Shown piece after piece: positions 1 to 64,000 of a stretch of 64,000 nucleotides of DNA. The notes below the pieces were generated by a model that was not told the origin of the DNA, made no database searches, and worked only from the letters and a program-made list of their open reading frames with translations. How positions within the stretch are numbered: the stretch's first letter is position 1; the number at the start of each line of letters is the position of its first letter. A program made the translations under genes and the position numbers. Origin of the DNA: Terebella lapidaria (lineage: Eukaryota > Annelida > Polychaeta > Terebellida > Terebellidae); contig OX424556.1 of assembly GCA_949152475.1 (NCBI GenBank), positions 11,342,664 through 11,406,663 of the forward strand, read 5' to 3'.

Positions 1-12
1 TCCTTCGCCCAG

Positions 13-1480
13 TTGGCGGACCAAGGGTCTTCCCGTGCGTCGGAGCCGTCCAGTGTTCCTGTCCAGGGGAGCTCTTCCACGACGTCAGAGCAGCGCCTTA
101 GGGGCGAGCTTCAGTCTTTTCGGGAAGAGATGTTAGGCCAGTGGCAGCAGTTTCTGGCGAGGTTCACGCCTCCACAGCCGCCACCGCCCCCGTCTTCCCC
201 TCTGCCTAGGGAAGAGCCGTCTTCAGATGAGGAACCTTCCCTACAGGTCTCTCAGTCGGCTGACCAGCCGTTACCTGGCCCGTCAGGCCTCACGCTTCCG
301 CGAAAGCGTAAGGCGGACCCGGACCAGGAGGCGGACCAGCCCGAGTCCGACGACCCTCTCTCTTGGGGGGAGAAGTTGGATTTTGTGAAGAGGGTCCTCC
401 CGGGTTTGTGGCCCGAAGAGCATGCTCCGGCCCCAGTCAAGAAGGTGGCTCGTTCGATGATCTCTTCTGAGATAGAGCACCCCCGGCCGTCGAAGGACGC
501 CTTACGGTTCCCTCTGTCACAGGGAGTTCGCGGCTCCATGCAGGAGCGCATGGACGAGACCATCAGGTCCAACAAGTCGGCGATTGGCGCGTATCCTGCT
601 CGCCCGTCTGTCAACGACTACTATACGTCGTCGGAGTTGGACGACAAGCCTACAGCTTTGAGGAGGCATCACCCCCATTACGCCTTTTTCAAGGAGCCTA
701 AGGCCGTGGAGATCCCATGGGCGGCCTTGGCGGAGCTGCAGCACACGTTTCGAGTGGGGCTGGCCACGGATTCGGCCATGGACTGGCTGTCGATGGCTAC
801 GAGACGGGCCATTCTTCAGTGCCGTGACCAGGTCCTGGACAACCCTGACGTCGACCGGGATGATTTGGCAGAAGCCTTATTGAGCTGCGCTTCATTGGTC
901 ACCTCCATTGGCAAAGGTGTGGGTGACAAGGTGGCCCTGGACTCCCACTCACTCTGGGTGTCCGAGTTGTGGCGGCGTGACGCCTTCCTCTCATCCCTCA
1001 AGTTCGAGGTTCCGGACCAGCTCATGACAGACATGAGAGTTCTCCACCCCGTTATCCCCTCTTCCGGAGCCCCTACTTCACTTCTACTCCCTGACCGTTC
1101 TGCGGAGTTGCGGGAGGTGAAGAAGGAGGCCGACGAGAAGGCCGCGAAGTCCTCTACTTCCAATGCCCTCCTGAGCCAGTCGAAGTCTCTGGAACGCCTC
1201 ACACAACAGATGGTTTCGGCCTTTAAGAAGCCCCAGTCTGCAGTTCAGCAGTCTCAGCCTCAGCAACAGCCGACTCGTGGCCGTGGTAGAGCGAGAGGCA
1301 GGGCCTCAGGGTTGCCCTTTCGCGGGGCCTCTGCCGGCAGCACCCGAGGAGACCGTGGTCGTGGCCGAGGCCGAGGACGCGGAGAGGCTCCCAAGCCCGC
1401 AGGGGAAAAGAAACCGGGTACGTATAGCTTCGGATTCCGGGCCGGATCCTTCGCTCGAGTGTCGAGAAGAGCTGCATGGT
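13..1480 (+). CDS. DIRS-like element, gag-like region
   Basis: This is the first part of the retroelement fossil. The N-terminal region is rich in Pro, Ser and Glu (a polyproline stretch lies near residues 55-65). A middle section resembles DIRS ORF1 proteins, followed by an Arg/Gly-rich basic tail near residues 420-460 that would suit nucleic-acid binding. I identify it mainly by position before the RT and by overall composition; no enzymatic motif is visible. The true start may lie just before the window. Confidence 0.6.
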
Positions 1481-3553
1481 CAGCTCGTTTCGGTCGATAT
1501 TCCTTCCTCAGACGAGCCCGTAGGAGCTCGTTTAATTCTGTTTTGGAAAGAGTGGGAGCGGCTCGGGGCTTGCCCCTGGGTCGTCTCGACGCTCCGTCGA
1601 GGATTCGGCCTGAAATTCGAGAAATTGCCACCGTTATCGCCCGTCCCAAGGGGTTTCACTCTTCCAAACGATCCAGAACGCCGCCGTGTTCTCCACGAGG
1701 AGATAACGGCGATGATCGAGAAACAAGCGATAGAACCTGCTCCCGGGGACACTCCCGGGTTCTACAGCGTGTTGTTTGTGGTTCCCAAAGCGTCGGGGGG
1801 TTGGAGACCAGTGATAGATCTTTCTCCGTTGAACAAGTTCTTAATAGTGCCGACGTTTTCCATGGAAACGCCGGAGCAAGTTCGTTCAGTCATGCCTCGC
1901 GATTCGTGGGTGGTAACGATCGATCTCAAAGATGCCTATTTCCATATTCCAATGAAACCTGCAGTTCGCAAATACCTGAGATTTCTCTATCTCGGCCGCG
2001 TATGGCAGTTTCGGGCGCTCCCGTTCGGATTATCGACAGCGCCGTGGATTTTCACCATGGTGGCTCGGGAAGTCCAGATTCTCGCCCACAAGCGGGGGAT
2101 TTTTATCCACCAATATCTCGACGATTGGCTAATCCGGCACCATTGTCGCGAAACGCTGATCGTCCAAGCACAGTTTGTGGTAAATCTATGCTCACGGATG
2201 GGGTTCAAAATCAACCAAAAAAAGTCCGACTTGTCACCGCGTCGAGACTTCGTCTTCTTGGGGTATCGTTATCAGACTACCTCAGAGACTGTGTTGCCGA
2301 CGCTGGATCGTCAGTCAAAATTATCCGTGCTGTCAGAAGGCTTCCTTCGTCGCATTCCACAGACGGCCAGACGCTGGCAGTCCCTTCTCGGGATGCTGGC
2401 GTCCACGGAAAAGTTAGTTCCGTTGGGCCGCCTGCACATGCGGCCTATTCAGCGGCATCTACACTCTCAATGGTCCCAGGTCACGGGAGACAGATCCCAG
2501 CTCGTGCAGGTCTCTCCGGAAGTCGTTTCCCATCTGCAATGGTGGCTGGATCCCGTCAATCTGCTCCGAGGGTCGTCATTCCGCCGGCCGCTTCCATCCA
2601 GGCACGTATTTACGGATGCCAGTATGGACGGCTGGGGCGCTCACTGGGACGACAGCGAGGTCTCGGGCACCTGGTCTTCGTCTCAGCAGGAATGGCACAT
2701 AAACCTGTTGGAACTGGAGGCCGTGTTCTTGGCTCTCAGGCATTGGGAAACACATTTCCTCAATCAGGCTGTGTTGGTGGCCACCGACAACTCCACCGTT
2801 GTCGCTTACATCAACAAGCAGGGCGGTACGAAGTCCCAGTCGCTGTGCCAGGCCGCTATCGACCTCCTGCTCTGGTGTCACGACCGGGGTATTTCGCTTT
2901 TCGCGAGGCATATCCCTGGTCATATGAATGTTTGGGCGGACCGCCTCTCCCGGAGGGGCCAGGTCCAGGCCATGGAGTGGAGTCTTGCCCCCAGGGTATT
3001 CCAATCTCTCTGCGGCCTATGGGGCACGCCGATGGTCGATTTGTTTGCGACCCGGTGGAACCACAAACTTCCTTCGTTTGTGTCTCCCATTCCCGATCCC
3101 ACGGCCATGTCAGTGGATGCGATGTCGACGTCCTGGGAGGGCATGTACGCGTATGCTTACCCCCCAGCGGTGTTGTTGGACAAGGTGATCGCCAAGTTTC
3201 GGACTCACCAGTGTCGCCTCCTGCTGATTGCTCCGTGTCTACCGCAGAGGTCGTGGTTCCCGGACCTTCTGGAGTTGATAGTAGACTTCCCTCGTCAGCT
3301 TCCGGATCAGTGGGACCTCCTCAAACAACCTCGCTCCAGCATGTTTCATCAGGCTCCCGCAAGTCTGAAGCTTCATGCCTGGATATTGTCGAGCGATGTT
3401 TCCGAAAGAAGGGATTTTCAAGGGAGGTGTCCGCTAGGATCGCCCGATCAAATCGAAAATCTTCTTTGGCAGTCTACCAATCGAAGTGGACTTCCTTCTG
3501 TGCTTGGTGTCGTCGCCGGAAGGTTAGTCCTTTCAGAGTCGATGCTCCCCTAA
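1277..3553 (+). CDS. DIRS-like element, reverse transcriptase and RNase H region
   Basis: This is the polymerase part of the retroelement fossil. The RT blocks are clear: SGGWRPVIDLSPLN, then TIDLKDAYFHIPM, LPFGLSTAPWIF and the catalytic YLDDW. An RNase H block follows (FTDASMDGWGAHW, then ELEAVFLAL, ATDNSTVVAYIN, and HIPGHMNVWADRLSR). The downstream motif VDLFATRWNHKLP is typical of DIRS-type RT proteins. The frame overlaps those of the gag-like and recombinase regions, as this family is known to do. Confidence 0.85.
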   Translation: MAVVEREAGPQGCPFAGPLPAAPEETVVVAEAEDAERLPSPQGKRNRVRIASDSGPDPSLECREELHGQLVSVDIPSSDEPVGARLILFWKEWERLGACPWVVSTLRRGFGLKFEKLPPLSPVPRGFTLPNDPERRRVLHEEITAMIEKQAIEPAPGDTPGFYSVLFVVPKASGGWRPVIDLSPLNKFLIVPTFSMETPEQVRSVMPRDSWVVTIDLKDAYFHIPMKPAVRKYLRFLYLGRVWQFRALPFGLSTAPWIFTMVAREVQILAHKRGIFIHQYLDDWLIRHHCRETLIVQAQFVVNLCSRMGFKINQKKSDLSPRRDFVFLGYRYQTTSETVLPTLDRQSKLSVLSEGFLRRIPQTARRWQSLLGMLASTEKLVPLGRLHMRPIQRHLHSQWSQVTGDRSQLVQVSPEVVSHLQWWLDPVNLLRGSSFRRPLPSRHVFTDASMDGWGAHWDDSEVSGTWSSSQQEWHINLLELEAVFLALRHWETHFLNQAVLVATDNSTVVAYINKQGGTKSQSLCQAAIDLLLWCHDRGISLFARHIPGHMNVWADRLSRRGQVQAMEWSLAPRVFQSLCGLWGTPMVDLFATRWNHKLPSFVSPIPDPTAMSVDAMSTSWEGMYAYAYPPAVLLDKVIAKFRTHQCRLLLIAPCLPQRSWFPDLLELIVDFPRQLPDQWDLLKQPRSSMFHQAPASLKLHAWILSSDVSERRDFQGRCPLGSPDQIENLLWQSTNRSGLPSVLGVVAGRLVLSESMLP

Positions 3554-4443
3554 TTTCCGAATTTCTTCTCGAAAAGTTCAATGAAGGGCGAGCTCCATCC
3601 ACGATCGCGGGTTACCGTACGGCTATCGCGAAGACTCTAAAACCCAAACTTGGGATCGATTTTGGTCATGATCAAGGTTTGACTGCGTTGATTAATAGTT
3701 TCGAGATCGAAAGACCGAAAGCTAGGAACCCGGTTCCTGAGTGGGATCTATCGCTTGTTCTCAACGTCTTAAGAAAAGATCCGTTCGAACCCCTTGAGCG
3801 GGCCTCACTAAAGTTGCTGACGTTTAAGACGGTCTTCCTTTTGGCTCTGGCTTCCGGGAAGCGACGGAGTGAGCTTCACGCTCTGTCCTTTTCCAAAGTT
3901 AAGTGGAAGTCGGATGGCTCCTCGGTTCTCCTCGGAGTCATTCCCTCCTTTCTGGCCAAAACTCAATTAGCAGGTACGCCATTATTGAGCTTTTCCATTC
4001 CCGCCCTGACTCCTTCTCTGGGGCCGGGCCTGGAGGAAGACGCGAAGCTTTGTCCCGTGCGAGCCCTCCGCATCTACGTTAATCGTACGCGTGAGCTGCA
4101 TCTCGGCAAGCGTTTGCTTTTCGTGTCCTATCTTAAGGATTTTCCAAATGATATCCGTCCTGCTACGATCTCATCTTGGATCAAGAAGTGTGTTAGATTT
4201 TGCTATGAAAAGTCACAGGCGAAAAAATCCACAGGTTTCAGAGTCAAAGCGCATGATGTGAGGGCTCTCGCGGCTTCACTTGCCTTTACAAATAAAGTGT
4301 CTCTGAATGATGTCATGTCTGCCTGTACCTGGAAATCTCATAACACATTCACTTCTTTCTATCTCAGGGAGTTAGCTTGGGAGGATGACTCCGGCCTCCA
4401 GCTTGGACGACTGGTGGCGGCGGAGCGTGTAGTCCAGCTGTAG
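3390..4443 (+). CDS. DIRS-like element, tyrosine recombinase region
   Basis: This is the integrase-replacing part of the retroelement fossil. The N-terminal core-binding region (AVYQSKWTSFCAWC) is followed by a catalytic half: the helix around ALASGKRRSELHALS carries the first active-site arginine, and the segment KAHDVRALAASLAF carries the H-x-x-R box. A further conserved stretch, MSACTWKSHNTFTSFY, contains the terminal tyrosine. DIRS elements use this enzyme on circular DNA instead of a DDE integrase, so no target-site duplication is expected. Confidence 0.8.
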
Positions 4444-4779
4444 ATACCTGTAAATAGATCAGCACGCCTCTGTACAGATGCACCTGAGGTCGACTCCCAG
4501 GGGAGTTGCTCCTCTTCTTTGGCGAGGGAAATTTTTGTTCTTCTGCAAGAGGAAAGTCACCTCTGCAGAGCCCCTGCTCGTCTCCATGCATCTGAAGGTA
4601 ATTCAGGCGTGTATTATGGTATAGTTGTAAATATCCTGTAAATATGTATTTTCGACTTAAAATTATAATTTAAAAGTAAAACACAATATTTACTACTTTC
4701 AATGGATATTTCCTACTCTCACACATCGGTGATGAAATTCCCGGGAGAGGGTTAAACCCACCTCCTTTGGTTATTCTGA

Positions 4780-5180
4780 TATAACCCAAAGAGTTTATTA
4801 TAGAGGTAGTGGTATGGCAATAAATAGGAAGTTTTAACTTGTTTAAAACCAGTATTTATTACATACCTACCTCTATAATAAACACGATTATTCTCCCTCC
4901 CGCCTCCCCTGCCTTAACCAGGTGGGCAAATTAATGGCGGTTAAGGTCAATCATATGACCGGTGTGACGTCACATCTACACCGCGGGGAATCTGAGATGT
5001 GTGAGAGTAATTTCCTTCAATTTCGAGTTCGAGATGGATGTCAGGAATTTTGAGAAAATTCTTGTGACATTCATTTCTCTCTCCTCTTCTTTGAATGCCA
5101 AGGTAAGATTACCCAAAGAGTTTATTATAGAGGTAGGTATGTAATAAATACTGGTTTTAAACAAGTTAAAACTTCCTGTT
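4780..5180. repeat. Terminal repeat structure of the DIRS-like element
   Basis: A segment of about 57 bp at 4,826-4,882 recurs as its reverse complement at 5,118-5,176. A 25 bp piece beginning ACCCAAAGAGTTTATTATAG occurs directly at about 4,784 and again at about 5,110. Inverted plus split direct repeats beyond the recombinase gene are the expected end structure for DIRS/PAT-type elements. Which repeat is terminal and which is internal cannot be settled without the left end of the element. Confidence 0.6.
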
Positions 5181-6401
5181 TGTGTAGAATCCATCCCAAT
5201 GTGTCTTCTGGTCCAAAATTACAATCATACTTCGAACCATGATGGATGTAAGCAGGACCAAAATCCTCGAATATGCTCAGATCTCGGGATCCAGTTTTGG
5301 GCTGAAATTTAACATTGGGGTAAATTGCCAACTTCTTCAATTTTTGTGATAGAAGTCTGAAATTTGATAAAACAATGCTGTTTGACTCCCAGGTGAAGTA
5401 TGCCAAGTTATAAAACGATACCCTTTAGCTTCGCAAAAATATCATCAAAAAATGGTGTAAACAAATTCGAAAAATATGTTTATTTTGTGACTTCAGATTT
5501 CTCCCAAACATTGCATCCGGCTCTGGTTTCTACAATCAAAAAGCTGCAAACTGGATATATCAATGGAACAAGGTCTGTGGCATATTTTACAAATACAAAT
5601 ATGAATTCATTTCAAAATTGTGACAAATGTTACATTTAAATAATCAAGAACATTAGAAGCAAGGGTCCTGTTGCTTCTAGGTAAATGTTAATAGTCTATG
5701 GTCAAATTGTATGATTATCGATTCTTCATGTGTAAGTTTCCAATGGCTATTTTACATTGGACATATAGTCATCGTGCAGCAAACAACTCAATAAGGCCAA
5801 GTTCAAGATCATGAAAGGGGACTCTAATACTTAACATTCTTATTTTGAAGTCACATTTTGAAGTCTTCAGAAGTACACTAGTTTGTATGCACTTTGTTGT
5901 GTGGTTCATAGAAGTTTGTGTTCGAACAAATCGTTCAAATATTAGGGACTAACAGGCTTACCGTACTGTGACAATGATATATAATAAAACATCTTAAATT
6001 TGATTCGACAGTGCACAAGTGTTGACCATTTGTAAATCTCTGATTCATCGTCAGGATCCATCTCGGGAATTTGAGTGAGTTCTTGAATACATCATGTGTT
6101 ACCAACTTGACATTTCTGACTGAGAATGAAGACTGTCCAGATTGTGAGTTCAACTTATACATGTACCTATATACATGATATATTGACAATTATAAATGTG
6201 ATTAGAAAATATTATTGGTGTAGTATGTGTTTGGGAGGTAGCTAGACAAGCAAAATAATACATTGTATAGTAAGATAAAAGAGACGTTGATTTTCGTGAT
6301 TTTCGTCAACTCATAGCTATCCATAAATAAATAGTAGTATGTTTATTGTGACTTTCTGCATATATAGTTTGTTGAGTGATGTGATTTCTACCTGTGTCTA
6401 G
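5181..6401 (+). other. PHKA intron, no feature recognised
   Basis: AT-rich intron sequence between the DIRS-like element and the first visible PHKA exon. I see no conserved ORF, RNA gene or repeat structure here. A usable acceptor (CTGTGTCTAG) closes it at 6,401. Confidence 0.6.
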
Positions 6402-9400
6402 TGTCGGACCTGCTGGAGTACATTGCCCGCCTCGGGAGCTCCAAGATGAAGATAACTCGCCTGTTGAGCTCGCGGGAATTGGCAGATCCCGTACGTCGAG
6501 TGTCCAAGCTCTACCGGCGACGCTCGGTCAAGGGGATCATCAAACGATCCTGCTCCATACAAGTGGACTCCGTGGACAATCCAGGTAATTCAACAAATCT
6601 CCGGCCAGTATTTAATCTATTCTGAACCTCATTGATCAAAATACCTGTAGTTATTTCAGTACAAATAAAAGTGACATATGTACACATAAACCATGTTGTC
6701 CTGATTTATGAATGAACATTTTTGGCTGTATGTTGGATGAGGTGCATGTTGGTAAGCTGTGTGTCTTGATGTGACATGGGTGGTAAGTTTGAAATCCTGA
6801 TTGTTGATACAAACTGGCCTGGAGTGACATTTTTATGCAGTGTTGGGCAGTCTCCACCGTATTTATAGCGCGTCTCTGCTGGCTGGTAGAGAGCACGCTC
6901 TTGACCGGATGTCTGGTAGGTATCCATGGTTGCACTTGATCATGTGTCTCTGTGGTATCCACACGATGTCATAATGTATCCCTTCAGTTTTGTTGCAGAT
7001 TTTTTACTGGTGTACTGTTCCAGTGCATGATTCTCCTGTATAGCTATCATGTGTATTGGGCATACTTAGTTGTTTGCTTACGTGATGCACTTAGATGTAG
7101 GTGTTGCATCATTATTATTCAATGTCATTCACTGCATTTATGTTGGCCTTTGCAATCGAAATCTCATGTTGAAAACTTTTTCAAACTAACTTCCAGCATT
7201 ATCTTTGCAGTCTAAATTCTGAGAAAATTGGGACAGATAATAAACGATAAGTATCTGTGAGTTTTTAGGTTACCGGACCTATGGTCCGATAACCTATTGG
7301 CATGGCGCTGCGTCCGTCGTCCGTCGTCGTCCGTCGTCGTCCGTCGTCGTCGTCGTCCACATTTTTATCTTTTTTGTTTACGGGCGAATTCTTCTGAAAT
7401 TTTGCACAGAAATACTTAAAAATAATTCAAGAAGGAGGTATTTTTTAGTTTTTTGATTTTCGCATTTTTTTCAAAATGGCGGCCGTTTTCGACGAAAAGT
7501 GCCTGATTTTGGACTTTGGTGGGCATTTTCTCAAAATCTGTTCAGTAACTTTTTTTCTTTTTGATACATAACACTCCTCATATGTACTCCTATGATGTCT
7601 ATAAATTTCGTTGCGCTTGAATCGCTCGAAGTGGGCCATTTTCGCCCAAACTCGGCCCAAATGGGACTTTCCCATGTTAAATTCTCCTATGCTTTATAAT
7701 GGGACACATTATGCCTAATATCTCACTTGATATTGAGATTAGAGACTAGGAATCAATTGTGGACATATAGGAAATGATATATGCTGAATATTCTCGTGAC
7801 CTTGAATTTGACCTCTGACCTCAGTTTCAAGGTCAGAGCACAAAATGGCTTATATCTCGCTTATTATCGACTCTACAGCTTAGGAATCAATTGTGGACAT
7901 ATAGGAAATGATATATGCTGAATATTCTCGTAACCTTGAATTTGACCTCTGACCTCAGTTTCAAGGTCAGAGCACAAAATGGCTTATATCTCGCTTATTA
8001 TCGACTCTACAGCTTAGGAATCAATTGTGGACATATAGGATATGATATATGCTGAATATTCTGATGACCTTGAATTCGACCTTCGACCTCATTTTCAAGG
8101 TCACAGGACAAAATGGCTAATATCTCGCTTGTTATTGACTTTACAGCTTAGCAATCAATTATGAACATATAGGAAATGATATATGCAGATTATTGTCATG
8201 ACCTTGAATTTGACCTTTGACCTCTTTTTCAAGGTCACAGGACAAACAGGCTAATATCTCACTTATTATCGATTTTACAGCTTAGGAATCAATTGTGGAC
8301 ATATAGGAAATGATATATGCTGAATATTCTCGTGACCTTGAATTTGACCTCTGGCCTCATTTTCAAGGTCCAAGGACAAACTGGCTCATATCTTGCTCTT
8401 CTATTGACTGTATGGCTTGGGAATCAATTGTGGACATGATATAGAAAATGATATACATTGAATATTTTGATGACCTTGAATTTGACCTTTGCCCCTTCAT
8501 TTTCAAGGCCACAGCACAAAATTGCTTATATCTCTCTGATTATTGAATTTACAGCTTAGCAATCAACTGTGGACATGATATATGCTTAATGTTATATATG
8601 CTGAATATTCTCTTGACCTTGAATTCAACCAGTGACCTGGCTAACATCTAAAATATTAAACATTGTCCGGTAACCTATCTTCGGCCCTTGGCCTAATTTT
8701 CCTGTAAGCAGATATTTTTAAAAAAAAATCAATTGAGTAGCAATGAATAATATAAATAAAATAAATATATTTAGCATTGATACTTCAGATATGTACAGAT
8801 GGTCTGACAGATTGGCCCAATTGTTGTTCCGTAACACAACTCTTTGGTAATACTACTACTCATCTACTGAAATCTTTGGTAATACTACATGTACTTACCC
8901 ACTGAAAACATACCGGCGCCATCAGAAACCCATAAGGGAGAGTTCCTGGTACCATTTATTCCATCTCACACGTTTTTAGTCCTTATTGAATATAGAGGAA
9001 CAAGCAGCACAAGTTACTTGGGTTAACGGATTTATTCAGTTTGAACAGTACTCATTTGGTTTACCAATGGGGCTTGTAAGTCACGTGCTGTCACGGTATG
9101 ATTCTGGTGACCAACAAACATACACTTTTTGTGTTGCCTGAGTAATTTGAGTTGTAAATGGAGTATTACTCATATTAAACAAAAGGTATATACTGGATGT
9201 ATGTTTGCTGGTCACCAGAATCACACCGTGACGCCGCTTGACTTACACACCCTATTTACATGACTGATGTCATGAGTGTTTTAGATTTGGCCACAGATCC
9301 CATTTGACATCTGGTACATTTTGATTAAAAATCTATACACTGTTTTCAATTGAAGTACATAAATGTGATATTTTAGGGCATGTGCTGAACCCATATTGTA

Positions 9401-12400
9401 GTAAGAATTATTTGTGAATTAGACTTCTTCAAAATGAATTACTAAACTTTGTGGTGAATTAATGCTGTAACTAATGTCACCACTAATAGCTAACTTGTCA
9501 TTTATAAAATCCTCACTTTGTTATTCGTGATTGAAGTATGACTTGGGAATGTATTAATACCAGTAGTGACAGATATGTTTTAAACAATGATAATACTTGA
9601 GGCTAATATCTGTTTCCTAAGCTATAAAATAATAAACTTGATAGAATTTTTTATATACTGTCAACCTACCTACCGGTTCATAAACTATAATCAATTGCAC
9701 AAACTACTTGATTTATCGATTACTGGTGATATCATAATGGTACATGTATACTGGTCAATATATACATTGATATACATGTATTGTAGAGCTGTTTGGTTTT
9801 CCTACCACAGCTGTACAGCCCTTTAGCAAAGCACCATCAGGTAATAGTTCTGTTCAAAGGGCCTAAAATACCATGAGCGATCACTCGGCCGTATTTCCAA
9901 ACTGACCACTCCTCCAGTGGCGATTCAACACATAACTCAGATATTGCATAACATAACAGATGTTGCCCGCTAGAGCCATCGTGAGCAGTGAGTGAGCTGG
10001 TCGCTCCTTCTCTGGCGATGTTGGTCTTTTGTTTTATTTGTCACCATGTGGTCGAATGGAAGTGCCGTCTCTTGGTATTTTAGGCTCTTTGGTTCTGTTG
10101 ATACCTGTTGAGTGATGTTCTACACTAAAAATTAAAAGAGCAACTGTTTACATGTCATTGCTACATCATGTTCATTGTGTGTGTGTGTGTGTGTGACTAT
10201 TACCAGTCTGATCATGAGGATAGCTTTTAATTGTCACCAGTAGCTCAACATGCAATGTATCCATACCTACATACAGATGGAGATGGTATAAAGTCTCATT
10301 TGGCTTGAAATATAGATTTAGATTAATGCTTTTAACCAAAACGTTTGACACTTTCAAGATGTTTGGCTTTGCAGGATACTCAGACTTAGCCATACGTGTA
10401 CCGGTATATGTTACTTGACCATGCATGATGTGTTTGTGTTTTCTTGCTATACATTCATGTATTTGAAAGTCAGAAGATGGTTTACCAGTACTACTTTGAT
10501 CTGTGTATATCTTCCCAATACCTTCCATTGTATGGAACATAATCTTGCAATGTTGTTTTGCAGTCATGTACTTCTGCAGTGTGAACAGATGGAATGGTTG
10601 TGTCAACATATTTGGAGCAAATTTTTGCAAAAGTCGAAGATTATTATTTCTCAAGAACAAATATTATCCATTAATAACCTGGTGAAATATATATTTACTC
10701 CCAAGTGACAGGTGTTGTACTGTCAATATGTGATCCATGCATGCACATGTTTTCTCTCTTGTTTCAGATCCATCCTCGGGCAGCACATCACCAGGTAGTA
10801 GCGTTGCGACGTCTCCAGGGGTAATGCAAGCGTCGCAGGAGTTTTTCCCGAGCGTGCCCGCGGGAGAGGTGCTGCACCCCCACCTGAAGGACTCCCTTGG
10901 AGACCTCGAGGGCCACATTTCGGCTCACCACGAGCAGTTGTACGAGGGTCTGGACTGCCAGGATCTCGTGGCCCAGCTCCGAGACGCTGACACGCTGCTG
11001 GAGCAGGCTGACATCATCCACTACCTGTACATGAACAAGGGGGCCGACTGGCACACAGGTCTGGACAGTAAGGGTGGGGGCTGTCGGGTCAAGGACCTGC
11101 TCACTGAGCTCTATGACAAGGCTGGCCACCTGCGCCAGTGGTGGCTGGTTCGCCACGCCGCTGGCATGCTGCACAAGAAGGTTGAAGACCTCGCAAAGGC
11201 TGCCACTGACATCCTGGTCCGACAAAAACAGCTCGCTGTCGGTCTCCCGCCAGAACCTCGAGAGAAAATAATCACCAGGTCAGACTTTACACATAACGTA
11301 AATAAACTACCCAATGAGGTCTAAGTTACATAGTAGTCACTGCCACTATTACCAACATTGTTGTAATACAACTGCTTGTCCACCAGGCCATTGCCCCCTG
11401 ATGAGCTTGCTGCAATCATCCATGAGGCGTGCGGTGACGATAACAGCACAGCCATGCTGACACAGGAGATTCTGGTCTACCTGGCAATGTTCATACGCAC
11501 CGAGCCCAAACTCTTCAACGAGATGTTGCGTTTGAGGGTTGGACTTATCATCCAGGTGATGGCCACAGAGCTCGCTCGCACCCTCAAGTGTTCAGGTGTG
11601 TACTGCGGAGGAGATACGTGTTCCCATCATACATGTATGGGACGAATTTGTCAAGACATATAGAATACTTCTTTGTTTGAGCACAAGCCTGTCTGTACAT
11701 GTAGGTGAAGAAGCGTCAGATCAGCTGCTCAACCTCAGTCCCTATGAAATGAAAACGCTGTTGCATCACATCCTGAGTGGGAAAGAGTTTGGAGTTTCAA
11801 GTCGTGAGTATATCTACGTGATACAGCTGTGAAGTACCGGTATATATCTGTGAAGAATAAAAATCAAGGAAAAAAAAGTTTGTCAGATTTCCTGAGTTGT
11901 CTTTTCATGGTACAGTTAATTATTGATAACACTATTTTATGATAACAAACACATTTTCATTATAACCCGTTCATTTCTATTATGCTACTTTCACTGTTGA
12001 AATACATGTATGTGTTTTGATGTGCATGGTTTGTTGTGACATACAGTAATGCAGATTACAGGTGGGTTGTCAGCACAGATGCAGGGACAGCTGGTACTAT
12101 TGGCTGGGACTCTGCTCTGACAGGGCATACATGATGACTGTACATACATGTGGATGTTGATGTTCGTTGTGTGCTGATTGTGGTTACTTGCAGAGCGTTC
12201 AAGCGCGCCGAGCAGCAGCTCCAATCGTCTGTCTATATTCAGCCTGGATCTGACCCGGTCTAGAAACAGGCGCTCCAGCGGCAAAAAATTGTCCACCATT
12301 CAACGTCCACAACTGAACAAGGTGGGGTGTCCAGGGACGGTTATCAGGCTGGGGTAGTGCGAGATAGGTGGGAGGAGGGGGTAGGGGGTGGCGAGGAGAG

Positions 12401-15400
12401 GTGGGGGGGGGGGGGGTGGGGGGTAAGAGTCTCCTAGGTACCTCCTTGTGATGTGAACTGTAGTCGTGTGTCTGTGAGTGTGGTGCTTATACATGTATGT
12501 ATCCTGCTGCTGTTTTCTCTCTCTGCTTGTACTCTGTAATAGTAGATCAGTGAGCTTTCATTATGGCTGCAGCTTTTCAATTTTGTTGTCATCTTGAATA
12601 AGAAAGTATGTTTATGATGTTCATCGATCATTTTTTATCCAACTTTTCAGGATTGTTTTGTGGCATTGACTTTGGTGGGTAACTCAGTGTTGTGATGATG
12701 GATTTTCTCATTTAAATGATGATAATAGATTCATAAAGGTTTTTTTCCAGATTGTTTGATGCGTGAACTACCAGATATTAATAAATTCTTGATGTTGTCT
12801 TGTCATACAAACTAATATTTGTGGGTTTGGTTTAACTCCAGGTGTTACAGGGGCCCTATGTGTATTGCATCATACCGGAGTTCTGAAAGTGTGAATCGTC
12901 CACACAGTGTTCAGACTTGAAGTCTTTGTTTTATAAGCTGAACTTCCATTTCTTTTATTTGCTGTCAGTGGAAAACGACAATGTCTTTGAGACTGTCGGC
13001 GAAATGATAACAAAGGTCGGACGTCGAAAATCGGTAAGAGGCTGTGTAGAAGTGGTATGACATACATGTATATCATCGGTCAAGCATTGAGTCATAACCT
13101 GGAGACAATTTGATAATCATTTCATCATTTACAAAGTATAGGTAATAAATGTGGAAAAACTCTGAAACCCAGTGCTTGACTGAGAAAATTGATAGTAGTA
13201 TAGATTACATGTAGTTTTGAACACAGATTGCTGTGTTTGATTCAACAGTTCTCACTAATTCTGAACATTGCTCACAGTTCGATGGTGTGTTCTGTTCTTC
13301 AGTATAACCTGAATGTGTTTCTGAGCAATATTGTAGTTGTGTGGCTTCTTGGCAGATTTGTTCAAAATTTGACATTTTGGTCTTCCAAAATTATTTCCCA
13401 TTCCACACGTAATTACCCGTTGCACAGCTATTTCCTTTTGTGGCTAGAATCTCTCAATTGAACAGTGTTGCACAGTATACCTTACGATAATCAAATCTTA
13501 CAATAATAATAATATTTTCTGAGTACTGTAATACTGGTACTTGGTTTAAAGTTAACTCAACTCTTTAAATCAATAATCTTTGGTGACTAATGTACATGTA
13601 TATGACTTCTTCATAATTTATATGTACATGTACAGCGCTTAGATATGTACTGCTCATTATAATGCGCTATATAAATAAAACGTATTATTATTATTATTAT
13701 GTAACTAGACAGCTTTACATGTACTCTACCTGCTCATCTCTAGTGTTTTCTATTTATGGTGTATATTACATGTACATTGTAACAGGTGAATCTGTACGAC
13801 ACAGCTATTAATGTGACTAATAGAGTTGGTGTTCTTGTTTTCAGCTGGGACCACAACTCAGTGTGGTACATATTGCTTGTGTTCCCTGTGGGAATTTCCT
13901 ATTCAAGTGGATGTGTGCATGCTGTATTTTGAACCCTGCCAGGGTTTGCTTCGATAATGCTGCAGATTTTCTTTCAAGAGTCTCTGGACAGTAAAGCTGT
14001 AAAATATGAAACGCTTATACCGGTATATGTCATCTCTAAATGAAGATGCCTTTATTAGTCCCCTCATCTCTTTGTGCATTTGGTTTATTATTTCGTCAGC
14101 AAAGCTTTTACATTGATAGTGGATGGAACGTGCGCATGAGTTTTGTCTTTAGTTGGAAATTTTTCATGTTTATTTGACACAACCTGCTTTGACTGGATAG
14201 TATCTGATATTGTGCGATGGATTTGCAATCATCCATACATACTGGTACTTACATGTACTTGTGAGCGTTCTGCAACTCCCATTTCTCAAGCGATAACATG
14301 ATAATGTCAAATATCCGGTTTGTCACCAGTCATCATTCCAATTTCCTGTAAAATGACAAAGTGTGTACATATTTCCCAGTAATATAGATCTGATGTTTCC
14401 AAAAATACAGGACAAAATTACTGCAGATATTGAAATCATGCATAATGATGTGGAATAAGAAAGGATTTTGTACTCAGATCCTGTAGCAATGAATCTGACA
14501 TTGAAATTATTTGATGAGATAACAAATACAGTGTTATCGATTCTGCTACTAGTACCACAGTGAGAGACAGAAAATGTTTCGGGTGACAGAAATGATGAGC
14601 GAGATGGGGAGATACACCCACATTGTTGTTGAAGGATTGAAGAGTGCTAGTTAGGATAATTATACCGGTAGTTACCTTAGGGGAATGACAATTTCATTGA
14701 ATATTGAAGTCCTATTACATGAAATGTAACCGACAAATGTACATTGCTTTCTGGATGTTGGTGATCAACTAGATATTTGAGTAGTCATACCTGTCCATGC
14801 ATGGAACTTGATTCATTGTGTCGTTATATTGACTTTTTAGCATCCTGTGTTGTTTGACCCTTGATAAAGCTGTTTGTCTTGAATTGTTACAGGCAACTTA
14901 TACTTTTGTCATGACATAAAAATATATAGGCATCAGTCATAATAGTGGATAGATATTTTAGGATACTTATGTTACTAAAATGTCACTTGGTGCCTCAGGT
15001 GTATATACATTACCTAACGAAATATTGCCTAAACATTTAAAGAGTCACAGTATTGTAGGATGTAGTATCATACCAGTATCAACAGTGGTATGATCACCTA
15101 CCGGGTAATATAATAACTATGATACTGCATCAATAGTTAATATGAAGGGCTATTATTCATCTTGTAAAATACTTGCATAAGTACTTGTATGTAGATAGGC
15201 CCCTGACCTTGCTGAGGTGTGTTTGTTGACAGACAGTGGAGGAGCTGGGTGGGTTCAGCACCGAGGGTGGTGTGATCACAGACGGCGACAAGAACGACGA
15301 GGACTCGGACCGGCAGGGACAGTGGCTGCGGCGACGACGTCTCGACGGTTCACTCAATAGAGTTCCTGTCGGCTTCTACTCAGAGATCTGGCGCGTCTTG

Positions 15401-16416
15401 AAACGGGTCAGGGCCAGGAAAGACATACTAAAAAAAGTCAATTTACCAATATATCGGTAGTTGAGTGTTCTTGTAGTTGGAATGGACTGGGTTTTGTTGC
15501 GACATGCATGATTTCTTGGAATGATATTCACTGAATCAGTGTTTACGTTTGACAGTGCCATGGCTTATCCATTGAGGGACATCTTCTGCCACAAAGTCTA
15601 ACTCGGGAGGTCAGTATCAACCATGTTCATTAAACTTAAGAACATAATACTTCTCATAGCTGAAAATTTCCCCTGCCAAGAGGTCAGTATCACTTATTGG
15701 ATTACCAGCCGGTGAACTGTGCGGTATCCTGTCTGTTGGCAGATGACGGACGGGGAGATGAAGTTTGCGCTGCGGGTGGAGATGGTCCTAAACCGTATCC
15801 CGCAGCCCGAGTATCGTCAGCTGCTCGTGGAGGCCATGATGGTTATCTGTCTTATCGTAGAGTACGACAGCGGCAAGATCCAGTGGCACGAGACCATCGC
15901 CGTTGAGCAGATTGTTCACACTGCCAACAATATCTTCGTGGATGAGCAGGTCAGTGAAAGGTTAACCAACAGTGGCTGGACCGACTGTACATTGAGCCAT
16001 CACTCAGGCACTATTCTATAGAATGTTTAGCTTTGTATAGACCTACATTGTACTTATGTTGAAAGCTGTTAAATAATATCAAACAGATCGGAAATTATTT
16101 CTTTTAAATCTTCCTCATGATTTGGCATAGAAATCATCAGTATGACATTAGAGACATATAGCTTGCAGAGCCTGACTTTTTTCTCTCTCCACAGAGGCAC
16201 CTGGACGGCGATGTTACGATGTGCTGTGGGGTGCCCCCGGGCAGCCCTCGCCCCAACCCCCTCAAGTGTCAGGGTACCGCGGGCGTGTGTCAGAACTTCT
16301 ATGACGTAGCCCCGAGTGGTCGCTATGGCACCATGTCTTACATGTGCAAGGCGGCTGTTCAGATGTTACATTTGCCTGTCAGTGGTGACGGAAACCTGGA
16401 CTGCGTCATATCCTGA
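6402..16416 (+). CDS. PHKA: Phosphorylase b kinase regulatory subunit alpha (C-terminal half, 10 exons)
   Basis: Regulatory alpha subunit of the cytosolic (alpha-beta-gamma-delta)4 kinase that activates glycogen phosphorylase. Exons placed by frame and splice sites: 6402-6584, 10768-11278, 11387-11595, 11705-11803, 12194-12321, 12969-13033, 15233-15406, 15556-15609, 15743-15949, 16195-16416. Conserved alpha-subunit blocks appear in order: [104 protein letters not shown] and [14 protein letters not shown]. The stop is at 16414-16416. The last four residues, CVIS, form a CaaX box; vertebrate alpha and beta subunits are farnesylated at the equivalent place. The Ser-rich stretch in exons 5-6 fits the phosphorylated linker. 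The glucoamylase-like N-terminal half lies upstream of the window. Codon phase closes at every junction except exon 5 to exon 6: either the exon 5 donor is at 12328 or a small exon was missed. Confidence 0.93.
7265..8696 (-). mobile_element. Hairpin-ended tandem-repeat element, Helitron-like (copy A)
   Basis: In minus orientation the element starts TTAGGCCAAGGGCC after an A (8,696). It then holds a degenerate tandem array of about 134 bp units (7,700-8,640), a spacer, a CGT-rich microsatellite and a perfect-loop hairpin (GGTTACCGGACC/GGTCCGATAACC, 7,267-7,297) ending CTAA. No terminal duplication is seen. Internal tandem repeats, a 3' hairpin and no TSD are features of non-autonomous Helitrons and Helentrons, but no Rep/helicase is present, so the class is inferred. 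A nearly identical copy lies at 48,722-50,015. Confidence 0.65.
8930..9060. repeat. Diverged copy of the 46 kb MITE family
   Basis: The stretch around GTCCTTATTGAATATAGAGG resembles the interior of the small MITEs at 46,233-46,359 and 46,645-46,766 (AATCCTTATTGAATATAG). Only the core is recognisable; ends were not found. Confidence 0.4.
9070..9252. mobile_element. MITE with about 50 bp terminal inverted repeats
   Basis: The segment beginning GGGGCTTGTAAGTCA pairs with a reverse-complement segment ending TGACTTACACACCC. The arms (about 9,070-9,122 and 9,199-9,252) agree over roughly 50 bp with a few mismatches, including the shared core TGATTCTGGTGACCA. The interior is about 75 bp, non-coding. 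The target-site duplication is not clear, so the superfamily is unassigned. Confidence 0.65.
9855..10091. mobile_element. hAT-type MITE with 8 bp target-site duplication
   Basis: The termini CAAAGGGCCTAAAATACCA and, inverted, CAAAGAGCCTAAAATACCA bound a 237 bp non-coding element. The same 8 bp, GTTCTGTT, lie directly outside both ends (9,847-9,854 and 10,092-10,099). An 8 bp duplication with CA-starting inverted repeats is typical of hAT transposons. It lies in the PHKA intron before exon 10,768-11,278. Confidence 0.85.
10176..10195. repeat. (GT)n microsatellite
   Basis: Ten GT dinucleotides in the PHKA intron. No function inferred. Confidence 0.9.
12340..12424 (+). repeat. G-rich tract, possible G-quadruplex, in PHKA intron
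   Basis: A purine-rich stretch begins about 20 bp after the exon 5 donor. It holds many runs of three or more G, including a run of 14 G near 12,401-12,415. The G-rich strand is the PHKA sense strand, so the pre-mRNA would carry it too. Structure is inferred from base composition only. Confidence 0.6.
13625..13700. repeat. Possible retroposon 3' tail with (ATT)n
   Basis: The words AATGCGCTATATAAATAAAA followed by a TTA/ATT microsatellite look like the short 3' ends of CR1/L2-type or SINE retroposons seen in many animal genomes. No upstream body is recognisable. Apart from this, the 2.2 kb intron 13,034-15,232 shows nothing I can assign. Confidence 0.35.
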
Positions 16417-17880
16417 GATCACAGGATACAAGAGATTTTGTTGTTGTTATTGCTTGTGTAAGATTCGCTGTTGCTATGTGAATATAATAATAATGATTGG
16501 CATTTCTAGCCACCACTATTTCTTGAAGATCATGCTTGAAGCATTTCACAATTGTTACTTAGACATATGTGGCAACTGACTGTAATTGTACAACACAAAC
16601 CATGTGATACAACATAGAGTGCAATATTTTTATAGTACAATGTATAGAACATAACACTGGAATTGCCCAAATGGTATATATCTGCTGGGATCTATGAACA
16701 TGGGCCATGGTCGATAGCAAGAGCTTTTGATGTTTTCTACATTATAAGTTCATACAGCATGGAATGTATTATATGTTTACCTTGCCTATGCTTATTTTGT
16801 TGCCAGTGAACATTTGATACATCTTGTTTCTATCTTTATTTTCTACAAGTACACTACCGATTTCACAAAACCACACTTGCCATGCAAATGCTACATGTTA
16901 ATTGCTAGCCTGTGCGATTACGTGTGACCAGAAATACACAAGACCAGGTCTCATGTATTTCTGGTGTGACTTGATGCTAGCATCAACTTGCATGGTGCGA
17001 CCAGTGGGCGCTATGCCAACGCATCAGTTGGTCATCTTAGTTGAACAGGCGATCATTGCCTCGCACAGATGCGCACATCCTTTATTTTGGACGTAAATGC
17101 AGACTCATATGAACTGAACTTAAACATTTCATTTGTCCATACGATGTACATAATACACACTGTTTTTAAACGACTCGACCATGTGTTTAGTGTGCCACAT
17201 TACATTACAGCTAAATGCATCATGCCAGTACTAGGATGGTAGATCAGCTACTTCAGATGTATCAGCAGCACTGTTGTCAACTATAGTTGTTTCCTTTAGT
17301 TTATTTCTCTAAACTTTATATTTGAATACTGGCCAGTGCAAGTCCTTCGTGAGGATCGAGGCTCTCGTAGCTCACCAGTAAAGCTTCTCATATGCCCAAA
17401 ATAAAAGCCTGAGCGCAACCATAAAGTACTATTCAGAGATATATTTGACAGACATAATCTTTAATTTACCTATCCCAAATCCAGTTTGTCCCGAGTCTTT
17501 TTACGTCATTTTCAACGTATTCTGCAAAACGTTACTATTGGCCAATGAGAATATTTCTTATGTAATTTGTGAAACTCGGACAACATTTGGGGGCATTTGG
17601 GATAGGTCAATTACTAGTAAGTCAGTGAAGGTCATCTGAGATCAAGTTGAAAATCATGCACCAAAAGATGCCTGGTATACGACTTTCCATATGGTCATAA
17701 TAAAAACCCAAGCTTAGTCTTTGAATATTTGGTGCCTGGGTCTGTCTGCGTTAAATCAGATATAATTTACAATCAGTGAGAACACTTAAGGTTATTTGAG
17801 GTTAACTTCAAGGTCACAAGAAGATGCCGGCACATGATCTTACTGTAACCCAAGTTCTTCACCTGCTTTGCCCCCATTTT
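16417..17880 (+). other. PHKA 3' flank, nothing assigned
   Basis: AT-rich sequence after the PHKA stop. It should include the 3' UTR, but I see no strong AATAAA signal close to the stop. No ORF with recognisable similarity and no repeat structure. Confidence 0.5.
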
Positions 17881-20800
17881 CGGTTACCGGACCTTTGGTC
17901 CGATAACCTATTGCGTTGCGTCCATCGTTCGTCCAACCGTCCGGCGTTAATATTTTAGGTTACCGAACCTATGGTCCGATCACCTATTGCCGTCGCGTTG
18001 CGTCTGTCGTCCATCCGTCCGTCCACATTTTTAGCTTACCGGCCCATAAGGGCCGATAAGCTATTGTCGTGGTTTTTCGTCCGTCGTCGTCGTCATCGTC
18101 GTCCGCCACATAATCTGTTAACATTTTTTATCTTTTTTTCGGGCTGATAAATTTCTCCATAAATTTGTGTGATTATGTATTGGGTCAATACCCCCAGACG
18201 TTTTTTTCATTTTTTTGATTGAATCGATTATGCAGTTTTTGCGGCCATTTTTATGCCGAAAATGGCCATTTTTGCATGTTTTCAACTTTAAAAATTATTT
18301 TCTGAAAAACTGTCTGATCAGTTTTCAGATTTTAGTTTCAAAATGTTCCCCTCATGTATCCCTATAATGTGTGTAAGTTTTGATGCTCTTGAATCGCCGG
18401 TCTGCGTGTGGCGGGGCCCAAATAGGACTTTCCCATGTTAAATTCTCCTATGCTTTATAATGGGCCACAATGTTCTTGATATCTCACTTAATATTGGGAT
18501 TAGAGACTTGGAATCAATTGTGGACATATAGGAAATGATATATATGCTGAATATTCTGATTGCCTTGAATTTGACCTTTGACTTGATTTTCAAGGTCAGA
18601 GCACAAAATGGCTAATATCTCGCTTATTATTTACTTTTCAGCTTGGGAATCAATTGTGGACATATAAGAAATAATGTATACTGAATATTATCTTGACTTG
18701 AATATGACCTTTGACCTCATTTTCAAGGTCAGAGCACGAAATGGCGCATATCTCACTTGTTGTCAACTTTACAGCTTACGAATCAATTTTGGACTTACAG
18801 GAAATGAATAGGAAATGATATATGCTGAATATACTTGTAACCTTGAAGTTACCAGACCATCGGTCCGATCACCTATTGGCTAGCTGGTAAGCTACAGGTC
18901 CCTTGGGCCTATGTTTATCTTTAAAGTGTACGGTCCGATTTTTCTGAAAATTAGGGAAAAGATACTTTAAAATATTTAAAAAGGAGGTATTTTTTAGTTT
19001 CTCGATTTTTTAATTTTTCTCAAAATGGCGGCCAATTTTGTCGAAAAACGCTCAATTTTGAACTTTGGCGGTCATTTTCTCAAAAACTGTCAGATCAGTT
19101 TTGAGATTTTGGTTTCAAATGAATCTCCTTATGTACCTCTATGATGTGTATAAGTTTGGTTGCCCTTGAATCGCCGGTCTGCGTATGGCGGCCATTTTGA
19201 ATTTTCGACGGGTCGACGAAAAAAAATTTTTTCGGGCCAAATCGCATTACTATCCATTTTGGGCCATTTCTAGACAAAAATTTTTTTTTCACCTTTTGAA
19301 AAATTTTTTGGACTTTTCGGCACTTTTTTCCTTCATAATGGGAGCTGCCAGGACTGTACTCCTAGAACGCCTGAAGATAGAGCTTAGAAGTTGGCACTTT
19401 CAAATGGAAAGTCATATATGGCAATTTGACCTTGGATGACCTTGAAAGGTCAAAATAGCCATTTTTGGGTCGAAAAATGCCCAAATTTGCACCTTGTCTG
19501 TCTTTAATTGAAAACTGTCCGATGACTTTTGAGATTTTTATTTTCAAAACATAGTAATTGGGGTTTTTGACATTGTGTATAAAGATGTTTATAGTGTATA
19601 TAGTGTATAAAGTGCCTTGAATTGCTCAAAAAGCTCGAAATCTAGGTTGAATAGGCCCCAAATACAGCCAAAAATTGTCTGTATGCATAGCTGGAATTGG
19701 AAGTCATACATACCACTTCTTTTGGTGACCTTGAACTTGACCTCAGATGACATTGAGTGCTATATCTCAGTGTCACGTCCAACAAGAAATGTGTAAATTT
19801 CGTCTATAGACAAAAGACTTAGATGGACCTTGTATTTGTATTTTGAACATACATGAATACAAGGTTATATGCTGCTCACTTAATGATGACATTGAAGTTC
19901 ACGAAGATGACAGTGATTGGTTAATCTGAACGTCATATCTCACCTGTCGTGTTTCAACTAAAATTGTCTGGTAACCTATCTTAGCCCTTGGGATAATTTT
20001 TCTTATTGATGCATAACATTCCTCATATGTACCCCTGTGACATGTATAAATTTCGTTGCCCTTGAATCGCTTGAAGTGGGCCATTTTGGGCCCAGACACG
20101 CCCCAAATGGGACTTTCCCATGTTAAATTCTCCTATGCTTTATAATGGGACACATTAAGCCTAATATCTCATTTAGTATTGAGATTAGAGACTAGGAATC
20201 AATTGTGAACATATAGGAAATGATATATGCCGAATATTCTTGTGACCTTGAAGTTGACCTCTGACCTCGGTTTCAAGGTCAGAGCACAAAATGGCTAGTA
20301 TCTCGCTTATTATCGAATTTACAGCTTAGCAATCAATTGTGGACATATAATAAATGATATATGCCGAATATTCTGATGACCTTGAATTTGACCTTTGACG
20401 TCATTTTCAAGGTCACAGAACAAAATGGCTAATATCTCGCTTATTATTGACTTTACAGCTTAGTAGTCAATTGTGGACATAAAGGAAATGATATATGCTG
20501 AATATTCTCGTGACCTTGAATATGACCATTGACCTCGGTTTCAAGGTCAGAGCAAAAATGTCTAATATCTCGCTTATTATCGAATTTACAGCTTAGGAAT
20601 CAATTGTGGACATATAGGAAATGATATATGCCGAATATTCTGATAACCTTGAATTTGACTTTTGACCTCATTTTCAAGGTCACAGGACAAAATGGCTAAT
20701 ATATCAATTATTATCGATTTTACAGCTTAGGGATCAATTGTGGACATATAGGAAATGATATATGCTGAATATTCTCGTGACCTTGAATTTGACCTCTGAC

Positions 20801-21800
20801 CTCAGTTTCAAGGTCAGAGCACAAAATGGCTAATATATCGCTTATTATTGACTTTACAGCTTGGGAGTCAATTGTGGACATATAGGAAATGATACTAGTA
20901 TTATGCCGAATATTCTGATGACCTTGAAATTGACCTTTGACCTCATTTTCAAGGTCACAGGACAAAATGGCTAATATCTCACTTATTATTGACTTTACAG
21001 CTTAGGAATCAATTGTGGACATATAGGAAATGATATATGCCGAATATTCTGATGACCTTGAATTTGACTTTTGACCTCATTTTCAAGGTCACAGAACAAA
21101 ATGGCTAATATCTCACTTATTATCGATTTTACAGCTTAGGGATCAATTGTGGACATAAAGGAAATGATATATGGTGAATATTCTCGTGACCTTCAATTGA
21201 CCTCTGACCTCGGTTTCAAGGTCAGAGCTCAAAATGTCTAATATCGCGATTATTATCGACTTTACAGCTTAGGAATCAATTGTGAACATATAGGAAATGA
21301 TATATGCATATTATTGCCATGACATTGAATTTGATCTTTGACCTCATTTTCAGGATCACAGATCAAATGGCTAATATCTCGCTTTTTAACGACTTTACAG
21401 CTTAGCAATCAATTGTGAACATATAGAAAATGATACATTCTGAACACTGTCATGACCTTGAACTTGATTTTTGACCTTATTTTCAAGGTCGCAGGACAAA
21501 ATAGCTAATATCTCGCTTATTATCGACTTTACAGCTTAGGAATCAATTACGAACATATAGGAAATGATATATGCTGAATATTGCTATGACCTTGAATTTG
21601 ACCTTTGACCTCATTTTCAAGGTCAGAGAACGAAATGGCTAATATCTCGCTTTTCATCGACTTTACAGCTTAGGAATCAATTGTGAATATATAGGAAATG
21701 ATGTATGCCGAATATTACGATGAGCTTGAACCTGACACTTGACCTCGTTTTCAAGGTCAGAGCACAAATTCGCTAATATTGTGAGCTTAAATTTGACCTT
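17881..21800 (-). mobile_element. Nested cluster of hairpin-ended tandem-repeat elements
   Basis: At least three element termini with the loop hairpin (17,882, 17,958 and 18,033) are stacked about 75 bp apart. Interiors with CGT-rich microsatellite and AAAATGGC-type words follow. An opposite-type end sits at about 18,885-18,917, another hairpin end at 18,847, and another end (GTCTGGTAACCTATCTTAGC) at about 19,965-20,000. From 20,000 to 21,800 runs a long array of about 134 bp units. Left-end sequences show two sub-families, GGTTACC and GCTTACC. The outermost element lacks a recognisable second end. Orientation (minus) is taken from the copy at 48,722-50,015. Confidence 0.65.
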
Positions 21801-21881
21801 TGACCTCAATAAACTGAAACCGATACAAAAGCAAAGAATATTTTTGACAGTACTAGTCAGTTCCATTCTAGTTTCATATCG

Positions 21882-23334
21882 TTAAGGCATTTCAGGAGAA
21901 ATGCCTTTATGGTTTTGTCCAAAAAAAAATTGTTTTCTTTTTTTTCACTTTTCTTTGCCAAGTTTTCACCGCTGGTCAGAAATGTTGTGTGGAAGAAGCC
22001 TATTGTTTTTGAGCCGGCTCCGGGGTCCGTGAGGTCCGTGAGGGTGAAATCAATGTTTCTGGTTTCTGCACGATAACTCAAAAAGTATTATGGCAATGAC
22101 TCTAAAACTTTGCACGGAGGTTCATATATCACCAGGGAAGAAGCCTATCGATTTTGAGGCCGATCCGTCAAACGACCTTTGATCTAGGGCTCGAAATAGT
22201 CTTAGACTCGTCATCCTAGACAAACATGTCTAAGGGGTATTATGGATGACCTTTGACCTTGACCTTAAATTTTTTCGCTGAGTCGGCATTTTTCGTTATC
22301 ATCGATATCTCGGAAACAGTGCGTCGTAGAGCGAAACGGACGTTATTTTCGGACTCGTCGCCCTAGACGAACATGTCTGAGGGGTATTATGGATGACCTT
22401 GACCTTACATTTCTTCGCTGAGTCAGCATTTTTCGTTTTCGTCGATATCTCGGAAACGGTGCGTCGTAGAGCGAAGAGGACGTTATTTTCGGACTCGTCG
22501 CCCTAGACGAACATGTCTGAAGGGTATTATGGATGACCTTTGACCTTGACTTTTCGCCCTGGACAAACAGGGCAAGGTCAAAGTTCATTCCTAGTACCCT
22601 TAAGACATGCTTGTCTAGGGCCAGGAGTCCGAAAATAGTGTCTGTTTCGCTGTACGACACACCGTTCCAAGATATCGACGAAAACGAAAAATCATCCCTA
22701 ATACTCTTTAGACATGTTTGTCTAGGGCGACGAGTCCGAAAATAATGTCCGTTTCGCTCTACCAGTCTACGAGGCACCGTTTCCGAGATATCGACGAAAA
22801 CGAAAAATGCTGACTGAGCGAAAAAAAATTAAGGTCAAAGGTCATCCATAATACCCCCTTAGACATGTTTGTCTAGGGCGACGAGTCCGAAAATAACGTC
22901 CGTTTCGCTCTACGAGGCACCATTTCCGAGATATCGACGAAAACGAAAAATGCCGACTCAGCGAAAAAATTTGAAGCCAAGGTCAAAGGTCATCCAGAAT
23001 ACCCCTTAGACAATTTGTCTAGGGTGACGAGTTCGAAAATAACGTCCGTTTCGCTCTACGACGCACCGTTTCCGAGATATGCAGGAAGCCTCAAGGATGA
23101 CTCAGCTAGAATCATTTTGAGCCCTAGGTCGAAGGCCGTTTGACGGATCGGCCTCAAAATCGAAAGGCTTCTTCCCTGGTGATATATGGACCTCCATGCA
23201 AAGTTCCACAGTCATTGCCATAATACTTTTTGAGTTATCGTGCGGAAACCAGAAACATTAAATTCATCCTCACGGACCTCACGGACCCCGGAGCCGGTTA
23301 AAAAAACAATAGGCTTCTTCTGCACAACATTTCT
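21882..23334. mobile_element. Palindromic Helitron-like element, left part (split by LINE)
   Basis: Begins TTAAGGCATTTC with a hairpin (AAGGCATTTC/GAAATGCCTT), then an A/T run. Two inverted arms follow, meeting near 22,560; each has about 147 bp tandem units plus a flank with GATCCGTCAAACG or its complement. The outer 130 bp of the right arm is displaced to 31,188-31,314 by the LINE insertion. Both outer ends are of the same (5') type, so the original element of about 1.58 kb is a head-to-head fold-back. The ORFs on it are by-products of the repeat. Confidence 0.75.
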
Positions 23335-23549
23335 TTCTTTTTTTTTTTTTTTTTTTTTTTTGAAATTCATCATCAATTTATTCATCGTCAATAGCTCCAT
23401 GGATGACATTCTTACATACTGACGACTATGTCTATTTTAGTTACATACCCAGAGAAAATTACATAGGTACCGCCACATGGAGAAAACTACCACAAAACCA
23501 CATAGATAAAGCTATCACATAACGTTTTGGGGTCTAGCTGCATATATTG

Positions 23550-26500
23550 CTAATATATTAATGTTAGACCTACAAGTGTTGCAAAAAACTTCCTATATAC
23601 TCCCATTTTTCTCGCATTTTTTTTACATTTCAACGGGTTGCTACTAGTATTTATTATGGTTTGTTCTAAGGTGTAACATTTTTTAACTGTTTTCATCAAT
23701 GCAGTAATTGATAAAATGTTTTCCGTACATTTTGTGACAAAGATGTATCGCTTCGCTATGAGAAAGAGGTGGTTTACGAGTACCAAATTTGTATTATAGT
23801 TTCCTAGCAACACATTCCGTGACGTCAAAAGGGGAAATATATTAATCATTGGATATAATCTTTCAGCAAATTCTAGCCAGAGGGCGTGTACTATTTCGCA
23901 TTCGAAGAAAAGATGAGGGATACTTTCTACAGATGATTTACAAAAGTGACATTGACCTGAAGTGGACAATCGACATAAAAACGAAAACTTATTTGTGGGA
24001 ATTATTCTATGGAGAATTTTGAATTGAAATTCCAAAAGTTTAGTGTCTATTGTACAGCTACGGGGTACCGTGTATACTATTTCCCATTTTATTGTTTGAG
24101 CTAACTGTATTTCCCACTTTTCTTCAGATGATACTTTAACTTGTAATTTGCTCAGTAATTTGTTATATACGGTATTTACCGGACGGCTTATATTCGTGAA
24201 TTCTTCCATCAAATTGGCTGGTGTATTTGAGGTTTCCGTTGTTAACTGTCGTTGGTTAATTTTCGACTTCCACCTGTACGGGATGGAGTTAATCAAACTT
24301 TGGAAATCTAAAAAGTTTATATTAACGTGTGTTAGTTTTACAAAAGTTAGGTGCGAATGAAACTGACCATTTTCGTTAAGTATATTTTCAATATAAATGA
24401 TGTTCCGAGAAATCAATTTAGATTTGAGTGGTAGGATATTTTTGCTTGTGTTCCAGTAACTATGCCAAACTGGGAAATGTACTATTTCTGAAGCTGTATA
24501 TTCCGGGTTTGTGTTTACATCACATGTAAATTTGTATTCGATCCATGCGCCTATAACATCTTTCCAAAACATATTTTGTATTTTGGCCATGATGCATTCT
24601 AATGATTCCTTATCTAACTCCCAAATAATGTACTTATCTGGACGAATGGTTTCTTTAAATAAACTTTGCCAGGAACCCTCTGCTGTCAAACGTTTTATCC
24701 AGACTATTTTTAATGATTTAAAAAGAGTTTCAAGGTGTGTTAGCTTCAATCCACCGAATTTATAATCCAGTGCTAGTTTTTCCCACGTTAATCTGGGTTT
24801 TTTGTTATCCCATAAAAAGGATTTATGTGTATTATACAAATCTTTGGTTATAGTTTTTGAGGGTATTGGTAGTGTGGAAGCTACATGAATGATTAAGGGA
24901 AGAACGAATGTTTTGATGACCGTTACTTTTCCCATCAGGGTTAAATTGCGTCTGCCATACGACTTCAACACCCTCTGAATTTTACCTATACATTTTTGAT
25001 AATTCGCATATATATTTCAAGTCACTTCCCAAATGTTATCCCCAATAAATTAAATTCCACCAACCATTGTAATGACAGATCGTCGCATATATTTTCTGGT
25101 GTTCCATTATATTTCCCCAACCACGCTGCCTGAGTTTTTCAATATTTACTTTCAGTCCCGATATTTCTCCGAATTGTTCAAGTAAAGCAAAGGTACTACG
25201 AATACTTCTTTCTGTTCCGTCCAGCAGAATGAATGTGTCATCCGCGTATAACCCAATTTTATATTCAACGCGTTTGAACCTTATGCCCTTTATTAATTGA
25301 TTGGTCTTTATAGCGTGTACAAATGGGTCTACTGCCAGAATGAAGAGATATGGAGACAGTGGATCACCCTGTCTGCAACCCCGTCCTAGACTAAAAAACT
25401 CGGAAAAGTAACCGTTATTTATGACGCAACTATTTGACCCAGAGTATAAAGTCGCAAACCACTTTATGAATGAGTCCCCAAAGTTATAAGCTTTCAGAAC
25501 ACGACTGATATAATTCCACTCAATTGTATCGAAGGCTTTCTCGAAGTCTATTAGGAGTATCATACCCGCCCGATGTAAATCATTTAAATATGCTATTAAG
25601 TCGTAGACCAGACGTGTATTCTCCCCGATGTATCTTTTCTTCAAGAAGCCTTTTTGTTCAGGACTGATAATCGAGGGTAAAACTTTCTTCATACGAGAAG
25701 CTAGCACACCTGATATAATCTTATAATCCGTATTCAAAAGCGAAATAGGTCTCCAGTTTTTTAATAATGTTCTCTGTTTGTCACCTTTCGGTAAACACGT
25801 TATGACACCTTGTTTCTGTGTAAAAGATAATTCACCATTTGCAAAAGACTCATTTATACTTGCGATCAAAATATTTTTCAAATCTTTCCAGAAAAACTGG
25901 AAAATTCAGCAGGTAAGCCGTCGTTTCCAGGCGTTTTATCGTTTTCCATGTTTTTAAGGACTGCTAGTGCTTCCGCTTCAGTTATCGGGCCTTCGCACTC
26001 GATTTTGCCTTGTTCATCTAGACTGTTTATATTCTCGAATGTTAAAAAATGGGCGAAAAGCTGTTCATTAACTACTTTATTCTCTGTTCTGTACAAATTT
26101 TCGTAAATTTTTTTTGCATTTCTAGAATAGTTTCAGGGTTTGTGATATCGACATTATTAACTTCAAGTTTTTAAATTAATTTAGATAAATAGTTCCTTTT
26201 TTCGAGACTCAGAAAATACTTAGTTGGTCTCTCTCCATATTCATAATATTTTGCTTGTGTGCGAATCATAATCCCTCTTATTTTTTCTTCCCTAATGGAT
26301 TGAAGTTCTGTTTTATAGTCTTGCAAGGTTTCCAAATTATCTTCCCCGTTCACGTATCCACGTTCAATATTACTTTCTAATTCTTCAAGGTGTTTACTTA
26401 AAGGGTATATATCACGAAAATATGATATCATTTTATTTGAAGCCACTCATTGAGCTGAATAGAACAGTCTTTACAGAATGTTTATACCTCGATTTGTTAA

Positions 26501-28446
26501 AAAGTTATAGCTATTTTAATATTGAAAATCTGGCAAATTTCTCCCAATAGTCTTGAAAAATCTGTCAGCTAATTAGTATTCAAATAATATGCGTGACATC
26601 ATTGACAGATTGTTTCTTAATGAGGTGTTAAATAAGTCACAATTAGGCATTTAAGCTTATGTTAGGTCACTAAAACTTATCAGGTATATTGTACAGTAGG
26701 AATAGTCAGTGCATGCATATCAATTTTAGTTGCCATGGCAACCAATGGGCTGATTTGGCCCTTAGCAACCAGGTTGCTATGGCTAGCTGGTATTCAATTT
26801 AAAACAAGACATATAAGTATCAAACCAATTTAGATTACCGGGTAGTGACAATATTTTATGTAATTGATCAACAAAATGTACAAAAACACTCCTTAGCAAC
26901 CGATACAGGCCTGAGAAATCACTGAGGTTTAGAGCCATGTTAAGTTAATGTGTCCTATTATCGCTGGTTTCCAATGCCTGTACTGGTTGCTAAGGGTTGT
27001 GTTCAGACATTTTGCTGATATTTTCCTCAATATATTGCTATTACTCTATTGTCTGAAATGGTTTCATTCATGTATATCTCGTTTTTAATTAGATATTGGC
27101 CCTAGCAACCATGGTTGCTAAGGGCCCAGCCAGGCCATTAGTTGCCATAACAACCACAAATTTCATGTGAACACTGAATATTCCAACTAAAAACCATAAA
27201 AAATGGATTTTGGTGAAAAAAATATGGATACAAACGATATCAATATTCCATTTTAAAATGCCTAATTAAAAAGCAGTCTGTCAATGACGTCACACATCTC
27301 ATTTGCCTATTAATTAGCTGTCAGATTCTGTTGCCAAATTCTGTAAATATATATTTAAAAGTGCCATAACTTTGCAATGAATCATGCTATCAATATGCTG
27401 TGAAGACCATTTTGTTCAGTTCAAATAGTGCTTTCACATACATAACAAAAACCAATATCCAATTTTCGTGATATATACCCTTTAAGGATAATTCGCGGTT
27501 TTTTGTTTCTTTCAATTTTACTGACAAGAACGCAATTGTTCTACCCCTTATCAATAATTTCAACACATCAAAAAAAATTCTATAGGAGATGCGATTGTTT
27601 TCGTCTGCCATTTGATATTTATCAAATTCTTCTTTGATCAAGTTTCGGATTATAAATTTATATTCATCATCATATAGTAAGGATGTGTTCAGTTTCCAGA
27701 AACCTTTTCCGCGATTTTGTTCGTAGAACGTTAGGGTCAAACATACCATTGAGTGGTCAGTTCTGTATGCCGACATAATTTTTGAGCTCCCCATATTTTG
27801 AATATCATCAGTGACTGAATAAAAATCCAATCTTGCCATTTTCAACGGTTTATATGAGCTTTTCCAAGTATATTGCGATTTACTTTGATTGCTAACTCTC
27901 CATATATCGGATAAATTGAATTGTTCTATCACACTCAGTACTTTCATTCTCGCCTGTGGGTTATTGTTCCGCACGTACGCGTATGTGTCTCTCTCGTAAT
28001 CTAGTACAAGATTCCAGTCCCCGCGACGCATTGTCGTAGATATTGACCAGACTTGTAACTTCCTCAAAGAAGGAAGCGTCATCGTTGTTTGGGCCATACA
28101 GATTGACTAGTGTTAATCTGTGTGATTCGATTGTAATATCAACCACGAGTAAATTACCTTTGGCATTCATTGTATAATCGTGGATAGTGTACTCGAAATT
28201 GTTGTTAAAGAGTATAGCTACGCCTCGACTATCTGACGTGTGAAAGTTGAAAATACCCTTGTATCCCCATTCTAATATGTAATCATTTTCGGCCCTTTGA
28301 CGACCATGGAATTCTTGAAGGCAGTATATAGAATTTTTTTTATCTTTTAACCACTCGAAAACATCCGCACGTTTCTTGTTGTTTGTTAGACCCCTGACGT
28401 TTATAGAACATAAAGTAATCTCTGTCATCAAGTTTGTGGTAATCAC
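23550..28446 (-). pseudogene. LINE ORF2: endonuclease and reverse transcriptase, broken
   Basis: The N-terminal AP-type endonuclease starts near 28,446: LCSINVRGLTNNKKR, YCLQEFHG, VNLYGPNND, then in another frame GDWNLVLDYERD, LDFYSVTDD and YRTDHSMV. After the nested element come the pre-RT region (GERPTKYFLSLEKRNY) and the RT: NWRPISLLNTDYKI, SPEQKGFL, ILLIDFEKAFDTIEWNYI, GRGCRQGDPLSPYLF and YADDTFILLDG. A C-terminal region (24,971-23,550) carries LPLIIHVASTLPIP and a Cys-His-like motif around CHFCKSSVESIPHLFFEC. The RT blocks fit the L1/Tx1 clade. A frame change near 28,050 and at least two more between 26,170 and 24,970 split it. The nested element separates KNRELSL from SKHLEELESN. Confidence 0.88.
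26402..27481. mobile_element. TTAA-flanked fold-back DNA transposon nested in the LINE
   Basis: The ends are AGGGTATATATCACGAAAA and its exact reverse complement, each flanked by TTAA (26,398-26,401 and 27,482-27,485). The TTAA duplication points to a piggyBac-type (or other TTAA-targeting) transposase. Inner sequences also pair imperfectly: TCATTGACAGATTG near 26,600 against CAGTCTGTCAATGA near 27,275, and GTTGCTAAGGGC-type words on both sides of the middle. It is a long fold-back of 1,080 bp with no transposase ORF. Removing it rejoins the LINE ORF2 coil region. Confidence 0.85.
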
Positions 28447-30150
28447 CCTTTAGGCTATGATTTTTTTTTTAACGTGGTTTTCAAATATGTCGGTCGTAGG
28501 GATCAATACCGTATGTTAACATTATCTTCTTCTTTTTTTCCCGGCCGGTAACGAAAACCTTGCGCGAAAGAGTGCAGTGTGATTATAAAAATTTCGCTCC
28601 TCATTTGAATTATAGCAAAGTTGGAGCTATATGTTCAAAGCTTTGTGAACACACAATACAAAGCAAGTATGTTAGACACACACATTTAGTTCAGGCTTTG
28701 TGAATACACAAAACAAGGCATGTATGTTAGAGACACACATTTAATTAAAGCTTGTGAACACGCAAAACGAAGCAAATATGTTAGACACACACATTTGGTT
28801 TATTTAGTATATTTTTTTGCACGCACAAAACCAGACACCTTTTATCTGTGTCACCTTTGCATTGGAACAGACTCAAAACACCACTCACATGTGCAGAAAC
28901 AAACAAACACCACAAGAAACATGCTGGCACCTTGTTTTGCTAATGTTCGTTTGTCTAAATTATTATTATTATTATATACATGTGCTTACTCAGACTCCGT
29001 CAACATTCCTAAGAACTAATACCACAAGTGTTTCACCCCGTTGACGCCAAAAACATATATTTAGGGTTACTGAGGGGAATGAGAAGCATCAAATACATAC
29101 CAGTGATGTTGACGAAAAATTTAACAAATACATTCGCCAATAGAGATCAGCGCTCATTACCGATGGTGAGATTTGTCAGCTTGGTTCTGATATCTGCTAT
29201 ATGTGAATACATGTAGCATAGAAGACACCTTCTCCCACTGTGTCGTCATGTAGATGTGAAAAAGAAAATTAAAAATATAATTGAACTGCTTTGTACAATG
29301 TAACTGGTATCCATATCTCAGCTGCTGCCTATTTTGACTCTAACCTACAGCGAGCTTGTCCATAAAACAGCGATGGCGTACCTGTATACCTGAGCTTTTA
29401 CTCGTACCATATGCAAACACGCTTCCCATGTATACCCCTAATACACCAATATTAACATACATGAGCATATTTGAGTTTTCATTATATATCCACTATAATA
29501 CCAAGGAACAGTATTGACTAGGTGGGAAGACAGAAACTAACGTAGGCTCTACACATATCATGATACTACCTTAATTATAACCATCTACCTAGCAGAACAA
29601 CACATGACACCCTCTATATTCTATACAGATTGTAATACATTTGAATAAATGTTACATTGTCATCTAGTTCTTTCCTTCACCTATTCATATTTGCTACCAT
29701 GACGATATAGCGATGATGACACGCGTACAAGGCAATAATTTCAGTTGGTTCTTTATATAGCTCGCTGATAGACTTACTCGTTTCATCATTTTATCTTTCA
29801 AATACCTATGAACGTTCACATGTCAAGTCATTTCATACATAAATAGTATATTATAATATGGATAACACAACAATGTTTTAAGTAATAGAACAATACTGAG
29901 TGATTGTCTCATTATCTCTTAAAGAATATGAAAATAAAAAAGTTGAAAACTGTCTCCCGTATTATAGGTAGGTAACAGGTAGGTATAGGTAACAATATAG
30001 TCTGCATATTAAATGATATGATGGAATGTTTTGTTCCACCTCTGATATCTATGATTTGTGGCTAAAGAACAAAAAACAAACATATTATATTACCATTCTA
30101 TTCAATAGTATTTTTCTGTTTATAAAGGTTTCATTCGGCGGTGTACAGTA
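28447..30150 (-). other. LINE inter-ORF spacer, unusually long
   Basis: 1.7 kb between the ORF2 start and the ORF1 stop of the same LINE copy. No open frame above 60 residues lies on the LINE strand and no inserted element with flanking duplication is visible. It contains a short tandem repeat (28,636-28,800). Confidence 0.5.
28636..28800. repeat. Three-copy 55 bp tandem repeat
   Basis: Three diverged units each contain CTTTGTGAAC- or CTTGTGAAC-type, ACAAAGCA-type and ATGTTAGACACACACATTT-type words; the GTTAG word starts at 28,671, 28,726 and 28,780 (period 54-55 bp). It lies in the LINE inter-ORF spacer. Confidence 0.7.
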
Positions 30151-31172
30151 TCAATAATCAGATTGTTGTATGGTGACCGAGGTACTCCTGGATTCAGTCG
30201 GCGAGGGATAGGCACTTTGTTGTGACGGAGGCGTACTACGGAAGTTTCCCTTCTCGTGAATGTGGTGGTCGGACCCAGCGAGGTTGCGTGATCCCGCGGT
30301 GGACGGCGATGTGAAGTTCATGGACGTCCCTTGACCAGGGGTTACCGGAGGGATATATCTTCCGATACGCAGGGCTGACGTTGTGCAGTGGCCGATAATT
30401 GTGAAGCGGCGTTTGCCGAGTTGTACTTCACTCGCCCATCTTGTTACCATCACGATGATGTTCATCAGGTTGTATTTTCTGAGTTCGTTCATTATATGTC
30501 TCGCGCCTGTATATTCTCCGTCGTCGTCTGAAAATTCTTGTACACCGTTTGCCATTGTGATCCTGGCCGCGAACATGTTGTTGGTGGCGCAGGACAGTCG
30601 GTGGTGAGTGTGCTTCATAATCGACAGCATCGAGACAATATCCTCGGGTGATGTCACTTGGGCTACATGTGCTACGAATCTGTTTCCGGACTCCATTATG
30701 ACTTCACTGCCACAGATATTACTTTGATCTCTTCGTTTGAGTAGTTCTTCCGTGGGGACGCGGCAGGGTGGTTGTGCTGGGACACGGTGTGTTGTTCCAT
30801 TGACATGAACAGCGTCGCCTTTGCCGATGTATCGGGGCTTTTGTCCACAATCCTTGGCTTGCCGATACACCCCCGAGATCTTGTACTTATCTTCATTCAT
30901 CTTTGGTGGCAGCTGTTGCGATACGAAATAGTCCGTACCTTTCAGGTTCTTGGCATGACGCATAATGAGGTCACGTCCAAAAGTGCATACTGCCACAATG
31001 GCTCTGGGTTTCTTCGAGGCCGTGGGTTGACCAAAGCAGTGACATCTCTCTATCCGGCTCCAAAGTCGTGTCGATATTGTTGACTGTGAACAGCGTCGAA
31101 TCCATTTTCATTATACGCTTCAAGAAGTCCATCAGAATTAACCTCGTGTTTTCATCTGTAGCTTCGCTGTAG
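30151..31172 (-). pseudogene. LINE ORF1: RNA-binding region plus UPF0029/IMPACT-like domain
   Basis: ORF1-like protein of the LINE. The first part (about 31,050-30,900) reads RAIVAVCTFGRDLIMR and AKNLKGTDYFVSQQLPP, matching the RRM end of L1-type ORF1 proteins. A segment GKGDAVHVNGTTHRV follows, then a domain at about residues 97-210 of the 281-residue frame (30,367-30,708). Its motifs SGNRFVAHVAQV, RLSCATNNMFAARI, SDDDGEYTGARHI and IIVMVTRWASEVQLGKRRFT track the UPF0029/IMPACT (YigZ) fold. The family's usual H in ATH/ATN and the G-G of RWYGG differ here. The C-terminus is Ser/Thr/Pro-rich. Upstream of about 31,050 the frame changes once, and the 5' end is cut at 31,172. The domain call rests on motif recognition, not a search. 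Confidence 0.65.
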
Positions 31173-31187
31173 CTGCACAACATTTCT

Positions 31188-31314
31188 GACCAGTGGTGAA
31201 AATTTGGCAAAGATACATCGAAGCAAACTGAAGTTATCGTGCGCAAACCAAAAAGTGAAAAAAAAATTTTTTTTTTGACAAAATCATAAAGGCATTTCTG
31301 CTGAAATGCCTTAA
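31188..31314. mobile_element. Palindromic Helitron-like element, right end (split by LINE)
   Basis: Resumes after the LINE at GACCAGTGGTGAAAATTTGG, matching in complement the left arm near 21,955-21,985. It runs through an A/T run to the terminal hairpin and ends ...GAAATGCCTTAA at 31,314. The 15 bp CTGCACAACATTTCT occurs on both sides of the LINE, confirming continuity with 21,882-23,334. Confidence 0.8.
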
Positions 31315-32289
31315 TGATTCCAATTCACTGGGCATATTATATGGACATGATACTGACAGCCTTTAGTTCTGATTGGATGTTGAGTGGAACCAAGCTATAC
31401 ATCTATGACCAGGATCACGTTCTCCAGAATATTGGAATTTGCTTTCTCACTCCACTGCCCACCGTTTCCGAGTCCTCTTGAACATTTGAAACACTGGAGA
31501 CCCGGGTCAAGGGTCATTCAGTTCATTAATTGACTTTTTTTGGTGCAATGAAAATGTCTATGAACCTGATTTCTTCCTCACGGACTAACTGGATCCCTGA
31601 GCGAATTTGGAGAAGCAAGGCTCTTCCACATACTACGAGTAGTTCCACATACACATTGATGAATCAGGCCATCTTGGACTGGTATTTTTCCGGCTTTGAA
31701 TCAGATCTGTGTTGGCTCCATAATGGGTTCATAATGTTTCATGAGGACCCGCGATTGTCTATCAATGTCCTGATCCCCAACCAAGTCATGTACATCAGAT
31801 TCACCACCATCATCCGAGACTATCCAGGCCTATTTTCAATCCTGGGTGGAAAGGTCCATGTATTGTTCATGGCGGTCCGAAACAGTCCTGAACTCATCGA
31901 GGAGTATCCTCAGTGGCCGGGGTCATGTGTTGGCAACGTGTAGGGTGGAATATCGGTCTCTGGTTTTGATATGCTGGTTCGGGGTCCTCGGAGGTTATGA
32001 CATGTTGGCCAGCATGGTATAGGCCGGGTGATCCATTGTTAGTCTGTGGCCCTGCTGATCTGGGTTTATCCTCGCTGGCACCTTGTTCAGCTGTAGTGCT
32101 ACTGTATTAGGTCCGAAGTTGATCCTTGGTGACTATGTTTCGGTCTGGATGAAGAGCGATTGTTGATTCACATGGATAACGACATCTCTTGGTGTTGGGT
32201 GTTCCTGGATAGTCCTATCTGGATAATCCTTTCTAGTTTTTAATCTGCACCTGACGAATAATGACTGGCCCCTTATATGTTTGTATAAC
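31315..32289. other. Unassigned intergenic stretch
   Basis: Contains a 137-codon open frame (31,530-31,943, +) with no family I recognise and no splice or promoter context. Possibly an old element remnant. Nothing else visible. Confidence 0.4.
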
Positions 32290-32793
32290 GAACATATAGA
32301 AATTCATAAAGATGACCTTGATTGGTAAATCTCAAGGTCATATATGTCACCTGCAATGCTCAAAACCAAACTTGTCTGGTAATCTAATTTCTAATTCCTC
32401 AAAATCTATCTGATCAGTTTTGAGATTTTTGTTTCAAATCTTGCTAATGAGGGTCCTTGGTATTGTGTATAAAGATGGAGTGCATTGAGTTGCTGAAAAT
32501 GCCCGACATGTTGGGTCGAAAGGCCCAAAAATACTGACATGCAAAAAATTGCCATATGAGGCTAATACACTTGTACACAGGGCTCAGCTTTGTATTATAA
32601 GGATATAGGAAATCATATATTGTGCATCTTTGGATGATCTTGAGGTTGACTTCAGATGACCTTGAATGCTAAATCTAAAGGTCACAGGGACCTGAACTGT
32701 GTCAGCCGACCTCTACAGACAAAATGCTTGCAGATAGAGCTCACTAGCAGTATGTTGATATTATCATAGGCCTACATCGCTGTAGGTCTATGG

Positions 32794-33080
32794 TTTTGCG
32801 TGCAGGAAAAGGCGGAAGAATTTAAAGCCCTCAGTCGGCGGTTCAAAGAACACTTTAACGTCTCTAAACCTACGGGCGTCGGAGAGCACTATAGCTGCCT
32901 CAACAGTGGCCAGTCCATGTCACTTAAAAACACCAAATACTCGCCCGAGAACCGGACTGGCTCCGCCGTAAGGTAAAAAAGCCCCCTACATCAGGCAAAA
33001 GTGACCATCAATGAACCGGGAATAGGGCCATTAGCTGCCAATCATCCACACCCAGATTCCGCCATTTCCTGCACGCAAAA
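32794..33080. mobile_element. Short element with 24 bp terminal inverted repeats
   Basis: TTTTGCGTGCAGGAAAAGGC at the left pairs with GCCATTTCCTGCACGCAAAA at the right over 24 bp with one mismatch. The 287 bp interior is GC-richer than its surroundings and non-coding. I see no convincing target-site duplication, so the family is open. It sits inside the tandem-repeat cluster. Confidence 0.65.
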
Positions 33081-33539
33081 CAACAATAAACAACACCTCA
33101 ATGTGTGACCAAGGTCTGTAGCAGACGGCGTCACCAAGTTTCAACACAATGTTCCAAAGTAAGTCAAATATCTTGCACATACAGCTTAGGATTGCATTAT
33201 AAAAATATAGGAATAGAAGTCATATATGGTATATATGTTGGTGACCTTGAGCTGATGTCCTCAAATGACATTGAAGTTTAAATCTCAAGGTCACGCCTGA
33301 CCTGAAATGTGTAAATTGGCTATATGTTCACAATTGATTCTCAAGTTGTGTAGTCGATAATAAGCCAGATAATAGCCGTTTTGTGCTCTGACCTTGTCAA
33401 AAGCCAAGTTCAAGAAAATATTCAGTATATATCATTTCCTATATCCACAATTGATTCCCAAGCTGTAAAGTCGATAACAATCAAGATATTAGCCTTTCTG
33501 TGCTCTGACCTTCAAAATGAGGGTCAAAGGCCAATTTCA

Positions 33540-34215
33540 AGGTCATGACCCAGTTAACAGTTTAGCCTCACATTTACCTCACAGTAACCTCAAATTCAGA
33601 GAACAGCAAGGTCACAGTGTGACATCGTGGTGACCTCAAACTGTCACCCCTTATCAAACTCACACTGACCTCCCAGGTGTGACGTCTCGAGCGGCGCAAA
33701 ATAGAGAAACTTCATTTCATGTGATATGGATGCAGAATCGGAAGTAATATTAACAAATAATAATATTTGCCATACATTACGCATATATCGTCACAAAGTC
33801 TGCGCAAATGGTGTTTCATGGCTGATTCTATGTGAAATTCATCCATAACTCACATCCACCTCAAATTCCGACTTTTCCAATTAATTATTATATTAATTAT
33901 ATATCGGCCATTTTTATTATATCACAGTGACATCACGGCAATATCACATTTGTGATGTCATATCTGAGATGTCATCGTGTTATCACATCGACCTCACGCC
34001 TTTGAGGTCACAGTTGTGAGGCCCCTGTGACATCACAATAATATCACGTTTTTGATGCCATTATGTCTGAGGTCATAATGACATCACATCGACCTCACAC
34101 GATAGAGGTCACTGTTGTGAGGTCACAGTGATATCCCTGTGGCATCACGAATATGACATCAAAGATGTGAGGCATGTGTGATATCACTGTGAGGTTGTGT
34201 GATGTCACGTGTTGA
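33540..34215. repeat. Dense cluster of TGACATCA/TGAGGTCA-type short palindromic words
   Basis: Within about 680 bp the words GTGACATCAC, TGACCTCA, TGAGGTCA, TGATGTCA and TGTGATAT recur on both strands at irregular 10-30 bp spacing. It differs from the 134 bp arrays on either side and has no fixed period. Origin unknown; it may be an expanded piece of the neighbouring array. Confidence 0.5.
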
Positions 34216-37200
34216 CTGGGGAGCATATTCAGCATATATAATTTCCTATATGTGCACAACTGATTGCTAAGCCATAAAGTCTAAATTAAGCGAAATATAT
34301 CAGCCATTTTGTGCTCTGACCTTGAAAACAAGGTCACAAAGGCCACATTCAAAGTCACCAACATATTCGGGATACATCATTTCCTATATGTCCACAATTT
34401 ATTCCCAAGCAGTAAAGTCGATAATAAACGAGATATTAGTCATTTTTTCCTGTGATCTTGAAAATTTTGTCAAATGCCACATTCAAGGTCATGACATTAT
34501 TCAAAATATACCATTTCCTATATGTTCGCAGTTGATACCTATGCTGTAAAGTTGATAATAAGCGAGATATACGCCATTTTGTGCTTTGACCTTGAAAATG
34601 AGGTCAAATGTCAAATTCAAGGTCATCAGAATATTCGGCATATATCATTTCCTATATGTCCACAATTGATTCCTAAGCTGCTAAGTTGATAATAAGCGAG
34701 ATATTACCCATTTTGTGCTCTGGCCTTGAAAATGAGATGAAAGGTCAAATTCAAGGTCATCAGAATATTCGGCATATATCATTTGCTATATGTCCACAAT
34801 TGATCTTAGGCTGCAAAGTGGATAATATGCGAGATATTAGCCATTTTGTGCTTTGACCTTGAGAATTAGGTCAAAAGTCAAACTCAAGGTCATCAGAATA
34901 TTCGGCATATATCATTTCCTATATGTCCACAATTGATTTCTAAGCTGAAAAGTCGATAATAAGCGAAATATTAGCCATTTTGTGCTTTGACCTTGTAAAT
35001 GAGGTCAAAGGTCAAATTTAGGGTCACGAGAATATTCAGCATATATCACTTCCTATATGTCCACACTTCATTCCTAAGCTGTAAAGTCAATAATAAACGA
35101 GATATTGACCATTTTGTGCTCTGATCTTGAAAATGATGTTAAAGGTCAAATTCAAGGTCACGAGAATATTCAGCATATATCATTTCCAATATGTCCACAA
35201 TTGATCCGAAGTCTCTATTCATTGTGACCCATTATAAAGCATAGGAGAATTTAACATGGGAAAGTCCCACTTGGGCCCCGTAGAAAACATCAAAATGGCC
35301 GCCACGCGCAGACCGGCGATTCAAGAGCATCGAAAATAATACACATTATGATGATATATGAGAAAATTTTGAAACTAAAATCCCAAAACTGATCATCATC
35401 TGACATTTTTTGAGAAAATAATTTGTGAAGTTGAAAACATGCAAAAACAGCCATTTTCGGCATAAAAATGGTCGCCAAAACTGCATTAACGATTCAATAA
35501 AAAAAAAATGAAAAAAAACGTCACACAAATTTATGGGCAAATTCATAAGCCCGAAAAAAAGATAAAAAATGTTAACAGATGATGTGGCGGACGACGACGA
35601 CGACGGACGACAAACCACGACAATAGCTTATCGGCCCATATGGGACGGTAAGCTAAACATAGCACCAAGGGTGCTGTAGCTTACCGGCAATCATGAGAAA
35701 CGCAGAGTATTGATTTTCCAACGTGTAAATTGTTACACTGATCTTGAACTCTAATTGTCAAAACATGTTCGTAAATGTTGCTAGAAACACATTTTCTGTA
35801 TGGACTATAATACAAAATCAAATTACACATCACAAAGGTACAGGAAGAGGAATTCCAAGGTCATTGAAGGTCAAATTCAAGGTCATCACTCAAACCGCAA
35901 TATATGATTTCCCATTTGAATGTGTCAATACTTAGGCTCTATTTTGAAATCTTCTATGAGTTTACTCCGCACAGCTCCCATTATGAAGGAAAAATTGGGT
36001 GAAATTTTCTAAGCTCAAAAAATTTTTCAATGGCCGAAAGAAAAAATTGTTTTTTTTTTGCTGGAAATGGCTCAAATTGAATAGTGACTTGATTTTGGAC
36101 CCAAAAATTTTTTTTTGCCGACCCGTCAAAAAATCAAAATGGCTGCCACACGCAGATCAGCGATTCAAGGGCAACGAAACTTACATACATAATGAAGGTA
36201 CATGAGGGGAATATTTTGAAACAAAAATCTCAAAACTGATCAGACAGTTTTTGAGAAAATGGCCATTAAAGTCCAAAATTGGCCATTTTTTCGACAAAAA
36301 AGGTCGTTTTGACCTTCCAAGGTCATTGAAGGTCAAATTCAAGGTCATCACTCAAATGATTCCCCATTTGAATGTACCAATACTTAGGCTCTATCTTCAA
36401 GTGTTCTATGAGTTTTCTCTGCACAACCCCCATTATGAAGGAAAATTGGGTGAAATTTTCAAGTCCAAAAAAATTTTCAATGGCCAAAAAATATTTTTTG
36501 TTTTTGCTGGAAATGGCTCAAAACAAATAGTGACTTGATTTTTTTCGCCAACCCGTCAAAAAATCACAATTGGCCACCACACACAGACCGGCTATTCAAG
36601 GGCAACGAAACTTATACACTTCATAAAGGTACATGAGAGGAATGTTTTGAAACAGAAATCTCAAAACTGATCAGACATTTTTTGAGAAAATGGCCTCCAA
36701 AGTCCAAAATTGGCAATTTTTCGTCAAAAATGGCCGCCAAATAAGCAAAAACGATTCAATCAAAAAAATTAAAAACAATGTCTTTAGATACTGGCCCAAG
36801 GTATGTTCTGACAAATTTATGGGGAAATTCATCATGTCAAAAACGTTACAGACCCGGACGGACGACGGACGAAATACCACGACAATAGCTTATCGGCCCA
36901 AAGGGCCGGTAAGCTAAAAAATGGCCGCCACATGCACATTGGTGGTTCAAGAATAACGAAATATACACATCACAGGGGTACATACATGTATTGGAAGTTA
37001 CATGTATATTGATCAATTAGAGAAAATGTTTTTCAACAGATTTTGAGAAAATGGCTGCGAAAGTAAGAAAATCATCGGTTTTTGACAAAAAAGGCTGTTC
37101 TGACCTTTCAATGTCAATGAAGGTCCAATTTAAAGTCACCACTGAAACTCCAATTTGTGTTTATCTATTTAAATGTGCCAGTATTCAAGCTCTATCCTGA

Positions 37201-37592
37201 AATGCTCCAGGAGTTAAACCCCGCAGAGCTCCCTCAAGACCACATTTTTCTATAATGTTTTTATTTCTTTTTTTACTAGAATTAAGTAGCGGAATCTTAA
37301 AAACTGTCTGAACAGTCAGAAATTGGCCGTTTTTCGTCGAAAATCGCCACCATTTAGAAAGCGCAAAAAAATATAAAAATCCTCACTTTTGAGGTATGTT
37401 TAGCTATTTTTGTGCAAAATTTTTGAAAATCCGATGAAAATGTGGACGACGACAGACACAACGCCAAGACTATAGGTTATCGAACCAAATGTTCGGTAAC
37501 CAGCTGTTTACTTCCGCCATAGGCTACTTGTACCATGTCCATCGAATTAGTGAACGAAATGAAAATATATAGGCCTATATGCAGCATTGATG

Positions 37593-37598
37593 TTTATT
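37593..37598 (-). terminator. Likely poly(A) signal of the VEGF gene
   Basis: TTTATT on the plus strand reads AATAAA on the minus strand, about 690 bp after the VEGF stop codon and just beyond the repeat cluster boundary at 37,500. No transcript data; chosen as the first clear signal. Confidence 0.4.
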
Positions 37599-38284
37599 TC
37601 ACATACAAAAAAAATACAAAACAAAGAGCATAGATAAAATGCAAATATACATTGCATATTTAAAATTGGTTACCCGAAAACCCATGCACAAGACGATTGC
37701 GAGTTCAGAAAAAAAACTATTCATACTGGTAACCAGAATAGGACCAAAGATCCTGTAGCTTGTCGGTTAAATGTGTACGACTATCGCTAGTTTTATGATA
37801 CATTCATCTACATGACCAAAACCTGAAGTCGAGATGACTCGTGAAAATTACACGATAAAAAAATAAAAACATATACTGCTAACATTTACTGCTAATTGAC
37901 AACTGTGTAAAATGCCCCATAGAACGAGGAAATTGCACAATGGCCAAAATACATATCTTGTTCAACTCTATTGCTACAGATGGCCAAATGTCAATCAGAC
38001 TGAGTGTGTTTGTGCTACAACTTTGTTGGACGAACTTGTTGAATGAACCAAACTACCAGTATATTGTCTGGTATGTGGTATTTAGGATCGACCAGCAAGC
38101 AATCTTGTTCTCTTATTTTTTTCACGTTTACAAGTCATCCATGCAGTCGTTACAACAAAATCATTGCATATATATACGATTGAAATATCACTAAGTCTAT
38201 CGATCTACGTTGTTTAGAAGAAGTGCCAGTTGTGGACAGGAAAGCCTAGTGATCTGTCCGATGGTATATCTACAGGTAGGCCTA

Positions 38285-41200
38285 TTAAGTACGTCGACGT
38301 GCGTGGCCAAAGCGAGGTCGCCTTGTGGCTCGGGGGCGGCGTGTCGCTCGAGGGACGGGAGTCGTTGTGGGAGGTATCGGCTGGGGGTGACCGGGAACGC
38401 GTCCTGGGTTGTACGGCTGGGCCTGCGAGGGGTTGCCGCCACCACCGATCAGACTGCCCTCCTGGACATTGGGCGATCCGACGATGCACTGACAGCGGCC
38501 ATTGACTGACGCGGCGGTGAAGCCCTGTCGACATGACAGCTCCTGCTGACAGAGCAAGTCGGCCTGACCGACATCCAGTACCGGGCTGTTGGTTGATGTC
38601 ACACACCTGTAGCAATAAACATTTTGAATAAGACACATGTGTCTAGGCCCGAACTCTGTAGCGTAGGCCCAAATATCTTTGTGAATCAACACACCACGTG
38701 AAAGCATCACTACATGTACACATGACTTAAGACTATAGGTTGTAGCCTAACGTAGGCCTATACTAGTTTTAAAACAATTTCTTCTAGTTACTGGTAAGGC
38801 TACTATTATATCATCCAGATGTAGGTTAGTATTAGATCTAGTTCGTTTCAGATTGGGATGTATGTATAACCCATTTGCACTAGGCCTATATCTTGCACCA
38901 GAAACCCACATCTCTTATGGGTTTCTGCTTGCACGTACCTGCACGTTGTGTGACTGAATTCCTCGTCATCCTGGCAGTCCCTTGTCTTGGTAGGACAGAC
39001 ACAGGCACACTCTTCATTGCTCCAGACATGTGGCGCCACGCAGCTGGTGGCATCGTGTTCGTTCAGACATCGACACGTGCAGGCACGCGTGTCGTACATG
39101 TGACGCCCGGGTACACAGTCGTCTGGCTGTACCCGACACCGACACTCACAGGCCAAGTGCCGACTGAAGGCCATGTCAACCACGCCAGCAAACTCGAAAT
39201 ACTGCGACCCCATGTACGGGTATCTGGCCCAAAGTACCTGAAACGGTTCGCATCCATGCATGTATGTGTCTGAAGGCCTAATGAATTACGACATACATTT
39301 TAGCATTTATAAGAGACAAGGCTGGTGTCGCAATCGTGACAGTTTTCGATCTTATAATATAACTGAAACATGTAAAACATGTTCACACTTTACTGTGTAC
39401 AGTGTATGCTCAACATTCATGATCATAACTCATGACCAATGTAACAAAGGCTGAAGAGGTATTGTTCAAAGTTATAGCATATTTATTTAATGGAAAATTA
39501 TTATAAATTATCGTTGCCTAAAGAAAAATCGCCAAAATTATCATGCTCTGTTTTTTTTTTTTAAGATTTCTGTATCCAATGACCAATTTACACATTTTGA
39601 AGTAGACATTATTTTGAAGTAGACATCATCCAAGGTCATCTGGGAGACAAGACTCCCTAGGCCTATATGCTTGCAATACAAGCCTAAGCTCTATCTTCAG
39701 GGATTTTATAGATCTCTGCATAAATCACTTCCCACTTGCATGAATCTGCGTGAACTTTGATTTCCAATTCACAGGAGTTTATATGGACTGACCTAAATCC
39801 AGCCAAACAGCTCATGTACCCTGATGATATACCCTAAAATCTCTGAAAATAATGGCTAGTTTTGCAAGGTAATATCTGGATGGAATGTTGCTGTGGAGCT
39901 GCATGCATGGGAACGCAAATATATTTGATGAAAATTCCGACAGCAATAGAAAATCGTTAGCAAGGGACAGCACTATAAAATCGTTAGGGGACAGCACTAG
40001 AAAGTCATTTTTTCAATAGTGTGTAGTTTATTATGACGCCCCGTTCATGCCACAAAAAAGTGAAGATTTTTTTTTATCTCATACGTATGACATTTTTTCA
40101 TATGTATGAGATAAAAAAAAATCTTCACTTTTTTGTGCAGGTGATTTCCCAAATGACCTTGGATGATATAAGTCATATGTGTGAGATATTAACACATACG
40201 TGTGAGATACTAACTCATACGTATGAGATACTAACTCATACGTATGATTTATTAACACATACATATGAGATAATAAGTCATACTCATGACATAATATGAC
40301 ATACGAATGGCATACGTATAATATGACATACGTATGACTTGATACAGTATCTCTCACGTATGATTAGTATTTCATACATATAGGTATTTCATAAGTATTT
40401 CATACTTATGACATAATAGTATCGCATACGTATGTGTTAGTATTTCATACGTATGATTTATTATCTCATTCATATGACATAGTATCTCATACGTATGAGT
40501 TAGAAAAAACTTAACTTTTTTTGTGGCACGAACGGGGCGCCATAGTTTATATAGTGTGGTAATCCAACATCGAGTTACATAAGTCATGAATATGGCATTC
40601 AAAATCTTTCGACACTTTTTTGTGTCAAGTTTCAAGGCCCCCAAAAGATGCAACATACAGTCTATATAATAATATCCATAACGTAAACCTCATATCTTTC
40701 AAATATTTGTTTCCAAAGACCAATTAAGGGATATTTTAATTGCCTAAAAGTCCCGAGAATGGCCATTTTAGGCAGTAAAGGAACGGTCGAGTGAATGTTT
40801 GGGAGGGGAACAATGTCAACGACTATACAACACGTGTTTGCCCGCGTCGAATTAAAATGGAAACTATAGGGTCATTTTTTTATATATACCGGACGACGAC
40901 GACATCGACAGACGCAACGCAACGCCACGACATGTACATTATAAAATTATCGGACCAAATGTTCGGTAACTGTCGGTCAACATATAGTTCGGTAGGCTAG
41001 CAATGAATCCGAACAAAAACTCAACACGTCCACATGTTACATGTCACTAACTGGGAATGTGACGGTCTGCTCCCGCGTGGGCGCACACTCGAGCATTTCG
41101 TTGTTGCAGCATCCGGAGCAGCGGTCCAGCTTGAGACACTCAGGATAAAAGATAAGGTTTGGGTCCAGCGGGTCCGCCGGGATCCTGTAGGACACTCGCT

Positions 41201-44200
41201 TGACCTCACACTCGTCCCGCTGCACCTCCAGCGCCTCGGACACTTCATCTAGAGCAACAAGCATGCAGCGTCGTGTCACGACCGAGAACATTTCATGCTT
41301 GGAATTTGCAGTATCATGTACTAGTAATTGACGACAATGAATGATAGATTATTGAATGGAATCATCTTGAGAAGGAGCTAGTGGCCATTGCGAAAAGGAC
41401 TTTGTTGTTGGTGTTGTTGTTGTGGTTGTAAGGTGTCGACAGCTTTCCGATATTCTTACAAACACCGTGAAATCTGACAGGGAGCGGAGCGATGTGTATT
41501 TTTGAATCGTGGTAGTATTCCTCCCTGCCCATGCAATATGCGTTCGATATTGGTTCTACTCTTCTCATTTGTCACACTCCCGAGGCCCAGCTCTCGTGGC
41601 AAGTGACACTTTAGACGAGGAATTGCTGTGATCGCTCCCAACATCACCAAGTTTCATAATATCGATCACTAATTCGGTTTTCTACGGTGGCTTCTTTCGG
41701 CCATAATTTTTATTTTATTTTCAAGAACTTATGTAAAATTTATATTGGCGACGAAAATCATTTTAGACGTGACGAAAATCAATTTCATCGTGACGGAAAT
41801 GTTTTAAACGCGTTGAAAATCATATTAAACGTGACGAAAATGTTTTAAACGCAACGAAAATGTTTTAAACACGTTGAAAATCATTTTAAACGCAACGAAA
41901 ATATTTTAAACGCGTTGAAAATCATTTTTTACGCAACGAAAATGTTTTAAACACGTTGAAAATCATTTTAAACGCAACGAAAATGTTTTAAACACAACGA
42001 AAATAGTTTAAAACGCAACGAAAATATTTTAAACACGTTGAAAATCATTTTAAACGCAACAAAAATGTTTTAAACACGTTGAAAATCATTTTAAACGCAA
42101 CGAAAATGTTTTAAACGCAACGAAAATAGTTTTAAACGCAACGAAAATATTTTATACACGTTGAAAATCATTTTTTACGCAACGAAAATGTTTTAAACAC
42201 GTTGAAAATCATTTTAAACGCAACGAAAATGTTTTAAACGCAACGAAAATAGTTTAAAACGCAACGAAAATATTTTAAACACGTTGAAAATCATTTTAAA
42301 CGCAACAAAAATGTTTTAAACACGTTGAAAATCATTTTAAACGCAACGAAAATGTTTTAAACGCAACGAAAATAGTTTTAAACGCAACGAAAATATTTTA
42401 AACAAGTTGAAAATCATTTTAAACGCAACGAAAATGTTTTAAACACGTTGAAAATCATTTTAAACACAACGAAAATGTTTTAAACACAACGAAAATAGTT
42501 TTAAACGCAACGAAAATATTTTAAACACGTTGAAAATCATTTTAAATGCAACGAAAATGTTTTAAACGCAACGAAAATGTTTTAAACGCAACAAAAATAT
42601 TTCAAACATGTTGAAAATCATTTTAAACGCAACGAAAATGTTTTAAACGCGTTGAAAATCATTTTAAACGTGACGAAAATGTTTTAAACACGTTGAAAAT
42701 CATTTTAAACGCAACGAAAGTGTTTTAAACGTGACTGCAACAGTGCAACAAAATGCATTACTCTTTCTCGTAGTGAGTCACGTGATGAGTAGGGCAGCCA
42801 TTTTGGAAGACGCTACGGAAACAACAATAAGCAACGAAAATTGTTTCGGTCACGACGATAATATTTTCGTCACGTTTAAAACTATTTTCAACGCGTTTAA
42901 AACATTTTCGTTGTGTTTAGAATGATTTTCGTCACGTTTAAAACATTTTCGTTGCGTTTAAAATGATTTTCAACGCGTTTAAAACATTTTCGTTTCGTTT
43001 AAAACTATTTTCGTTGCGTTTAAAACATTTTCGTTGCGTTTAAAATGATTTTCAACATGTTTAAAATATTTTCGTTGCGTTTAAAACATTTTCGTTGCGT
43101 TTAAAATGATTTTCAACGCGTTTAAGACATTTTCGTTGCGTTTAAAACTATTTTCAATGGGTTTAAAATATTTTCGTTGTGTTTAAAATGATTTTCGTTG
43201 TGTTTAAAATGATTTTCAATGCGTTTAAAATGATTTTCAACATGTTTAAAATGTTTTCGTTGCGTTTAAAACTATTTTCGTTGCGTTTAAAAGGGTTTTC
43301 AACGTGTTTAAAATATTTTCGTTGCATTTAAAACTATTTTCGTCACGTTTAAAACATTTTCGTTGTGTTTAAAATCATTTTCAACGCGTTTAAAATATTT
43401 TCGTTGCATTTAAAATGATTTTCAACGTGTTTAAAACATTTTCGTCACGTCTAAAATGATTTTCGTCGCCAAAATAAATTTTACATAGTTCTTGAAAATA
43501 AAAAAAAATTATGGCCGAAAGAAGACACGGTAGTTTTCCGATGGAAGGTCTGGAAAATTGGAGTAATTCAGGCTTAAAGCTAGCTGTCACGGCGAATTTG
43601 CCCTCGATGTCCAATGAAACAGGGGCTAAATCCCTGGCCGACAAGAACACTTGTAATGTGGGGTGGTTTGAGACATGACAAGTTGTCATTTACCGACACT
43701 GACTCCCAGACAGCAGGGGTTCAGTATGTCACTGTGTGGCTTTTGTTTTATTCGGATCAATAGCACTGTGTTTTAGAATGTGCATTCAATTTCTATCAAC
43801 ATAGGTGTCCGCTCATATTACATAATTGAACTGTGCATTTCAGTTTTTCCTTTGTATGCATATCTTCGTATGTAGGCCAAAGCCTACAGGAATTCCTATA
43901 TGATAGTGAAAAGAGTCGGATTTTGGAAATAAGACTATCATATATTCCATATCTATGCATATGGAAAACAATGTATATAGATGTAGATTATATAATTTAT
44001 AATTCTATGTTCAAATCAGAACAATGAAGTTATTCTGTCGAAGCGGCCGAGATCGACGAGATTTTTTCGTAGCGTTCGGGTTCGTGAGAACGACATCATG
44101 ATTTGTCTGGTGAGGACTGTGCATGGACACCACCACAAGAAAATTAGAACATTTGTGGACCATGTTATCTGGATTGTGTTACTACACCCAGTAAATCATG

Positions 44201-47031
44201 TTCTCATGTCTTTCTTCCAAAACAACTTACACAGAAAACTTTATTTAAGAAAGCTATAAAATCGCTCAGAATAATGCGTACATGTAGTTCAGCAGCATTG
44301 GAATGCATGCCCATGTACTGCTGTGATTTTTCGATGTAAAAAAATCGATGCAAAAAAATGTATACAGCGGAATGAGATAAACGAAGATGAGAAATTGCAC
44401 ACAAGCAATCTGGTGACTAATTTGTGAATTGTTCTAGATGAAGTAAACAGTAAGTTGTGAGTTTCTCATGACTTACCGACAGCACCAGGGATAAGTGTGC
44501 CTGGAACACCAAATAGCATGATAATAAGTCACAGCAGAAATACATAACGAGATTTCTGGTCACAGACATGTAGAAACAGCATGTATAGCACTACAATTGG
44601 GAAGATTCACACAACACATAGTACACTATTGTGGAAAACACAACCAAAACTATGTATACCTTCCTCGGTAAACAAAACACCTTCCATAGGCACCTGGCTG
44701 CCGGATCCTGGTTGTCCTGGTGATTACAAAATTACCCAAAATGTAGATAAAATAAAAATCAAAGCTAGATAAATAAAAGTTATAAATAACAAAGTTTATA
44801 GTCTATTTCAATCAATGACACCAAGAAGATTTACCATGTGAGCCACCCTTGTTTATTCTAGAGTAACACTACTTCGTGGTGGAAACAACTCTTTGGTGGA
44901 AAACTGACGTCAGTGCGATCTGCGATGTTTAATTTCCGAGAAGCCCTGATTACCAGGGTTACTGTTTGAGTGTTCTATTGACCTTAACTTTCTCACGGAA
45001 AATGCCCCGTTATCTTAATCCATGTTAGTTTTATCTTATGGTGTTTATGTTTGTGAACGAGACCAGTACAGTAACGTCAAAACACTGACACAGACCCAGA
45101 AACTGCCTGGCATTTTATGAGGCCAACATTTGGAACCAAGATAAACAAACTTTCAAATGACGTTATAGTTGCCAGTAAAATGTAATGCCAGAGATTTTGA
45201 ACTGATGTTTACCCGGTCTGTTGTGCTGTGGATTCTTGTGTACCATATTCGTCAAGAAGGACTTTACATCCGTCACATTCATGTCTCTCATCCTCATCCA
45301 CATCGAATTCGGAATCTGCATGTAGATAATTAGTTCCATGGGTTAACATGGTTATATGTCACGTAAAACGAAACTATAGAATGCAGTTGGTTAATTGCAT
45401 GAATTCGTTATTAAATTAAGTACAAATTACCGATAATGATGTTTGGGTGCAGAAATTAAATTAACCCAGAAACGGATTCACATCATGCTATCTTTTACTT
45501 GGGCCGTGTGTGCAAATTCGCAGACCTGATCATTGTTTTGATCGATATTAGCGAGCACATAAAAAAAGAGAAATATTTTTTCGAAATCATTTTCGTTCAG
45601 AGAAAATGAGATGTAAAACTTCAGGCAATACATGCGTATACGTAGCACAGTGCACTCAAATATCCTGGTTCAGTCATGCAGCGGTATTCCAATAAATAGT
45701 GGTATAATTCTTTAGCCGCATAGCGTTATTACATGTACCATATTATAGATTAATATTTATTTACACACACACAAATTGTATATACACAACAGTAAAGTAC
45801 TTGGTCCTATAAATATATTAGAATACCAAGAGCATATATTATCAAGACTACCAGTTTATTCCAAGACATTATTGAGTAGGCCTCTAACACTGTTCCAAGG
45901 CAAATTTAGTGTAGGCCTATTGCCGTGTGGGAGGAAAAATTCGGCTATGTTTCCAGAGATAATCTCTATTATAGGAATGCGATTCAATATATTTTCACAA
46001 TAATTGAATAATGATTGCCTTATAATATACGAGTACATGTAGTACACAATAAGCCCATCTCTTTGCTCAATTATGCGCTGGTATTGATTTCACATTGTTA
46101 TAATTCATCCGGATAGACACATTTAAATAGAATATAACATATGATTGATGGATTTGCATATATATTACACATTGTACTCATATTTTCTTGATCTACATAA
46201 CGTAGGCCCACGTGCTGCTCATATACCCGGAGGGGCCCAAGTATCATACCCTGCGCCTTAATACTACTCGTCCACTAAATGAATGCCATTTAATCCGTCT
46301 GTCACCTTTTTAATCCTTATTGAATATAGAAAAAGGCGCAGTGTATGAGACTTGGGCCTAATTGAATGCCATTCTATCCGTGTGTCACTTTTTAAATCCT
46401 AATTGAAAATAGAGGGAAGCGCAGCAAACCGTTGGGACCTGCTATTTGTCATACCTTAGCTTAGGACGAAAAGGCCCACCGTGGTAGGTTGTACTGATCC
46501 CATTATACTCAATTATTTGATTCAATGGAAACCTCCCATATTTAATCTGCCTAACACTTTTTAAATCCAAATTGAATATAGAAGAACGAACAACACAAGC
46601 TACCTCGAACGGACAAATGCGATTTAATCCGTTTTTACATTTTAAGGCCCAAGTACACTGCGCCTTTTTCTATATTCAATAAGGATTAAAAAGGTGTCAG
46701 ACGGATTAAATGACATTCATTTAGTGGACGAGTAGTATTAAGGCGCAGGGTATGATACTTGGGCCCATTTGAACACAATTATAATTTACTCAGGAATTAA
46801 TCTGTATAAAAAATGTTTGTAGCGTGTATATATATTTAAATTAAATCACGGATGTTATGGAATAGGTCTAGGCCTACATACATCCCAAACTGTGATTATT
46901 ATCGTCATGTGTACATCTGTTTTAATAATGGTCAGATGACATATACTCACATTCTGGGTGGTCTCCTGTATCATCCCCACCAGAATTATCCCGAAGAAAA
47001 AGAGCGCGAGTTGATTGCGTGTGAACTCCAT
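38285..47031 (-). CDS. VEGF: VEGF-family growth factor with VEGF-C-like cysteine-rich tail (complete, 5 exons)
   Basis: Secreted ligand for VEGFR-type receptor tyrosine kinases. Coding exons: 46951-47031, 45213-45315, 41052-41248, 38939-39237, 38285-38606, with all phases closing (1,002 bp, 333 residues). Start MEFTRNQ, then a hydrophobic signal peptide (LALFFFGIILVGMI); an in-frame ATG 15 codons upstream is less signal-like. The cystine-knot domain spans exons 3-4: CEVKRVSYRIP, FYPECLKLDRCSGCCNNEM, LECAPTRE, then ACECRC, giving all eight knot cysteines. C-terminal CxCxC blocks (ACTCRC, ECACVC, TTCRC) match the Balbiani-ring-3 type repeats of VEGF-C/D. The end is Pro-rich then very basic (RATRRPRATRRPR), suggesting matrix or heparin binding. 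Introns are TE-filled. It shares a short head-to-head promoter region with MED16. Confidence 0.92.
40034..40542. mobile_element. TA-flanked MITE filled with CATACGTATG repeats
   Basis: The ends TGACGCCCCGTTCATGCCAC and, inverted, TGGCGCCCCGTTCGTGCCAC are each flanked by TA (40,032-40,033 and 40,543-40,544), as for mariner-type elements. The interior holds about 20 imperfect copies of CATACGTATG with TAGTATCTC/TATTAACACA-type spacers. Because the unit is palindromic, both strands give look-alike open frames, which I do not call as genes. It lies in VEGF intron 3 (41,051-39,238). Confidence 0.85.
40875..40980 (+). mobile_element. Fragment of hairpin-ended element (3' end only)
   Basis: CGACGACGAC microsatellite, ACGCAACGCAACGCCACGAC, then TTATCGGACCAAATGTTCGG and GTAAC. 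This is the hairpin 3' end of the GGTTACC family with only about 100 bp of body. Confidence 0.6.
41395..41430. repeat. (GTT)n-rich microsatellite
   Basis: Imperfect GTT/TTG run in VEGF intron 2 just upstream (minus strand) of the cystine-knot exon. Confidence 0.7.
41675..43540. mobile_element. 1.9 kb palindromic element with mirrored minisatellite arms
   Basis: Outer arms of about 90 bp are inverted copies: CTTCTTTCGGCCATAATTTT at 41,691 and its complement ending at about 43,525. Inside, the left arm (41,745-42,730) repeats two alternating units, AACGCAACGAAAATGTTTTA and AACACGTTGAAAATCATTTT. The right arm (42,840-43,470) repeats their reverse complements. The unique centre (about 42,735-42,835) includes GAGTCACGTGATGAGTAGGG. 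Terminal inverted arms suggest a fold-back DNA transposon, but no target-site duplication is clear. It lies in VEGF intron 2. Confidence 0.75.
43541..45212 (-). other. VEGF intron 2 remainder, nothing assigned
   Basis: AT-rich sequence without recognisable genes or repeats; short frames only. Confidence 0.5.
46233..46359. mobile_element. Small MITE, first of an inverted pair
   Basis: GGGCCCAAGTATCATACC at the start and, inverted, GGCCCAAGTCTCATACACTG at the end form about 24 bp terminal inverted repeats around a 75 bp core containing AATCCTTATTGAATATAG. The same element recurs inverted at 46,645-46,766. Two degenerate core copies lie between (about 46,365-46,430 and 46,520-46,605). It lies in VEGF intron 1. 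Confidence 0.7.
46645..46766. mobile_element. Small MITE, second of an inverted pair
   Basis: Near-identical reverse complement of 46,233-46,359 (only a few differences over about 120 bp), ending GATACTTGGGCCC. Together the two can fold into a 120 bp stem within the VEGF pre-mRNA. Confidence 0.7.
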
Positions 47032-47237
47032 GATTTCATGCGGCGGTCTGGCGGGCGCGCACCTGCTCTCGCTCAACTCCCGCCTGCGGTCCGAGACTTC
47101 GCGAGATTGTCAATAAGCCTAGGGCACCGGTTTCCGAAATCTGCCTGAGCAGTGCCTTGTCGACATTTATAACCGATTTTGACATGTATCACTTTCACAA
47201 GCGTATGTAATACATCGGAAGCGGTTGATTATCAGGA
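47032..47237. promoter_or_regulatory. Bidirectional VEGF/MED16 promoter region
   Basis: Only 206 bp separate the VEGF start codon (minus, 47,031) from the MED16 start codon (plus, 47,238). The VEGF-side half is GC-rich with several CpGs. An ETS-like word CGGAAGC sits about 20 bp before the MED16 start (near 47,216). No TATA box is obvious at a fixed distance. Promoter function is inferred from gene arrangement. Confidence 0.6.
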
Positions 47238-50200
47238 ATGGAGCTCATTTACAACGTGAACAAAGAGGCGAAAGTTCGGCGTGAGTGGGGAAGGGAAGAG
47301 ACCCCAATTGTTTCCCTTTCGCCACAAAATATCATAGCGTTCTGCAGCACTGCCGATCTGATACCAAACTCAAAAGACTCGAAGACCAAGGGATCAAGTA
47401 GTGTTAAAAATGATCAATCTACGTGAGTATTGGATGTTTCAAAACATATGGCCTTACATCTAGAATAAAGTGGTCAGTTTTCTTTGATTTGTCTTGTGTG
47501 ACAAGTTGTGTTCCTCATAGGGTACATTATGATTTGGTTATATCTGTGGCAATCATCCCTTGTAATGTAAGGCTACCAAAAGTCTTGTATTTAGAATAAA
47601 TGCCACGCTTGTCTTTTAGGATATGCTACTATTAGAATGAATGCATGTGCGTATTTATTTTAAAAAAGATCTACGAGCCATCCATCCTAAATTCGCCGTA
47701 TCCTAAGTTCGCCAACTGTATATTAGCGAAACATAGAAGCTGTCTTTGTGAAAAACAAAATGATGGTAAATAGTCATGATACTAGACTATCGATTAACGA
47801 TTTTATTGGGTATTTTGAAGGACATAACAGAGCCCGATATTGCTGTTGGCGAATTTGGGAATGCGGCGAATTTAGGACGGATGGCTCGTATAGAACGCTG
47901 CATGCATGTGCGTATTTATTTCCAGGGGGATGCTTGGCATCACGAGCCACCATCATGTGTACGTGTGTGATATGGACAAGCCCTGGCAGCTTTATAGAGT
48001 GACCTCGCTGGCGGATCGTGTTGTAGCCCTGGAATGGCATCTTAGTGGGTTCCAGCTGCTCATTTCATCAGAACATGGCCTCTGTCAAGTCTGGAACATG
48101 CAGGTATTAGATTCTAACTACATTTACTATTTCAATATCTTAGATATCCTCGATAAACATGCATCATTGATGCATGGTACTAAAATTATACGATATGTGT
48201 TTGTTGGTTTTCAGGATCACCTGATGAATGACTGGATATGTAGTCAGAGCGTGGATATACAAGAGGATGTTGTCACTCTTGGATGGCTACATCAAGGCAA
48301 TAGGGTAAAAAGTTATTGATTTGGAGCATACGTAGGATACAGCACTTAGGCAATTTTTTATTGCCATGTACATAGCATAACATAACGCACCCATTAATGG
48401 ATAGCTCATGTTCATGGCATGTTATAACATCGGTCAACAGAAAATGACCACTTATTCCAAATGTAATACCGAACCAGTGGTCTAGGGGTAAGGCGTCCGC
48501 CACTGGTGCGGGAGGTCGAAGGTTCGAGCCTCGCCAGGGGCTTGTTCTGATGTGGCCGGTTGGTGAGCCGCCAGCTAGTTAAAGAATGGTTACCGATTGC
48601 CTCCCTGCCGGGCGCCTGGCATATAGGATAGGAATCGGGGTAAAGCTGTACAAGAGAACAAAGTGTATCATAAGCCCAATTGAGGCTGGCCCTTTCAGTA
48701 GGGGTGACACTATGATAAAAATTAGGCCAAGGGCCGAAAATAGGTTACCGGACAATATTTAATATCTTAGATGTTAGCCAGGTCACTGGTTGAATTCAAG
48801 GTCAAGAGAATATTCAGCATATATAACATTAAGCATATATCATGTCCACAGTTGATTACTAAGCTGTAAATTCAATAATCAGAGAGATATTAGCAATTTT
48901 GTGCTGTGGCCTTGAGAATGAAGGGGCAAAGGTCGAATTCAAGGTCATCAAAATATTCAATGTATATCATTTTCTATATCATGTCCACAATTGATTCCCA
49001 AGCCATACAGTCAATAGAGGAGCAAGATATGAGCCAGTTTGTCCTGTGACCTTGAAAATGAGGTCAGAGGTCAAATTCAAGGTCCCGAGAATATTCAGCA
49101 TATATCATCTCCTATATGTCCACAATTGATTCTAAAGCTGTAAAATCGATAATAAGTGAGCTATTAGCCATTTTGTCCTGTGACCTTGAAAATGAGGTCA
49201 AAGGTCAAATTCAAGGTCATGACAATAATCTGCATACCGTATATCATTTCCTATATGTTCATAATTGATTGCTAAGCTGTAAAGTCGATAACAAGCGAGA
49301 TATTAGCCATTTTGTCCTGTGACCTTGAAAATGAGGTCGAAGGTCAAATTCAAGGTCATCAGAATATTCAGCATATATCATTTGCTATATGTCCACAATT
49401 GATTCCTAAGCTGTAGAGTCGATAATAAGCGAGATATAAGCCATTTTGTGCTCTGACCTTGAAACTGAGGTCAGAGGTCAAATTCAAGGTCACGAAAATA
49501 TTCAGCATATATCATTTCCTATATGTCCACAATTGATTCCTAGTCTCTAATCTCAATATCAAGTGAGATATTAGGCATAATGTGTCCCATTATAAAGCAT
49601 AGGAGAATTTAACATGGGAAAGTCCCATTTGGGCCGAGTTTGGGCCAAAATGGCCCACTTCGAGCGATTCAAGCGCAACGAAATTTATAGACATCATAGG
49701 AGTACATATGAGGAGTCTTATTTATCAAAAAGAAAAAAAGTTACTGAACAGATTTTGAGAAAATGGCCGCCAAAGTCCAAAATCAGGCATTTTTCGTCGA
49801 AAACGGCCGCCATTTTGAAAAAAATGTGAAAATCAAAAAACTAAAAAATACGTCCTTCTTGAATTATTTTTAAGTATTTTTGTGCAAAATTTCAGAAAAA
49901 TTCGCCTGTAAACAAAAAAGATAAAAAATGTGGACGACGACGGACGACGACGACGACGGACGACGGACGCAATGCCATGCCAATAGGTTATCGGACCATA
50001 GGTCCGGTAACCTAAAAATACTTTACTTTACTTTTGTAAGCCATTGATTCGTACACATTGTCAGTTGTCTGATTGTTGTCAACATGCAGTACACACAAGC
50101 CAATTTTTCTATAACGCAGATGACTTTCAATGCTGAGAAGAAAGACAACATACCATACCCAGAAAAGATCATGCGGACACCCTTCAAACCATCACTGTGT

Positions 50201-52647
50201 CATTATGGGAAGAGAGCAGTGGATGGTTGGATTGCAGTCACTGCAACTGGATTGGTTAGTAACTGATATAGATGTCCTAATATATAACATGAAAGTACTG
50301 CAACCGGGACCATATAAGTTATGTTGATGATTTTTATTATTGAGGAAATATATGTCATGTTTTTTTGCAGGTGTGTGTATGCTTACCACCACCCCTTAAT
50401 AAAGACAATACTGTGTCAATCGAGAACCTTTCAGCAACACGAGCAAAAATACAGTTAGCCAACCTGGCCCACGCTGCCAATGGTAACATCGTTTTGGCGA
50501 CGAGCGACGGATGCTTATCATCAGTTATCAGTTGTTACCACATTACCCTGTCAATGGATCACTGTAGATGCCAGATCCAGGTGCAGGCAATGCCAAGCCT
50601 TTTTGCGCGCTGTCACCTTGAATCCAGTCTCCAGGACTGCCCCACCTCACGTATCACACACATACAGTTCATGCACAAAGAGGCGGCGGACGTGCTTCTA
50701 GTCGCTGCTGGCAACCTTAACAACAGCCACATTGAGCTTTGGCACATGACGACAGACATCATTGGTCTCCACCGTGTGTACCAGAAAACTGCTGACCCAG
50801 ACTCGACGTACTCCACGGACAAGTGGGTTCACCAGGCCAGTATCACACAGGGCAGTCTCCCAATCTCCATCGCTACACCTCGTTTCCCCGTCGTCTTCAA
50901 CTCGCAGGATGCCAACAACACTGTGCTCTTCCAGTACATAGCGCTGGCATATCGGGACGGATCTCTAAAACTGGTGAACAAACATACATTCCAAGCCATG
51001 GTCACCACGAACCTGGACTACGGCATGGAGCTCTCAGCGGAGGAAGGCAGTGAGAAACGGCGGCGCGTGGTGGCCCACATCACCAGCATGCAGCAAACCT
51101 TCACAGGCTGTGCGCTAGTCGGGGTGGACCAGTACAACTGTATGTACATGATGAAGGTAGTCAACACGAGAGACCCTCTAACACAGGTACCAGTTATTTA
51201 CCTGGTCGGCATGCTGGAATATCTACTGTACTCTGGATATGATTGGTGGGATGTACTAGCATCGCTCAAACCAGGTACATGTAATAGATAACATAATGAG
51301 ACTATGACGTTTTTGTTGCTCACTGATTCAGTTTATAAAAGTCATCACATCAATTTTCGATTTACTGGAGAATTTGTTTGGGATATATTTAATTTTAATG
51401 TTGTTCATTTGTTTTATGGCTTCAGGTGTGATAGAGAATGTAATTCAGAAGCTCAGTGACAACTTTGCGAAGCAGTCGTCCAATATACAAGAGTTACTGT
51501 TCTCTCGGTTTATGGCGGTCCGAGGTTCTCTTTTCCGATGTTGTTCTGGATCACAGCAGAGGGCTGCCGACTGTCACTGCAAACTGATTCTACATTCCGT
51601 GTCCACTCTTTTCAAAACTGTGCTGCGACCAAAAGTGATCTCACCTCAGGAAATGGTCAGTAATTTTAGCTAAACAATTTGTGTTTGGGTAAATGGCCTT
51701 CATGTGCTTCGATATTCAACATAATCCTATGACTTTTGGGCATTTTGGATGAAATTCTTGATTACTGTTTTGCTGAGTGGGCAGACCAAGTTGACATCAT
51801 ATGGATCTCTCATTAATGTTAATTGTTTCCCCAGAATCCAGCAGAGAAGTTATCTGCCACTTGCTCCAAAAACCATGACACTGACATCACCAAGGTGATG
51901 AAGAGCTTGAATTTGGAGAAACATCAGCCCCAGTTTGTGATTGATGTGTCTACATTACAAGCACTACAGCATCTGATCCAGTGGGTGGCCAACCTGACCA
52001 TATACCTGTTGGCTTCCCTACCGATGGCCCAGGGCTATACCACCTTCCCTGGCTCCCTGCTGCTGAGGGATCAGTCTGTGCTTGGCACACTGCGAGAGCT
52101 GCTGCTCATCATCAAAGTCTGGGGCTTGATCAACCCATCCTGTCTGCCACACTTCACCACAACTGCCGCCGACCTGGACATTCTCAGTCAGATGTTCAAG
52201 CTGCTAACTCGTGTCTGGCTGATGGTCAAGGAGGGCAGCGGTATGGAGTTTGACGAACAGCTGGTGGACGATTGCTGCCTCCTGCCAAGTCAGGTCTTGA
52301 TCCCACCGGTCGATCAGGGACTCTTTGGAGACACCAATTATCAGTCCTCCATCTTTACTCAGCCTCAGCCTGTTCAGTACAACTTTGGAGAGAAGCCTGC
52401 ACATGCCAACAAGTCACTGAAAACAGAGGCAACGCTACCTGAAGGTCAGGTGTTCTCCCGTCAGAAGAAAGACATCATACGGCAGATTTACCTGGGAGTG
52501 GATCCGTCCGAACCTGTACGTGTCTGCTCCCGCTGTGACTGCATGTCACTTCTCAAAAACATCTCCAAGTCTGCCACAATGATGGCTTGGCAGCTAAAAT
52601 TCACAAAGGCTTGCCTATGTGGTGGACACTGGAAATCTGGCTCCTGA
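47238..52647 (+). CDS. MED16: Mediator complex subunit 16 (complete, 7 exons)
   Basis: Tail-module subunit of Mediator, which links transcription factors to RNA polymerase II in the nucleus. Exons: 47238-47422, 47926-48103, 48215-48304, 50090-50254, 50371-51274, 51426-51655, 51835-52647, all in phase (2,565 bp, 854 residues; human MED16 is about 877). The N-terminal two-thirds is a WD40-type propeller: ALEWHLSGFQLLISS, VVTLGWLHQGN, VDGWIAVTATGLV and GNIVLATSDG are repeat strands. The helical C-terminal part carries LQALQHLIQWVANLTIYLLA, LRELLLIIKVWGLINPSCLP and DDCCLLPSQVLIPP. The last residues, CSRCDCMSLLKN and CLCGGHW, form the conserved cysteine tail. Intron 3 holds a SINE and a Helitron-like element; the other introns are short. 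Confidence 0.95.
48470..48720 (+). mobile_element. tRNA-derived SINE
   Basis: The head is tRNA-like: A box TGGTCTAGGGG (48,478-48,488) and B box GGTTCGAGCC (48,521-48,530) at normal spacing. A body of about 170 bp (CCCTGCCGGGCGCCTGGC, then CAATTGAGGCTGGCCCTTTC) follows, with a short A-rich end (GATAAAAA). The tail meets the next element directly at 48,722. Exact ends and target duplication are not resolved. Not a functional tRNA: no closing acceptor stem. Confidence 0.75.
48722..50015 (+). mobile_element. Hairpin-ended tandem-repeat element, Helitron-like (copy C)
   Basis: Sister of 7,265-8,696 in the opposite orientation: 5' TTAGGCCAAGGGCC after A, a 134 bp tandem array (about 48,780-49,560), a 72-codon frame shared with copy A, a CGACGACGG microsatellite and the terminal hairpin GGTTATCGGACC/GGTCCGGTAACC ending CTAA at 50,015. 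High identity to copy A suggests recent activity. It ends about 75 bp before MED16 exon 4. Confidence 0.7.
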
Positions 52648-52735
52648 GCCCTAGGATTGATCCATGTATACAGGAGTATGGAGATACGATAGAGACTGAG
52701 TGGAAACACGACCATATGACATGACATTGTGAATA

Positions 52736-52893
52736 TAATGCTGCGTTCAAACCAAGCTGTGAAGACGGTAAGTCCAAGCCGTCTTCACAACCTTGGACTT
52801 GATGCTGCGTTCAAACCAACACTCATCGCTTGTGACACTCGACATCACTGGCGGTGTGCACAGTTTTAACAACTTGGTTTGAAAGCAGCATTA
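52736..52893. mobile_element. MITE with TA-type flanks after MED16
   Basis: ATGCTGCGTTCAAACCAAG and, inverted, ATGCTGCTTTCAAACCAAG bound about 158 bp with TA at both sides; an internal copy of the end word lies at 52,802. It starts about 90 bp after the MED16 stop and is probably transcribed in its 3' UTR. Confidence 0.65.
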
Positions 52894-55039
52894 CATGTAT
52901 GTGCATTTCATGAAATATAGTTTTCACAAATGAACATTTCTCTGAGTTCTCTTCGTTGACATAAAATGAGCTCTATAATAAGTACTCAAACTTTTTGGTC
53001 TGGGGACAAAACTTTTTGAACTAGGTCCCATAGTTTCAGCATATAGCAAGTTCTGCTAGTATGGTGCTTCTCAAGTGACGGGGGTTAAGCTATACCTATA
53101 TCATGACTCCAAATGTGAACTTGACCTTCGGTAGTCCCGGGTTGCAAGCACCACAAAAATGTATGGAATGCTGGTGACAAAAACGAATTGCCATCTGGCA
53201 TTTCTTATTGCTGATTGCATACTGGTTTCCTACTGGTTTCCCGTACAAACAAAGAAAAAATGTTGCCAACATTATGGAAATGTTTTATATTTCCTCATAA
53301 TTTTCTGATCTTGGTATGCAATGTATCCAGATTAATGAAAAAACGTAAATGTGTAGTCTGTGTTTTATAGTGCACCGTCTTGGGTGTACAATTTGAAAGA
53401 ATCGTAGACCTGTACGCCCTACTTGGATGTATAATGTGCACAAATTATCCTAACAAGCCATGATATTACGTAGGTAATCCATAATAATTTATAAATTGGT
53501 TGATCGATATAAACTCTTTGGAGATAGCATATCAATATGATGTATCCTACAGACACCTTGAACTAACGAATGTGTACGATGTACATCGAGATATACATGT
53601 ACCAGCCATTCGAGTATCCTACTGGGGAACTACAGGTTCCCTGGTTCAATGTGTTCAGCTTACCGACCGTATGGTGCAATACACTATTTTGGTTTTTTTT
53701 TGTCTGATTTGGCAGTCAATTAATCATTGATATCTCACTGGCAATTATACAGTGAATCAGTTAATAGCCCACCTTTCATCACTCTCTGATTTGTTCCACC
53801 AGACAGTCAAACACCGTCATCTGGAAGTGTTTTTCACTGCAATGAGGTACATTACTGAGCCACAAATTATTTGTATCTTTCTGTATTTAGACCGGACTAG
53901 CCATATACAGTTACAATCAATATTCATAGGAGCCGACCAGTAGGATGACCAAATCACTGACTGCTATGCATGAATAATTCCCCCATAAAGTAAGTCCTGT
54001 CTTTACTGAACGACTCCAACCAATTTGCAACAGTCGCCAGTACTCCATTATCATTCAGGTGCTGTCCAAATATCACTAGAGTAATGAAAATAACACTGAT
54101 CATGTAAAATAAATAGAGCAGCCAACTACTTGACAGAAAAAACCAGTGTGATTTCATAAAATATTTATTTGACAATTTCACTATCAGCCACATCTACGAG
54201 ATACAAAACACTATACATTTACATACAAAACAAGTCTGTAGATAACCCAGAAACATTGCAAATTTGATTCTCAGAATGCATTGTTACTGGAAATCAGTAA
54301 AGGTGTATGTTCGGAGTGCAGATTTTGAGAGGGAGACCTGGTCTCTTAAACCACGCTAATTATTTGATATGCAAACCCACTCATTATTGTTCAATGAAAT
54401 CAAGAAATGAACAGGCTTTTCCGAACTGATTCCCTACTTAGGTATTGGGTTTCACAATTATCATATCAAACCAAAATAGATGTACAAAACAACATGAATT
54501 ACCACAATGAAGTTGCCATGATCTAACCAGGATCACTTACCCTGCAACAAGATCCTTCAGATGTTGTATCTTGCAAACACTTCACACATCGAAGAGCTTC
54601 GCAACTGGTGTGTTTTATAACTTCTTTGAACTGAGCAAACCACAAATATACCACGCCTAACACCAACGAAGGCATGGAACAATAAAATACCATTCAATGA
54701 CTAACAGTACTTATGTGCAATGTGTCATTCTGGACAGATTTAATATGAGAATTTTGTGATGAACCATAAATGCACTTGGTATAATTTCCTAAATGTTGTA
54801 CATATCGTGAATCAACAACAGATACAGTCACAAATAATTCTAAAATAAGTAACGTACAACAAAGATCAGAAGCCATTATATGGCAGTAAATATACACATC
54901 TTTGCCATATCCATCCATTTGTCATATCCATGTGCTAACAACTGTCTATGCGCACACAAGCGGCACTCCCTCACTGGCTCGGACACACACACACACACGT
55001 GTACTTGAGCTACCCTCGGACAGCTCGAGCACCTGATGA
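52894..55039. other. MED16/ATRX tail-to-tail region
   Basis: AT-rich, no recognised gene. It should hold the two 3' UTRs. On the ATRX strand an AATAAA (plus-strand TTTATT at 54,164-54,169) lies about 870 bp after the stop. Confidence 0.5.
54164..54169 (-). terminator. Likely poly(A) signal of ATRX
   Basis: TTTATT on the plus strand, AATAAA for ATRX, about 870 bp downstream of its stop codon in an AT-rich stretch. Confidence 0.4.
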
Positions 55040-58000
55040 TCAGCTGATCCCGCGGCGCAGCAGATTCAGCAGTCCCCCCGGGCTTGGCAGTTTGACCTCG
55101 CCCTCCTCCAGTTCCGGGGACTCCGGCCTCGCGGCGGCAGCCACAGGAGAAGCTGTAGGGGCTGCTGCTGCAGTGGTGGACTGCTGCTGCGAGTGCGAAC
55201 TACTGCCAGTTGCTGACGACTGGAGCTGCTGCAGAAGCGCAGAAAACTCGCCAGGATTGCTACTGCTCCCTGTCGGCGCTCCGGCGCCTTGCTGCTGCAT
55301 CTGAGACAGGTACTGTTGCTGGCGGTAACGCTGCAGCCGCAACTGCTGCAGCTTCATCAGCTCCTGCTGCATTTGCTGCTCATGTTGCTGGAATCAATCA
55401 ACATTAACAGCACTGAGTAATGGCATACATGATTGTAGTACATGTATCATATAGATCAGACACAGAAACTATAGTAAGAACTTCAGTTTCAATTGAAACT
55501 TGATGGAAACTTTCATACACTAATGTAGTAACATGCGTAGGGATGTTGAGATCTTAGCTGCCAGTATTAATAGAATACATGACATGTACTGGTCGCTATA
55601 ACTGAGTGGAGAACTTACTCGCTGCATCATCAACATTCGTTGCTGCTCCATGCGAGCTTGCAAATAAGTATGCACCTTGTGCTGTAGAGCTTCCTGGGTG
55701 ATTCCAGGGTTCTGTATAGAGCATATTTATTACCAGTTATCTTTATGAAACAAGAGATGAGTGGAATCATTGAGATAATACATGAAATAAATGTCAAAAT
55801 TACATTATGTTGTGTTGTGTCCTTTAAAATTCACCACAGCTCAATTACAAACTACACAAGACCTCTACGATTATTCTTACTGACCGAGGCATAGATGGCT
55901 CGTGCAATCTGCTCGGCCTCGGGTACAATGCCTCCAAGGCCAGTGCCACTGCCTGCTGCCTGCTGCTGGTAGAGGGCGCTCATGTTGTTACCATACTGGA
56001 TGCGACGGTTAATTCCCTTCTTCTCCTCCTCGTACTCCTCCCAGGCAGCCTTGCGTTCCTCCTCCGTCAGCGTCTCATCCTCGATGTTTTCCAGCAGTGA
56101 GTCGTGCTCATGATAGTTGGAGATCCAGTCCTTGAGATTCGTCAGCAGCTCCGCCAGCAACCGGTCCTGAAACAGGGGACGAAGGCTTGTACAGCAAAAA
56201 GTAAATATGTTTGTCAAAGTGGAGATAGTTCTTGTGTCAGAGCAATTATTGTATCCCCCGAACAAAGTTCGGCGGATACTATGGATTTACGATCGTCGCG
56301 CCGCGGCGTCCGCGTCCGCAGACACTTTCTTGTGAACGCGCTTTTGATAATATTTTATATGGACATGTCTTATGGTGAGATCTGGACACCTATCGATTTT
56401 GGTTGCCATAGCAACCAAAATAGCCGATTGGCGTAACATTTTGTGCTCAAATTAGCCTGTTTAACACACATGGGTTGTGAACGCTCTACGGGTGGGAGTT
56501 TTCAATGAATGATGACGAAATCGCACAGGCTCAATGAGAAAGACCATCACACGAAACCTATTGTTTTTCAGAATGATCGAATAAATATTAATAAGTTTGA
56601 GAGGTTAACTTATTACGACAATTAAAATACCTACTTTGACATGTGTGATCACTCCAATAACCTGTACTATGAAAGCAAATTGCACTGGATTCTTGTTCAG
56701 AATACAGAACTGATGTTTTTGGTGAAAAAAGAACAATATTACTGAATAAGTTAACATTGGTTTTACTAGTTAAGTCTATTATTGACCACAATATAAATAG
56801 TTAAGACGAGAAACATTTATTATTGAGCTCAACAAGGTAAAGGTTTTGTCCAGTAGAGACTTCACAGGTGTAACCGAATAAGTTAACATTATTTTTACTA
56901 GTTAAGTCTATTATTGGCCACAATAAAAATAGTTAAGACAAGAAACATTTATTATTGGGCTCAACAAGGTAAAGCTTCTGTGCAGTAGAGATTTCATGGC
57001 TGTAGCCGAATAAGTTAACATCAGTTTTACTAGTTAAAGTCTATTATTGACCTCAAGAAAAATAGTTAAGACAAGAAACATTTATTATTGAACTCAACAA
57101 TTTAAAAGTTTTGTCCAGTAGAGATTTCATGGGTGTAACCGGATAAGTTAACATTATTTTTACCAGTAAAGTCAATTTTTACCTCGAATTTCAACTTGGA
57201 ACCAAGTTTGGCACATATTATGAATTAAAATATAATTTATGGTGAAAAGATCGATCTGGCTCCAATTTCGTCATCTTGAAATGCAGTTTTGGTAAACTTT
57301 TACTTGAATTTCAGCTTGAAACCAAGTTTGGCACATACATGTATTATGAATTGAAATTTAAATTATGGTGAAAAGTTGATCTGGCTCCAATTTCGTCATC
57401 TTGAAATGTAGTTTTGGTCAACTTTTACTTTGAATTTCAACTTGGAACATAGTATGAGTTGTTTGGCACATAGTATGAGTTGAAATATAACTTACAGTGA
57501 AAAGTTCGATCTGGCTCCAATTTAGTCATCTCGCAACTTAGTTGTGAACCAAGTTAGTCAAATATTCTGAGTTGAAATATATAGCTTTAGGTGAAAACTT
57601 TTATCTGGCTGTAATTTCGTTATTTTTTCGAACATGTCGAAATGGAAATTCGAATGCAGTGATTTTAGTGGTGATCTTGAATTCGACCTTCAATAAGTCT
57701 GAAAGGTTTCACGCTCACAATGTACATCAGCGATATATTTGGGGCAACAGGGATGATAGGGCTACGGGGGATACACCCAAGCGGTCGTAGGCGACCGGAA
57801 GCGTCTAGTTTTGTGTTTGGAGTAACTCAAAATGGTGCATTACTCCAATGTACAGTGAAGTTTGATTTAGACAAGAAGTTGGATGTACATTCAACAACAG
57901 GACCCATCACAATCAGATACCTTTGGCAGCTGCAGAGTTTTTTCTTCTCTGTTCGGGTCATCGAGACGATCTGGCCTGAACGAGTAGAGTTCCTGGAGAT

Positions 58001-61000
58001 CGGCTGAAGAGAAGTGGCGTTCAATCTGATGTTCATCCACCACTCGCTGTGACAATGACTGCTTGGTAACTTGACGCTCATAAATCTTCTCTTCCATTGT
58101 GCCCTGATGGTGACAGATTATACTGTTTGCAATAATGCTCATACAATACAATTCTCCTCTGTTTGAGAAATATTTTGTCTAGAACAAAATATCCAATAAC
58201 TAGACGTCAAGGCCTAAAGATGCCTTGGAGGCATTTCGGTGTTAGGACTAATTCGTAATATTTAAAAAATGTTTGCCACGGGCTCTATGACACACCGTTT
58301 GCTAGATATTGACGAAAATGAAAAATGTTGACTCAGCGAAAAAAATTTCGGGTCAAGGTCAAAGTTCATCCATAATACCTTTTAAACATGTTTGTCTAGG
58401 GCGAGGAGTCCGAAAATACCGTCTGTTTCGCTCTACGATGCACCGTTTCCGATATCGACAAAAACGAAAAATGCCGACTCGGCAAAAAAATTTCGGGTCA
58501 AGGTCAAAGTTCATCCATAATACCCTTTAGACACATTTGTCTAGGGCGACGAGTCCGAAAATAACGTCCGTTTCGCTCTACGACGCACCGTTTCCGAGAT
58601 ATCGACGAAAACGAAAAATGCCGACTCGGCAAAAAAATTTCGGGTCAAGGTCAAAGTTCATCCATAATACCCTTTAGACACAATTGTCTAGGGCGACGAG
58701 TCCGAAAATAACGTCCGTTTCGCTCTACGATGCACCGTTTCCGAGATATCGACGAAAACGAAAAATGCCGACTCGGCAAAAAAATTTCGGGTCAAGGTCA
58801 AAGTTCATCCATAATACCCTTTAGACATGTTTGTCTAGGAGGACGAGTCCGGAAATAACGTCCGTTTCGCTCTACGACGCACCGTTTCCGAGATATCGAC
58901 GAAACGAAAAAATGCCGACTCGGCAAAAAAATTTCGGGTCAAGGTCAAAGTTCATTCATAATAAATACAGATTAGACATGTTTGTCTAGGAGGATGAGTC
59001 CGAAAAAAATAGTCCGTTTCGCTCTACGACCCACCGTTTTCGAGATATCGACGGAAACGAGAAATGCCGACTCGGCAAAAAAATTTCGGGTCAAGGTCAA
59101 AGTTCATCCATAAAACCCATTAGACATGTTTGTCTAGGGCGACGAGTCCGGAAATAACATCCGTTTCGCTCTACAACGCACCGTTTCCGAGATATCGACG
59201 GAAACGGAAAAATGCCGACTCGGCAAAAAAATTTCGGGTCAAGGTCAAAGTTCATCCATAATACCCTTTAGACATGTTTGTCTAGGAGGACGAGTCCGGA
59301 AATAACGTCCGTTTCGCTCTACGACGCACCGTTTCCGAGATATCGACGAAACGAAAAAATGCCGACTCGGCAAAAAAATTTCGGGTCAAGGTCAAAGTTC
59401 ATTCATAATAAATACAGATTAGACATGTTTGTCTAGGGCGACGAGTCCGGAAATAACATCCGTTTCGCTCTACAACGCACCGTTTCCGAGATATCGACGG
59501 AAACAAAAAATGCCGACTCGGCAAAAAAATTTCGGGTCAAGGTCAAAGTTCATCCATAAAACCCATTAGACATGTTTGTCTAGGTCGACGAGTCCGGAAA
59601 TAACATCCGTTTCGCTCTACAACGCACCGTTTCCGAGATATCGACGGAAACAAAAAATGCCGACTCGGCAAAAAAATTTCGGGTCAAGGTCTAGGGCGAC
59701 AAGTCCGAAAATAACGTCTGTTTCGCTTTTCGACGCACCGTTTCCGAGATATCGACGAAAACGAAAAATGCCGACTGGGCAAAAAAATTTCGGGTCAAGG
59801 TCAAAGTTCATTCATAATACCCTATAGACATGTTTGTCTAGGAGGACGAGTCCGAAAATAACGTCCGTTCCGCTCTACGACGCACCGTTTCCGAGATACC
59901 GACGAAAACGAGAAATGCCGACTCGGCAAAAAAATTTCTGGTCAAGGTCAAAGTTCATCCATAATACCCATTAGACATGTTTGTCTAGGGCGACGAGTCC
60001 GAAAATAACGTCCGTTTCGTTAAAAAAAAAAAAAAAAAAAATTCTGCTAAAACCATAAAGGCATTTCTGCCGAAATGCCTTAATTACCTGCGCCAAGAAT
60101 CTGTAGACATAAACTGGTTTTTCCTGGCCAAAACGGTACACTCGGAAGATGGACTGAACATCATGAGTTGGATTCCATGATGCATCAAAAACGATGACAC
60201 GGTTAGCCGACACAAGATTGATTCCAAGAGAACCTGCCTTGGTCGATATCAGGAACAGACGCATTCTGCAAAAGTCAAAGCGTGTATGCATCCTCTGACG
60301 TTGCAGGAATGCTCGACAAGAAATATGCCTGAATCTAGATAATATTTTGCACCAACCGAGTATTCTCTGGGTCATTGAAGCTCTTGGTGGTGACATTGCG
60401 TCTCTGGGCAGAAGTTGATCCATCCATTCTGTAGTAATCCAGACCAGCAACCCAGGATCCAGTGCCTGCTATCTACAACCCCATCATGGACCAACACTTT
60501 TGGTTAATAAGATTGTTTAAACTAACGAGGCATTACAAGTGAGCATCTATATACAATGATGATGAAGTACCTGGTTACTTGGATCTCCCGTCTTCACATC
60601 TTGATCCCAGTTCTGTAAGAAATCCTCAATCAAGTCCAGCGACAACAGAGACTGACTGAACACAAGTCTGGAAGAAAACCATAAATGCTGCCAATGAATA
60701 CACGAACAAAACAACTTGACACAAGTCAAAACAATGACACAAGTTCTTGATGAACAGCTACTCACACTTTGTCCCCAATGGAGTCACACATTTTGAGAAT
60801 CTCTGCGAGCACCATGATCTTGCCACCTATTTCTGTCTTGTAACGGTCCTCCTCTGTCAGATAATCTCCCCACCAGTCTCGCGACACCACCTCTGGCTGC
60901 TCGTCCTCCGATGGTACCGGCGAGTCTGTATCACCACAAACAACTCGTTGGTAAAGTTATCTTGCATGGAACAATGTAAACAATCAGTGTTTTTCCAACG

Positions 61001-64000
61001 ACAGAAATTTTTTTTTCCAAAGAGACCACTTTGAACATGAGCTGCTCTGCATTTTACAAGGATATTTAATGTTCAAATTGAACAAAGGTGGCAACATACT
61101 GGATATCAGTAAACATCAATAATTTTACCGGATATATTTCCTCGTCTTGATCGAGTTTTCCAGGTCTTCTGGAAATCCGAATCACTGCGACCGTTTCTGC
61201 GTAAACTGTGCGAAACGAAGTTCGAAGATGCAAAATTCTGACAACCCAACAAGCACATTCATTACCTTGGAAAGAACTAGACGTGAAGGCCTAGAGGCCT
61301 TGGGGCATTTCGATACACAACACAATCACAGGTGAACTGTTTATTACTGACAACTCTGCAGCCAAAATGATTATGTAGATACATCCATTTCAATCCAAGA
61401 CGACGGATCAAGTTGACTCAACATACCCCTAAGACATATTTGCCTAGTGTCACGAGTCCGAAAATAACGACCGTTTCGCTCTATGACAAACCGTTTCCGA
61501 GATATCGAAGAAAACGAAAAATGCCGACTCAGCAGAAAAATTCAAGGTCAAGGTAAAAGGTCATCCCTAATACCCTTAAGACATGTTTGTCTAGGTCGAC
61601 GAGTCCGAAAATAATGTCCGTTTCGGTCTACGACGCACCGTTTCCGAGATATCCAAGAAAACGAAAAATGCTGACTCGGCAAAAAAATTTCGGGTCAAGG
61701 TCAAAGTTCATCCATAATACCCTTCAGACATGTTTGTCTAGGGTGACGAGTCCGAAAATAACGTCCGTTTCACTCTACGACACACCGTTTCCAAGATATT
61801 GAAGAAAACGAAAAATGCCGACTCGGCAAAAAAAATTCGGGTCAAGGTCAAAGTTCATCCATAATACCCTTTAGACATGTTTGTCTAGGTCGACGAGTCC
61901 AAAAATAACGTCCGTTTCGCTCTACGGTGCACCGTTTCCGAGATATCGACGAAAACGAAAAATGCCGACTCAGCAAAAAAATTTCAGGTCAAGGTCAAAG
62001 TTCATCCATAATACCCCTTAGACATGTTTGTCTAGGTCGACGAGTGCGAAAATGACGTCCGTTTCGCTCTACGACGCACCATTTCCGAGATATCGAAGAA
62101 AACGAAAAATGCCGACTCGGCAAAAAAAATTCCGGTCAAGGTCAAAGTTCATCCATAATACCCTTTAGACATGTTTGTCTAGGGTGACGAATCCAAAAAT
62201 AAAGTCCATTTCGCTCTATGACGCACCGTTCCCGAGATATCGACGAAAATGAAAAATGCCGACTCGGCAAAAAAATTTCCAGTCAAGGTCAAAGTTCATC
62301 CATAATACAATTTAGACATGTTTGTCTAGGTCGACGAGTCCGAAAATAACGTCCGTTTTGCTCTACGACGCACCGTTTCCATGTTATCGAAGAAAACGAA
62401 AAATGTCGACTCGGCAAAAAAATTTCGGGTCAAGGTCAAAGTTCATCCATAATAACCCTTAGACATGTTTGTCTAGGGTGACGAGTCCGAAAATAACGTC
62501 CGATTCGCTCTACGACACACCGTTTCCGAGATATCGACGAAAACGAAAAATGCCGACTCGGCAGAAAAATTCAAGGTCAAGGTCAAAGGTCATGTGTAAT
62601 ACCCTTAAGACATGTTTGTCTAGGTCGACGAGTCCGAAAATGACGTCCGTTTCGCTCTACGACACACCATTTCCGAGATATCGAAGAAAACGAAAAATGC
62701 CGACTCGGCGAAAAAAATTCGGGTCAAGGTCAAAGTTCATCCATAATACCCCTAAGACATGTTTGTCTAGGTCGACGAGTCCGAAAATAACGTCCGTTTC
62801 GCTCCACGATGCACCGTTTCCGAGATATGCAATGAGCCTCAAGGATGACTCATCAAAATTGCTTTTGGCCCCTGGGTCAAAGGTCGTTCAAGGTATTGAC
62901 CCCGTAATCGATAGGGCTCCTCTGCGACACTATATCAACATATATGTCAAGTTTCAGAATGGTAACACAAGTACTTTTCGAGTTATCATCCGGAAACCAT
63001 TTGACTCAAAATTCATCCTCACGGACTAACCGGACCTCGAAGCCGGCTCCAAAACAATAGGGTTCATCTATGTTATATATGTGATAACTGGTGAAAATTT
63101 CTCGAAGATTCGTCAAGGCGTTCTTAAGTTATCGTCCGGAAACCGAAAAGTGAAAAAAAAAAAAAAAAAAAGAAAAGAAAAAAAAAAAAGAAAAAAAAAA
63201 AAAAAAAAAATTCTGACAAAACCATAAGGACATTTCGTGCCGAAATGCCCTAATAAAGCTGGTACCCACCCATTGGTTTGTCGCAATGGCTTGGATTTTG
63301 ATTTGGCATCGTCGTCGTCCGAGTCAACCAGGTGGTCACTGCTGGAAGTGGACTTGGCCTCGCTCTCAGAGTCATCATCATCAAGGAATGACGACATACT
63401 GTCATCCTCCAACATGCGCTGGGAAACACCCAACAACAGAACATCTTCAAAATCTTTACTTCTTCGAAATATAGTGCAGCAACAGGCAAAAACAACCTAA
63501 CCATGTTGAACAAGACATTTAATGCAACAAAATGTTGAGTCTAATCTGGGATGGCCACAACTGTTTGTACCTTGTTCTCCTGTCGTATCTCATCCAATTT
63601 CAAACACCAGGGATGTGTCCATATCTTCATCAACTGTTGGTAGTCTTTGAACAGTCTCGCACCTTTGTTGTGTATGCGACCATCAATCATCATAGCATTT
63701 AAGTTTCGCTCCAAATACTTGTCGTACAGTTCCATCTGCTTGGGGGCCAGTCGCACATTGACAACATACTCAAGTTTGGGCATCAGGAACTTGGTCAGTG
63801 CAGAGTAGTCTCGACGCTGGAATAGATAGAAATTATTTGTTAACATCGAGATGAGCTACCATGAGCCGGCCCAGGTCCCTGACAAAGACACCAACCTGTA
63901 CGCAACCAGCCAGTGTCTCATGGAGCACGTGAGCTCTCTTCTTCATCAGCTTGACATCACGAGCTGTCGAGTCTGAACACTGTCCATTGGTAATTGGGTT
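55040..64000 (-). CDS. ATRX: ATRX chromatin remodeller, C-terminal part
   Basis: SNF2-family ATPase that, with DAXX in other animals, deposits H3.3 in repeat chromatin. Visible exons: 63896-64000 (runs off the window), 63571-63816, 63270-63418, 60766-60925, 60571-60667, 60357-60472, 60088-60265, 57921-58103, 55885-56166, 55619-55711, 55040-55387. Key blocks: [25 protein letters not shown], an acidic Ser/Asp linker, [17 protein letters not shown] (helicase IV), [11 protein letters not shown] (V), [20 protein letters not shown] then GQ (VI), [41 protein letters not shown] and [14 protein letters not shown]. The last exon is Gln-rich and ends [10 protein letters not shown]. The join from 63270 to 60925 does not close in phase, so a variable linker exon is missing from my model. 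Three introns are filled by Helitrons. Confidence 0.93.
56254..57808 (+). mobile_element. Non-autonomous Helitron with canonical ends (antisense to ATRX)
   Basis: 5' end TCCCCCGAAC after A (56,253), with a hairpin CCGAAC/GTTCGG. 3' end: hairpin CGGTCG/CGACCG (57,782-57,797), then CGTCTAG (57,808) followed by T. TC...CTAG between A and T, no duplication and a 3' hairpin about 11 nt from the end are the Helitron hallmarks. The interior has two tandem arrays: about 132 bp units starting GAATAAGTTAACATT (56,744; 56,876; 57,008; 57,141) and about 120 bp units with TTGGCACATA (57,200-57,560). No Rep/helicase, so non-autonomous. Confidence 0.8.
58200..60083 (-). mobile_element. Non-autonomous Helitron-like element with 147 bp array (sense in ATRX)
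   Basis: On the minus strand: 5' TTAAGGCATTTC with hairpin AAGGCATTTC/GAAATGCCTT after the intron bases GTAA; an A/T run; about 11 tandem units of 147 bp (the word CCCTTTAG starts at 58,523 and 58,670, the corresponding CCCT at 58,817, exactly 147 apart); then a hairpin region and CGTCTAG (58,200) followed by T. 3' end and lack of duplication fit Helitrons; the 5' TT instead of TC is a variant. 1,884 bp of a 1,984 bp intron. Confidence 0.78.
61277..63253 (-). mobile_element. Non-autonomous Helitron-like element with 147 bp array, second copy
   Basis: On the minus strand: 5' TTAGGGCATTTCGG after A (63,253), hairpin, A/T-rich run, a unique section containing AGGTCCGGTTAGTCCGTG (about 62,850-63,130), about ten 147 bp units (61,400-62,830), then hairpin AAGGCCT/AGGCCTT and CACGTCTAG (61,277) followed by T. 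Same family as 58,200-60,083 and as the palindromic element at 21,882. Frames of 49-residue periodicity (for example 62,469-63,029) are by-products because 147 is divisible by 3. Confidence 0.78.

Follow-up and report, generated by a model that had tools for sequence, protein, structure and literature searches.

In the genome of the annelid Terebella lapidaria the UPF0029 domain, known in IMPACT as the ancient domain, belongs to the ORF1 proteins of several LINE lineages as a resident module, copied along with the elements and kept under constraint, a conclusion that we regard as practically certain. It thus occurs in several LINE lineages of this genome and not in one odd copy. In the window (the whole stretch of 64,000 nucleotides that was analysed) the domain occupies positions 30370-30681 of the minus strand (C2:11373033-11373344 in contig coordinates), as placed by Pfam, a structural model and Foldseek, within an ORF1 remnant on the same strand (30151-31107) that forms a 318-aa open frame and comprises an RRM/CTD part, UPF0029 and a tail. 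The earlier note on this DNA had located a UPF0029 domain at 30367-30708, a span into which the Pfam domain falls, and the motifs that it quoted are all present in the frame, the length of which has to be corrected from 281 residues to 318 aa.

The frame gives a significant match to Pfam UPF0029 (PF01205), with E=1.4e-18 and a score of 67.3 bits (cut-off 27), spanning residues 143-246 and positions 4-107 of the 107 in the profile, and a genome-wide HMM search recovers the same place (30370-30681). Its best sequence match in the PDB (phmmer) is 6bqi, the yeast 'Protein IMPACT homolog' (E=1.2e-9). The structure predicted for the window domain from an input of 32 aligned sequences, all of them from the same genome, has a mean pLDDT of 94.8 and a pTM of 0.88, and Foldseek returned exactly three matches with E<=0.001 for this model: Yih1 (6bqi; E 8e-7, TM 0.66), TT1547 (2cve; E 1e-6, TM 0.82) and YigZ (1vi7; E 7e-5, TM 0.82). 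The comparison with IMPACT that had been proposed earlier therefore yields a likeness both to Yih1/IMPACT and to YigZ. A chance match is rejected by the E value of 1.4e-18, the fold and the recurrence of the domain in the genome.

The LINE to which this frame belongs is a 5'-truncated, broken L1/Tx1-like copy that extends over 23335-31172 on the minus strand, as delimited by exact 15-bp repeats, a T-run and the joined flanks. The two copies of the target-site duplication, CTGCACAACATTTCT, lie at the 3' end (23320-23334) and at the 5' end (31173-31187) of the element, and the poly(A) tail of the minus-strand element is visible as a T-run on the plus strand (23338-23362) beside this repeat, in agreement with the 15 bp duplication reported before. 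When the flanks are joined, the resulting 318 bases match an interspersed repeat across the junction at 40/40 scored places with 89-94% identity (40 scored of 3,477 candidates), the target repeat being ~300 bases long and its copies uninterrupted; since the joined flanks match uninterrupted copies across the junction, the window LINE was inserted into one copy of this ~300-base interspersed repeat.

Behind the ORF1 remnant, all on the minus strand, follow a spacer (28450-30150), which is partly common to copies on C13 and C3 and has counterparts of ~1.8-3.3 kb in L035-L038, the endonuclease start of ORF2 (27961-28449; Pfam Exo_endo_phos, E=1.1e-6), the reverse transcriptase (25036-25905; RVT_1, E=1.7e-35) and the C-terminal part of ORF2 with a zf-RVT domain (23550-25016; E=1.7e-7). 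The copy is broken by a frame shift in the RRM, by the splitting of ORF2 over several frames and by a nested, inverted-repeat-like element of 1.1 kb (26397-27486), identified by repeat matches elsewhere, which recurs in at least 33 other places at 92-96% and also matches the opposite strand at ~67%. In the truncated copy the beginning corresponds roughly to residue 144 in the relative L038, whose ORF1 frame has 491 aa; the remnant is 54% identical to this frame across 259 aa, while the window reverse transcriptase is 62.5% identical to that of L036 over 256 aa. Copies similar to the ORF2 part are present at other places, for example on C3 at 97%; at the DNA level positions 28300-29310 are 94% identical to C13:16525806 and positions 28300-28815 are 94% identical to C3:32496552, and two copies of the ORF2 part extend into the spacer and end there, as expected of 5'-truncated LINEs.

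That the frame in the window belongs to a host gene like IMPACT, or to an exon of one, and adjoins a LINE by chance is a reading to which we give a negligible probability. Its sequence is of IMPACT type, and no close DNA copy of the ORF1 stretch of the window occurs among the matches listed, both of which would suit such a gene; the frame is however flanked by exact target-site duplications for which empty-site counterparts exist in all 40 scored copies of the target repeat, and a like frame with RRM and UPF0029 recurs before a like ORF2 in L035-L038. The earlier note's argument against a neighbouring host gene holds on both the duplications and the empty-site copies, and for the window copy such a gene is rejected, the joined flanks being equal to the empty target repeat.

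The UPF0029 profile search of the 761.6-Mb genome gave 381 candidates, of which 150 places were scored; 150/150 lie above the Pfam cut-off, across 17 contigs, and their stop-to-stop frames reach at least 300 aa in 111 places and at least 400 aa in 87. We examined 24 loci of 9.5 kb, taken from the upper score list (L009-L028) or as kin of the window copy (L035-L038), as well as 34 short loci (L039-L058 and L059-L072), mostly domain-sized, together with L073 and L155. UPF0029 sits in ORF1-type frames in the 24 loci of 9.5 kb, and Pfam finds it in 10/10 ORF1 frames from loci outside the window (E 6e-19 to 8e-28). Of the ORF2 frames behind such ORF1s, 7/8 contain RVT_1 over its cut-off and the eighth, in L025, is cut by the end of the locus. 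Whether other full copies of the window LINE lack the domain, a question raised in the earlier note, is answered by L035-L038, all of which carry UPF0029 in a single frame with the RRM/CTD part and have a like ORF2 downstream of it. A one-off insertion is rejected in view of the 150 scored places and of the relatives that carry both domains. The claim of a UPF0029 domain in the ORF1 of an L1-type LINE is thereby confirmed and turns out to have been understated, as the domain is also found with other kinds of ORF2 and with SGNH domains.

The association with the upstream region was surveyed with a query made up of just the RRM/CTD part of L038, a search that produced 302 candidates, 150 of them scored, and 143 matches, the co-occurrence being compared against the 150 scored UPF0029 places and 30 added by hand. 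UPF0029 lies at most 1.3 kb downstream of 35/37 matches of at least 100 bits, of 77/85 matches of at least 45 bits and of 109/143 of all matches. One of the 34 matches with no listed UPF0029 was examined, L155, where the domain is present at E=5.6e-10 with its DDGE and RW loops changed; because L155 has the domain, some of the misses are UPF0029 places outside the 150 scored of 381 candidates. For SGNH, 65 of 99 matches were compared, mostly the stronger or longer-framed ones, with UPF0029 within 1.5 kb in 30/65 and none listed nearby in 35/65. Some SGNH matches outside these 65 do have UPF0029 nearby. Seen from the domain, 79 of the 150 places have RRM/CTD upstream, 30 have SGNH near and 41 have neither; these 41 include class D (see below), short copies and some intact frames. 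The host IMPACT gene was not identified among the UPF0029 places in a search that exon-split genes would escape, and for the same reason a loss of host IMPACT cannot be claimed. Four short partial places (L069-L072) resemble truncated transposable element copies by similarity.

Comparison of these loci led us to define five classes, labelled A, B, C1, C2 and D in this analysis. In class A, which comprises the window copy and L035-L038, RRM, CTD, UPF0029 and a tail are followed after ~1.7-3.3 kb by an L1-like ORF2, and a coiled coil may precede the RRM. The succession of ORF1, spacer and ORF2 in the window is collinear with that of L035-L038; the ORF2 of L036 matches human LINE-1 ORF2p over residues 4-1170 (E=1e-104), and EN, RVT_1 and zf-RVT are recognized by Pfam both in the window ORF2 pieces and in L036. 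Class B (L021, L022, L026 and L027) has the same order RRM-CTD-UPF0029 with UPF0029 at the C-terminal end, and its ORF2, an EN-RT protein of ~1,200 aa, is of another kind than that of class A (L021 and L026 by Pfam). In L025 an ORF1 like that of class B is found with the next EN-RT frame 4 kb off. Class C consists of 15 loci in which UPF0029 occurs with SGNH, divided by the order of the SGNH and UPF0029 matches: SGNH comes after UPF0029 in the ten loci of class C1 (L009, L010, L011, L012, L015, L016, L017, L023, L024 and L028) and before it in the five loci of class C2 (L013, L014, L018, L019 and L020). Among the 5/15 class C loci on which Pfam was run (L009, L013, L014, L019 and L028), SGNH/GDSL, the hydrolase domain expected of an esterase (type IV) ORF1, is over the cut-off in three (L009, L013 and L019), just under it in L014 (32.7 vs 32.9) and below it in L028 (24.3), while a PHD finger is over the cut-off in L028, which also matches PHD chains in the PDB, under it in L009, L013 and L019, and absent in L014. 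CCHC knuckles were read by eye in class C, where no CCHC family was matched by Pfam. For a putative hairpin that follows the UAG in this class, none of 4 pairs has a two-sided change, which gives a structure no support. Class D domains are those of L057, L058, L062, L065 and L066, of which only L058 has downstream sequence, namely an SGNH-like stretch recognized by eye (0 Pfam families) and then an endonuclease frame (E=3.8e-6).

The ORF2s of classes B and C, which may be CR1/Jockey-like, are much closer to each other (E 3e-54 to 2e-75) than to class A, whose ORF2s are just 20-29% identical to them. By contrast the ORF1s of classes A and B align from the RRM through the end of UPF0029, with 30-32% identity to L038. 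As A and B thus have collinear ORF1s with very different ORF2s, the alignments point to an ORF1 module that has probably been exchanged between LINE lineages, here L1-like and CR1/Jockey-like ones, which would make a further case of such exchange.

The region upstream of UPF0029 had been described as an L1-type ORF1 RNA-binding region, and this part of the description is sustained by fold and not by family profiles. In the window an L1-ORF1-type RRM/CTD region, with approximate limits of 30733-31065 on the minus strand and in the same frame as UPF0029, is defined by alignment to L038 and by Foldseek of the L038 model, and an N-terminal part of the RRM lies in a shifted frame of that strand at 31052-31165 (blastx to residues 144-181 of L038 ORF1, E=6e-8). 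The fold was examined on the homologous RRM-CTD-UPF0029 stretch of the relative L038 and not on the window copy. The model of this stretch (mean pLDDT 83.1) matched 11 PDB chains with E<=0.001, of which 8/11 are human LINE-1 ORF1p (1.6e-5 to 3.8e-4) and the remaining three are Yih1, 2cve and YigZ (1vi7), so that the region is L1-ORF1-like by the fold predicted for this relative. In the Pfam scans of the ORF1 frames of the window and of other loci no L1 ORF1 family, including Transposase_22, is significant; L155 has Tnp_22_trimer at E=0.16, and a sequence-profile search with the alignment of the L038 model did not find L1 ORF1p. A coiled coil ahead of the RRM is suggested by Pfam matches below cut-off in L036, L038 and L021, and this part is missing from the truncated window copy.

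Near-identical pairs point to recent mobility of elements with the domain. L035 and L036, which lie on two chromosomes and have unlike 5' flanks, agree at 99.5% over a stretch of 6.4 kb with ORF1 and about the first two thirds of ORF2 in it; between L021 and L022 the identity is 98.9-99.6%, in three pieces with sharp ends, and words of 14 and 11 bp respectively are common to both flanks of each. Within classes, UPF0029 is the part of ORF1 with the highest amino-acid identity in 38/40 pairs, the exceptions being L036 with the window copy (0.39 vs 0.40) and L021 with L022 (0.98 vs 0.99); the pairs were drawn from 18 of the 24 loci and the window, near-copies or partial loci (L010, L011, L018, L020, L024 and L035) being excluded, and the upstream part in this comparison includes the fast-changing coiled coil and some sequence read in before the start. 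Clear absence of saturation is seen in a single pair, L012/L016 (dS 0.20), where dN/dS is 0.22 in UPF0029 and 0.34-0.36 on either side. Elsewhere dS is mostly saturated, and pairs with dS 1.7-2.0 give dN/dS values of 0.06 (L009/L015), 0.14 (L026/L027) and 0.19 (L013/L014), while L021/L022, with an upstream dN/dS of 1.0, are too alike to reveal constraint. Among 54 distinct full-length domains, a set drawn from the best-scoring places that favours kept motifs, DD.E is conserved in 51 and RW in 53. In L155 and in L004/L012 the DDGE and RW loops are lost and the domain is retained; copies without the loops, such as L155, show that the role of the domain can change.

With the profile built from the transposon domains, the score is 91.6 bits for the yeast IMPACT homolog, 27.4 for Thermus 2cve and 21.0 for YigZ, and because the yeast protein scores highest we assign the LINE domain to the IMPACT type. 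This type, marked by RW[FY]GG, is also present in some bacteria, with at least 355 relatives found by a search whose pattern itself demanded RW[FY][GS]G; the 80 taken of these 355 are mostly Rhodobacterales by title, with six records of Pace-, Kaiser-, Campbell- and Uhrbacteria. Viral contigs gave 1 UPF0029 match, which groups with bacteria in the tree. In this tree of 48 rows (32 transposon domains, 13 of the 80 bacterial loci, the viral-contig match, yeast and Thermus) the domains follow the ORF1 classes, with supports of 99/93 for A, 93/86 for C1, 92/77 for C2 and 100/99 for D, class B forming one or two groups, and the rows from bacteria fall in with class A (98/85). An origin from host IMPACT is not shown, as the RW[FY]GG type exists in bacteria and the bacterial rows join class A.

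The domain would have come from a gene of IMPACT type and would then have spread among LINE ORF1s, at least partly through exchange of ORF1 modules. Alternatively the LINE classes may have acquired UPF0029 in independent captures, with host IMPACT or bacteria as the source, a course of events that we consider a serious contender and still the less probable one. The clustering of the domains by ORF1 class (A 99/93, D 100/99), the different position of the domain in classes C1 and C2, and the bacterial rows beside class A (98/85) all speak for it. Against it, the AU test does not reject a topology that keeps every transposon domain in one group (p=0.245), nor does it reject three alternative groupings (p=0.21-0.26), and classes A and B have a collinear ORF1 in common.

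What the domain does in a LINE protein has to be considered in the light of Yih1/IMPACT, which inhibits GCN2 through GCN1 (PMC7140605, PMC4503747). The earlier note had pointed to this competition for GCN1 and damping of GCN2 and had suggested that the LINE captured the domain possibly for translation control during mobilisation, a reading in which ORF1p would act as an antagonist of stress signalling. The IMPACT type of the domain is consistent with this supposition; in the available passages of the same papers, however, the competition for GCN1 is ascribed to the RWD domain, which when overexpressed alone is inhibitory (PMC7140605), and the ancient domain is called a domain of unknown function conserved in all kingdoms (PMC7140605, PMC4503747). 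Pfam detects no RWD in 11/11 ORF1 frames scanned (that of the window and 10 others), and the 7 RWD places of the genome have their nearest of the 150 UPF0029 places at least ~480 kb off, as judged by eye. In LINE proteins with no detected RWD the idea of GCN2 damping loses its main support, and both a role as stress antagonist and any other effect of the LINE domain on GCN1 or GCN2 appear very unlikely.

We favour instead the view that the domain serves the ORF1 ribonucleoprotein as an additional binding module, acting through the ATHN, DDGE and RWYGG loops that it has in common with IMPACT and not as an RWD-type competitor for GCN1. The conserved loops of the ancient domain cluster on one side (PMC7140605, PMC4503747), and in LINE proteins this face might bind the conserved partner that it has in IMPACT, RNA or the translating ribosome being the likeliest candidates; new ORF1p could thereby stay with its own mRNA or keep that mRNA translated. 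PF01205 has indeed been suggested to counter translation inhibition (PMC6822775). Binding of RNA or the ribosome by the LINE domain is in our judgement a tangible prospect, short of an even one, and is weakened slightly because the known region of Yih1 that binds actin, Gcn1 and the ribosome is placed over the linker and so lies partly outside the ancient domain (PMC7140605, PMC4503747). A wider proposal, that the ancient domain of IMPACT is itself a module engaging ribonucleoproteins or ribosomes, may be put forward tentatively, given that UPF0029 is the most constrained part of ORF1p and goes with two very different kinds of ORF2; it too is weakened a little because the Yih1 passages place a binding region in the linker and make a Cdc28 site in the ancient-domain fragment possible.

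Two further readings compete with a loop-mediated binding module. UPF0029 might be a stable alpha/beta domain that shapes or solubilises the ORF1p assembly with no specific partner, which would fit its differing positions in ORF1 (C-terminal, before SGNH or after it) and the loss of conserved loops in some copies; we find this rather doubtful, since the loop motifs are retained in 51-53 of 54 distinct domains (in a set biased to good scorers) and UPF0029 is the best-conserved part of ORF1 in 38/40 pairs. It might also bind a protein partner other than GCN1, for instance a cell-cycle kinase, by analogy with the ancient-domain fragment of Yih1, GST-Yih1[133-258], which bound Cdc28 in pull-downs and seemed to do so no less strongly than the full-length protein (PMC4503747); such a partner is improbable, as the same paper places the major Cdc28 determinant in the linker region. 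The best explanation overall, and a likely one, is that of a resident, constrained ORF1 module, for which we infer uptake of an IMPACT-type domain, exchange and ribonucleoprotein binding. LINEs that keep the ancient domain with no RWD give a handle for testing its function: if the binding reading is true, these proteins show what the ancient domain does apart from GCN1 binding, and that activity would be one useful to a selfish RNA, such as holding ORF1p to the ribosome that translates its own transcript.

The elements resemble known systems in their parts and differ in the combination. With L1/Tx1 LINEs that have a type II ORF1 (CC-RRM-CTD) they have in common an L1-like ORF2 of nearly full length (L036), the poly(A) and 15-bp duplication of the window copy and the RRM-CTD fold modelled for L038, whereas class A adds UPF0029 and a tail and has ~1.7-3.3 kb between ORF1 and ORF2. 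The LINE domain is like the ancient domain of IMPACT/Yih1 in sequence and fold, with the DDGE and RW[FY]GG...RF motifs, and differs in being joined to LINE ORF1 modules in proteins with no detected RWD; to bacterial YigZ/TTHA1053, also UPF0029, it is alike in fold (TM 0.82), unlike in the transposon-profile score (21-27 bits vs 92) and in that these have RY[FY]GG where the LINEs have RW[FY]GG. Described LINE ORF1 modules form a small set of RRM, CTD, PHD, esterase and CCHC, and the CR1/L2/Jockey LINEs with type II, PHD and esterase ORF1s have module kinds like those found here, with ORF1 types exchanged between lineages; the available text of that study mentions neither IMPACT nor UPF0029, which is here an addition, at three positions (PMC4120745). 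As no report of a UPF0029/IMPACT domain in a LINE was found in the part of the literature searched (Repbase lay outside this scope), the IMPACT-type domain adds, as far as searched, to the described set of ORF1 modules. A retrotransposon protein that gained and kept a foreign domain has a counterpart in the TRAS elements of insects with a viral helicase (PMC5563155), from which the present case differs in that the helicase lies in ORF2 and the IMPACT-type domain in ORF1, in several lineages.

In the class C LINEs, the 15 loci in which ORF1 carries both UPF0029 and SGNH domains, ORF1 and ORF2 lie in one frame and are separated by a single stop. This stop is UAG in all 13 of the loci examined (L010-L015, L017-L020, L023, L024 and L028), several of which are near-copies of one another, while the remaining two, L009 and L016, present no clear junction. 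Alignment of nine loci highlighted an invariant GGC starting 6 nt past the UAG and an invariant GCC located 9-12 nt beyond this GGC. Stop-codon readthrough is used by some retroviral gag-pol genes, and the conserved UAG with its GGC/GCC pattern may reflect readthrough at the class C junction, or alternatively plain coding constraint on the same nucleotides.

The ORF2 frames of class B, which combines an RRM-CTD-UPF0029 ORF1 with a CR1/Jockey-like ORF2, contain in their N-terminal part the motifs DVHPNPGP and DIHCNPGP (L021 and L026), which resemble 2A-type peptides. The UPF0029 domain itself also varies, the usual DDGE and RWYGG loops being replaced by SDRDYDVG and TRSCKPGF in L155 (201-1379, minus strand) and by DLDGDYGVG and TRTCKSGF in a 188-aa frame of L012; these two domains apparently represent a derived subtype.

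ORF2 of the window LINE contains a nested 1.1-kb element (26397-27486) with similar places elsewhere, at least 33 of them at 92-96%, which also match on the opposite strand at about 67%, as expected of a long inverted-repeat element. The target of this LINE is an interspersed repeat of ~300 bp (23165-23334 and 31188-31315), for which 3,477 first-look candidates were found genome-wide and all 40 of those scored were confirmed. Diverged direct repeats with a spacing of 107-151 bp (22574-23087) adjoin this target.

Elsewhere in the genome, an RWD domain (G000:C1:36063655-36063999, E=4.4e-26) lies within an uninterrupted 1722-aa frame, perhaps an intronless GCN2-like gene. A cysteine-rich frame on the minus strand of the window (38848-39285) contains a CXCXC-like repeat scoring slightly below the cut-off of 15 (14.6 bits, E=0.044) and perhaps belongs to a VEGF/PVF-type gene.
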